A DNA stretch of 43,061 bases from Blastocatellia bacterium (GTDB lineage: Bacteria; Acidobacteriota; Blastocatellia; Pyrinomonadales; Pyrinomonadaceae), in NCBI GenBank assembly GCA_013697915.1, contig JACCVY010000212.1:1-43061 (forward strand). Reading direction: 5' to 3'. Position 1 is the first letter of the stretch. The number at the start of each line of letters is the position of its first letter. The translations under genes and the position numbers were made by a program. Under the pieces are notes generated by a model. The model was not told where the DNA came from and did no database searches. It worked only from the letters and a program-made list of their open reading frames with translations. This document shows positions 1-43,061 of this stretch, piece after piece.

Positions 1-365
1 TGCTGAAGGTGATTCTCAGCCCCGAAGCTTGTTACAACATCTACATCGACATCAAAGACACCCAGGGCGCGGTCAAGGTGAAGAAGCTCCATGATGTTCT
101 GTGCAACAGCATCTACGATTTCTCCAAAGAGATTATCGACAGGGTCCAGCTTATCCGTTCGCACGAAGTCGAACAGTTGCAATTGACCGACCTCTTAACG
201 GGCGTGATCTCATACGTCAATCGGGAATTGACCGGCAATGCGGCTAAAGAAGCTCTCGTTCGTCGCATGATGGAAAGGTCGCATTACAGCCTGAGGCGGA
301 CAACCCTGCTGCGCGAAAACAAAGTGAATCTGTTCAGTTGGCGGGCATCGGAGGCGCAGGCATGA
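1..365 (+). CDS. DUF3800 domain protein, C-terminal fragment
   Basis: The reading frame is open to the left edge of the window (a Leu-Lys pair precedes the first possible GTG at 9), so this is most likely the C-terminal third of a longer gene. The stretch from 'ACYNIYIDIKDT' through 'IRSHEVEQLQLTDLL' and 'SYVNRELTGNAAK' matches what I recall of the end of DUF3800 proteins, a family with a predicted RNase H-like fold that is frequent in defence islands. The stop overlaps the next start in an ATGA (362-365), which implies translational coupling. It lies upstream of hsdR and is probably an accessory gene of the restriction island. The family call is from memory of the motif; its biochemical activity is unknown. 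Confidence 0.65.
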   Translation, partial: LKVILSPEACYNIYIDIKDTQGAVKVKKLHDVLCNSIYDFSKEIIDRVQLIRSHEVEQLQLTDLLTGVISYVNRELTGNAAKEALVRRMMERSHYSLRRTTLLRENKVNLFSWRASEAQA

Positions 366-877
366 CAGCCCCTCACTGGCTGCCTGATGTTGTTCTTTTC
401 AGTGACTATGGCAGCGATTGGAATTCCTATGTCGAGGCCCTCTATGGCACTTTCAGAAGAGATTTTAAAGACCGTAGCCGTCAGCTCACATTTGAGGGCA
501 AACCCGTTCGTACCAGCTATCATCCCGCGTATGACGACAAGGACTATTCTTTCTGGCATCTCATCCAGGAAGGCGAAGTCGAGGATGAAAGGACGCCTGA
601 CTTTCGGAGATGTGAACGGATAAGTTGGATACGACCCATCATCGAGAACGCTAATGACGCAAGCATTAATGTTTGGGAGAACGTTCGGGTCAGAAGACGC
701 GGAAACGAACGCCGCGTTCTACTTTGGCTTAATGAAGAATATTTAGTCGTACTAGGCGATAGAAGCAGCTATTGGTCGTTGGTCACGGCTTACATCACCG
801 AACGGGTAAATCGCAAAGATAAACTGAGAAGGGAATATGAGGCCTATAAAAACGCCGGCCCCGCCACCTTGCGATGA
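362..877 (+). CDS. Small protein coupled to DUF3800, possible RelE/barnase-like nuclease
   Basis: This 171-residue protein has its start fixed by the ATGA overlap with the preceding stop; an in-frame upstream ATG at 338 would need a longer overlap. The C-terminal half has a regular pattern: 'ERISWIRPIIENA' near residues 86-98, 'VLLWLNEEYLVVLGDRSSYW' around 117-136, 'LVTAYITERVNRKDKLRREY' to about 157. That order (basic helix, WxRPxIEN, VVL strand, TAY strand, charged tail) resembles phage-type barnase/EndoU/RelE-like RNase domains (the PBECR group), and I recall similar proteins next to DUF3800 genes. No toxin/antitoxin experiment or search supports this, so the nuclease role is inference. 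DUF3800 could be its partner or antidote. Confidence 0.55.
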   Translation: MTAPHWLPDVVLFSDYGSDWNSYVEALYGTFRRDFKDRSRQLTFEGKPVRTSYHPAYDDKDYSFWHLIQEGEVEDERTPDFRRCERISWIRPIIENANDASINVWENVRVRRRGNERRVLLWLNEEYLVVLGDRSSYWSLVTAYITERVNRKDKLRREYEAYKNAGPATLR

Positions 878-942
878 CGAGGGCCGAATACTCCTTCCAC
901 ACATGGTGGATGAGATGAGCCTATTTTAGTCATATTCTCCAT

Positions 943-1005
943 AGAGTCAAGACAGTCAATAGAATCAAGAGAATCAATGGCTCAGGAGGATCAATAGATT
1001 CAAAT
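943..1005. repeat. Degenerate 9-bp tandem repeat
   Basis: The tetramer TCAA/TCAG recurs at 947, 956, 965, 974, 982, 991 and 1000, a period of nine bases with one eight-base step. The first four units (943-978) are nearly identical, consensus AGARTCAAK; the last three are decayed. It lies in the 280-base gap between the DUF3800-coupled gene and hsdR. No function is known to me; a repeat-generated remnant or an array of protein-binding sites are both possible. Confidence 0.7.
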
Positions 1006-1037
1006 AGAAGACCCTTTCTATCCTGATAAACAAATGA

Positions 1038-1090
1038 CCACCCCGGCTACTCTTGCGAGAGAGCCCCATGGGCTCTTATCACCGGGGTGG
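1038..1090. promoter_or_regulatory. Nested hairpin in the hsdR leader
   Basis: An outer 9-bp perfect stem pairs CCACCCCGG (1038-1046) with CCGGGGTGG (1082-1090). Inside it a second hairpin pairs GAGCCC (1061-1066) with GGGCTC (1070-1075) around a CAT loop, extended by A-U and G-U pairs. No clear U tract follows, so it is not a standard terminator. It ends 67 bases before the hsdR ATG and could regulate hsdR by attenuation or mRNA stability, or be a relic of a repeat element. Confidence 0.55.
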
Positions 1091-1157
1091 AACCTTTGGA
1101 AAATGATTCTAGCCTGTCGCCTGACAAAGTCAACCCAAACAGCTTGAGTTCTTAAAT

Positions 1158-4100
1158 ATGGCCGGAAATTACTCAGAAGATTCACTCGTTGAACAACCTG
1201 CCATTGAGCTATTCAAAGAGCTTGGCTGGGAGGTGGCGAACTGTTATCAGGAGACATTCGGTCCGAATGGAAGTCTTGGTCGCGAGACGGCGGCTGAAGT
1301 TGTTTTGACTTCTCGCTTGCGACCTACACTCGAAAAACTCAATCCTGATCTTCCCGCTGAAGCGATAACCATCGCCATCGATGCTCTAACGCGCGATCGC
1401 AGCGCGATGAGCAACACCGAAGCAAACCGCCAAATCTATAAGCTGCTGAAAGACGGTATCAGAGCCGATTTGACCGATATTGTCAGTCGCGAACGAATTG
1501 ACAACGCGCCAGTAGACGAGATGACGGTTCGAGTCAAAGTTATCGATTGGGACAACTCAAAGAATAATGACTTCTTTCTGGCTTCACAGTTTTGGATTAC
1601 GGGCGACGTGTATAAACGCCGCGCTGACCTTATTGGTTTTGTAAATGGTCTGCCGCTGGTTTTCCTTGAACTTAAAAAACTCAGGACAGAGGACGCCTTT
1701 CACCACAACCTGCGCGATTACAAGAAGACGGTTCCGAAGCTCTTCTGGTACAACGCACTCATCATCCTCTCACACGGAAGCAAGAGTCTCATTGGCAGCC
1801 TGACCGCGGGACTCGATCACTTCGTTGAATGGAAGAAAATTAGCGACGAAGGCGATGAAGGAATCGTCAGCCTCGAGACGATGATTCGCGGAACGTGCGA
1901 GCCTGTCAGGCTGCTGGACTTGGTTGAAAACTTCACCCTCTTCATTGAGAGCGAAGGCGGCCTGCTGAAGTTGCTGGCGAAAAACCACCAGTACCTGGGC
2001 GTTGGCCGGGCGATCAAAGCCGTCGAGGAGATTCGAAAGAACCAGGGAAAGCTTGGCGTGTTTTGGCACACACAAGGCAGCGGCAAAAGCTATTCAATGG
2101 TCTTCTTCTCGCAGAAGATCCTGCGCAAGCTACCGGGCAACTGGACTTTCCTCGTAGTCACAGACCGCGACGATCTTGACGATCAAATCTACAAGAATTT
2201 CGCGGGCGCTGGCGCAGTCAGCGAGCCGGAAAATCAGGTTCGGGCCAACAGCGGTGAGCATTTAAAGCAACTGTTGCGGGAGGACCACCGCCATGTTTTC
2301 ACTCTGGTGCAAAAGTTCCGCACTGATAAAGGCAAAACATATCCAAAGCTATCAGACCGCTCCGACATCATCGTTATTACGGACGAAGCTCATCGCAGCC
2401 AGTATGACCAGTTGGCTTTGAATATGCGCAATGCTCTGCCCAATGCCGCTTTCATCGCCTTTACCGGCACGCCTTTGATGGCTGGTGAAGAACGTACGAA
2501 AGAGGTGTTTGGCGATTACATCAGCATTTACAACTTCAGGCAGTCGGTGGATGACCACGCCACTGTTCCGCTCTTCTATGAGAACCGTATTCCTGAGCTG
2601 CAGCTCGTCAATGAAGAGTTGAACGAAGACATGGCGCGGGTGATCGAAGAGGCGGAGCTAACGGAAGAGCAGGAAGAGAAGCTGGAGCGAGAGTTCGCGC
2701 GTGAGTATCAGTTGATCACGCGCGACGATCGGCTGGAAAAGGTTGCTGAGGATCTCGTACGGCACTTTACCGGACGCGGCTTTCAAGGCAAGGGGATGGT
2801 GATTTCAATCGACAAAGCCACGGCCGTGCGGATGTATGACAAAGTTCAGAAATACTGGCAGAGCAATCTGCGAGAGCTTGAGACGAAACTTTCATCCTGT
2901 CGCGAAGAGGAGCGCGCAGATCTGGAAGCTAAGCTCGCTTTCATGCGAGAGACCGACATGGCTGTAGTTGTTTCCCAATCACAGAATGAAGTTGAAGACC
3001 TTGCTGAGAAAGGCGCGAACATTGTTCCTCATCGAAAGCGGATGCTGAAAGAGGACCTTGACACAAAATTCAAAGACGCGAACGATCCACTGCGGCTCGT
3101 GTTCGTTTGCGCAATGTGGATCACTGGCTTTGATGTTCCTAGCTGCTCGACAATTTATCTTGATAAGCCAATGCGCAATCACACGTTGATGCAAACGATC
3201 GCCAGGGCGAATCGAGTGTTTCGAAATAAGTTTAACGGCTTGATTGTCGACTACGTTGGCGTCTTCCGAAATCTGCAAAAGGCGCTAGCCATTTATGGAG
3301 CAGGAGGTGGAATCAACCCGGGTGAGACGCCGGTCAAAGACAAAACGGAGCTGGTGGAATTGCTTCGAAGTGCAATTAGCACAGCCGAAGAGTTCTGCGC
3401 GGATCGTTGGGTTGACCTGCCCGCCATTCGGGATGCTGGTGGTTTCACTAGGGTGAAGCTGCTTGACGACGCCGTCGAAGCCATCGTCGAAAGTGATGAT
3501 TCCAAAGAACAGTATCGGTCACTTACCAACAACGTGAACAGATTATATAAAGCCATCCTGCCTGATCCGCTGGCTAATGAATTCGGTCAAATCAACCTCT
3601 TACTCTCAGCGATTCAAGACAAAATTCAAGCGCTGGCGCCGGTGCCCGATATTTTTGATGTGCTATCGGGGGTTGAGGCTCTACTGGATACATCAATTGC
3701 TTCCGAAGGGTATGTGATTCATGAGACGGATCGGATTATTGACCTGAGCAAGATAGATTTCGACGCACTCCAGAAACAGTTTGCGAAAGGAAGGAAGCAC
3801 ACAGAGGTTGAGCGATTGAGAAACGCGCTGGCGGCGAAGCTGGCTGAGATGGTTATCCTCAACCGCACTCGGATGGATTACCTCGAACATTTTCAAGAGA
3901 TGATTGATGAGTACAACTCAGGAGCTGTAAACGTCGAAGTAACGTTTGAGCGGCTGGTGGAGTTCACGAAAGGACTCAATGCCGAAGATCAGCGGCACAT
4001 TGCGGAGCAACTAAACGTTGAAGAGTTGGCAGTCTTTGATCTGTTAACGAAGCCAGAAATCTCTTTGACTGAAAAAGAACGAAATGAAGTCAAGAAGGTA

Positions 4101-4316
4101 GCTAGAGAACTCTTGCAAACGCTCAAGCGTGAGAAGCTTGTTCTTGATTGGCGGGCGCGGCAGCAGGCGCGCGCTGCTGTGCGTTTAACAATCGAGGAGA
4201 ATCTTGATCATCTACCACGCGCGTATTCAAAAGACATCTACAGCCAGAAATGTGACTTGGTTTATCAGCATGTCTTTGATTCTTATTACGGAACAGGCAA
4301 GAGCGTTTATTCCTAG
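1158..4316 (+). CDS. hsdR: Type I restriction enzyme R subunit (HsdR)
   Basis: The 1052-residue length is normal for HsdR, the motor and nuclease subunit that, with HsdM and HsdS, translocates and cuts unmodified DNA. The N-terminal endonuclease has D157 ('RADLIGF') and ELK at 171-173, the D...ExK core. The SF2 helicase has Walker A 'TQGSGKS' at 305-311, DEAH at 409-412, 'FTGTP' near 440, and late motifs 'GFDVPSCSTIYLDKP' and 'QTIARANRV'. All motor and nuclease residues look intact, so the gene should be functional. No hsdM or hsdS lies downstream; they may be upstream of the window beyond the DUF3800 gene, a frequent order. No clear Shine-Dalgarno precedes the ATG at 1158, so the start is likely but not certain. 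Confidence 0.95.
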   Translation: MAGNYSEDSLVEQPAIELFKELGWEVANCYQETFGPNGSLGRETAAEVVLTSRLRPTLEKLNPDLPAEAITIAIDALTRDRSAMSNTEANRQIYKLLKDGIRADLTDIVSRERIDNAPVDEMTVRVKVIDWDNSKNNDFFLASQFWITGDVYKRRADLIGFVNGLPLVFLELKKLRTEDAFHHNLRDYKKTVPKLFWYNALIILSHGSKSLIGSLTAGLDHFVEWKKISDEGDEGIVSLETMIRGTCEPVRLLDLVENFTLFIESEGGLLKLLAKNHQYLGVGRAIKAVEEIRKNQGKLGVFWHTQGSGKSYSMVFFSQKILRKLPGNWTFLVVTDRDDLDDQIYKNFAGAGAVSEPENQVRANSGEHLKQLLREDHRHVFTLVQKFRTDKGKTYPKLSDRSDIIVITDEAHRSQYDQLALNMRNALPNAAFIAFTGTPLMAGEERTKEVFGDYISIYNFRQSVDDHATVPLFYENRIPELQLVNEELNEDMARVIEEAELTEEQEEKLEREFAREYQLITRDDRLEKVAEDLVRHFTGRGFQGKGMVISIDKATAVRMYDKVQKYWQSNLRELETKLSSCREEERADLEAKLAFMRETDMAVVVSQSQNEVEDLAEKGANIVPHRKRMLKEDLDTKFKDANDPLRLVFVCAMWITGFDVPSCSTIYLDKPMRNHTLMQTIARANRVFRNKFNGLIVDYVGVFRNLQKALAIYGAGGGINPGETPVKDKTELVELLRSAISTAEEFCADRWVDLPAIRDAGGFTRVKLLDDAVEAIVESDDSKEQYRSLTNNVNRLYKAILPDPLANEFGQINLLLSAIQDKIQALAPVPDIFDVLSGVEALLDTSIASEGYVIHETDRIIDLSKIDFDALQKQFAKGRKHTEVERLRNALAAKLAEMVILNRTRMDYLEHFQEMIDEYNSGAVNVEVTFERLVEFTKGLNAEDQRHIAEQLNVEELAVFDLLTKPEISLTEKERNEVKKVARELLQTLKREKLVLDWRARQQARAAVRLTIEENLDHLPRAYSKDIYSQKCDLVYQHVFDSYYGTGKSVYS

Positions 4317-4343
4317 GCAGCTTGAAAATCCGCAGGCATACGC

Positions 4344-4709
4344 ATGGTTGAGATAACCATCAATAACGACAGGGTCGTTTTCGAAGTGGAAGGCTGGCAC
4401 AAGCTTTGGACTTTGCGGAGTCGGCTTGAAATTCCGCTAGCGCACATCAAAGGGGCTCATGCCGATCCCGAGCCTGCTATGAGCTGGTTCAATGGATTGA
4501 AGATCCTGGGAACTGATATTCCCAATGTCTTCAAGGCAGGCATCTTCTATCAGGGAGATGGTTTTGTTTTCTGGGACGTGCTACATCCAGAGAAAACTAT
4601 TGTGATCGAGTTGGACCATGAACACTTTGCGAAGTTGATTCTGGAAGTTGCTGATCCTCAGGTTTCCGTGCAAATGCTAAATGATGCCATCGCACGGCCG
4701 CTCGCTTAA
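4344..4709 (+). CDS. Conserved hypothetical protein, possible PH-like fold
   Basis: This 121-residue protein has no signal peptide or membrane segment. Its alternating strands ('MVEITINNDRVVFEVEGWHK', 'SRLEIPLAHIKGA', 'TIVIELDHEHFAKLILEV') and C-terminal helix suggest a small beta-barrel like the bacterial PH-domain families, and I recall similar short proteins in actinobacteria and acidobacteria without assigned function. It lies 27 bases after hsdR on the same strand and could be cotranscribed with it, but similar proteins are not typical restriction genes, so it may simply be the next chromosomal gene. No catalytic residues are recognisable. Confidence 0.7.
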   Translation: MVEITINNDRVVFEVEGWHKLWTLRSRLEIPLAHIKGAHADPEPAMSWFNGLKILGTDIPNVFKAGIFYQGDGFVFWDVLHPEKTIVIELDHEHFAKLILEVADPQVSVQMLNDAIARPLA

Positions 4710-4739
4710 ACATCTTCAACATTGGTTTGTGCCTGCGAG

Positions 4740-5363
4740 TTACCCCCTGCTGACGAACGGGTTGTCCTTGATCCAAAAGCGCCAGGGCTTATCAATCCAC
4801 TCTTCTGCATAGTCGATGCCGATACGCGGGCCGGATGCGATACGCGCGCGCGTAATCTTTTCGCGTTCCTCTAACCAAACCTGGTTGCCTAACAAATCCG
4901 CGGCGTCAAGTTTGCGATCGATGCCGAGTGCAAGACACAACTTGCCTGGTCCATTGGTGAGATTGTGATCCGGCTGGCCGTGCCGGCGGCGCCGCATTAA
5001 TTCAATACCCTCGACGGGTTCAAGCGCGCGAATCAAGACAGCGTGCGGCGCATCTTTAACGTTCGTTACCACGTTGAATTGATTGTACATGCCATAAACG
5101 AAAAAGACATAAGCGGTGCCGCCGGGACCATACATCGTTTCGGTGCGTTTGGTGCGACGGCCACCATAGGAATGAGCCGCGCGATCGTGTGGGCCACGAT
5201 AAGCTTCAGTCTCAACGATGACTCCGGAAACGCGTCGTCCGCTTGATAAAGGAACAACTAACAATTTGCCGAGCAGCTCGCGGGCAACCGTTACGACATT
5301 TGAGCGTGTGTAGAACTCGCGTGGCAGTTTGGTGAGCGGTGATTTCGACTCCGGTGATGGCAT
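4740..5363 (-). CDS. mpg: DNA-3-methyladenine glycosylase (AAG/MPG family)
   Basis: This base-excision repair enzyme removes alkylated purines such as 3-methyladenine and hypoxanthine. At 207 residues it has the usual bacterial size. The hallmark 'VIVETEAYRGPHDRAAHS' lies at about 48-65 and includes the ETEAY motif with the catalytic Glu. Further family blocks are 'TMYGPGGTAYVFFVYGMYN' (76-94), 'PHAVLIRALEP' and 'LTNGPGKLCLALGI'. The ATG at 5363 follows AT-rich sequence with only a weak ribosome site. It is downstream of the TauE/SafE gene on the same strand, separated by a 261-base gap holding a large inverted repeat, so it probably has its own promoter. Confidence 0.93.
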   Translation of the reverse strand: MPSPESKSPLTKLPREFYTRSNVVTVARELLGKLLVVPLSSGRRVSGVIVETEAYRGPHDRAAHSYGGRRTKRTETMYGPGGTAYVFFVYGMYNQFNVVTNVKDAPHAVLIRALEPVEGIELMRRRRHGQPDHNLTNGPGKLCLALGIDRKLDAADLLGNQVWLEEREKITRARIASGPRIGIDYAEEWIDKPWRFWIKDNPFVSRG

Positions 5364-5395
5364 ACCAATTTATAACCGTAAGCGGCAGAGTGTGT

Positions 5396-5620
5396 GAAAC
5401 TCGAATCTAGCGCTCAGCGATCGTCGAGCGGGGGTAAACCACCCTTCCCAACCTGAGAGACATTCAAGGTTGAATGATTGCACGTCTGGTATTAGGTTAA
5501 AACCCTTGAAGATCGTTGCTGAGAAGCTTTCAAGCAACGCGCAGTCAAGCAACATCGAATGTCTCTCAGGTTGGGAAAGGTGGTTTACCCCCGCGCGACT
5601 TTCATTTTCATCAAGATTCG
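5396..5620. repeat. Large imperfect inverted repeat (MITE- or terminator-like)
   Basis: Bases 5424-5465 and 5557-5598 are inverted copies over 42 bp with only a couple of mismatches; the core pairs 5430-5465 with 5557-5592 (36 bp, one mismatch). Weaker matching continues outward (AGATTCGAGT motif, near 5396-5408 and 5613-5622). The inner 91 bases are not symmetric. The element fills the gap between two minus-strand genes and ends at the stop of the TauE/SafE gene. Its length and long arms exceed a normal terminator, so a non-autonomous mobile or dispersed palindromic element is plausible. Confidence 0.8.
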
Positions 5621-5624
5621 AGTA

Positions 5625-6401
5625 TCAACCCCACAGTCGCCACAGCATTGCAAACGTGATTACGAATCCGATAACAACGATCGCGCGACGAATGGCGACT
5701 TGGCCGATACGGACTGCCATTTTGGCGCCAAAATATCCGCCGGCCAGCGCCGCAACGGCCATCAGCAACGCATCGTTCCAGACGACGAGGTGCGTAACCC
5801 CAAAACTTATCACTGCAATGCTGTTGATGCAGATGCCCAGGAAATTCTTGATGCCATTGGCGCGGTTGATGTCGTGGAGTCCCAGCAATCCCATCGCCGC
5901 CAGCATCAGGATGCCATTGCCGGCGCCAAAGTAACCTCCGTACATCGACGAGAAAAACTGAAACACAATCGCACCCAACCACCACGACATCTTTGGTTCG
6001 GCGTCGATTGGCTGTAAACGAAGCCAGCGATTGATGGATCCGCCCGCCATGAAAAGAAGGGTGGCGAAAAGGATCAGGAAGGGAACGAGGTACGCAAAGA
6101 CCGGCGAGGGCGTCCAAATAAGTAACCACGCCCCGATTGCCCCGCCAATCACGCTGGTAATTCCGAGACGAATCAGAATCTTTGAACTGTTCTCAAGCTC
6201 ACGTCGATAACCAAATAGTCCACCAAACAATCCCGGCCACAAAGCGACGGTGCTGGTAGCGTTCGCCACTTTGGGATCGAGGCCCAGCCAAATCAACACC
6301 GGAAAAGTAATCAGCGTGCCGCCGCCGGCGATGGAATTAATTACACCGGCCGCAAAGGCCGCTACCATCATCAAGATTATGTGCAGTAGTTGAGTGTCCA
6401 A
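5625..6401 (-). CDS. Sulfite exporter TauE/SafE family permease
   Basis: This 258-residue integral membrane protein has about eight predicted hydrophobic segments in two related halves, as in the TSUP family that exports small sulfur-containing or organic anions. The N-terminal 'GVINSIAGGGTLITFP' (about 19-34) and the repeat-like 'FSSMYGGYFGAGNGILML' (about 153-170) are the two family signature loops. Substrate cannot be told from the sequence, and no sulfur-metabolism gene is nearby. The ATG at 6401 faces the divergent CDGSH gene across a 160-base gap that should contain both promoters. Confidence 0.9.
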   Translation of the reverse strand: MDTQLLHIILMMVAAFAAGVINSIAGGGTLITFPVLIWLGLDPKVANATSTVALWPGLFGGLFGYRRELENSSKILIRLGITSVIGGAIGAWLLIWTPSPVFAYLVPFLILFATLLFMAGGSINRWLRLQPIDAEPKMSWWLGAIVFQFFSSMYGGYFGAGNGILMLAAMGLLGLHDINRANGIKNFLGICINSIAVISFGVTHLVVWNDALLMAVAALAGGYFGAKMAVRIGQVAIRRAIVVIGFVITFAMLWRLWG

Positions 6402-6561
6402 AGATTTACGAACTCGTCGTCCGGCGAGATAGTAAAGCTAACAAGACCTGGTTGGTGTTGCGAAACGCGGCAGGCTATCAAATTTTCACAGCCCATCCAA
6501 TTTTCAGCAGCATGTTAAGATGTGGGACGCAATTCAACAACATGACACTCAGGAGGCGAGC

Positions 6562-6780
6562 ATGGCTGACGTAACTATTCGTCCGTCAAAGAACGGACCT
6601 TACATCGTCGAGGGTAACGTAGATCTTTATGATACTGACGGGAACAAGATACCGCTGGATAAGCCGCGCATCGCACTCTGCCGTTGCGGAGCTTCCTCAA
6701 ACAAGCCTTTTTGCGATGGCACTCATAGCAAGATCGGCTTCCAGGCCGCCGAGTCGATAAATCCACAAAGCGCGGAGTGA
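6562..6780 (+). CDS. CDGSH iron-sulfur domain protein
   Basis: This is a 72-residue protein when started at the ATG at 6562, which follows a strong AGGAGG at 6551; the longer in-frame start at 6520 lacks such a site. The [2Fe-2S] motif is complete: C40, C42, C51 and H55 in 'CRCGASSNKPFCDGTH'. The preceding 'KNGPYIVEGNVDLYD' strand block is typical of bacterial stand-alone CDGSH proteins, which are thought to act in redox or iron-sulfur handling. There is a single domain and no membrane anchor. It is followed directly by a bidirectional terminator. Confidence 0.92.
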   Translation: MADVTIRPSKNGPYIVEGNVDLYDTDGNKIPLDKPRIALCRCGASSNKPFCDGTHSKIGFQAAESINPQSAE

Positions 6781-6792
6781 GAGTAAAAGAAA

Positions 6793-6839
6793 GCGCGCCG
6801 GGTCGCAGTTTCTCATTTCGAACTCGGCGCGCGATTTTT
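6793..6839. terminator. Bidirectional terminator
   Basis: Stem GCGCGCCG (6793-6800) pairs with CGGCGCGC (6825-6832), followed by GATTTTT on the plus strand and by TTTCTTTTAC on the minus strand. It lies between the convergent CDGSH gene and the small membrane protein gene, whose stop codon (6813-6815) is in the loop. Confidence 0.75.
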
Positions 6840-7055
6840 GATTGCCCCGCGAGTATTCAAAAAGGCGAGGCACAATTGCAGGAAGATCAGGGCGTAGGCA
6901 CGATCGTGGGCCCCCCAAATTATCCAGAGCACATTGCTTAATAGGAAGAGCCAGAACGCCCAGTTACGCTTGAACTTCTTTTGGGATGCAATCAACCACG
7001 CGGCCACCACGGTCACAAGCATAGCCGGCCACTGAATTGCATCGATCAAATCCAT
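6813..7055 (-). CDS. Small membrane protein, unknown function
   Basis: The 80-residue product is highly hydrophobic with probably three membrane segments: about 8-23 ('QWPAMLVTVVAAWLIAS'), 33-47 ('AFWLFLLSNVLWIIW') and 53-67 ('AYALIFLQLCLAFLN'). The middle 'FLLSNVLWIIWG.HD.AYALI' block resembles small conserved inner-membrane proteins, vaguely like half of a PnuC/SemiSWEET-type module, but I cannot name a family. The start at 7055 has no alternative nearby. It is 25 bases downstream of the secreted protein gene on the same strand, so they may form a two-gene unit. Confidence 0.7.
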   Translation of the reverse strand: MDLIDAIQWPAMLVTVVAAWLIASQKKFKRNWAFWLFLLSNVLWIIWGAHDRAYALIFLQLCLAFLNTRGAIKNRAPSSK

Positions 7056-7080
7056 TTCGCGAGGTCTTACCTTTCCAAGC

Positions 7081-7539
7081 TCACATTACGGTGTCGGCAA
7101 GGTTGGATTTATATTTAGTGTTTGTTTGCCGGTCGTTCATTTCTATGTACACGAAACTTGGCGGTACCACGCCGTCTTCCAGGGCGAACCAGATACCGCT
7201 AAGGTCCGCGGGTTTACCCAACGCGCAAAATCCATAGAGCCGTTTTCCCCTCGAGTCAAAAAAGTCGACCCAGGTTCGAGATGACTTCGTGTTCAGGCCA
7301 CAAGGCGGAAGGGCTGGCGCGGCGGCGAACATGGCGTCCGGATAGTCAGCTTTGTTGAGCACGTCGTATTGGTACCGAATCCAGGTTTTGCCGCCGGTCG
7401 TATAGACTTCCGTGCCTGTCAAATACAGGACTGGATTCGGCAGCACCGGCTGTGGCAAAGCTCGTAAGGCAGCGTTACTGGCAACTGCTATTAGCAACAT
7501 TGTGCTAAGAAGCACGACAATTCGTTTCGTTACTCTCAT
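7081..7539 (-). CDS. Secreted hypothetical protein
   Basis: The 152-residue product has an N-terminal signal peptide (basic 'MRVTKR', hydrophobic core to about 25, likely cleavage after the 'ASNA' region). The mature part has 'YTTGGKTWIRYQYDVLNK' and 'FDSRGKRLYGFCALGKPADL' with two Cys (in 'PPCGLN' and 'GFCAL') that could form a disulfide in the periplasm. A good AAAGGA ribosome site precedes the ATG. I do not recognise the family with confidence; similar short secreted proteins of unknown role occur in soil bacteria. It probably shares transcription with the small membrane protein downstream. Confidence 0.7.
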   Translation of the reverse strand: MRVTKRIVVLLSTMLLIAVASNAALRALPQPVLPNPVLYLTGTEVYTTGGKTWIRYQYDVLNKADYPDAMFAAAPALPPCGLNTKSSRTWVDFFDSRGKRLYGFCALGKPADLSGIWFALEDGVVPPSFVYIEMNDRQTNTKYKSNLADTVM

Positions 7540-7748
7540 GGTTGTTTCCTTTGTGGGGGTGAAAGGTCGTTACCTGTCGCAACGGTCCCCGGCTATAAGA
7601 TCAATTAAGCGCGAGAAATCGAGCAAAGAATTTGCGGTCTTGTCTTATTCCACTCACCGAGCGAATGTCAATACTTTCTTTTGCAGGATCTGCCGTGAGA
7701 GACCCAGCCGAATGAAAAACCGCGAGGTGGGACCAATGAATGGACGAC

Positions 7749-8931
7749 CTACATCAACAGCGTATCCACGCGATGGGCATGAACCATGCTTTCGCAAGGC
7801 GACCATGCGAAGACGGTGAAGCGGCCATCCTGCGACGCCACCAGCCCCAGCGCGTCTCGCTGGTCGTGGACAAATTGCGCCGCCGACAAATGTCGCGTGC
7901 CGCCATGCTGCACGGGAGGAACGACTATCGCCTGGTTGCCGACGACTGGTTCAGTTAGAACCATTTGCTCGACAGGCATGCTACCAGTGGGGCGCCTTAT
8001 CTTCACACCAAACGCCAACACCTCATACCGATCGTTGATCACCGTAGCGCCGTCAACCGCAGTTAGACCAGCAACTGTGTCGACCCGCTTTGCGCACTGA
8101 TGACTCCCAGGCATTATCACTGCGTGCGGTCTCATCGCGACCAACTAGTTCCGCCAACGCCGAAAAAGCAGGCACTACTGAATAAAGTATGGGTTGAACG
8201 ATCGAGTCGTGCCAGCTTTCGTTTCCGGCCGGCACTACCAGCAAGGAACCCCCGTGAGAATGAGCGCGCATCGATGCCGCCAATTGCACCAGCACGTTGA
8301 CCGGATCGCGCCGGTCGTTTGGGTCGGCCGCAGAATTAAAAGCAAGTAACGCTTTCAACAGCGCCGGACAATCAGGCAGGCTGGTTCCTTGCTCATCGAT
8401 CACCTTCACCTGTTCGCCCATCAGCACGGCAACATTTGCGTACTTGCCAAAGCCATTGACGCGCCGATGTTTGATTACCAGCAGGCCCGGTTCGACATCT
8501 TCAAGCACGAACCCAAAACTCGGTACTACTCGTGTCGCGCCCCAGACGCGCAACCGACAAGCGTCGGAATCGCTTTGCTGCTGCGTATCGTCTTCGTACC
8601 AGACGCCGAGATGAATTCCCGGACGTTCGACTGCGGGTGCAAGTTTGGTAAGGACCGCCGGATCAAGCGGCAGTGGTTTTTCGAACAACAGTGCTCGACC
8701 TGCCTGTTCGGGCGGCAGGAAAGCCAATGAGATTTTTGGGAAACGGCCCTCTTCCGGTCGCAAGCTGGCCCAGAAGGTGGCGTCGATCATTGCCTGTATG
8801 GCGCCAGCCCGCGGCGCCGGGGCGAGATCGCGTTCGCCGCGCGAATGTGCCTGCGCCAGATGGCGCGCGAAGTGGCCTTCAATCGCAGCGGCGACTGTGC
8901 GGCCTGCCTGGTAGGTTGCGGTTCGAGTCAT
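7749..8931 (-). pseudogene. DAC/DisA_N-like putative sensor protein, interrupted by a one-base frameshift
   Basis: Two minus-strand frames join into one protein of about 393 residues: 8931 down to about 8085, then on to the stop at 7749. The switch fits one extra base in the CCC at 8084-8086: deleting one C gives a continuous '..SSVRKAVDTVAGLTAVDGATVI..'. The C-terminal part resembles the DisA_N diadenylate cyclase fold: a DGA motif ('DGATVINDRYEVLAFGVKI') and 'GGTRHLSAAQF' where active cyclases have RHR. The third motif residue is Leu here, which argues for a sensor of the DACNV kind rather than a cyclase. Whether the shift is a real mutation or an assembly error cannot be decided from this sequence. 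Confidence 0.7.
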
Positions 8932-8987
8932 CAGTTAATAAGCGCCGGCGCAAAATTGTTTTTCGAGACGGCTTGAAAGTTACATCT

Positions 8988-9386
8988 CTATTTGCCGGTG
9001 AATAGAGTTTTCTCATCGACAAAACAGAGTCCATTGCCCCGCGGGTCTTCAACATAAAACGAAAGCTCGTCCCAGGGACGTTTGACGATCTCGCCTGCCG
9101 CTGCGCCATGAACGTCGTCGCGTGACAAGCTATCCAATGCACGCGCGCGGTCGTGAACCGCTTGCAGATCGCCAACTGCGAAATATATGTAATCAGGAAT
9201 CGGCTTTGCCTGTTCGCCGCCCGCTTTCATATCGACCAGCGCCAATATGACTGGTCCACAATCAAAGTAATGACGCGAGCCGCGCGGAATTCTGCGCCCT
9301 TCGTCGTCAAGCAGTTTTGAGTAAAACTCAGCCGCCTTGTCGAGATCGGAAACTTGCAGAACCGTGCGAAACAGTGTGTCAGCCAT
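8988..9386 (-). CDS. VOC (glyoxalase/bleomycin-resistance) family protein
   Basis: This 132-residue protein starts at the ATG at 9386, which follows an AAAGGAGA site; the upstream in-frame start at 9419 has no such support. It has the paired beta-alpha-beta-beta-beta modules of the vicinal-oxygen-chelate fold: 'TLFRTVLQVSDLDKAAEFYS' at the start and 'PDYIYFAVGDLQAVHDRA' in the second half, ending with 'YVEDPRGNGLCFVDE', the usual 'DP.GN' block. The end of the fold carries Glu and the first strand lacks the usual metal-binding His, so enzyme activity and substrate are uncertain. It lies 56 bases upstream of the broken DAC-like gene. Confidence 0.85.
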   Translation of the reverse strand: MADTLFRTVLQVSDLDKAAEFYSKLLDDEGRRIPRGSRHYFDCGPVILALVDMKAGGEQAKPIPDYIYFAVGDLQAVHDRARALDSLSRDDVHGAAAGEIVKRPWDELSFYVEDPRGNGLCFVDEKTLFTGK

Positions 9387-9500
9387 GGTTCTCCTTTCGA
9401 ATGGGCCTGAGCCGAGCAATCACGGCCTTGATGCTGCCTCACCGTTGGCTTGCAGTATCAGTGCGCTAGTGTCCTAAAGTGAGTGAAATTTTGAATGGGT

Positions 9501-10691
9501 TCAAAAACCCTGAAGTCTGGAAAGCCAATTCTCGTACCTCTCTCTTGTGACATTCAACCACTTATGGAATGCATCAACCTCAAGATTCTCACGGTGCTCT
9601 TCTTTAAGCGAATCAATCTCACCTAGCACGTTTCTTCTAATGCTGGTAAGAACTGCTTCAATAGCGCCTCTCGCGTCCGCATCCATGTTAGGGCCGTATA
9701 CCTGAATGTCTGTCAATACTTTTTCAATATCAACCGGGTCGGCATCTATCGCTAAAGATGAAACCTGTGTCCTTAGCTTCGCTATTCCCGCGGTGGCATC
9801 GGCATCGGTTGTTTCCGAAGCGCTTTTGAACAGCGCGATAACTCGCGCGAGTTGTTGCTTACGGCCGGCGACATAGCCTCTGAAGGACACGGCAGACCGG
9901 ACGTCTCCCTCGTAGGATCCATCCTGGAACACAACGGTGGCTATGACGACAGTTTGCCCTTTTGCTGAGCTGAGCACATAGCCGGCAGACGTCGGCTCTA
10001 TTTTGACCAAACCAAAATCGGGGGCTTTCCAGATGTCTCCGGGTTCGATTAAGGGTCGGCCCTCTTCACCTGCCGGCGTCGCGCTTAACTCTCTCCGATT
10101 ATTTTTAAGGACCTCAATATGAACCGCACTCACGTACTTCGTAGAAAGGTTTCGGACCACCAGCCTAAAGGAAGCAGGAGCCGATCGAACCGGTTCAATG
10201 TTAACGACTTCAATGGATTGAGTCTTATTTACTACCTGCGGCGGACTGCCAAGCGCGGATGAGGCAACTTTGACCGGAGTGACTTCATAGGGAACGACCC
10301 CCCAACGCTTTAACTCCACGACAACTACTCTCTCATTTTCGCGCGCGAGGAAGGTGGCAACCTGCTCCTCTTTCTCGTGAGACTTTTTGCCCCGGAAGAC
10401 CGATACATTGACTCTCACGGCGTCGCCTTCCATGCGCGCGAGAACATTTACTGCTCTGACAGGGAGGAAATCAGCAGGAGGAGACCATGAGGGTAGAAGC
10501 GCGAATGGTCCCCATCCGCCACTGAATTTGCTGTCGGCCGCAGGGACTGGTTGAAGGTTAGGTGTGGCGTTCCAATGGTCAACGACTTCCAGGTAGAGTC
10601 CGCTCCGCTGGGCTGGTTCCTGTGCCGCCCCAGCGGCCGCTGATAGGAAAATTGCGAAACCCGCAATGAGAATGCTTACTAATTTTTTCAC
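9501..10691 (-). CDS. Secreted hypothetical protein (396 aa)
   Basis: A GTG start at 10691 follows AAGGAA and begins a clear signal peptide ('MKKLVSILIAGFAIFLSAAA', cleavage near 'GAAQEP'). The mature protein has predicted beta-rich segments in the first two thirds ('VDHWNATPNLQPV', 'VVVVELKRWGVVPYEVTPVK', 'FRLVVRNLSTKYVSAVHIEV'), the last resembling an immunoglobulin-like or FxLD-type extracellular strand pattern. The C-terminal 120 residues are helical and charged. No catalytic motif or membrane anchor is visible, and I do not recognise the family. It is monocistronic, with a large gap upstream. Confidence 0.75.
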   Translation of the reverse strand: MKKLVSILIAGFAIFLSAAAGAAQEPAQRSGLYLEVVDHWNATPNLQPVPAADSKFSGGWGPFALLPSWSPPADFLPVRAVNVLARMEGDAVRVNVSVFRGKKSHEKEEQVATFLARENERVVVVELKRWGVVPYEVTPVKVASSALGSPPQVVNKTQSIEVVNIEPVRSAPASFRLVVRNLSTKYVSAVHIEVLKNNRRELSATPAGEEGRPLIEPGDIWKAPDFGLVKIEPTSAGYVLSSAKGQTVVIATVVFQDGSYEGDVRSAVSFRGYVAGRKQQLARVIALFKSASETTDADATAGIAKLRTQVSSLAIDADPVDIEKVLTDIQVYGPNMDADARGAIEAVLTSIRRNVLGEIDSLKEEHRENLEVDAFHKWLNVTRERYENWLSRLQGF

Positions 10692-11207
10692 GCGCTGTTC
10701 CTTATAACGCTACTCATGAGCGTGAGACACCAGATGGGAACGATGCGACCTTGTACTTTAATCGAAAGGGGAAAGCAATAGCCCTTGAAGAGAAGTTCGT
10801 TAAGGCGCGACCTAAACTGTGGTTCTGTTTGACTTGGTTTCCGCTGGCGGGTTAAGAATGCACGCACCGGAATCCACGCTGAGCCTGAGCCAAGACGACA
10901 TGACTTTTGAGATTACCGAAAAAAAGGATGCAGGTAGTAAAACGAGTGGCTGTGCGGAAGTAGTGGCGTGGCTAAAAAGACGACGGGCGCCGACCTCCCC
11001 CAAGACCGGCGCCCTTGCCTTTATCTCAGTTCTCCCATGGAGAATTAACGATAGGGGATGGTAGCCCGGGCTATTCGGGCGATGGTTGCAGTAACCTTGC
11101 AAAGTTTTCACGAGGGCGTAACAAAAATTTTCCAAACACTTTTCTACCGGACAGGTTCGGGATGTCGACGACAAAAAGGAATTGGCCACGACAAGGAGAA
11201 CTTGGAT
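10692..11207. other. Intergenic region with doubtful small ORF and hairpin
   Basis: This 516-base gap separates the divergent secreted protein and S9 peptidase genes and should carry both promoters. A plus-strand frame from ATG 10858 to 11064 gives 68 residues but lacks a good ribosome site and runs through a strong hairpin, so I do not call it a gene. A transcript ending at that hairpin could be a small RNA; nothing further is recognisable. Confidence 0.4.
10985..11014. terminator. GC-rich hairpin, terminator-like in both directions
   Basis: GGGCGCCG (10985-10992) pairs with CGGCGCCC (11007-11014) around a 14-base loop. It is followed by TTGCCTTT on the plus strand and by GTCGTCTTTTT on the minus strand. 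There is no well-supported gene immediately upstream on either strand, so it may end an unannotated small transcript or act in the leader of the S9 peptidase gene. Confidence 0.55.
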
Positions 11208-13172
11208 ATGAGTGAGCGGCAGATTGCGCCTTATGGTTCGTGGGAGTCGCCGATAACTTCCGACTTGATTGTCGCGGGAACGGTTGGGCTGGGCCAACCG
11301 TCAATCGATGGCAATGATATTTACTGGATCGAGATGCGACCCAGCGAGGGCGGCCGCAGCGTCATCGTCAAACGCGATTCTCAAGGGCGCATTGCGGACG
11401 TAACACCATCGGGCTTTAACGCGCGCACTCGGGTCCATGAGTACGGAGGCGGCGACTTTGTCGTACGCGACGGCGAACTTTACTTCTCAAATTTTTCTGA
11501 TCAGCAGCTTTATGTGCAAAGAAACGGCGGACCGCCGGAACGGCTCACGTCCACTCCAAATATGCGGTACGCCGACGCAATCATTGATGATCAGCGGCGA
11601 CGCCTGATCTGTATCCGCGAAGATCACACGGTCGCAGGGCGTGAAGCTGTAAATAGTTTGGTCAGCATAAATCTCGCAGACGATAAGGACGCGGGCGCGG
11701 TCCTCGTCTCCGGCAATGATTTTTATTCATCGCCGCGGCTTAGTCCCGATGGAGCCCGCCTAACGTGGTTAACCTGGAACCACCCGAATATGCCCTGGGA
11801 CGGAACCGAGGTTTGGGTCGCAAACATTAAGGATGACGGATCGTTGGCCCACCCTGAAAAAGCCACCGGTGGCAATCTGGAATCGATCTTTCAGCCGCAA
11901 TGGTCGCCGCGCGGAGAGTTGTACTTTGTTTCTGATCGTAATGGCTGGTGGAACCTTTACCGCTTAAACGAAGCTGGCGCTACTGAGCCGGTGATCGAAA
12001 TGGAGGCTGAGTTTGGCATGCCTCAATGGGTTTTTGGCATGTCGACCTATGCTTTCGAATCCGCCGAAAGAATTGTTTGCAGCTACGTTGAAAAAGGCAT
12101 CTGGCGAGTTGGCACTATCGACATCCAAACGCGCAAACTTGAGCGCGTCGAAAGTTCCTACACTGACATTAGTTATGTGCGAGCTGCGCCTGGTCACGCG
12201 GTAATGCGCGCCGGCTCGCCAACCGAACCGCTTTCGCTTGTCAGACTGGATGTGAAACCACATGAATTCGAGGTGCTGAGAAGGTCCAACAACATTGAGA
12301 TTGGAATTGGGTATCTTTCGCAGCCGGAAACGGTCGAGTTCCCAACAGAAGATGGCCTGACGGCTTACGGATTTTTCTATCGCCCGACAAACGCGAATTA
12401 TCGCGCACCCGTCAACGAACTGCCGCCGCTGTTGGTACTTAGTCATGGTGGACCAACTGCGGCCAGCACTACTTCAAAGAGTCTCACTATCCAATACTGG
12501 ACCAGTCGCGGCATCGGCGTATTGGATGTTAATTACGGCGGCAGCACGGGCTTTGGTCGCGCTTATCGCGACCGGCTAAAAGGAGAGTGGGGCATAGTGG
12601 ACGTCGACGATTGTGTGAACGGCGCGCGCTACCTGGTTGCCCGAGGCGATGCAGATCCAAATCGACTAATGATTAGCGGCGGTAGCGCCGGCGGTTACAC
12701 CACGCTTTGCGCGTTGACTTTTCGCGATGCTTTCAAGGCAGGCGCAAGTCACTATGGAGTCAGCGATGCCGAGGCGCTAGCGAAAGACACTCACAAATTT
12801 GAGTCACGTTATATGGATGGCTTGTTTGGGCCATACCCCGAGGCCCGTGAAATCTATTACTCGCGCTCGCCGATCAACTTTACCGAGCGCTTGTCTTGTC
12901 CAGCGATATTCTTCCAGGGTTTAGAAGACAGAGTTGTCCCGCCCAATCAAGCAGAGCTGATGGTTGCGGCGCTCCAGGCAAAAGGCATCCCAGTCGCCTA
13001 CATCGCATTTCAGGGTGAGCATCACGGATTTCGGCAGGCAAAAAACATCAAGCGCGCGCTCGACGGAGAATTTTATTTTTATTCGCGAGTATTTGGCTTT
13101 GAACCAGCAGGGACGATCCAGCCGGTGGAAATTCAGAACCTGGCAGCCTCGAGCCCGCTGCAGAATGGATAG
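11208..13172 (+). CDS. S9 family peptidase (acylaminoacyl-peptidase/DPP-like)
   Basis: This 654-residue serine peptidase has a beta-propeller N-terminal domain (about 1-370, with WD-like 'SPDGARLTWL' and 'PQWSPRGELYFVSDRNGWWN' blades) and a C-terminal alpha/beta hydrolase. The triad is visible: S493 in 'GGSAGG', D574 in 'GLEDRVVPP' and H606 in 'EHHGFR'. The oxyanion region 'LVLSHGGPT' is present. Such enzymes cleave short or N-acylated peptides, usually in the cytoplasm; there is no signal peptide. The start at 11208 is chosen because AAGGAGA lies just upstream and the family begins near 'APYGSW'; a longer frame to 11058 has no conserved sequence. Confidence 0.92.
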   Translation: MSERQIAPYGSWESPITSDLIVAGTVGLGQPSIDGNDIYWIEMRPSEGGRSVIVKRDSQGRIADVTPSGFNARTRVHEYGGGDFVVRDGELYFSNFSDQQLYVQRNGGPPERLTSTPNMRYADAIIDDQRRRLICIREDHTVAGREAVNSLVSINLADDKDAGAVLVSGNDFYSSPRLSPDGARLTWLTWNHPNMPWDGTEVWVANIKDDGSLAHPEKATGGNLESIFQPQWSPRGELYFVSDRNGWWNLYRLNEAGATEPVIEMEAEFGMPQWVFGMSTYAFESAERIVCSYVEKGIWRVGTIDIQTRKLERVESSYTDISYVRAAPGHAVMRAGSPTEPLSLVRLDVKPHEFEVLRRSNNIEIGIGYLSQPETVEFPTEDGLTAYGFFYRPTNANYRAPVNELPPLLVLSHGGPTAASTTSKSLTIQYWTSRGIGVLDVNYGGSTGFGRAYRDRLKGEWGIVDVDDCVNGARYLVARGDADPNRLMISGGSAGGYTTLCALTFRDAFKAGASHYGVSDAEALAKDTHKFESRYMDGLFGPYPEAREIYYSRSPINFTERLSCPAIFFQGLEDRVVPPNQAELMVAALQAKGIPVAYIAFQGEHHGFRQAKNIKRALDGEFYFYSRVFGFEPAGTIQPVEIQNLAASSPLQNG

Positions 13173-13206
13173 CCGGTCCGTCTTATCGCTGCGAAACCAT
13201 GGCAGG

Positions 13207-15867
13207 TTAGCCGGCCACGCGACGCCAAACCCTGGCCTCGCCTTCAATCTGAATCAAACGTTTTACTTCGGAATAAGCCGCGGCGTAGGCGACTCGCATC
13301 TCTTGCGACGATCTGGCGCCGGCAAGTTTCTGTTCAATCTCTTCAGTTTTCATTGGTGAACGAGGCGCATAGCGTTCGACGAATTTCCCTTCGCCGGCCA
13401 GGTATAATGCCAGGCCTTCGGCCAACCAGCGCGGCGTGCGACCGCGACCAAGAACATCGATGGCCGCATGGGCCAACTCGTGCCGCAATGTAGTTTCGAG
13501 GATTCGCTTTCGTTTGAGTGTGGCCAGGGGTTGCAGCTCGATGCGCCGGTCGCGAGTGGCGGCTGCGGCCCACGGTGGCTGTCCCGTTCGGCCCACAAAG
13601 TTTCCGGTAGTGTCATTGACAAAAATTTCCAGAGCAGGGAACTGCACGTTCATTCCGGCCGCGCTAACCCGGTCGATCAACTCCCGGCGCGCCGTCTGTA
13701 ACGAGTTCAGCAAATCTTCAGCCTCGCGTCGCCTGACGGTGTTGGGATAGTTGAGGCGGAAGCCTTCGCTGGCGATTGTCAGTCGGGTGACGCGTTGGCT
13801 GCGTGTGGAGGTTGCGTTAATGTCCGGCGAACCCCAAAGCAAATCAGCTTCTGTGGCGTGTTCGTTCGAAATGTGAGTCGTAGGAAAATATTTGCGGAGA
13901 ATCTGACGATAGCTTGCGCCGCGCGCGGCCATTACATGAGCGCCTTCCTGACAAAGGCCAAGACCATGGCCAAAGCCGCTGCCACGAAATACGAAGTTTG
14001 TGCCCGAACGAGAAATTTCAAAGCGTGAGCTCTTCAACAGGTTCCAGCCCAACGCGCGCCCGACGATAATCTTAAAGTCCCAGCCACTCACGGTTAACCG
14101 CCGCTCGCCCGCGATCGTGATCAGTTGCGCCCGTTCAGAATCGTCACGCCGGGTAACCGATATGTTGACCAGCCGTGTGCCAATATTTGTGCGCGGATCG
14201 CTTTGCAACGCCTGCAAAAGTTTCGCTTCGGGAATCTTGTCAGTCCAACTGTGATGCGGTTGCGTCCCACAGTATTCATCGTTGACGCCTTGCAGGTATG
14301 CAGGCGCGCTCTTGCCCCATAGGGTCGCCAGGTTGGCAGTCGCGCCGCCGCAGGAAGCGCTGAAATAAGATTCGACGAGGTGATTATCTGCGTCGCTCAA
14401 AACTTCGCCGCTCGTTTCCTCAACTGCTTGCTTGACGCGCGCCGGGACATCAGCAACATCCGCCGGCAGATATCGTTGGCAATGAGTTGCAGTACAAAAA
14501 TCGTAACCATCCGCCGCATGCCGACCAAGGTTTTTGAGAACGTACGTGCGACTTGCGATAGCCAGCGCTTTCAACGCTTCCGGCTCTGCTTCGGTGCTGC
14601 CTTCGGCCGCAACCACGCCGCGCACGTAATCCTCAACGGACATGGTGCGCACTGCATCCTCACGAGCAACGTAGACGCGAACCGTAGACGAGCGCTGGGA
14701 ATCGCTCGAAGGTTTAGGTGGAACTGTCACCGGCGTTTGCGACTCTTTCGTTGCTAAGAGTTCTGGCAGATTGGTTCGGCCAAACTCCGCAAAGATTGGA
14801 CGCGCAACTTCGGCCGCATCGACGCCGTGAGCTCTTGCCAGGAAGACCAGTACCGCAAGCCCAATCTTGTCCGGCGCCGGCACGCCGGCGTCGTTTCCGT
14901 CGTTGTTCACACGCGAAGCGAAACCGACGAACCAACCGTGCGTGCGGTAGCCGTTGATTTCCGTTGCCGTGCCGGTCTTGCCAAAAATGTAGAGTGGCAA
15001 AGAATAAAGATTCGCGGATTCGGCAGTGCCATAACGAACGGCCCCGCGCATTCCCTTAACGATTAATTCGCGTTGTTCATTATCAAGCGTGACGCTGTTT
15101 TGAATTTCCGGAGATACTTTTGACGTTGCAGAAAGATGAGGCACAAAAACGCGCCCACCATTCACCAGCGCAGCATAGGCATTGATTAGTTGCAGCGGAG
15201 TGGTCTGCAGATACTCACCTTCGCCCATGGCCGACTGTGGGCGCCAGACTGAGCGTTGCATTCTTCCGGGCGACTCATTAACGATGTTGACGCCAGTCTT
15301 TCTGGCAAAACCAAAGTCGTTCAGAGTTGTCTGAAAGTTTGTTTCCGAAAGCCGCTCGCCTAGTTTTCCAAAATAGTAGTTACATGAATAGGCAATCGCT
15401 TCCGTGGGATTAAGCGGCGGCAGATCGAGCGGATGTGAACAGGTTGTATGAAACTCGCCGTGAAAATATTTTTCATGGCACAGCGTGCGTGTCTCTTCGT
15501 CGATCAATCCGGCGCGCAAACCCGCCAGGGCAGTGAACGGTTTGATTGCCGATCCAGGCGGAAAACTTTCCTGGACAGCAAGGTCAGAATTAACTATTGC
15601 GCGCACTCGCCCGGTTTGCGGATCCATGACGATGATCGCGCCCCGCCGACTCCCGAGCGCCAGAACCGCAGCCTGTTGCAGCCTCTGGTCCAACTGGGTG
15701 TCGTCACTTGTAACAGGAGAGGCACTCGGCGAAGTGCCGACCCGAACTATGGACCATGCCGAAACAGCCAACGCAAAAACCACTATGCTGACAAGCGCAG
15801 TACGGCGAAAGCCTGCACCTCGCCAGTCATTGGCGGCCCGATAACCGACAGCGCGCAATGCAAACAT
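13207..15867 (-). CDS. Penicillin-binding transpeptidase - SpoIID/LytB - gluzincin protease fusion
   Basis: This 886-residue three-domain envelope protein has one N-terminal membrane segment (about 23-42). Residues 70-365 are a minimal transpeptidase: SAIK at 106-109, SCN at 161-163, KTG at 297-299, with no dimerisation or glycosyltransferase domain. Residues about 397-665 are a SpoIID/LytB domain ('MSVEDYVRGVVAAEGSTE', 'LAIASRTYV', 'GSGFGHGLGLCQEGA'), a fold that in SpoIID is a lytic transglycosylase. Residues about 695-886 are a gluzincin peptidase: HELAH at 796-800 and E817 in 'WLAEGLALY'. The start overlaps the upstream stop (TGATG at 15865-15869), showing coupling with the membrane protein and so with the A2M locus. 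The C-terminus ends soon after the protease core and may be slightly truncated. Confidence 0.9.
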   Translation of the reverse strand: MFALRAVGYRAANDWRGAGFRRTALVSIVVFALAVSAWSIVRVGTSPSASPVTSDDTQLDQRLQQAAVLALGSRRGAIIVMDPQTGRVRAIVNSDLAVQESFPPGSAIKPFTALAGLRAGLIDEETRTLCHEKYFHGEFHTTCSHPLDLPPLNPTEAIAYSCNYYFGKLGERLSETNFQTTLNDFGFARKTGVNIVNESPGRMQRSVWRPQSAMGEGEYLQTTPLQLINAYAALVNGGRVFVPHLSATSKVSPEIQNSVTLDNEQRELIVKGMRGAVRYGTAESANLYSLPLYIFGKTGTATEINGYRTHGWFVGFASRVNNDGNDAGVPAPDKIGLAVLVFLARAHGVDAAEVARPIFAEFGRTNLPELLATKESQTPVTVPPKPSSDSQRSSTVRVYVAREDAVRTMSVEDYVRGVVAAEGSTEAEPEALKALAIASRTYVLKNLGRHAADGYDFCTATHCQRYLPADVADVPARVKQAVEETSGEVLSDADNHLVESYFSASCGGATANLATLWGKSAPAYLQGVNDEYCGTQPHHSWTDKIPEAKLLQALQSDPRTNIGTRLVNISVTRRDDSERAQLITIAGERRLTVSGWDFKIIVGRALGWNLLKSSRFEISRSGTNFVFRGSGFGHGLGLCQEGAHVMAARGASYRQILRKYFPTTHISNEHATEADLLWGSPDINATSTRSQRVTRLTIASEGFRLNYPNTVRRREAEDLLNSLQTARRELIDRVSAAGMNVQFPALEIFVNDTTGNFVGRTGQPPWAAAATRDRRIELQPLATLKRKRILETTLRHELAHAAIDVLGRGRTPRWLAEGLALYLAGEGKFVERYAPRSPMKTEEIEQKLAGARSSQEMRVAYAAAYSEVKRLIQIEGEARVWRRVAG

Positions 15868-16703
15868 CAGGCAGCCTCGTTCGCGACTGGCTCAGGTGAT
15901 TTGGGATTCAGCAAGGCAATGGCTTTAACCGTTATTACCCAACCTAAAAGCGTCAGCGCGAAAACAGCGGCGACACGTAACCCCAGCAGAATAATTTCCA
16001 GCCACGCATGCTTGTTGGGTGTGGTGCGGAACAATAGGAAGTAAGGAACCACTGCAAAAATGAGGAAGCCCACGACGTATATCAGCACCGACTGAGGAGC
16101 GAAAGCGCCAGCCAGCAGTTGTCCCGTTCTCTTAAGGGCCGCAATCAAGCCATCGCGAGCGGTGGCCACCCATAAATGAATAGCGGCGAGCGGCAATATC
16201 AGACCGAGGGCCAAATATCTGACGGTGGAGAGCGCAGCGCCTTTCCAATTGATCGGAGCGCGCGCCGTGGCGTGGGTTCGCGAAGACGCAGCCATCGGAT
16301 GAAGCTGCGTTGCGCTGTCAGGAACCGACGCAAGATGTGACTGATATTTCGCCAGCAGGTAAATGATGAGAATCGCCAGCGCAATCAGCGGCAGCGTAAC
16401 CACTATGAATTTCCAAAAGCCCGTCAGCGATCTCTTCACCAGCAGGCCTGCGCTCACCGGTTGGGCGGTGTCAGCAAACCCACTCGCGATCATTGCCTGA
16501 AGCACGAAGAAAAGAATCGGCGCCACCAACGCGAGCACAAACGTCAAGACTACTTGGGCGACACTCGCTTCTCGGACAGCCACGAAGAAGTAGAGTGTCA
16601 CCAGCAGCCCCAGGTAAACAATCGCCACCAGCAAAAGCGCGGGCCAGTTTGCGAAAACTCTTCGCACGGCAGTCACTATCGATGAAAATGTTTCTGTTAG
16701 CAT
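15867..16703 (-). CDS. Polytopic membrane protein of the A2M locus, unknown function
   Basis: The 278-residue product has about six hydrophobic segments (near 20-40, 46-72, 96-118, 155-180, 205-225, 237-262) and a Thr/Ser/Pro/His-rich loop at about 125-150 that is probably periplasmic. The layout resembles small glycerophosphoryl-diester-type or DUF-family membrane proteins, but I cannot name a family. Its stop overlaps the start of the transpeptidase fusion by one base, so the two are translationally coupled. A role as a membrane partner for that fusion is inference from position. A 169-base gap with an inverted repeat separates it from the A2M gene upstream. Confidence 0.75.
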   Translation of the reverse strand: MLTETFSSIVTAVRRVFANWPALLLVAIVYLGLLVTLYFFVAVREASVAQVVLTFVLALVAPILFFVLQAMIASGFADTAQPVSAGLLVKRSLTGFWKFIVVTLPLIALAILIIYLLAKYQSHLASVPDSATQLHPMAASSRTHATARAPINWKGAALSTVRYLALGLILPLAAIHLWVATARDGLIAALKRTGQLLAGAFAPQSVLIYVVGFLIFAVVPYFLLFRTTPNKHAWLEIILLGLRVAAVFALTLLGWVITVKAIALLNPKSPEPVANEAA

Positions 16704-16732
16704 GTTGTCCTCATTTGCAGAACTGCGAGATT

Positions 16733-16846
16733 GCAGAACCGCGGTAGCGACCGGATGCTATGCTCAAGTTATCGAGCCGTGATATTTCTTAACTGCGTAA
16801 CCTAAAGTTGCGTGTAGCATCCGGTCGCTACCGCTCGCGGTTCTGC
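16733..16846. repeat. Imperfect inverted repeat in the A2M locus
   Basis: Bases 16733-16760 and 16815-16846 are inverted copies of a 28-bp arm; the right arm carries a four-base insertion (TCGC). The central loop of about 54 bases is AT-richer. It lies between the A2M stop and the membrane-protein start, so it could be an intra-operon mRNA processing or attenuation hairpin, or a dispersed palindromic repeat. Confidence 0.75.
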
Positions 16847-16872
16847 ATCGCTGCCGGGCACAGTGCTATTCG

Positions 16873-19800
16873 TCATTTCCGCTCCAGGAACGAAAGTCGT
16901 CCTGATGCTGTGTTCGATTGCACCGCCGGACGGTACATCAGCTCCGCACGCGCCGGCGCAATGCGAAATTGACCGGGTACCTGAACGCGAATGGCATACT
17001 GGAAAGTTGAACTGCCGTCAAAGTAATCCAGGAAAAACACAGTGCGGTTGTCACGAAACTCGCGCGAGCTGTACCAATCGGACCAGTCGTAACCGGAACT
17101 GTAATCGAGATTCAGGTTGCCGACGCTTTCCACTTGTTCGGCGCCTGCCGGAATAGGATCTTCCAGCATCAAGTGACGCGCTTTTGTGCCGTTAAGTTTC
17201 AAACGAACTACCAGCATGTCACCTGAATGAATGTCGCCAGTCAGCGGATCGAGTTTCCATTTCAGCGTGCCACCGTCGTCAACCACGCGCAGGCGCAGGT
17301 ATTCGCGCGTTACATTGAGATCCGCAGAGCCGCGCGCCGGCACGTCTTCCTCGCCAGTGTAATAATCAAGCGACGAAGAAAAATAGACCACTCCTTTCCC
17401 GCGCTTCACTATGCGCACGTCGTTGGATGCGCCGACCTCTCCCGCCTTGCGATTGAGTGAGATTGTTTGTGCGGCAGTAGACGAAATGTGCTGCGTGATT
17501 ACGTTCTCTCCGTTGAGGTATACCTCGACGTCGTAATCGGGTGACAGCTCACGACTAACTTTTAAATAATCGATCAGACCAAAGATTGCGAAGGCCGTGT
17601 CCTTGGTTGATTCCCAGTAATAGCTGTTGCGCCGATCCGAAACGAGCCAGCGAGCTACCCGCGGCAATAGATAGTTGTCTGGCTTGATGCGCGCCAGTGC
17701 TTTCAGCGAAAGTGCGGTGGCTTCGGTGTCGTCCTCTTCGGCAAAGTCGAGCATCGCGCGACGGCGTGACTCCCAGTGTGCGGAATAATTATCCGCGATG
17801 ACTGTTCTTTCGATCTCCGCGGCAATATCTTTCGCGCGCTTGTCGTCCTTCTTCAATTTGAGCGTTAGAGCCAGCAAGGCACGGCCATAAGGTTGCAGAT
17901 TGCCGCGCTCGCCAAAGACCTTTTCAACCTGCTGGTTGTCGGCGCCGCCGCTTTCTTCCAATGCATAGACCATGAATGAACGCGTTTCCAGATCTATCGC
18001 GGTGCCGGCTTCGGTCTTTCCGGCCTCGACCATTTCCTTCAGCTTCTGGCGTCCGCGGCTAAGCCGGTCCGCGTTCACTTCGTAACCGGCGTTCTTGGCC
18101 AGCGTCAGGCCATCAACGACGTAAGCGGTCATGAACGGATCGCTCTGATCATCTTTCCACCAGCCCCAACCGCCATCGTCATGCTGATAAGCATAAAGAC
18201 GATCCGCGCCCTTCTGAACTTTCTTTTCCAGATCGTTTGAGCCGCGGATCGTTGAAGTCTTCACATCTTTCAAGGCTTTCGTGACGATTACATTGGGGAG
18301 AAAACTGGACATGGTCTGTTCGGTGCACCCGTAAGGATAGCTGGTCAAATAATCGAGAGCGCCAAACAACGTACCGGCCACCGAAGGGGCGACTTCGATG
18401 CGCAAACTGCGCGCGCGCTGATCAGCGTCGGCGGGCATGCTCAGCGAAAACGTCTTGTCGGTATTTTCATCCGAGAAGGTTTCGCTCTCGTTCTTAACCT
18501 GATGCAGTCCGCGCGGCACGACCGGCAGCGGCAGTTCAACTGCGTCAGATTCGGTGTCGGTCAGCGCCTTTGCCAGCAGTTTAATTTCGCCGACGTTGGG
18601 CGCGGTGATTTGCCAGTCAATACGCTGCTCGCCCTGTTTGGTGATGGTCACAGTTTTAGTGCCCGCATTTTGTAATTGCGCGCCGCTGACTTCGAGCGAG
18701 ATTTGGGTTGACTTGTCAGCGTTCAGGTAATTGTGAACGATGCCGGAAAGCGTCACGGTATCGCCTTGCGTGACAAAGCGCGGCGTCTCAAGGCGCATGA
18801 TTACGTCTTTGCGAGCGACCACTTTATACTTTGTGGCGCCGACTTTCGTGTCCGCGGTTACAGCACGCGCTGTGGCGCGCCAGGTAGTTAGGTTGTCAGG
18901 CAAGGTAACGTTAACCGTGGCCTTGCCGTCTGGTCCGGTGATTACGTCCGGCTGCCAAAACGCCGTGTCCTTAAAGTTTCTTCTGATTGTTGGTTGGACC
19001 AGCTCGCCTTCGTTTTTGAAGTCCGCAAGCTGATAGGTCGGTTTGTTGCGCGCGAGGTAGAGCGGCTTGTCGCCCGCGAAGCCGGTGAATGAATAGCTGA
19101 TCGAGAGATGAGTTTCGACCGTGTTGTAGCGCATGCCGTAAAACTCATTCTTGATGTTACCCGCAAAATCGGGAGACACGCTGTAGATAGCTTCATCAAC
19201 CACGCCAAGACTAACTTCGGCTCCAGAAACCGGCGCGCCATCGGAGTTGCGGGCAAGAATCGTATATGACGCCGACTCCCGCGGTTTGTACTCCTTCTTG
19301 TTCGAGATGATTTCCAGATTCAGCATCTTGTCGCGCGCAGGCACGACCAGCCGCTGGTCGCTCGTAAACATGTCGCCGTTCTTCACGTAGGAAACGTTCA
19401 AGAAAACGTTGGGCGCATAGTTTGTCCGGATCGGAATGTCGAGCACAATCGATCTTCCCGTGGAGTTCACGTGCTGAAGATCCATGACGGTGGTCAATTC
19501 CGTGCTGACCAGCAGGTGAGCATTGTCGGTCGGCAGGATGGCGAGCACATGCGCAGTTTCGCCGGCACGATATGACTTTTTATCCGGAACGAGTTTGATG
19601 GAATTGTAGTCTTCACTGTAGTACGACGAATCAGTCCAGGAATACTGCCAATCAGTTACCCAAAGATAACCGCCGATTGAGGCAACTTTCTTACCCGACT
19701 CGTCGATAATCGTCTTGATCGAAAGATTCCCATCTTCTGTAGTTGTGTAGTCGTAGCTCGCCTGGCCCTGGGAATCGGTTTGCACCTCGGCCGAAGCAAT

Positions 19801-21774
19801 CTCGCGTTCGTGCATCTCATACGCAGGGTAGGAATACTCTTCATCCTCCTTCTTTTCCTTTTTGGTCCAGGTGCGTTCGACAAACTTGAGTTGTACCTTA
19901 GCGGAAACGCGATGGCCCTCGTAATCGCTGGTTGTGACGCGAATTTTAGCGATGTCGCCTTTGTTGTAAACGTAGCGATCGGGGTCCGCGTTCGCGACAA
20001 TAGTCCCGCGCGTGGCCACAAAACTGGCGCTGCCATCAATCGTGCGCCGGGCTGAATCGGTTACCTGAGCCTCGAGCCGGTAGCTGTAATCGTTCGTATC
20101 GTTCTCGTCTGTGGCGGGTATATCAAACGCAACATTCAAATGCCCGCGCGCGTCCAACTTTCCGTCGCTCTCCTGGACCATGTCATCGCCGCCACCGTAA
20201 TAAGACGAGTATTCATCTTCCCGATCAGAAGCGTCGCCAGTGTCTTCGCTTTCGTCCTCTCCAAAATTCCAGGCGTAATAGCGTGAACGATAGACGTAGT
20301 AATGAACATCCGCATTGGCTACGGGCGAGCCAAAGAAATACTTGGCAGCGATCGAGAAACTTGTTTTCTGGCCGGCCTGTACGAATTTTGCGGGCGCGGA
20401 AACCGTTACCTTGTATTCGGGCTTTTTGTATTCGGCGACTTCGAAATTGCCGCTTGCGCTTCCGCCTGCAATTTCGGCCGCAATGGTGTAGGTGCCCAGC
20501 GGAGCTGATTCGGAAATATCCATTTCACCGTTGAAAGTGCCGCGCGCTGAAAGCGGCAGTTCTTTGGTAAAGACGCTGGCGCTGTTTGGATCTGTGACTG
20601 TGACGTTGATTGTGCTGTCGCCGACGGACTTGTAAGCGCCCGACGAGTCGATCGCCCGAACGATTCCTTTGAATGAAACCTTGTGCGCTGGTCTGTAAAC
20701 CGGACGGTCCGTGTAGACGTATCCCTTAACGTTTTCGGAATTCTCTTCGCCGTCATAACCGCTAAAGAACAGCGAGCCCAGATCCGAGATTGCAAAGTTG
20801 CCACTCTGTTTGGCGAGGATCAGATAGGATTTGGAGTCAGTGTCTTCGTCGGCTGCGGGAGCGTCAGCCGCCTCATCACCTGCCGCTGCTTTTGGTTTAT
20901 CTACCTTGGTGCGCAGCACGCCCTGGCTGTCGGTTGTTCCAGTGGCGACCACTTTCTCCTCTTTTATGATCTCGACTTGCGCGCCGGGCCGGGGCTCACC
21001 AGTCTTGCGATCGACCGTGTAGATCAACATATCGCCGTCGCGGGTAGTCTTATCGAGCATAGTCAAATCTGTGACCACCACTACCGTGTAGGCGCGCAAA
21101 TCATTGACGACGGCTTCAACCAGGTAGACGCCGGGAGCGCGTTTGCCTAAAGGGATCATGCGTTGGTCGTATTCGTTTTCAAGCGGCGGCAAAGGCTCGC
21201 GCCAACTGCTAACCAGCAAATCAGGATTCAAGAGCGGCACGCGCGCGTAATCGGAAACATTCAAAGGCGTGCGCACAACTTCTTTTTCGGCGCGAAACTT
21301 TTGATTAAAAGCCTGGCGCGAGTCGTGTTGCAGTTGTTCGCGGACGAAAGTCTTGATACCGGAAAAGGCCCAGCGCTTGAAGCCGCGCACCCGTTCAAGA
21401 AACGATTTGCGATGCGGCACGGAGCTGGCTACCTGTTCCTGTTCGTTTTCACCAACCTGATGCGGATTCTTCAGGTCAGTAAAAAACTTGCGCGGATCCT
21501 TTACCTGATAGACACGAAAGTCGAGATGGTCCACCGCCTGATAATCAACCCAAAGCCGCGCGTTGTCGTTCGTTCCGTAGGTCCGATGCGTTGATAGTGA
21601 AAAGAATGGTTTGCTGGGAATTGGCCGCTCAACTTCCTCATCAGGCGCCGTCGGCGCGGCGCCGGCCTTTGCCCGAGAGCGCAAGGTTGCGACGGTAAGC
21701 GCAGCGGCGATGGCTACAACGTAGACCAGCGACGTAATCAGAATGCGGTAAGAACGAGAATTCGTGTCTAACAC
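16873..21774 (-). CDS. Alpha-2-macroglobulin family protein with intact thioester
   Basis: The 1633-residue product is anchored by an N-terminal membrane segment (about 9-28) and placed in the periplasm. It has stacked macroglobulin beta domains (MG2 at about 350-450: 'GYVYTDRPVYRPAHKVSFKG'), a bait-region-like acidic Tyr/Ser-rich segment near 500-545, the A2M signature 'FWQPDVITGPDGKATVNVTL' near 945-965, and an alpha-helical thioester domain with C1150-T-E-Q1153 ('YPYGCTEQTMSS'). Bacterial A2M proteins trap attacking proteases covalently through this thioester. The Cys and Gln are both present, unlike YfaS-type members that have lost them. It is preceded by DUF1175 and followed by a membrane protein and the transpeptidase fusion on the same strand. 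Confidence 0.93.
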   Translation of the reverse strand: MLDTNSRSYRILITSLVYVVAIAAALTVATLRSRAKAGAAPTAPDEEVERPIPSKPFFSLSTHRTYGTNDNARLWVDYQAVDHLDFRVYQVKDPRKFFTDLKNPHQVGENEQEQVASSVPHRKSFLERVRGFKRWAFSGIKTFVREQLQHDSRQAFNQKFRAEKEVVRTPLNVSDYARVPLLNPDLLVSSWREPLPPLENEYDQRMIPLGKRAPGVYLVEAVVNDLRAYTVVVVTDLTMLDKTTRDGDMLIYTVDRKTGEPRPGAQVEIIKEEKVVATGTTDSQGVLRTKVDKPKAAAGDEAADAPAADEDTDSKSYLILAKQSGNFAISDLGSLFFSGYDGEENSENVKGYVYTDRPVYRPAHKVSFKGIVRAIDSSGAYKSVGDSTINVTVTDPNSASVFTKELPLSARGTFNGEMDISESAPLGTYTIAAEIAGGSASGNFEVAEYKKPEYKVTVSAPAKFVQAGQKTSFSIAAKYFFGSPVANADVHYYVYRSRYYAWNFGEDESEDTGDASDREDEYSSYYGGGDDMVQESDGKLDARGHLNVAFDIPATDENDTNDYSYRLEAQVTDSARRTIDGSASFVATRGTIVANADPDRYVYNKGDIAKIRVTTSDYEGHRVSAKVQLKFVERTWTKKEKKEDEEYSYPAYEMHEREIASAEVQTDSQGQASYDYTTTEDGNLSIKTIIDESGKKVASIGGYLWVTDWQYSWTDSSYYSEDYNSIKLVPDKKSYRAGETAHVLAILPTDNAHLLVSTELTTVMDLQHVNSTGRSIVLDIPIRTNYAPNVFLNVSYVKNGDMFTSDQRLVVPARDKMLNLEIISNKKEYKPRESASYTILARNSDGAPVSGAEVSLGVVDEAIYSVSPDFAGNIKNEFYGMRYNTVETHLSISYSFTGFAGDKPLYLARNKPTYQLADFKNEGELVQPTIRRNFKDTAFWQPDVITGPDGKATVNVTLPDNLTTWRATARAVTADTKVGATKYKVVARKDVIMRLETPRFVTQGDTVTLSGIVHNYLNADKSTQISLEVSGAQLQNAGTKTVTITKQGEQRIDWQITAPNVGEIKLLAKALTDTESDAVELPLPVVPRGLHQVKNESETFSDENTDKTFSLSMPADADQRARSLRIEVAPSVAGTLFGALDYLTSYPYGCTEQTMSSFLPNVIVTKALKDVKTSTIRGSNDLEKKVQKGADRLYAYQHDDGGWGWWKDDQSDPFMTAYVVDGLTLAKNAGYEVNADRLSRGRQKLKEMVEAGKTEAGTAIDLETRSFMVYALEESGGADNQQVEKVFGERGNLQPYGRALLALTLKLKKDDKRAKDIAAEIERTVIADNYSAHWESRRRAMLDFAEEDDTEATALSLKALARIKPDNYLLPRVARWLVSDRRNSYYWESTKDTAFAIFGLIDYLKVSRELSPDYDVEVYLNGENVITQHISSTAAQTISLNRKAGEVGASNDVRIVKRGKGVVYFSSSLDYYTGEEDVPARGSADLNVTREYLRLRVVDDGGTLKWKLDPLTGDIHSGDMLVVRLKLNGTKARHLMLEDPIPAGAEQVESVGNLNLDYSSGYDWSDWYSSREFRDNRTVFFLDYFDGSSTFQYAIRVQVPGQFRIAPARAELMYRPAVQSNTASGRLSFLERK

Positions 21775-21792
21775 GGCTTAGCCTCCTTTGGG

Positions 21793-22662
21793 CTAGTCGA
21801 GAATTTTCAGACGATAGAAGCCGAGAAAGTTGGAATTGCTGTCAAGCGGCCGCCAGCGTTTGTTGGGATGATGATCGAGCACGGACAGCTCGACCTTCTT
21901 AACTGTTCCTTCATCGGTTGGCGACGCGCCAGTGTGATAGACGACCCAATCGCTTGCCGCTTCGTTACTGAGCTTCGCGCTCCCAAGAAAAATCATTACG
22001 TGGTAAGGAAACTTTTGCACCCAGGGCTGATAGAAGAAGAGCAGATCACCCGGCTCGGCGTTGTGGCGATCGCGACCGATAAACTTAACGTTGAAATTCT
22101 TGAGCGTCCGCGCATCGGCAAAGTCGGAAAATGCGCCATTGGACAAGTCACCGTCCTTATAAACGCCAAAGCTGGAACGGAAAAGTTTTTCGCCCAGTGG
22201 TCCTTGTTCGAGGGTGTACCTGCCTACGTCCGGTGCAATCGCCTGATATCCTGGCCCCATTTTTTGAAACCACGCCCGGTCATGACGGCGCAGTGCTTCG
22301 CGCCAGGCGAAACGCACCAGGCCGGCACAATCGCGCTGTTCGGCGTTCCATTGATCGCTTAAATGGTAAAACTGGCCTTCAGCAATCAGGGTGAACCATT
22401 GCCGGAAGTTTTGGCGGTCCATGAAACTTTGCAGCTCCGCCGCGTCCGGCAGGCCGTCGTTGTCTGAATCAAGCGAAGGTGTGTGGGCCGAATGGGCGAG
22501 CGGCGAGATCGTTGTGCCGGAGGATTTGGATGACGGCGAGACCGCCGCGATGGTTGCGCTTTTCCGGTTCCTGCCGAGCACGAAGTAGGAAACCAAAAGG
22601 ACCAGTGCGAACCAAAGCACTAATGCGAACGTAACTTGTCGACGTTTCAGGAACGCGAACAT
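21793..22662 (-). CDS. DUF1175 family protein (YfaT-like, NlpC/P60-type fold)
   Basis: This 289-residue protein has an N-terminal membrane anchor (about 10-30). A calcium-loop-like 'DSDNDGLPDAAEL' (65-77) precedes the main domain. The domain has C112 in 'RDCAGLVRFAW' and H221 in 'FPYHVMIFLG', with 'EPGDLLFF' before it, the arrangement of NlpC/P60 cysteine peptidases and amidases acting on cell wall. In E. coli the DUF1175 gene yfaT sits beside the A2M gene yfaS, and the same pairing is seen here 18 bases upstream of the A2M gene. Activity is inferred from the C...H pair; the family is formally uncharacterised as far as I know. Confidence 0.87.
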   Translation of the reverse strand: MFAFLKRRQVTFALVLWFALVLLVSYFVLGRNRKSATIAAVSPSSKSSGTTISPLAHSAHTPSLDSDNDGLPDAAELQSFMDRQNFRQWFTLIAEGQFYHLSDQWNAEQRDCAGLVRFAWREALRRHDRAWFQKMGPGYQAIAPDVGRYTLEQGPLGEKLFRSSFGVYKDGDLSNGAFSDFADARTLKNFNVKFIGRDRHNAEPGDLLFFYQPWVQKFPYHVMIFLGSAKLSNEAASDWVVYHTGASPTDEGTVKKVELSVLDHHPNKRWRPLDSNSNFLGFYRLKILD

Positions 22663-23008
22663 GGGGGAATTATCGATCCCGGACAGAATATGAACGAGGC
22701 GGCGCTAATCAGTCGGGCGCCATGTTAACACGTCCAGAGTCGGCGCTTGCCACTGATTCTGTTGCTGTGGGAACCCACAGTTCGCAGTCAACTGGCTCAC
22801 GGCTCAAACGAAATAAGCTTCCCTGGTCGGCGGGTGCGCCTTCTTATATCAGCGAGTTTTTCATAACCCCAAAATAGTAGAAAAGAGTATTGCAAAAAGC
22901 GGCGAGCGCAGTTAGATTGTCGGGGCCAATCATATAGGTCAATATAGGTTCGCCAAGAAGATTTTAGCGGCCTATCGCTGGCAAGTAGATTTTGCGGAGG
23001 ATAATTAA
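22663..23008. other. Divergent promoter region with small palindrome
   Basis: The 346-base gap lies between the start of the DUF1175/A2M operon (minus) and the LysW-like gene (plus) and should hold both promoters. CTGTGGG-AA-CCCACAG at 22765-22780 is a perfect 7-bp palindrome and is a candidate operator. GCGGAGG at 22994-23000 is the ribosome site of the LysW-like gene. No further gene is visible. Confidence 0.5.
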
Positions 23009-23194
23009 GTGCCGATCGGAACATGTCCCGAATGTGATGCGGATGTCCATGTGGATACTGACACAGACAAAGGCGAACTCGTCTCGTGTGAAGAGTGTGG
23101 TACGGATCTGGAAGTAGTCGGATTGGATCCAGTACAGTTGGACATCGTCGAAGAAGATGATTTGGACGACGATGAGGATGAAGACGAGTTCTGA
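23009..23194 (+). CDS. LysW-like small zinc-ribbon carrier protein
   Basis: The 61-residue acidic protein starts at GTG 23009 after GCGGAGG. The four zinc-binding Cys are at 6, 9, 27 and 30 ('TCPECDADV', 'GELVSCEECGTDLEVVGLDP'), matching LysW, the amino-group carrier of the AAA lysine and related ornithine pathways, almost residue for residue in the core. LysW normally ends in EDWGE, whose last Glu gamma-carboxyl accepts the substrate; here the end is an Asp/Glu run finishing in Phe ('DDDEDEDEF'). No lysX, lysZ, lysY or lysJ homologue is nearby. It may be a carrier for another chemistry or a non-carrier zinc-ribbon protein. Confidence 0.85.
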   Translation: MPIGTCPECDADVHVDTDTDKGELVSCEECGTDLEVVGLDPVQLDIVEEDDLDDDEDEDEF

Positions 23195-23195
23195 A

Positions 23196-23278
<83 letters not shown>

Positions 23279-23284
<6 letters not shown>

Positions 23285-24319
23285 TTTTGCGGTTTGGAAT
23301 CCCGGACGACTTTGGCTCAGCGTTACGCCGTTCGGACCCGCAACCTTGATAGTGTGGAATCGTCCATCATGGCGCTTTTCTTCGGGCGGATAAAACGCGA
23401 GCACGTAAGCCGACGTCACTTCTTCTGCCAGGGCGCGAAAAAGTGCTTCGTAATTGGTCTCATCAACGTAGACACTTCTTCCTCCAGTCAGTTCCGCCAA
23501 CCCACTAACGTCCAACGGCGTCGGCAGCGGGTTTTGCAAAGCGGCCGGCAACACTCGCGAGTAGGAGGGAAGAGTGACGACATAGATGCTCGCCTCGGCG
23601 GCGTTGGCGCGTTCGATGACGGTGGGCGCCGAAACTGTATCACCAACCGGAAACCCGTCAGTCACAACCAACACCGCGCGTTTTATCAAACGTCCCTCGC
23701 GCGTGCGCGGCGCATGACGCACCAGCATCCGGACTGCATCATCAACCGCATCGTAAGTATGGGTTGACAATCCGTTTGGCTCTTTTGTCAGGCGCTCGAT
23801 CGCGCGGTCTAGTTTGTCTGCTTCGGAAGTAAACTTCTGTACGGTCTTTACATTCATGCCAAACGACATCACAGCATAAAGCGCCGGATGATCCGCCAGC
23901 CTCTCGGAGAAGGCATTCAACGCGCGTCGCAAACGATTCATTTCTTCCGGCGTCATGCTGCCGGAAATGTCGAGTGCAAAGACCATCGCCAGCGGTCGCG
24001 GCTCGCCGCTGCGTCGCTCAACCTGGAAAAAAGCAAGCGGTTGTTCGGTTCCGTCCACATAAATCTTGAAATCTTCCTGCCCCAGATTGCGCAGCGGACG
24101 ACCTTCTGAATCGTTTGCCCTGACGTCAACTGAAACAAGGTCGGTGTCAATCTTTAAGACCTCGTCGGGTGACTGTTCATTTTTCGGAAACACCTGGCGC
24201 GGTCGCACGGCTTTGGGATCGGATTGTTGCGCGGCGGTTGGAAACACAACTGCAAGGGTCGCAAGAATGAGAAGCGACAGAATACGAATGGGTCTAGTGA
24301 ATGGGTAAAACTGAGACAT
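23279..24319 (-). CDS. Secreted VWA-domain protein (VWFA-related Acidobacterial type)
   Basis: The 346-residue product has a signal peptide (to about 30, 'VVFPTAAQQ'). An N-terminal strand block 'VSVDVRANDSEGRPLRNLGQ..DFKIYVDG' precedes the von Willebrand A domain, the layout of the family called VWFA-related Acidobacterial domain. The metal-ion site is intact: D117-I-S-G-S121 in 'ALDISGSM', plus 'VVTDGFPVGD' near 220. Such proteins are exported and bind partners through the metal site, but their biological role is unknown. They are expanded in Acidobacteriota, which is the best taxonomic hint in this window. The stop lies within the heptamer repeat. Confidence 0.92.
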
Positions 24320-24495
24320 TCGCGGCCTTATCCGGCACTAGCTTGAGCAGGATTATACGTTGGCGGTTAACACCCGCCAAGCCTGTTCAGGTGTCCGGGA
24401 TAATTATTTACCTTGGCAACAGGTTCACAGCGGCTGAGCATCAACAATACGTTCCCAAAGTCTGCCTACGTCGCCGGCAGTGTTATTATTTAGAC

Positions 24496-25122
24496 ATGCT
24501 GCAAACTCGATCAATTCTAGTTGTCCTCGTAATGGCATTACTGGTTACCGCATCGGTCGTCGCGCAAGAGAAATCGACTGGCGGATTCAAAGGCAAAGTT
24601 CGCGTTGAAGTAGGTACGCCGGTGGGCGTTACCGTTGTTGTTCGACAACAAGAGCGCGAGGTTGGGCGCGTCGTGACGGACAAGAATGGCGAGTTCGCTG
24701 TCAATCGCCTCAGGCCTGGGCTTTACGGTGTCACCCTGCGAAAACCCGGCTTAAGCGTTGGCACAATAGAAAACATTGAGGTCAAAGCAGGCAAGACACG
24801 TTCATTGGGCGACCGGCTAATCTTAACGATTGATGAAGGCTCAATCGCCTTCATCAGAGGCAGCGTTTTTGATCCAAACGGGCGCAGCGTTCCCAACGCG
24901 CGCGTAGAACTCGCCAGAATTGAAGCTGACGGAAACGTAAAGAAAATTGATGGCCGGATTACCAATGAAATTGGCTCGTTTGTCTTTCGGCTCACGCCCG
25001 ACGTCGCGAAGTATCGCGTTACCGCTAAAGCGAAGGATTCTGAGCCCGTCAGCAAAGATGTTGACGTTGATGGCGCCGCTGTTTATCGCGTGGCTTTGAC
25101 ACTCAAACCCAGCACAAACTGA
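24496..25122 (+). CDS. Secreted protein with two carboxypeptidase-regulatory-like domains
   Basis: The 208-residue product begins at ATG 24496, which starts a clean signal peptide ('MLQTRSILVVLVMALLVTAS', cleavage near 'VVAQ'); an in-frame start at 24301 would precede it with unrelated sequence and overlap the VWA gene. Two prealbumin-like/CarboxypepD_reg domains follow: about 30-110 ('VTDKNGEFAVNRLRPGLYGV') and 118-205 ('IRGSVFDPNGRSVPNARVEL', 'ITNEIGSFVFRL'). These domains are usually binding or structural modules on extracellular proteins. It is divergent from the VWA gene, with a 176-base gap for both promoters. Confidence 0.85.
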   Translation: MLQTRSILVVLVMALLVTASVVAQEKSTGGFKGKVRVEVGTPVGVTVVVRQQEREVGRVVTDKNGEFAVNRLRPGLYGVTLRKPGLSVGTIENIEVKAGKTRSLGDRLILTIDEGSIAFIRGSVFDPNGRSVPNARVELARIEADGNVKKIDGRITNEIGSFVFRLTPDVAKYRVTAKAKDSEPVSKDVDVDGAAVYRVALTLKPSTN

Positions 25123-25208
25123 GTAAATCGTAAAATGGTAAATGGTAAATCGTGATTAGTTCCATTGGGACCATCGACTTATCTTCGCTTTTTCTATTTA
25201 CGATTCAC
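25123..25208. repeat. GTAAATG/GTAAATC tandem repeat with inverted partner
   Basis: Directly after the stop of the carboxypeptidase-regulatory-like gene, units of GTAAATC, GTAAAATG, GTAAATG and GTAAATC follow each other (25123-25154); the inverse CTATTTACGATTCAC lies at 25194-25208. The same GTAAATG unit recurs near 40166-40180. Hairpin pairing is imperfect. Confidence 0.7.
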
Positions 25209-25268
25209 GGTTGTGTTTTATGGTTGGTTTGGGATTTGAAGTTGCTATAGGATTGTGGCAACTAAAAC

Positions 25269-25544
25269 ATGGAAGAACGTGAAGAGTTTCTGACTGCTCG
25301 TCAGCTTGCGAAGATTTTGCAGGTTAGTGAGTCAACCGTCCGGCGCCTCGCCCGCAAGCGCCGCATTCCTTCGGTGCGCGTGACGCCGCATATCATTCGT
25401 TTCCACCTCGATGCCGTGCGCGAGGCGCTTGACGTGCCGCGTTCGCGAATCCGGCACGGTGAATATGACGAGCCGGTCGACGATGCGCAGTTGTCGTTTG
25501 ACGACTTGACCTTAGGTGGGATGGCGCACAGCGCGGGCAGTTAG
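25269..25544 (+). CDS. Excisionase/MerR-type helix-turn-helix protein
   Basis: The 91-residue protein is dominated by an HTH_17-type DNA-binding domain at about 7-55 ('FLTARQLAKILQVSESTVRR', 'PSVRVTPHIIRFHLDAVREA'). This domain occurs in phage excisionases and in many small chromosomal regulators of unknown target. The rest is short and acidic. No integrase or phage gene is nearby, so a mobile-element role is unsupported. It may regulate adjacent genes. The start at 25269 is the only reasonable one. Confidence 0.85.
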   Translation: MEEREEFLTARQLAKILQVSESTVRRLARKRRIPSVRVTPHIIRFHLDAVREALDVPRSRIRHGEYDEPVDDAQLSFDDLTLGGMAHSAGS

Positions 25545-25607
25545 GGTCAGGCAGTTACGGTTTGTTCGCGACCAAGGTACAACAACAAACTCCGCACCTC
25601 CGAAACC

Positions 25608-26156
25608 CTATCCGCTAACCCCTATGCCCTTGAACTCTACCCAATTATTATTCTGCTTCACGTAGATTCGCGGCTGGCGGATGGGAAATCTGCGAGCGAA
25701 CCCCGGATTGCTTTTGAGGAATCGTTGAATGGTTCCGTTGTCCCCGGTTGCGACGCGCCACTTGCCGTCTTCACGCACCAGATACTGCTGCACGACAATT
25801 TTCCCTTCGGCTGGAAATGGCTGACTAATGCGGCCGAAAAGCTCAGTATCGACGACCGCAAGATCGCCGGCTACGCGAACCTTCCCAATGCTAATGCGAT
25901 CGAGCACATAACGATCCTGCGCTCGTTGGAGTGCGCTGATGAAACGTGATTTTGGCAAACGGGTGCGGGTGGACGAGGGCAGGGAATCGTAAACAGAACC
26001 GTAATCGTGTGACTGCAACTGCGAGAACACTTGCTGGACCACGGCGCGCACGGCAGATTCTTCTGACGACTGCGCGACAAACGAAGCTGATGCGGTAATC
26101 AGCACCAGGAATGCGGCGAATGCTGCTCTGCTCAAGCGACTGTAGTTAGTCTTCAT
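25608..26156 (-). CDS. Secreted NTF2-like hypothetical protein
   Basis: The 182-residue product starts at ATG 26156, giving a signal peptide ('MKTNYSRLSRAAFAAFLVLI', cleavage near 'SFVAQ'); an upstream start at 26186 would lie deep within the preceding gene. The mature part has 'EESAVRAVVQQVFSQLQSHD' then a cone-like alpha+beta pattern ('GDLAVVDTELFGRI', 'VVQQYLVREDGKWRVATGDN') typical of NTF2/SnoaL/DUF4440-like folds. No catalytic residue can be named. It overlaps the end of the small membrane gene by 11 bases, so the two are cotranscribed. Confidence 0.75.
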   Translation of the reverse strand: MKTNYSRLSRAAFAAFLVLITASASFVAQSSEESAVRAVVQQVFSQLQSHDYGSVYDSLPSSTRTRLPKSRFISALQRAQDRYVLDRISIGKVRVAGDLAVVDTELFGRISQPFPAEGKIVVQQYLVREDGKWRVATGDNGTIQRFLKSNPGFARRFPIRQPRIYVKQNNNWVEFKGIGVSG

Positions 26157-26349
26157 TTGTTTCTTCCCCCTCGTTATTTGCCGCATCAGCAGCCGCGATC
26201 ACTTCTTTCATTTGCGCGCGATAATTGAGAAACCAGAAAATCATGCCGAGTGCGGCCACGACAAAGGCGGTGTTGAAATCTCGTCGCAGCATGTAAAACG
26301 CCGCCACTGCGATGCAAATACCGGCCACAATCATCCAAAAAATCTTCAT
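26146..26349 (-). CDS. Small two-helix membrane protein
   Basis: The 67-residue product has two hydrophobic segments (about 4-20 and 29-45) and a charged acidic tail ('AANNEGEETNED'). The overlap with the next gene and a 13-base gap from the lipoprotein gene upstream indicate a three-gene operon. I do not recognise a family; such small two-helix proteins are common and mostly uncharacterised. Confidence 0.65.
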   Translation of the reverse strand: MKIFWMIVAGICIAVAAFYMLRRDFNTAFVVAALGMIFWFLNYRAQMKEVIAAADAANNEGEETNED

Positions 26350-26362
26350 CGGTTACCAGGCT

Positions 26363-26905
26363 TCATTTCACCGTCACTGGAATGCGCAGTTGAATCTGGC
26401 CCGGCGGATAGCACACTTGATCGTCACAAGCTTGTACACGCAACTGCGCGGCAATTGAATGCTCACCTTTGCTGGCGGCATTGTCTGCTTTGATTTTCGC
26501 CTTTATTTCAGTCTCGCCTTCATAGACAGCCAGTGGCTTATCAGCAAAGGCAAACTTCCTGGTGAGCGGGGCCGGATAGGAAACAGACGACGCAGCGATG
26601 CCATCGCTCGCGGTAATGTCCAATTGCGTTGCTTTAAGATATGAGAAGGTCGGCGGATTTGCGTTGACGTGATAGCCGCTCTGGATCGCCAATCGAATGA
26701 TCGCCACAGTTGATCCGCCAGCCGCGATAGCGACAGGCTCTGCCAATGCTTTCACGACGGATTCGGATGTGATCCTTTGAGTTGACGGAGATGGAGTAGT
26801 ACCACTCGCCGCCTGCCTGACGGAATTCTGGGCTGGTTTAGAGCACGCCGAAGCAATGAACAAAAACAGAAAACAACCAATACGAATGCGAGCGGAAAGA
26901 TTCAT
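26363..26905 (-). CDS. Lipoprotein with DsbD N-terminal (alpha) domain
   Basis: The 180-residue product has a lipobox ('FLFLFIASAC', Cys21), so it is probably a lipoprotein. The mature domain resembles the periplasmic DsbD-alpha domain that passes electrons from DsbD to substrates: 'ACDDQVCYPPG' near 157-167 corresponds to the redox Cys pair and following CYPP of DsbD. No DsbD membrane core or C-terminal thioredoxin domain is attached, so it is a stand-alone alpha domain. It leads an operon with the small membrane protein and the NTF2-like secreted protein. A thiol-redox role in the periplasm is likely. Confidence 0.8.
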   Translation of the reverse strand: MNLSARIRIGCFLFLFIASACSKPAQNSVRQAASGTTPSPSTQRITSESVVKALAEPVAIAAGGSTVAIIRLAIQSGYHVNANPPTFSYLKATQLDITASDGIAASSVSYPAPLTRKFAFADKPLAVYEGETEIKAKIKADNAASKGEHSIAAQLRVQACDDQVCYPPGQIQLRIPVTVK

Positions 26906-26940
26906 TGTGTGTCTCCGACTTTAAAATACGCACCTAGGCT

Positions 26941-27015
26941 CAAGCAGTTTAGAGTACAAGCTTCAGCTTTCGTGTTGCCAAAGAACAACCTAAAGGTTGG
27001 ACTCTAAACTACTTG
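26941..27015. repeat. Three-hairpin palindromic element
   Basis: Outer arms CAAGCAGTTTAGAGT (26941-26955) and ACTCTAAACTACTTG (27001-27015) pair over 15 bp with one mismatch. Between them lie AAGCT-TC-AGCTT (about 26958-26969) and CAACC-TAAA-GGTTG (about 26986-26999) hairpins. It contains the stop codon of the response regulator (27009-27011). It probably terminates the two-component operon and looks like a dispersed REP-type element. Confidence 0.75.
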
Positions 27016-28370
27016 ATCCCTTGCTCATCCTGCGCCTCTTTCTTTCCTTCAGGTCGCTTGATGCCAAACTTTTCCAGTCGATATTGCAGGGTGCGGAAGG
27101 TCAGGCCCAACAACTTGGCTGACTTGGTTATGTTGTAATCCGTCTGTGCCATCGCCTGCATTATCAAATCGCGTTCGACGTCCTCAAAACTGATCCCTTC
27201 CGGCGGCAACTTGAACGCGCCTTCCGCAACTGGCCGCGATTCCTGTCGCACCTCGAGCGGCAGATCGTCAATGGTGATTTGATCGCCTTCGCAAAGAAGA
27301 ATCGCGCGTTCGATTGCCGATTCAAGCTGGCGCACGTTGCCCGGCCAACTGTAATCGATCATCAGCTTGCGCGTTTCCGGAGTCAGCCCACGCACCAATC
27401 TTGAAGTGTTGCGCGTGTGTTTCTTGACAAAGTAGTCGATGAGCACGGGAATATCTTCGCGGCGTTCGCGTAGCGGCGGCACATCAACTGACAAAACATT
27501 TATTCGGTAGTAAAGATCATCACGGAATCGGCCGTCTGCAACCATCGCCCGCAAGTCGCGATTGGTGGCTGCGATCACTCGCACGTCGACGCTGATTTCA
27601 TGAGTGCCGCCGACGCGTCTGATTTTCCGTTCCTGTAAGGCGCGCAAGAGTTTCGCCTGCATCGCGACGTCGAGTTCCGCGATCTCGTCCAGGAATAGAG
27701 TGCCGCGATCTGCTATTTCGAATAATCCCTTTTTCTCGGCATGCGCTCCGGTAAATGAACCCTTTTCGTGGCCGAACAGTTCGGATTCGAGCAGGTTTTC
27801 ATTAATCGCGGCGCAGTTAACGGCCTGAAACATGTCCTGAGCGCGAGGGGACTGGTTGTGAATGGCGCGCGCTATCAACTCTTTGCCGGTGCCTGACTCG
27901 CCGCGAATAAGCACTGTGGAATTCGAGCGCGCGACTTTCAAAATCATGCGCTTGACTGACTCCATTTTGGGCGAAGCGGAAATGATCTCGGTGTCCAGGG
28001 CGTCCAGCCGCTGCAGTGCGCGGTTGATCGTTTCCAGTAACGCAGTCTTGTCGTACGGCTTTTCCAGATAATCAAAAGCGCCGCGCCGCAAAGCCTCTTT
28101 TGCTGAGTCGATCGAACCGTGCGCAGTTAAAAGAATGACGATTATTGATGAGTCGAGGACCAGCAGGTGCTGCAACAGCTCGATCCCATCCATGCCCGTC
28201 ATTTTCAGATCCGTCAGGGCCAGATCGAATCGTTTTTCTTTGGCAAACTTGATTGCCGCTTCTCCTGAAGAAGCGGTGGTAACGTCATATCCCTCGCCCG
28301 ACAGAATCATTTCGAGTATTTCGCGTTGCGATTTTTCGTCATCAACTACCAGTATGCTTTTGCGCGCCAT
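27009..28370 (-). CDS. NtrC-family sigma-54-dependent response regulator
   Basis: The 453-residue product has the full NtrC layout: receiver domain 1-120 with phospho-acceptor D54, T82 and K104; AAA+ domain about 130-370 with Walker A 'GESGTGKE' (157-164), sigma-54 contact loop GSFTGA (204-209, a known variant of GAFTGA), Walker B 'LFLDE' (225-229); and a Fis-type HTH near 415-435 ('NITKSAKLLGLTFRTLQYRL'). It should drive sigma-54 promoters when phosphorylated. The histidine kinase gene is directly upstream, separated by a repeat hairpin. Target genes cannot be read from the window; I saw no convincing -24/-12 site. Confidence 0.95.
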   Translation of the reverse strand: MARKSILVVDDEKSQREILEMILSGEGYDVTTASSGEAAIKFAKEKRFDLALTDLKMTGMDGIELLQHLLVLDSSIIVILLTAHGSIDSAKEALRRGAFDYLEKPYDKTALLETINRALQRLDALDTEIISASPKMESVKRMILKVARSNSTVLIRGESGTGKELIARAIHNQSPRAQDMFQAVNCAAINENLLESELFGHEKGSFTGAHAEKKGLFEIADRGTLFLDEIAELDVAMQAKLLRALQERKIRRVGGTHEISVDVRVIAATNRDLRAMVADGRFRDDLYYRINVLSVDVPPLRERREDIPVLIDYFVKKHTRNTSRLVRGLTPETRKLMIDYSWPGNVRQLESAIERAILLCEGDQITIDDLPLEVRQESRPVAEGAFKLPPEGISFEDVERDLIMQAMAQTDYNITKSAKLLGLTFRTLQYRLEKFGIKRPEGKKEAQDEQGIK

Positions 28371-28380
28371 AGTATCTAAA

Positions 28381-28467
28381 GGATGAAGGATGAAGGATGA
28401 AGCATGAACGCGGAGTCATACCGAAAGATTCTTTCTTTCAGCCTTCCGCCTTCATCCTTCATCCTTC
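28381..28467. repeat. Heptamer tandem repeat (GGATGAA) hairpin inside two-component operon
   Basis: Three copies of GGATGAA (28381-28401) face inverted TTCATCC copies at 28451-28464; GAAGGATGAAGGATGAA can pair perfectly with TTCATCCTTCATCCTTC. The kinase stop codon (28459-28461) is inside the right arm and the regulator start is at 28370. It may set the ratio of kinase to regulator by attenuation or processing. Confidence 0.85.
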
Positions 28468-29994
28468 TGCCTTTTCCGTCCCACCTCCGTCGCTGGCTCT
28501 TGCCGGCAGAATTATTGTGAACGTCGTGCCACTTTCCAGTTTCGAACTGACGCTGATTGAACCGCCATGATCATCGATTGCTTTTTTAACAATAGCAAGG
28601 CCGAGGCCCGTACCAGTGTCTTTCGTGGAATAATAGGGTTCAAATATTTTAGCAATATCGTCAGGCGCGATACCTTTACCGGTGTCGCTGATGACGACGC
28701 GGGCCCGATTCGCCGGTTCGGGCCACAGGTCGATCTCAACTTTACCGCCGGCGCCATCGATCGCTTCGACGCTGTTAATTAGCAGATTAGTAAAAACCGA
28801 TCGTAAAGAATCTTTGTCCGCAAACACTGGCGGCACATCGCCGTGCTGTACCACACTTGTCTGAATCCCGCTTTCCGCCGCTTGGCCTGAAACCACTCGC
28901 ACGGCATCTTCCGCTTCGGCGCGTAAATCGAGCGATTGAAGCTCCAGAGCCGAAGGGCGCGAATACTTAAGAAAATCCGTAATGTGGCGATTGATGCGGC
29001 CGACTTCCGATTTTAGTTGCAGGGCCAGCCGTTCGAAAATCTCGCGCTTAGCAGCATCCTCGGGTGCGAATGACGAACGCAGATGGTCCAGGGTGAGGTT
29101 GATGTAATTCAGCGGGTTGCGAATCTCGTGTGCGATCGCCGCCGCGAGCCGGCCGACGACGGCTGCTTTTTCTACCTGATGAAGCTGTAACTCGAGCTCG
29201 CGAGCGCGGCCGAGCCGAGAGGTCATTTCGTTAAAAGCGGTTGCCAGTGCTCCCATTTCATCGTTGCGGGCTGCGGGCACGCGCACATCAAAGTCGCCGC
29301 TGGCTACCCGTCGCGCCGCCATCGATAAATCTTTGATCGGGCGCGTAAACCGCCAAACAAACAAGCCGGTGACCAGTGTGGTCGCAAGCAACAACATCAA
29401 CGTATAGAAAGCAGAGCGTGAGGCCTGGCGCTCGAGAAGGTTTGTGAGTGTGTTTGCCGAACCAAGTACGACAATGATGTACCAGCGACCCTTAGTCGTC
29501 TCTACAGGGAAATAAAAAGCACCCGGATCTCCGGCTTTCAATTGCGTGGCGGTGCTCATCCCTTCAGGTAAAGGTGTGCTATCGGCAAGTTCAACGGCGC
29601 TGCTCAGCGGCGGCAAGTTAACATCTTTCACTCGCACATAGTTCGTTGAGCCGTCGGCATTCGTGGTCGGGGCGTAGTCGCCGTTGAGACTGTCTTGTAC
29701 GTTTCCCTCGCTATCAACCACCAGGACGTTTTTAACGCGTCCGGCCTGCTCGTCCAGCAATGGCTGCTTTGCCTCTTTCTGCATTTTGTCGAGATACTCA
29801 CCACTGGAAATACTGTTCACCCCCAGCGCGACACCCACCATAATCGCCTGTTCTTGTTCGACCAGCATGTTGGCGTTACGCCTCACCGAACGGACGTTGA
29901 CGTAGTACTGCACACCAAGCGTTAGCCCCAACAATGCGACCAGCAAGAGAATTAGGCGGGCTCGAAAACTGTTTAAAACTTGGGGTGTTCTCAT
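28459..29994 (-). CDS. Membrane sensor histidine kinase
   Basis: The 511-residue product has two membrane segments (about 12-32 and 195-215) enclosing a periplasmic sensor domain of about 160 residues, then HAMP (about 215-270), HisKA with H289 in 'AAIAHEIRNPLNYI', and HATPase with N407 ('NLLINSVEA'), G1 'DTGKGI' (437-442) and G2 'GTGLGLA' (461-467). All catalytic boxes are intact. It is the cognate partner of the NtrC-type regulator immediately downstream. The signal is unknown; the sensor region has a dCache/PAS-like alternation of strands. The ATG at 29994 is the only good start. Confidence 0.95.
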   Translation of the reverse strand: MRTPQVLNSFRARLILLLVALLGLTLGVQYYVNVRSVRRNANMLVEQEQAIMVGVALGVNSISSGEYLDKMQKEAKQPLLDEQAGRVKNVLVVDSEGNVQDSLNGDYAPTTNADGSTNYVRVKDVNLPPLSSAVELADSTPLPEGMSTATQLKAGDPGAFYFPVETTKGRWYIIVVLGSANTLTNLLERQASRSAFYTLMLLLATTLVTGLFVWRFTRPIKDLSMAARRVASGDFDVRVPAARNDEMGALATAFNEMTSRLGRARELELQLHQVEKAAVVGRLAAAIAHEIRNPLNYINLTLDHLRSSFAPEDAAKREIFERLALQLKSEVGRINRHITDFLKYSRPSALELQSLDLRAEAEDAVRVVSGQAAESGIQTSVVQHGDVPPVFADKDSLRSVFTNLLINSVEAIDGAGGKVEIDLWPEPANRARVVISDTGKGIAPDDIAKIFEPYYSTKDTGTGLGLAIVKKAIDDHGGSISVSSKLESGTTFTIILPARASDGGGTEKAEG

Positions 29995-30390
29995 AGCTTT
30001 TTGACGGACTTAGTAGTTTATACGTTGTAAGCACTGACGCGAAAAGCTACACGGAGGCAAAATTGCATTTCAATGTGACGAGTTGTGTACAAAAGCTTAC
30101 TTTTGTGTTGCCGCTCAGGGATCACGATGCTATATTTGGCTCGGTCTCGAATCAATGTCCCCAGGGGCCGCCAATTCAGGGAATTCTCCCGCCTCATCGA
30201 AAACGGGCCGAAGGTCCATTTGGAAGCTAAAGTTTAGGAGAAGTTTGAAACTCTTAAGACTCAGCAGATGCGTTTTGGGTTCGTTCAAGGTTTCAGCCTT
30301 GGATTAGTGATTAGAGCAGGCGGCGCGAGTTTCGGCGACGCTCACTAAGGTGAGCGAACAACATACCCCAGGAAAGGTGAACTACCCTCG
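29995..30390. other. Divergent intergenic region upstream of kinase and transpeptidase
   Basis: This 396-base gap should carry promoters for both flanking genes. ACAAAAG-CTTA-CTTTTGT (30089-30106) is a perfect 7-bp hairpin whose surroundings (TACA...GTGTTGCC) resemble the inner part of the 26941-27015 element. GCTCAC-TAAG-GTGAGC (30340-30355) is a 6-bp hairpin in the leader of the plus-strand gene, followed by an AGGAAAGGTGA ribosome region. No supported gene lies here. Confidence 0.45.
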
Positions 30391-32073
30391 ATGACATTGA
30401 TTAACCGATACCCTCGGACCTTTAATATTGCACTTATACTTTTCGTTCTCCTCGTTCTCCCACTCCAAGCTTCAGTTCTTGCCAAGAAACGTCACGCTGA
30501 CGCTCCTCGCAAAGTAGCGCGCGTCGAAAGGGGCAGGAACGACCGAGGCAGAAAGCTCTCGGCCAGGGAGCGACGCGCGTCCAAGCGCGAGGAACGCTTG
30601 TCCGCTCGGAATTCGCGACGCGATTCCAGACGTGGCGTAAATTCGAAACTATCCAAACGTGAACTACGGCATGAGGCCGCACGCGCACAAGCAACATCAC
30701 TCAAAGAGCTCGAGCGTAAACTGCGCCGGCCGATGGGCAGACGAGAACGCGCCGCTGAATTGCGTCGCCTGGCAGCGCAACGCCGGCGCGAAATCCTTGA
30801 GGCACGCAGGCGCGCGGAAGCAGCCCGTTTGGCGGCTATCGCCCGGCAGCGCGCGATCGATGAAGCTCTCCGCAACGAAGTACAGACGATGATCGCTCGT
30901 GACAACATCGTTGGCGAAGACCCTGAAGTACGGCGTGTAGCGGTCAACGCTTTGGGAAATCACGCGGGTACAGTCGTAGTGATGGATCCGATGAATGGCA
31001 AGGTATATTCGATAGTCAACCAGGAGTGGGCTTTGCGACGCGGTTTCAAACCCTGCTCAACGATAAAGTTGGTGACCGGCGTTGCCGGCCTTTCGGAAAA
31101 CATCATTTCGCCGTCAGAGTCAGCATTGACCTCGGATCGCCCGCGCATGGATCTGACCTCAGCCCTGGCCCACTCAGACAACTCTTACTTTGAACATGTT
31201 GGCAGCAGTCTCGGTTTTGACAAGATGGTCCATTACGCGCGCGAGCTAGGCCTCGGTGAAAAGACGGGCCTCAATGTTCCCTTCGAATATCCGGGCCGCC
31301 TACCTGAAATGAAACCTGGTTTCACGGTGCGCCGCATGTTTTCTTACGCCGATGGATTTGAAGTCACGCCGCTGCAACTGGGCAGTCTCGTTTCAGCTAT
31401 GGCAAATGGCGGCAAACTCTACGAGCCACAGGTTCCTCGCAGTGCACAGGAAGCGGCGCGCTTCAAAGGAAAAGTTCGGCGCAAACTAAACATCGACAGC
31501 GCCGTTTTTCAACGCATGATTCCGGGTATGGTAGGCGCGGTAAACTACGGGTCGGGCCGTCGCGCTTACGATCCAACACAAACGGTTGCTGGAAAAACGG
31601 GCACTTGCAATGGCGGCGAAGGAAGTTGGGTAGGTTTGTTTACTTCCTATGCTCCGATAGCCAATCCAAAACTAGCCGTTGTCGTGATAACCCGGGGAAC
31701 AGATGCCCACCGGCATTTACCCGCGGCCGTCGCCGGCCAGATCTATCGTGATCTTAGCCGTCGCTTTGGCACGCCTGCGCATTTGCAACTTGCCTCGGCG
31801 CCGGATGACGAAGAGAACGACGAGGACGCGGCTACCGCACAGATTGATACTAGCGGCAACACGCAGCCCTCGACCTCCCCGACTCCGATGCCGCTGGTGA
31901 ACAACCCAGCGCAGCGGGACAACGTGAAAAGAGTGTTGATGCCAATACCATCTCGTACGAGTCAACCCTCAAATGCGGCAAATTCTAAACCTCCAACCGC
32001 CACCAAGGACGCCGTCAAGCCAACGACACAACCTGACGATCGGCTTCGGAGAACTCAGTCGCCGCGGCCCTAA
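30391..32073 (+). CDS. Stand-alone penicillin-binding transpeptidase with Arg-rich N-terminal region
   Basis: The 560-residue product has an N-terminal signal or anchor (about 12-31), then an extremely Arg/Lys-rich, Ala/Glu-containing helical region (about 32-170, e.g. 'KLSARERRASKREERLSARN'), then a transpeptidase domain: S223-T-I-K226 in 'PCSTIK', SDN at 262-264, KTG at 402-404. It lacks the dimerisation and glycosyltransferase domains of PBPs, like the transpeptidase in 13207-15867. The C-terminal 90 residues are Pro/Thr/Ser-rich and probably disordered. The catalytic triad motifs are intact, so DD-transpeptidase or carboxypeptidase activity is likely; the basic region may bind anionic envelope polymers (inference). 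An AGGAAAGG ribosome site precedes the ATG. Confidence 0.9.
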   Translation: MTLINRYPRTFNIALILFVLLVLPLQASVLAKKRHADAPRKVARVERGRNDRGRKLSARERRASKREERLSARNSRRDSRRGVNSKLSKRELRHEAARAQATSLKELERKLRRPMGRRERAAELRRLAAQRRREILEARRRAEAARLAAIARQRAIDEALRNEVQTMIARDNIVGEDPEVRRVAVNALGNHAGTVVVMDPMNGKVYSIVNQEWALRRGFKPCSTIKLVTGVAGLSENIISPSESALTSDRPRMDLTSALAHSDNSYFEHVGSSLGFDKMVHYARELGLGEKTGLNVPFEYPGRLPEMKPGFTVRRMFSYADGFEVTPLQLGSLVSAMANGGKLYEPQVPRSAQEAARFKGKVRRKLNIDSAVFQRMIPGMVGAVNYGSGRRAYDPTQTVAGKTGTCNGGEGSWVGLFTSYAPIANPKLAVVVITRGTDAHRHLPAAVAGQIYRDLSRRFGTPAHLQLASAPDDEENDEDAATAQIDTSGNTQPSTSPTPMPLVNNPAQRDNVKRVLMPIPSRTSQPSNAANSKPPTATKDAVKPTTQPDDRLRRTQSPRP

Positions 32074-32390
32074 CTGACGGGGCGTTTACAATTCCTTTAC
32101 ATCAACTACGCCGGTGGGTCGTGAATGACCGCCGGCGCAGTGGTCTTTTATGAGACATTCGCCAGATGTTTTCAAACGCAGCTGCCGCCTTGACAGGTCT
32201 GCAACAGTTGCAGGAATATTGCGGACGTTATTTATTAAAACTCTATTGATTGATGAGACGGTGGCTCACTCCTGACAAACCTGCGGACGGCAACTGGTTA
32301 TTGGAAGCGCGCATCTTAGTGCGTCCCAATGCGGCATGCGAATTGTCTTGCCAGGGATTGGATAAGAGAGCTTGGAGGTTCTGACAACTG
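32074..32390. other. Intergenic region with terminator and promoter for the next gene
   Basis: The 317-base gap starts with a terminator hairpin (32109-32137) and then holds AT-rich sequence around 32205-32255 that is a suitable promoter region for the repeat-protein gene. A GGAGG at about 32374 lies 12 bases before its ATG. No gene is supported. Confidence 0.45.
32109..32137 (+). terminator. Terminator hairpin after transpeptidase gene
   Basis: CGCCGG (32109-32114) pairs with CCGGCG (32132-32137), with an inner GGTC/GACC stem and a GTGAAT loop; a T-rich CTTTTAT follows about ten bases later. It is 35 bases past the transpeptidase stop. Confidence 0.6.
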
Positions 32391-33623
32391 ATGAAAAAGA
32401 TTATTAGGCAACTAGCCACTTCCGCGAGCCTGGCCGTCCTGGCTACTGCATTCACGATGACTGCAGTCACAGCGCAGACGCCAGCCCCTGCCGCGGCCGC
32501 ACAGGGCCAGTGCACCGATGAGGCCAAGGGCGCCTGGTACACTGACTTCACAAAGTTCCGTACTACTGATCCGGCGAAGGCTGCCGAAGCCGGCAAGAAG
32601 TACTTAGCTGCTTGTCCGCAAGAACAGGGTGACATTCCCACCTATTTGAAGAAGTGGATCGCAGCTTACGATAAGGGAGCTCGCCAGGGAAGATTCCAGC
32701 CACTGCTTTATAACGAGAAGAAGTACACAGAGGCACTCGGGCTGGGTAAGGAAATCCTGGCCGAAGAACCTGAGAACCTTAGAGTGTTAATCGATATGGG
32801 CTGGGGCAGTTACCTGGCCGCTGTGGCATTGAAGAATGAAAGTCTCAATTCCGATGCTGTGACGTATGCGAAGAAAGCAATTCAGCTTATCGAGGCCAAC
32901 AAAGCCCCCGCGAGCTGGGCTCCATTCAAGTCCAAAGAAGAAACGCTCGCCTATCTTTACAATGTTGTCGGCCGTCAGGCTGTTAAATCTAATCCTGCTG
33001 AAGCGCTCAATGCTTTGATCAAATCAGTACAAATGGAAACTGAGCTCAAGAAAGATCCGTGGAACTACTATTTCATCGGTGCTTCTTATGAGAGCGGTCC
33101 GTACGCCACCCTGTCGGCGGATTACAAGACCAGATTTGCTGGTAAAAACGAAACCCCTGAGAGCAAGCTGGCACTTGAAAACGTTAACCAGGTTGTGGAT
33201 CGCATGATCGATGCCTATGCGCGCGCCGTGGCCTTGGCCGGTAGCGACGCGAAGTATCAGGCCAACAAGAAAGACTGGTTGGATGCGTTGAGTACCTGGT
33301 ACAAATACCGCCACAATTCATCCGACGCAGGTTTGAACGAAATGATTGCCGGCGTGTTGTCCAAGCCGCTGCCGCCGTTGCCGACGCCGATTATGACATT
33401 GCCCGCGGCAACTCCGGCCGCTACAACTCCGACTACCGGAAATTCAGGCGCGGCAGGCGCTAATTCTTCGAGTGGCGCAGCAGCCTCGCCTGGAGCGAAA
33501 CCAGCGAGCGCTGCGGCTACGTCGGTCACACCGGTGACCCAAACCACAACGAAGACAACGACGACGGCATCAACAAAGTCCGCTACTAAACCGAAGACGC
33601 GGAACAATCACCGGCGTCACTGA
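32391..33623 (+). CDS. Secreted TPR-like helical repeat protein with low-complexity tail
   Basis: The 410-residue product has a signal peptide (about 1-28, 'MTAVTAQ'). Residues about 40-310 form helix pairs consistent with tetratricopeptide-like repeats ('KYTEALGLGKEILAEEPENL', 'PAEALNALIKSVQMETELKK'). The last 90 residues are Pro/Ala/Thr/Ser-rich and end in a basic 'KPKTRNNHRRH', probably a disordered or wall-contacting tail. Such proteins usually scaffold envelope complexes. The function is not recognisable. A strong hairpin with a U tract follows before rnc. Confidence 0.8.
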   Translation: MKKIIRQLATSASLAVLATAFTMTAVTAQTPAPAAAAQGQCTDEAKGAWYTDFTKFRTTDPAKAAEAGKKYLAACPQEQGDIPTYLKKWIAAYDKGARQGRFQPLLYNEKKYTEALGLGKEILAEEPENLRVLIDMGWGSYLAAVALKNESLNSDAVTYAKKAIQLIEANKAPASWAPFKSKEETLAYLYNVVGRQAVKSNPAEALNALIKSVQMETELKKDPWNYYFIGASYESGPYATLSADYKTRFAGKNETPESKLALENVNQVVDRMIDAYARAVALAGSDAKYQANKKDWLDALSTWYKYRHNSSDAGLNEMIAGVLSKPLPPLPTPIMTLPAATPAATTPTTGNSGAAGANSSSGAAASPGAKPASAAATSVTPVTQTTTKTTTTASTKSATKPKTRNNHRRH

Positions 33624-33649
33624 AATCATTCAACATACTTTCCGAAAGC

Positions 33650-33691
33650 GCCGGAAGCTTGTCCGACATCGACGAGTCTTCCGGCTTTTTT
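33650..33691 (+). terminator. Hairpin with U tract abutting the rnc start
   Basis: GCCGGAAG (33650-33657) pairs with CTTCCGGC (33678-33685), continued after a one-base bulge by six inner pairs (33658-33663 with 33671-33676, one G-U) and a 7-base loop; six T follow (33686-33691). It has a classic Rho-independent terminator shape for the upstream gene, but the rnc ATG is the very next base. It may instead be a structured 5' leader of rnc. Confidence 0.75.
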
Positions 33692-34447
33692 ATGGCGAGA
33701 CTGACCGCTAAGCAACCGCAACCACTTCCCGATCTGGATCTGCTGGAAATAATTCTGTCTTACACGTTTCAGAATCGTCCCCTCCTCGAGCGAGCAGTCA
33801 CGCATCGTTCCTGGGCCCACGAACAGGTGGCTCCGGGCGCTGAAGATGAAGCACGGCGACTCCAAAATGAATCGCTGGAGTTTCTGGGCGATTCGGTGCT
33901 CGGACTGATAGTGGCCGACTATTTATGTAAGGCCTACCCGGAAGTTACCGAAGGTGAATTGTCTCGCATGAAGCACCGCCTGGTGAGTGCGCCGACGCTC
34001 GCTGCAGCTTCTGCGCGTATGCAGCTCGGTGACTTTCTAAAGTTTGGTCGCGGCGAAGAAAGAAGTGGCGGGCGGCGGAAAGATGCTTTGCTTGCGGATG
34101 TCTTGGAAGCGCTGGCAGGCGCAATCTTTCTCGACGGCGGATTGGCTGCCGCGACCGATTTTGTGCAACGTGCAATCGGGGAAGAGCTGCGGGTAGTAAC
34201 GCCTAAGGCAGCAGCGCAGGCCGACTACAAAACGATATTGCAGGAGAAACTTCAGGCAGAGCGAGGAGCTGCACCGCGATATTCAGTAGTTGAAGCCGTC
34301 GGGCCACCGCACAAACGCACTTTTCACGTCGAAGTCAGTTGGGATGGTGGCAGCATCCGCGGCGAGGGCCACTCAATTAAGGCTGCAGAAACCGCTGCGG
34401 CGAAGAAAGCATTGAAGGGTATGCAAAGCGCCATGGGCGATGCGTGA
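33692..34447 (+). CDS. rnc: Ribonuclease III
   Basis: This 251-residue endonuclease processes rRNA precursors and double-stranded RNA. The RNase III domain (about 14-165) has the signature 'NESLEFLGDSVLG' at 59-71 and metal-binding E60, D67, D136 and E139 ('DVLEALAGAIFLDGG'). A double-stranded RNA-binding domain follows at about 178-247. ATG 33692 is chosen; a TTG at 33659 would extend the protein by 11 residues but lies inside a hairpin. No ribosome site sits in the normal place, because the U tract directly precedes the ATG. It is followed by lepB on the same strand, a common neighbourhood. Confidence 0.95.
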   Translation: MARLTAKQPQPLPDLDLLEIILSYTFQNRPLLERAVTHRSWAHEQVAPGAEDEARRLQNESLEFLGDSVLGLIVADYLCKAYPEVTEGELSRMKHRLVSAPTLAAASARMQLGDFLKFGRGEERSGGRRKDALLADVLEALAGAIFLDGGLAAATDFVQRAIGEELRVVTPKAAAQADYKTILQEKLQAERGAAPRYSVVEAVGPPHKRTFHVEVSWDGGSIRGEGHSIKAAETAAAKKALKGMQSAMGDA

Positions 34448-34591
34448 CTCACTCGACAACCTGGGACAGTCCCGCTGTGAGGATCCTGTTCCAGATGCGG
34501 CCGTAACGAAGGCAAGCTTTCCAGAAAGGCGCAGGAACCTGTTAAGCCGCACTTGACCATCGCAGACAAGGTATCTAGGATAATTTTGAAG

Positions 34592-35488
34592 ATGAGTAGT
34601 AACCCTTCCAGCGGTCGCAGCAAACAAGGCGGCGTCGAAACGAAAACGGAAGCAGCGCCGTTTTCTTTTTCAAAAATTTTCCATCGCAACGGTCACAGCC
34701 CGCCGCCGGTAGAAACCAAACCCAAAGGTCCGCCAAAATCCGTATGGCGCGAATATTTCGAGTCAGCTGTGGTCACAGTGATCATGGCCCTCTTCGGCAT
34801 GACTTTCATTGTGCAAGCGGTGAAGGTGCCGACCGGCTCAATGCAAAACACCATTACGATCGGCGATCACCTGCTCGTCAACAAGTTCATCTTCGCGCCC
34901 GGCAAGTCGTTGCCGTTTTTGCCGCAACGCGAGATAAGACGTGGAGACATCATCGTCTTTAAGTATCCCGGCAACCGTTATGATCCCAGCCGCGATGATC
35001 GACCTGACAATAAACCGATAACGACCAATTACGTAAAGCGAGTAATCGGTCTTCCCGGAGATCGCATCCGGATGGAAGGCAGGAACCTGATCATTAACGG
35101 CAAGCCGCTGCCCGAACACCAAATTGAAGCGGTAGATAACAACGACAAAGCTCCGCTCAACCTCAAGAACCCATCGCCGCGCAAGCCAGGCGAGCCTTAC
35201 GACGTTTACTACAACCCCGATTTCACGGAAGAGAATTATCCGATCTTTCGACTTGAGGGGAACGGCAAGGAAATCGTTATACCGGCCGGCAAGTATTTCG
35301 TCATGGGAGACAATCGCAACAACAGTGAAGACAGCCGCTACTGGGGTTTTGTTCCGCGCGAACTAGTCATCGGCAGAGCGATGTTTGTCTATTGGTCCTA
35401 TGACGAGAGCGCGACCTCCAGCGGCAATTTTATACTGGACTTTTTCAACAACACGCGTTGGAGCCGCACCGGTACCATGGTTAAATAA
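34592..35488 (+). CDS. lepB: Signal peptidase I
   Basis: The 298-residue enzyme cleaves signal peptides from exported proteins at the outer face of the cytoplasmic membrane. One membrane segment lies at about 57-77. The catalytic Ser is S83 in 'VPTGSMQNTI' and the general base is K149 in 'YVKRVIGLPGD'; 'FVMGDNRNNSEDSR' is the conserved box E. A non-conserved basic, Pro-rich stretch of about 50 residues precedes the membrane segment. ATG 34592 is preferred; a TTG at 34553 in the same frame would add 13 residues. It is 144 bases downstream of rnc; many exported proteins in this window would be its substrates. Confidence 0.95.
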   Translation: MSSNPSSGRSKQGGVETKTEAAPFSFSKIFHRNGHSPPPVETKPKGPPKSVWREYFESAVVTVIMALFGMTFIVQAVKVPTGSMQNTITIGDHLLVNKFIFAPGKSLPFLPQREIRRGDIIVFKYPGNRYDPSRDDRPDNKPITTNYVKRVIGLPGDRIRMEGRNLIINGKPLPEHQIEAVDNNDKAPLNLKNPSPRKPGEPYDVYYNPDFTEENYPIFRLEGNGKEIVIPAGKYFVMGDNRNNSEDSRYWGFVPRELVIGRAMFVYWSYDESATSSGNFILDFFNNTRWSRTGTMVK

Positions 35489-35635
35489 GCGACCGAGTTC
35501 GCGTGCAATATTCAAGAGTTTCCGACCCTCCGCCAACGTACTTCCCCCTATTCCCCATTCGACTGTTAGGCTCGGGCTGCGTGCTAGAATCCGTGGCGCG
35601 CCATCAGTTTCACTTTCACAGGGGAATGGTCCGCC

Positions 35636-36466
35636 TTGCCTTTGAAAAAATTCATCAGTCGCTTATGGACGCGCATAAGTGATCACGACATATTCGGTCG
35701 CGCTGCACAGCTCTCTTACTATTTCCTGCTGGCGCTTTTTCCACTTCTGCTTTTTCTCATGAGCTTGCTTGGTTATTTCGCCCAGGCCGGTTCCGATCTG
35801 CGTAATAAGCTGCTCACCTATCTGGCGACGGTCATGCCTTATTCGGCCGTCACGTTGGTCCATACCACGCTGGACGAGATTAGCCAGTCGACCGGCGGCG
35901 GCAAAATTTCTTTGGGCATACTCGCAGCGCTGTGGGCCGCGTCAAACGGAATGGGTGCAATCAGCGACACGCTAAATGTCGCATATGGCGTGAGGGAACG
36001 ACGGCCCTGGTGGAAGGTAAGGCTGGTGTCGGTCGGTCTTACCATCATGTTGTCAATTCTGATCGTTGTCGCATTGGCAATCGTGCTTTATGGCGGCCGG
36101 ATCGGTGACGCAATCGCTGCGCACTTTGGTTTCAGCAACGTGTTTACCCTCGCCTGGAAAATCCTGCAGTTTCCCATTGCGCTTGTGTTTATCTTGTTGA
36201 CGTTCGATCTGATTTACTATTTCGCGCCCGACGATCGGCATCGCGGGCGAAAGTGGTGGAACCTGGGCGCCATCTCCGCTGTCGTATTGTGGTTGCTGGT
36301 TTCATTTTGTTTCCGGCTCTACCTGCACTTTTTTAACTCGTATAGCGTCACCTATGGCTCGCTCGGTGCGCTGATTGTCTTGATGTTGTGGTTCTACTTC
36401 ACCGGACTCGCAATTTTGATCGGCGGAGAGATTAATTCCGAGCTGGAGCAGACCCGACTTGATTAA
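35636..36466 (+). CDS. YihY/BrkB family membrane protein
   Basis: The 276-residue product has six membrane segments (about 28-50, 86-112, 130-160, 170-195, 205-230, 238-262). The family blocks 'AAQLSYYFLLALFPLLLFL' and 'LAALWAASNGMGAISDTLNVAYGV' are clear, as is 'YGSLGALIVLMLWFYFTGLA' near the end. Once annotated as ribonuclease BN by mistake, the family is now regarded as membrane proteins of unknown transport function. The start is a TTG at 35636; an ATG at 35626 is out of frame. It sits directly before the putative peptidase gene on the same strand. Confidence 0.9.
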   Translation: MPLKKFISRLWTRISDHDIFGRAAQLSYYFLLALFPLLLFLMSLLGYFAQAGSDLRNKLLTYLATVMPYSAVTLVHTTLDEISQSTGGGKISLGILAALWAASNGMGAISDTLNVAYGVRERRPWWKVRLVSVGLTIMLSILIVVALAIVLYGGRIGDAIAAHFGFSNVFTLAWKILQFPIALVFILLTFDLIYYFAPDDRHRGRKWWNLGAISAVVLWLLVSFCFRLYLHFFNSYSVTYGSLGALIVLMLWFYFTGLAILIGGEINSELEQTRLD

Positions 36467-36494
36467 CTGTGGCGCCAAAACGCGAGCAAGGTTG

Positions 36495-37262
36495 ATGATT
36501 CGCGCGGCACACGCTGCCGTGATTGTGACCGCAGTGTTGCTTAGCTGCCTGCCGGCCACTGCACAGAAAAAGAAGCCGATAACAAAAGCGAAGCCGGTCC
36601 AGGGCAAGCCAGTCGATGAACTGACAAGATTACGAGACGAATTCATTAAGGCCACAAACGAGTACAAGGCCAGTTTGGAAAAGCTGTTAACCAGCTATGA
36701 AAAGAATGTCGCTAAAGCGGAAACGCGTTTGAGTCAATCGCGAGAACTCTTTGCGCAAGGGTTGATCTCCAGGAATGATGTTACCGTCAGCGAACGCACA
36801 CTAGCCGAAGCTAACGATAAAGTGACCGAGACTAAACTGCGCATGAACAGTGCCGACGCGCAGGTAGCCGACACATTGGTTGAGGCCGAAGCAGAAAAGT
36901 CGCTTGCCAAGGGCAAGCCGATGGCAAAGGGCTCGCTCCTGAAAACCGCGGCGTATATTCGTTACAATGGCGGCGCGTCCTGGGCTTTATCCGATGCGTG
37001 GAAAGTGCAGCGGTTTTTCCTTGATGCTTTTAAGAAGCCGCTGCCTATCGCGGTTTTCGGGCAAGGCTCGATTCACGATCGTTGGCGATTGGACCATCAC
37101 AACGCGATGGACGTCTCGCTGCATCCCGATGGCGCGGAGGGACAGGCGCTGCTGAGCTTTTTGCGCAGCAATGGCATTCCGTTTTTGGCGTTTCGCGCGG
37201 CGATACCCGGAACAGCAACCGGCCCGCATATTCACATTGGCCGGCCGTCGTATCGATACTGA
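36495..37262 (+). CDS. Secreted coiled-coil protein with putative zinc-peptidase domain
   Basis: The 255-residue product, from ATG 36495 (AAGG just upstream), has a signal peptide (to about 24, 'LPATAQ'); a TTG at 36459 would overlap the YihY gene. Residues about 40-145 are a helical coiled coil ('AETRLSQSRELFAQGLISRN') resembling a TolC-type hairpin arm. The C-terminal domain has 'LDHHNAMDVSLHPDG' and 'GPHIHIG', an A-x-D plus HxH pattern like LAS/M15-type zinc peptidases that act on peptidoglycan, but the classical SxHxxGxAxD motif is not exact. I recall similar proteins annotated as hypothetical. Wall peptidase activity is an inference. Confidence 0.7.
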   Translation: MIRAAHAAVIVTAVLLSCLPATAQKKKPITKAKPVQGKPVDELTRLRDEFIKATNEYKASLEKLLTSYEKNVAKAETRLSQSRELFAQGLISRNDVTVSERTLAEANDKVTETKLRMNSADAQVADTLVEAEAEKSLAKGKPMAKGSLLKTAAYIRYNGGASWALSDAWKVQRFFLDAFKKPLPIAVFGQGSIHDRWRLDHHNAMDVSLHPDGAEGQALLSFLRSNGIPFLAFRAAIPGTATGPHIHIGRPSYRY

Positions 37263-37367
37263 AGAGTAAAGCAAACTGTTAGTTTGCGGACGTCGAACGA
37301 ATGCGACTGGAAAAGAATTGATCCCGTTCAGCTTCTAAATCCTGTCCAAGAGGAAACCGGAGGAGTG

Positions 37368-38483
37368 GTGTTTACGCAAATATTTGCAACCCTTTTCGCT
37401 ATCACAATCCTTGTCTTTGGTGCAGTCTCAACAGTCGCGCAAATGGATCAGAAGTTACCAACCGTTTCGCTAACTCAATCCCAGGCGTCGCACTTTGCAA
37501 GTCTTGCATTGAAGTGCATCTCCCGCGAATATCCAAACAAACCTGAACACGTGATGAATGACGGCCACGACGTCGACAATCCAAAAAAACTCCATCCAGC
37601 TTTCTACGGCTGTTTCGATTGGCACTCGTCGGTCCATGGCCATTGGATGCTGGTGCGGTTGTTGCGGACCTTTCCCAATCTTCCCGAAGCCGCGCAGATT
37701 CGGAAAGCTCTTGATGCGAACCTGAAGGCCGAAAACATTACCGTCGAAGTCGCATATTTGAAACAGCCGAACCGGCAATCTTTTGAGCGTACTTACGGGT
37801 GGGCCTGGTTGTTGAAACTCGCCGAAGAACTATCGAATTGGAACGATAGTGATGGCAAAGAGTGGTCACGTAATCTCCAGCCGCTCGTTAACGCAATGGT
37901 CAGTCAGTACCTTGCGTTTCTGCCGAAACAAACCTACCCAATTCGAACCGGCGTACATCCCAACACCGCTTTTGGGTTGGCTTTCGCCTTCGATTACGCG
38001 AAGAGCGGCAGGGATGAAAAACTCGCGACACTGATCGCAGAACGCAGCCGCACCTATTTTGGAAAGGACGTGAACTATCCCGGTAACTGGGAACCCGGTG
38101 GCGAAGATTTCTTTTCACCGGCATTGATGGAGGCGGATCTCATGCGACGGATCATGAAGCCTGGGGAATTTCAAGGTTGGTTCCACCGCTTTCTGCCTCA
38201 GCTAACGACTCGGCGATTCAAGAGTTTGTTGCGACCGGCCGTTGTTACGGATCGAACCGACCCGAAACTGGTCCATCTGGATGGTCTGAATCTAAGTCGT
38301 GCCTGGTGTATGCGCAGCATCGCCGCCGCCCTGCCGACAAACGATCCCGCGCGCCGCATTCTTGCGGAGTCAGCACGAGCGCATGCCACTGACGCCTTGG
38401 CCCACGTCGCCAGCGGCGACTATGCCGGCGAACATTGGCTGGCATCGTTTGCGGTGTTCCTGCTTTCGACGCCGGAACCATAA
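37368..38483 (+). CDS. DUF2891 family protein, secreted
   Basis: The 371-residue product starts at GTG 37368 after AGGAGG; a TTG at 37284 in frame lacks support. A signal peptide covers about 1-25 ('FGAVSTVAQ'). The rest matches DUF2891: 'HPAFYGCFDWHSSVHGHWML', 'FERTYGWAWLLKLAEEL', 'YPIRTGVHPNTAFGLAFAF', 'VHLDGLNLSRAWCMRSIA', 'EHWLASFAVFL'. The many Trp, His and helical hairpins suggest an alpha/alpha-barrel, like glycan-processing enzymes, but no activity is assigned to the family to my knowledge. It is one of many exported proteins here. Confidence 0.88.
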   Translation: MFTQIFATLFAITILVFGAVSTVAQMDQKLPTVSLTQSQASHFASLALKCISREYPNKPEHVMNDGHDVDNPKKLHPAFYGCFDWHSSVHGHWMLVRLLRTFPNLPEAAQIRKALDANLKAENITVEVAYLKQPNRQSFERTYGWAWLLKLAEELSNWNDSDGKEWSRNLQPLVNAMVSQYLAFLPKQTYPIRTGVHPNTAFGLAFAFDYAKSGRDEKLATLIAERSRTYFGKDVNYPGNWEPGGEDFFSPALMEADLMRRIMKPGEFQGWFHRFLPQLTTRRFKSLLRPAVVTDRTDPKLVHLDGLNLSRAWCMRSIAAALPTNDPARRILAESARAHATDALAHVASGDYAGEHWLASFAVFLLSTPEP

Positions 38484-38680
38484 AGAGCAATTCAAAAGTA
38501 TCGGGAAATGACTTAGGGCAGGGAGTTAGAACGTGCCGGTGGTTCAGTTTGTCCATAAGCTTTAGCTTGTCGTGACGCCGCGCAAACTAAAATTTATCGG
38601 ACACTTGCCGGGAAACTGACGGAGTTCGGCGTGCCTGGTGCATTTACATCGTCTGAATGTGGGCTTAAATTGATAGCACT

Positions 38681-39262
38681 ATGAAAACTATTATTCTTTT
38701 CGTTGCCGTTGCGCTCATTTGCTGCGCCTGCGGAAAAAACTCTGTGGCAACCGCTCCTGGTAACAAAGCTGCACCGGCGAATGGCGAGTTGCACTACAAA
38801 GTGCCCGAAGGTTGGCGGGAAGAAAAACCAAATTCCAACATGCGCGTGGCGCAATACAAGTTACCAAAGGCCGAAGGCGACAGCGCTGATGCGGAGCTTG
38901 TTGTTTATTACTTTGGTCAGGGCCAGGGTGGTTCGGCACAGGCGAACATCGACCGGTGGCTCAATCAAATGCAGCAGCCGGACGGCAGTCCCTCAAAAGA
39001 AAAGGCAAAGATCGAAAACATGACCGTCAACGGCATGCCGGTTACGACAGTTGACGTGTTAGGTAAATACAATGGCGGCATGGCGTCACCTGGCGCCGCA
39101 CCCAGCGCTACGCCGGCCGACATGTCAAACTACCGTATGCGCGCCGCGATTATTGAAACCCCAAAAGGTTCTTACTTTGTTAAATCGACTGGGCCACAAA
39201 AGACAGTCAGCCATTGGGACCAGGCTTACACTGACTACATCAAATCTTTCGAATTCAAATAA
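38681..39262 (+). CDS. Lipoprotein of unknown function
   Basis: The 193-residue product has a lipoprotein signal ('MKTIILFVAVALICCAC', lipid-modified Cys at 15 or 17). The mature part begins 'LHYKVPEGWREEKPNS' and contains strands 'MRVAQYKLPK' and 'AELVVYYFG', then 'YFVKSTGPQKTVSHWD' near the end, like the PsbP/DUF-type beta-sandwich lipoproteins with a 'VPxGW' start. No catalytic residue is visible. It lies 197 bases from the DUF2891 stop, and no clear ribosome site is seen. Confidence 0.75.
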   Translation: MKTIILFVAVALICCACGKNSVATAPGNKAAPANGELHYKVPEGWREEKPNSNMRVAQYKLPKAEGDSADAELVVYYFGQGQGGSAQANIDRWLNQMQQPDGSPSKEKAKIENMTVNGMPVTTVDVLGKYNGGMASPGAAPSATPADMSNYRMRAAIIETPKGSYFVKSTGPQKTVSHWDQAYTDYIKSFEFK

Positions 39263-39340
39263 TGCCGACAAGTACGTTCTCGGTTTCAATAAGTGATCTA
39301 AGCAAGGCTGCAACCAGACCGTACGTCACCACGCTGTACA

Positions 39341-39766
39341 TTGTCTGAAACCAAGTCCAACCCAATAATTCTTTACGACGGAGTTTGCGGTCTCTGCAAT
39401 CGACTCGTCCAATTCATATTAAAGCGCGACAAGCAGGATTACTTTCGTTTTGCATCGCTGCAAAGCGCCTGGTCCAGCACCCTGTTGCAACGGCACAACC
39501 TCGACCCACACGACCTTGATACAGTTTACGTGGTCGTTGATTACGCTCTAGCAACCCAACGCCTGCTGGCGCGCTCAGACGCGATCCTGTTCTTGCTCAA
39601 GGAGCTCGGCGGAATTTGGAAGCTGGCTGCGGTGGGCAAGTTTTTGCCGCGCACACTGCGCGATGCTATTTACAAACTGGTCGCACGCAATCGCTATCGA
39701 GTCTTCGGTAAATACGAATCTTGCATGTTGCCGGAACCCCAACATCGTGCAAAATTTCTGGAATGA
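39341..39766 (+). CDS. DCC family thiol-disulfide oxidoreductase
   Basis: The 141-residue protein has the DCC signature at its N-terminus: 'ILYDGVCGLCNRLVQFIL' with the redox pair C16 and C19, followed by 'FRFASLQS', and a C-terminal 'RYRVFGKYESC' block typical of the YuxK/DUF393 family. It is expected to be a cytoplasmic or membrane-proximal thioredoxin-like redox protein; substrate unknown. The start is a TTG at 39341 with no strong ribosome site, so the exact N-terminus is uncertain. It is followed by a hairpin. Confidence 0.85.
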   Translation: MSETKSNPIILYDGVCGLCNRLVQFILKRDKQDYFRFASLQSAWSSTLLQRHNLDPHDLDTVYVVVDYALATQRLLARSDAILFLLKELGGIWKLAAVGKFLPRTLRDAIYKLVARNRYRVFGKYESCMLPEPQHRAKFLE

Positions 39767-39779
39767 GCAAAAGAAAATA

Positions 39780-39803
39780 GGCCACGCGTAAAATGGCGTG
39801 GCC
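39780..39803 (-). terminator. Perfect 8-bp hairpin, terminator on the minus strand
   Basis: GGCCACGC (39780-39787) pairs with GCGTGGCC (39796-39803). On the minus strand it is followed by TATTTTCTTTTG, as for a Rho-independent terminator of transcripts coming from the tRNA side. It could also stop the convergent DCC transcript. Confidence 0.7.
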
Positions 39804-39826
39804 CCAGGACAAGCGTAATGTTGTCC

Positions 39827-39951
39827 CTACCTGTGTTTACGCGTCGCTCGTAACTGACGGATTTGTCCCTTCAACTGATCAATAAGACAACGATCAGCCA
39901 AATGCCTGTCCGCGGTTTTGCGCGCGCCTTGGTCTTTCTGGTTTTGGCCAT
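39827..39951 (-). other. Candidate frameshifted 41-residue protein
   Basis: From ATG 39951 the intact frame gives only 26 residues (to 39871). The next frame is open to the TAG at 39827 and looks more protein-like ('RKTADRHLADRCLIDQLKGQ', an amphipathic charged helix) but has no start. Adding one A to the AAAA run near 39943 joins ATG and that frame into 41 residues. No ribosome site is visible. It may be a damaged small gene or chance. Confidence 0.3.
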
Positions 39952-40070
39952 TAGATAGGTACTTAGGGGAGGGGAGGGAACCGCGTTAGAGATTACAGGG
40001 GGGAACGGTTTTTCAGAGATAAGCTAACCAACTCATCATCACCTTTTGCTAACTCTTCGTTCCTGAGAAG

Positions 40071-40147
40071 TGGTGCCCCCGGCGCGATTCCAACGCGCGA
40101 CCTTCCGCTTAGGAGGCGGACGCTCTATGCAACTGAGCTACGGGAGC
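40071..40147 (-). tRNA. tRNA-Arg (anticodon CCT)
   Basis: The 77-nt cloverleaf on the minus strand includes encoded CCA. Acceptor GCTCCCG pairs with CGGGGGC (one U-G), D stem GCTC/GAGC, anticodon stem TCCGC/GCGGA with loop CTCCTAA (anticodon CCT, reading AGG), T stem GCGCG/CGCGC. The D loop AGTTGCATA has C at position 19 and the T loop TTGGAAT has G at 56, so the usual G19-C56 tertiary pair is replaced by C19-G56. All stems are sound, so it should be functional. Confidence 0.95.
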
Positions 40148-40155
40148 AAAAACCA

Positions 40156-40260
40156 GTGAATCGTAAATGGTAAATGGTGAACGGTAAAGCTGTCAGTGGT
40201 CCGTTGTCAGTCGTCGGTTGAGGTTGTGCTACTAACAACCGACAACTGGCTACTAACAGT
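40156..40260. repeat. Short tandem repeats with inverted partners downstream of apt
   Basis: GTAAATG/GTGAACG units (about 40156-40189) are followed by GTCAGTG/GTCAGTC/GTCGGTT units (about 40192-40220) and by the inverted ACTAACAACCGACAACTG (40231-40248) and CTACTAACAG. It fills the gap between tRNA-Arg and the apt stop. The 18-base motif recurs exactly on the other side of apt at 40857-40874. Confidence 0.75.
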
Positions 40261-40262
40261 TT

Positions 40263-40784
40263 TTAAGATTGATATTTAATCAGCGATCTAACATCGTAGC
40301 CATCAAGCTTCGCACGTCCCGACAGGAATTCAAGTTCCACCACGAACACTAAGCCAACTACAGTTCCGCCGAGTTGCTCCACCAGATCGCAAACCGCCCT
40401 GGCTGTGCCGCCGGTAGCAAGCAAATCGTCCGCAATGATGACTTTGTGGCCGTTGCCAACAGCGTCGCGATGAATCTCGAGCGTGTCCTGTCCGTATTCC
40501 AAATCATAGGAAATGGACGCGCATTCAGCCGGCAATTTTTTCGGTTTGCGCACCGGCACAAACCCGGCGCCCAGGTGATAGGCCAATGCCGGGGCAAAAA
40601 TGAAGCCACGCGCTTCCACGCCAATCACCGTGTCAACCTTTTCACCCTCATATTCCGCAGCCAATGCGTCTACCGTCTTGCGCAACCCGTCTGGATGTTT
40701 TAGCAGCGTGGTGATGTCATAAAAATTAATGCCGGGTTTCGGGAAATCCGGCACTTCGCGAATTAGTTTTTTCAGATCGTCCAT
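40263..40784 (-). CDS. apt: Adenine phosphoribosyltransferase
   Basis: This 173-residue purine-salvage enzyme makes AMP from adenine and PRPP in the cytoplasm. The PRPP-binding motif is '[14 protein letters not shown]' at 115-128; '[15 protein letters not shown]' (55-69) and the adenine-site region '[13 protein letters not shown]' (17-29) fit the family, and length is standard. A dimer is usual. It is flanked on both sides by short-tandem-repeat hairpins and followed by tRNA-Arg on the same strand. The ATG at 40784 matches the normal family start. Confidence 0.96.
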
Positions 40785-40797
40785 ATTGGTTTGGGGT

Positions 40798-40883
40798 CAG
40801 TGGTCAGTAGTTAGTGGTCAGTTGTGATTGTCAGTGGTCATCGCGATGTTTTAACAACTAACAACCGACAACTGACCACTAAC
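40798..40883. repeat. GTGGTCA-type tandem repeat forming a 16-bp hairpin
   Basis: GTCAGTG/GTTAGTG/GTCAGTT units (40798-40839) face the inverse on the right; GTTAGTGGTCAGTTGT (40810-40825) pairs perfectly with ACAACTGACCACTAAC (40868-40883). It lies between the acylphosphatase stop (40887) and apt start (40784), both minus strand, and may terminate the acylphosphatase transcript. Confidence 0.85.
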
Positions 40884-40886
40884 GGT

Positions 40887-41162
40887 TTATCGTTCAATCC
40901 TAAAACTCGAATACCCCGTAGGTTCAAGGCTGATTTCTTCAACCTGTTCGACGCGCGACCACTGTGGCCCAGTCACCAGGTCGTTCCTAAATTCATCGAC
41001 ATTAACAGCCGATCCTTCGGCAAGCGCTTCAACAGTCCCATCCGGACAATTGCGCACATAACCCAAAACCTGGTGCCTTGCCGCGGCACGTTGCGCGAAG
41101 AATCTGAAGCCCACCCCTTGCACGTCTCCTCGAATCAAAAACTTTCGCGCCACCTTTGCCAT
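40887..41162 (-). CDS. acyP: Acylphosphatase
   Basis: This 91-residue enzyme hydrolyses acyl phosphates such as carbamoyl or acetyl phosphate. The catalytic Arg is R20 in 'GDVQGVGFR' and the catalytic Asn N38 in 'YVRNCPDGTV', with the ferredoxin-like beta-alpha-beta pattern of the family. ATG 41162 is chosen because it gives the normal length; an in-frame start at 41273 would add 37 residues of no family similarity. It is a single-domain stand-alone form, on the same strand as the small secreted gene upstream. Confidence 0.95.
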   Translation of the reverse strand: MAKVARKFLIRGDVQGVGFRFFAQRAAARHQVLGYVRNCPDGTVEALAEGSAVNVDEFRNDLVTGPQWSRVEQVEEISLEPTGYSSFRIER

Positions 41163-41274
41163 GAGTTCGTGAATCTTGAATCGTAAATCGAAGGAGTTCG
41201 TACGCAGCCTGGTCCATTTCTTGACGTTCACATTGCGGGAAATAAAGAGGCGTCGAGCCGCCGCCCTCCACATT

Positions 41275-41697
41275 TCATTTGCACTTCCAAATTCGTCCGA
41301 TGCTGTTACGTGTGAGCGTAAATGTTTGTGGCTCGATGCTCGAGTTACTCGTTCTCAATGTAAGTGTCATCGTGTCTCCCTTAATCGAGCCGGAATAGGT
41401 TGCCGCCTGATCCTCGACCTTGCGGCCCAGTCGAATTGGCCCGCCACGTTCCGCGGTAAAAGTGCCACGCCAACTGAAGCGACCCTGACCATCAAATGTT
41501 AAAGGGCCCGCGATTGAGCCATGAGCGCAGTCGTACTCGATATTGACCGATCCACTGTTGACCTGGAATTGAATGTGCTGACCACCCCAGGTTCCGTTAC
41601 TCAGTCTTCGCATTTTGCGTGCTCCGACGCCGATCGAAACGAAAAGAAAAATTAAACTGACCGCGACAAATACTTTGTTCTGAATATTGAAAGTCAT
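41275..41697 (-). CDS. Small secreted or membrane-anchored hypothetical protein
   Basis: The 140-residue product, from ATG 41697, has a signal or anchor sequence ('VFVAVSLIFLFVSIGVGA'). The mature part is beta-rich: 'GTWGGQHIQFQVNSGSVNIE', 'GPLTFDGQGRFSWRGTFTAE', 'YSGSIKGDTMTLTLRTS', with Cys in 'EYDCAHG' and near the end ('IWKCK') that could form a disulfide. The pattern is of a lipocalin-like or small beta-barrel, as in several hypothetical families of soil bacteria. A start at 41715 would add six residues. Function unknown. Confidence 0.75.
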   Translation of the reverse strand: MTFNIQNKVFVAVSLIFLFVSIGVGARKMRRLSNGTWGGQHIQFQVNSGSVNIEYDCAHGSIAGPLTFDGQGRFSWRGTFTAERGGPIRLGRKVEDQAATYSGSIKGDTMTLTLRTSNSSIEPQTFTLTRNSIGRIWKCK

Positions 41698-41996
41698 CTT
41701 AACCCTATCATTCAACTCGACTCAGGCCCTTGTTGCGCCAGCCAATGATCTTTCGGCAGAGCGAGAATTGATGGCGCCACGCACTGTTAGCCTTGATGCG
41801 TAATAACATTGTAGCGAACAGGGCTTCGATACCCAACCGGCAAGCAGACTGGCGAAGCAAGCATTGCCCAACGGCGCGCCGACCTGGTTTCCCTCAGAGA
41901 AAAGAGAGAAATTTCGCGTTTTCTCTAGAAGAAATCGGCGAATCGGACTATCTTTATTCATAGTCCTTGCGCAGCCGCTAAAACACCGGGGTCAGC

Positions 41997-43061
41997 TTGT
42001 CTTCTGCAAAACCAAAGTCAAAGTCGTCCGTCAAGGCAGCGTTAGGAGCCGTGCGCGACTTTATTGGCGGGTACCAGGAGGATGAAGAAAACGTGTCGGA
42101 AAATCTTGTTGACCGGAATTCCGCGGAGAATATGCCTCATACCCGGCCCGCTGCTGAAGAAGTGAGAATGGAAACAGACAATCGATCCTAAAGATGCGAC
42201 GCCGCAAAAACACCAGTCGGAAACGGAAGGATCGGCGACCGATCAAACACCAACTGCGCCGGTGACTGAGGAAGCCTCGCGCGAGTTTGCGCCTTCTGAG
42301 GGTTTTGATCAGGCTGTTCGCGATTTACGCGCCGGAGAATCTGCCGAGGTTCGTGCTGCGGCCGCTCGGCTTCTTTTGGGCGCAGGCAGTCAGCGCGCCA
42401 CACCGCATTTGATTGCTGCACTTTTCGACGCTGATGCCACGGTGCGAGCAACGGCTAAGGAGATATTGGCCCAGTTTGGAAATTCGAGCGTCCCCGGACA
42501 GTGCCACCTCGGAAGGTATTGCAAAAGCGACCGCTGCAAAACCTCCGGCAGTAACGCAATCGCAAGCCGTTGAAACTGCAAAGGGGAGTAAGTCTCACCC
42601 AACCCAGCCTAAAGTTGACGAACCAACTGCGTCGGTTTCGCAATCAGTAGCAGAAACCATTGCAACGAAGGATCCGCAACAACTGCTCGTCGAAGAAAAC
42701 GAAGTCAGAACGAAATTGCAGGGACTTGAAAGCCAAATTCTCGAAACGATTGCAGCCCGCAAGGAAGCCGAGAAAGAAATCCGGCGTCACATCGAAAGCG
42801 AAGCAAAACTAAGAACGGAAGCCGCCACCCGTCGCGACCAAGAAGAACAGTTGCGCAAGCAAGCGAGGAGACTGAACGCGTTGCGCAAGAAGAACAAGCA
42901 CGGTTGAAAGAACTCTCAGAAATGCGCCCGAAGACAGAAGCCGACGGCAAACAACGAGCCGAGCAGGAACAACACCTGGTGGCCCAGCTGCAAACCTTGC
43001 GAATTTCTGATGCCGAAACTCGCAAGCGTATCGAGGAAGCCGAGATGCGCCGGCACACATC
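41997..43061 (+). pseudogene. HEAT-repeat and coiled-coil protein broken by frameshifts, 3' end outside window
   Basis: Three plus-strand frames follow each other and join into one sensible protein. Frame one (about 41997-42170) is acidic and low-complexity; frame two (about 42175-42492) has HEAT-like helices ('AEVRAAAARLLLGAGSQRAT', 'DADATVRATAKEILAQFGN'); frame three (about 42496-42860) is a charged coiled coil ('ESQILETIAARKEAEKEIRR'); the coil resumes in another frame ('QARLKELSEMRPK') to the window edge. One extra base in AAA (42172-42174) and one in CCCC (42492-42495) would explain the first two shifts; the last near 42860 needs one missing base. The true start is uncertain: TTG 41997 has no ribosome site. 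Confidence 0.65.

Follow-up and report, generated by a model that had tools for sequence, protein, structure and literature searches.

Bacterial alpha-2-macroglobulins (A2Ms) have been divided into two classes: Type I proteins carry a thioester and occur with PbpC, and Type II proteins have no thioester and occur with a six-gene operon. To which of these classes does an A2M belong that carries a thioester and lies beside a DUF1175 gene? Such a locus is found in a soil-dwelling Blastocatellia bacterium of the phylum Acidobacteriota (contig JACCVY010000212.1), and a preliminary description of it held that the two classes were mixed there, with a transpeptidase fusion in place of PbpC. We analyzed the whole stretch of 43,061 nucleotides, hereafter the window. 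The locus consists of four genes on the minus strand, whose positions and contents, as first described, were borne out by open reading frame (ORF) calls and Pfam: a DUF1175 gene (21,793–22,662; 289 aa), an A2M gene with a GTG start (16,873–21,774; 1,633 aa), a gene for a membrane protein (15,867–16,703; 278 aa), and a gene for a transpeptidase/SpoIID/HExxH fusion protein (13,207–15,867; 886 aa). The DUF1175 and A2M genes are separated by 18 nt and the A2M and membrane protein genes by 169 nt, and the membrane protein and fusion genes overlap by 1 nt.

The DUF1175 protein matched Pfam PF06672 (E = 1.5e-66), which, with the 18-nt gap, confirmed its reported pairing with the A2M. The DUF1175 profile retrieved MagC from the PDB (7bk8; E = 6.5e-62). 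The window protein has a predicted N-terminal membrane helix and a TSP3-like calcium-type motif (SDNDGLPDAAEL). It is NlpC/P60-like, with an NlpC/P60 Pfam score (22.6) just below the cut-off of 23.0, and Cys112, His221, and His243 are all intact. Both the family profile and the Cys/His/His set place it among the MagC/NlpC-P60-like DUF1175 proteins, and by these features we identify it as the counterpart of MagC/YfaT. Its closest named relative is from Pyrinomonadaceae BP_18 (92% identity). In an active-site survey, in which a few genomes were counted twice and no Pseudomonas MagD or MagE sequences were among the rows, Cys112 was present in 96 of 96 rows and His221 in 95, and His243 was replaced by Asp in seven Terriglobia and by Asn in one. 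MagC binds peptidoglycan and has been termed inactive (PMC10318531). As it was reported to be inactive despite the retention of the family's catalytic residues, intact motifs are no proof of activity.

The fusion protein begins with a membrane helix (residues 23–41), followed by three domains. The first is a class-B-PBP-like transpeptidase (PF00905, E = 7.8e-45) with S106xxK, S161xN, and K297TG. In a model-based fold search, the match list of the whole protein was filled by this domain, with Z about 35 to PBP2/PBP3 structures, and motifs and predicted fold both point to a class-B penicillin-binding transpeptidase. PF00905 stood alone, with no glycosyltransferase domain found by Pfam in the fusion. 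Ser106, Lys109, Ser161, Asn163, Lys297, and Gly299 were kept in all 55 rows with sequence there, one of which is incomplete at SxxK. The second domain, SpoIID (about 395–668), matched Pfam SpoIID (E = 6.6e-23) and TIGR02669 SpoIID_LytB (E = 9e-55). It carries Glu422, Cys458, His462, and Cys463, of which we take the Glu to be catalytic and the Cys/His residues to be of the zinc type. The profile and this residue set, which is shared with the SpoIID lytic transglycosylases 5i1t, 5txu, and 4rwr of the PDB (E = 7e-41 over about 300 residues), place the domain in that family. Glu422 was found in 65 of 65 rows, both YfaQ sequences included, and Cys458 and Cys463 in 63 of 65, being lost in YfaQ only. 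Whereas known SpoIID proteins are linked to sporulation, that of the window is fused to a transpeptidase on one side and to a metallopeptidase-like domain on the other, and is linked to an A2M. Among the papers searched, we found none joining an A2M, SpoIID, and penicillin-binding proteins in such an arrangement. The third, metallopeptidase-like domain (about 695–886) contains H796ExxH (HELAH) and a downstream Glu817, as expected of a gluzincin (Peptidase MA). His796, Glu797, and Glu817 were present in 63 of 63 rows and His800 in 62. The domain had no sequence match in the PDB and no Pfam match above the cut-off in the window protein; Peptidase_MA_2 reached E = 2.3e-5 in one member of the family and a sub-threshold E = 0.011 in the window.

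The same three parts can be traced in E. coli YfaQ, which is annotated as a tandem DUF2300 protein. YfaQ matched SpoIID above the Pfam cut-off, and the SpoIID profile of the fusion detected it with E values of about 1e-8 to 1e-10 (hmmsearch E = 2e-10; hhalign probability 96%). The transpeptidase profile aligned with the N-terminus of YfaQ at SxxK (SLWK), two cysteines, and SCN (SCG), with an hhalign score of 34.4 versus 18.0 for the best of 40 decoys (P = 3e-4, weak alone), and the KTG position was read by eye as KTW. At the C-terminus, HEYLH and a following Glu fell on the profile's HExxH, with a score of 22.1 versus 19.9 for the best decoy (P = 0.007, weak alone and suggestive only). These two regions align in the domain order of the fusion. 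A Pfam DUF2300 match (E = 2.9e-7) in the C-terminal domain of the L100 protein was considered as another link to YfaQ and was rejected, as the coordinates did not align the HExxH motifs. Based on domain order, position, and sequence, we regard the fusion as the counterpart of YfaQ/MagE. The literature lists PA4488 (magE) as YfaQ (PMC10977779), and an independent study of 2025 characterized YfaQ as transpeptidase-like and SpoIID-like (PMC12282094). The metallopeptidase-like third part, which our alignments suggest, is an addition of the present analysis, and MagE/YfaQ thereby gains a testable identity as a three-domain wall protein. E. coli YfaQ appears to be a decayed form, in which SxN has become SCG and KTG has become KTW, and the SpoIID Cys/His ligands and the C-terminal half of SpoIID have been lost; judged by its motifs, the fusion keeps all three domains intact.

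The A2M itself has the full bacterial domain complement in Pfam (MG2, bait region, A2M, TED, and bMG10) and a predicted N-terminal membrane helix. Its genome yielded no second A2M bait-region match, and the CTEQ thioester of this A2M, as previously described, is intact at residue 1150 in a normal context (TSYPYGCTEQTMSSFL). By definition, this motif excludes the protein from Type II, which lacks CxEQ, though the two share the same descent. In the active-site survey, CxEQ was present in 82 of the 84 full A2Ms in DUF1175 loci, and the two without it were the YfaS proteins of E. coli and Citrobacter. A tree of 52 rows placed the DUF1175-linked A2Ms, YfaS, and one DUF1175-free A2M (L164) on one side, and YfhM, the PbpC-linked A2Ms, and the other solo A2Ms on the opposite side. 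A tree of 31 rows, from which several long branches had been removed, agreed, with YfaS adjoining the DUF1175-linked rows; in both trees, the Yfa/Mag side was represented by YfaS, with no Pseudomonadota MagD rows. The window A2M is thus assigned by these trees to the DUF1175-linked/YfaS group, apart from the YfhM/PbpC group. Because the branch of YfaS is very long, it is unsure whether YfaS is nested within the DUF1175-linked A2Ms or lies beside them, and because both sides of the tree keep the thioester, its loss in YfaS is the simpler reading in either position.

Because the thioester is the rule in DUF1175-linked A2Ms, the window locus mixes no classes, and both the mixing and the replacement of PbpC put forward in the preliminary description are contradicted, the latter by the resemblance of the fusion to YfaQ/MagE and its lack of a glycosyltransferase. 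The A2M represents one lineage in a fuller form, not the thioester of one class with the partner of the other. A related explanation is that a YfhM-type (Type I) A2M gained a DUF1175 neighbor and exchanged PbpC for another transpeptidase. The yfhM–pbpC pair (Type I A2M, ECAM) does share the thioester, the A2M architecture, and a nearby transpeptidase with the window, but its A2M belongs to the other group in both trees, it has no DUF1175, and PbpC combines a glycosyltransferase with its transpeptidase and has neither SpoIID nor HExxH. Furthermore, the PbpC-like genes of the same phylum adjoin a separate family of larger A2Ms (about 1,800–2,030 aa; solo A2Ms reach 2,150 aa), nearly all with the thioester. 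With the thioester general among DUF1175-linked A2Ms and the fusion matching YfaQ, not PbpC, we consider this origin very improbable. The thioester-based division into Type I and Type II is probably not a division by descent, judging from the trees and motif counts: both A2M groups probably had the thioester, and the enterobacterial branch probably lost it, which would make "Type II" a derived state.

We then surveyed the distribution of the locus. DUF1175 occurred in 38 of 297 genomes of the phylum, all 38 of which also had an A2M, compared with 163 of 297 overall; because related genomes are not independent, we claim no p-value for this co-occurrence. The neighborhood sample comprised 28 regions from the phylum, 80 contigs of named genomes retrieved with ten DUF1175 query sequences, and a small number of records from plasmids or E. 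coli, the plasmid collection yielding only E. coli/Citrobacter YfaQ. Profiles derived from the window family served to annotate the neighborhoods, and duplicates were removed. In all 78 distinct loci that contained DUF1175 together with a full A2M, the two genes were on the same strand, and the gap was <300 nt in 75. Absence of the gene order in relatives had been set in advance as the outcome that would count against the preliminary description, and the survey came out in its favor: among the 66 distinct loci that extended ≥4.5 kb past the A2M, at least one of the transpeptidase, SpoIID, and HExxH domains lay beside the A2M in 61, and all three did so in 48. In contrast, SpoIID or HExxH matches were found in none of 20 DUF1175-free A2M loci from this phylum. 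The recurrence of the order, both within the phylum and outside it, is more than chance.

The locus takes several forms. In Blastocatellia (e.g., L061, L062, L064, L084, and L088), DUF1175, the A2M, the membrane protein, and a single fusion follow one another on one strand. In Acidobacteriaceae (L100–L135), the transpeptidase and a SpoIID–HExxH protein are encoded by two genes convergent with the A2M gene. Because the wall genes of Terriglobia face the A2M in this way, a single operon is not required, and co-transcription is not universal. In two Spirochaetota loci (L127 and L129), DUF1175, an A2M with CVEQ, DUF2135, transpeptidase, SpoIID, and HExxH are separate genes in that order. The DUF2135 protein is of the YfaP/MagF type (phmmer E = 1e-23 to 1e-29) and ties these loci to the Yfa/Mag operon, so that, on gene content and order, they bridge the fused form and the Yfa/Mag form. 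The large proteins adjacent to the A2Ms in L127 and L108 were also tested for resemblance to YfaA (DUF2138), and none was found. In three Deinococcota loci (L133, L142, and L144), only DUF1175, the A2M, and a separate HExxH gene are present. The separate transpeptidase, SpoIID, and HExxH genes are the split parts of the fusion, which ties the fusion to the same system, and the metallopeptidase-like domain is the most widespread partner of these A2Ms besides DUF1175.

The window locus therefore has to be compared with the Yfa/Mag operon. It shares the DUF1175 (MagC), A2M (MagD), and YfaQ-type (MagE) order and the envelope location with magABCDEF of P. aeruginosa (PA4492–PA4487), and the yfaT–yfaS–yfaQ order with yfaA–yfaT–yfaS–yfaQ–yfaP of E. 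coli. DUF1175 lies directly upstream of the A2M on the same strand, the A2M falls in the YfaS/DUF1175-linked group (the exact place of YfaS on its long branch being unsure), and a YfaQ/MagE partner lies downstream, although the evidence for two of its three domains is weak alone. The differences are also clear. MagD and E. coli YfaS have no thioester, and yfaS is a pseudogene in K-12. Counterparts of MagB and MagF, both of which are known to bind MagD, are missing from the window, and phmmer searches with YfaA and YfaP detected neither DUF2138 nor DUF2135 there; we therefore treat the locus as a variant and not as the six-gene operon proper. It additionally has a membrane protein with six predicted helices, which matched no Pfam family and whose predicted model (pLDDT 87) had no PDB match at E ≤ 0.001 (the best, E = 0.16, is not credible). 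This protein is conserved between the A2M and the fusion in Blastocatellia and was present in 25 of the 66 flank-complete loci.

What such a locus does can be approached through these relatives. MagD, which lacks the thioester, traps a protease and is found in complexes with MagA, MagB, and MagF (PMC5764988), and magD confers protection on P. aeruginosa against some T6SS effectors that target peptidoglycan, VgrG3 and Tae1 (PMC12663445). By analogy, these observations lend support to the envelope-protection role first proposed for the window. We consider it likely that the four genes form a relative of the Yfa/Mag operon with intact catalytic motifs that serves as an envelope-protection system. 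The locus is best read as a catalytically intact Mag-type periplasmic guard, for which we infer the activity, the target, and any activation of the A2M by a protease. All parts would be located at the inner membrane on its periplasmic side, and DUF1175 would hold the A2M to the wall. Cleavage of the bait region by an intruding protease would make the A2M collapse, and the freed thioester would bind the intruder covalently. The fusion might then edit the damaged wall locally, SpoIID cutting glycan strands and the transpeptidase re-linking or trimming peptides, while the metallopeptidase-like domain could mature or trigger the A2M or trim wall peptides. Trapping, wall repair, and predators as the target are all conjectural at this stage.

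The wall-related nature of every partner but the A2M would also suit a complex that builds or shapes the wall and has no part in defense, with the transpeptidase and SpoIID scaffolded or regulated by the A2M. Deletion of yfaQ widens E. coli cells, gives a profile like those of mepS, nlpI, and mepK mutants, and shows links to wall genes (PMC12282094), and growth in chlorhexidine is altered in a magD mutant (PMC12663445). However, a scaffold would not need the thioester and the bait-region domain that are kept across phyla, the patchy presence of the locus in the phylum suggests an accessory role, and the protection conferred by magD is directed against injected wall enzymes. We therefore hold a wall-building function to be possible but rather unlikely.

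Among the partners of DUF1175-linked A2Ms, the metallopeptidase-like domain is retained most widely, which raises the question of A2M processing by the HExxH domain of YfaQ/MagE. The domain is present even where the locus is smallest, which favors a direct tie to the A2M without demonstrating one. The two might even be a cognate pair, in which the A2M restrains the cell's own metallopeptidase or this peptidase is dedicated to activating the A2M. Deinococcota have no extra partner besides the HExxH protein, 62–63 of 63 rows retain its motif, and loss of magB or magE disturbs MagD, with MagD processing affected by the latter (PMC5764988). The authors of that study, however, read the effect of the magE deletion as one of a chaperone or of signal-peptide processing, and wall peptides would be an equally plausible target of the HExxH domain, so that we judge the cognate pair unlikely. 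A still more specific scheme, a complement-like cascade, seems doubtful to us: HExxH would be a dedicated convertase that cuts the bait region once damaged wall is encountered by the SpoIID/transpeptidase part, the thioester would be deposited covalently on the intruder or the wall, and the Mag systems of Pseudomonadota would be a decayed form.

Finally, we analyzed the 169-nt gap between the A2M and membrane protein genes. No terminator-like site was found there on the coding strand. The gap contains an inverted repeat at 16,733–16,842 with GCGGTAGCGACCGG arms. This palindrome is not by itself a part of the system; it is a dispersed genomic repeat, the core of which occurs in 24 copies in the genome, compared with one for the reversed control.

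The sequence of the gap between the A2M and membrane-protein genes contains a near-perfect inverted repeat (16733–16842), which is a dispersed palindromic repeat. Its core, GCGGTAGCGACCGG, occurs in 24 copies across the genome to which the window belongs, versus one copy for the reversed control, and the copies in this genome are often paired, inverted, and close together.

In the active-site survey of DUF1175, the second His (His243 in the window protein) was replaced by Asp or Asn in eight loci of Terriglobia (L103, L109, L112, L115, L117, L119, L123, and L128), all of which retained the Cys and the first His. In the Spirochaetota locus L134 (3985–12270), the gene order was A2M, DUF2135, DUF1175, and SpoIID.

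Upstream of the operon and on the same (minus) strand lies a gene for an acidobacterial VWA protein (TIGR03436; 23279–24319), and such a gene was also found upstream of the locus in L035, which is from the same genus as the window, and in L043. An uncalled plus-strand ORF of 61 aa (MPIGTCPECDADVHVDTDTDKGEL...; 23009–23194) resembles the amino-group carrier protein LysW when compared by eye. A second transpeptidase-domain protein (560 aa) is encoded on the plus strand at 30391–32073, on the upstream side of the operon and approximately 8 kb away from it. L061, L072, and L074 likewise have transpeptidase genes at the locus edge.
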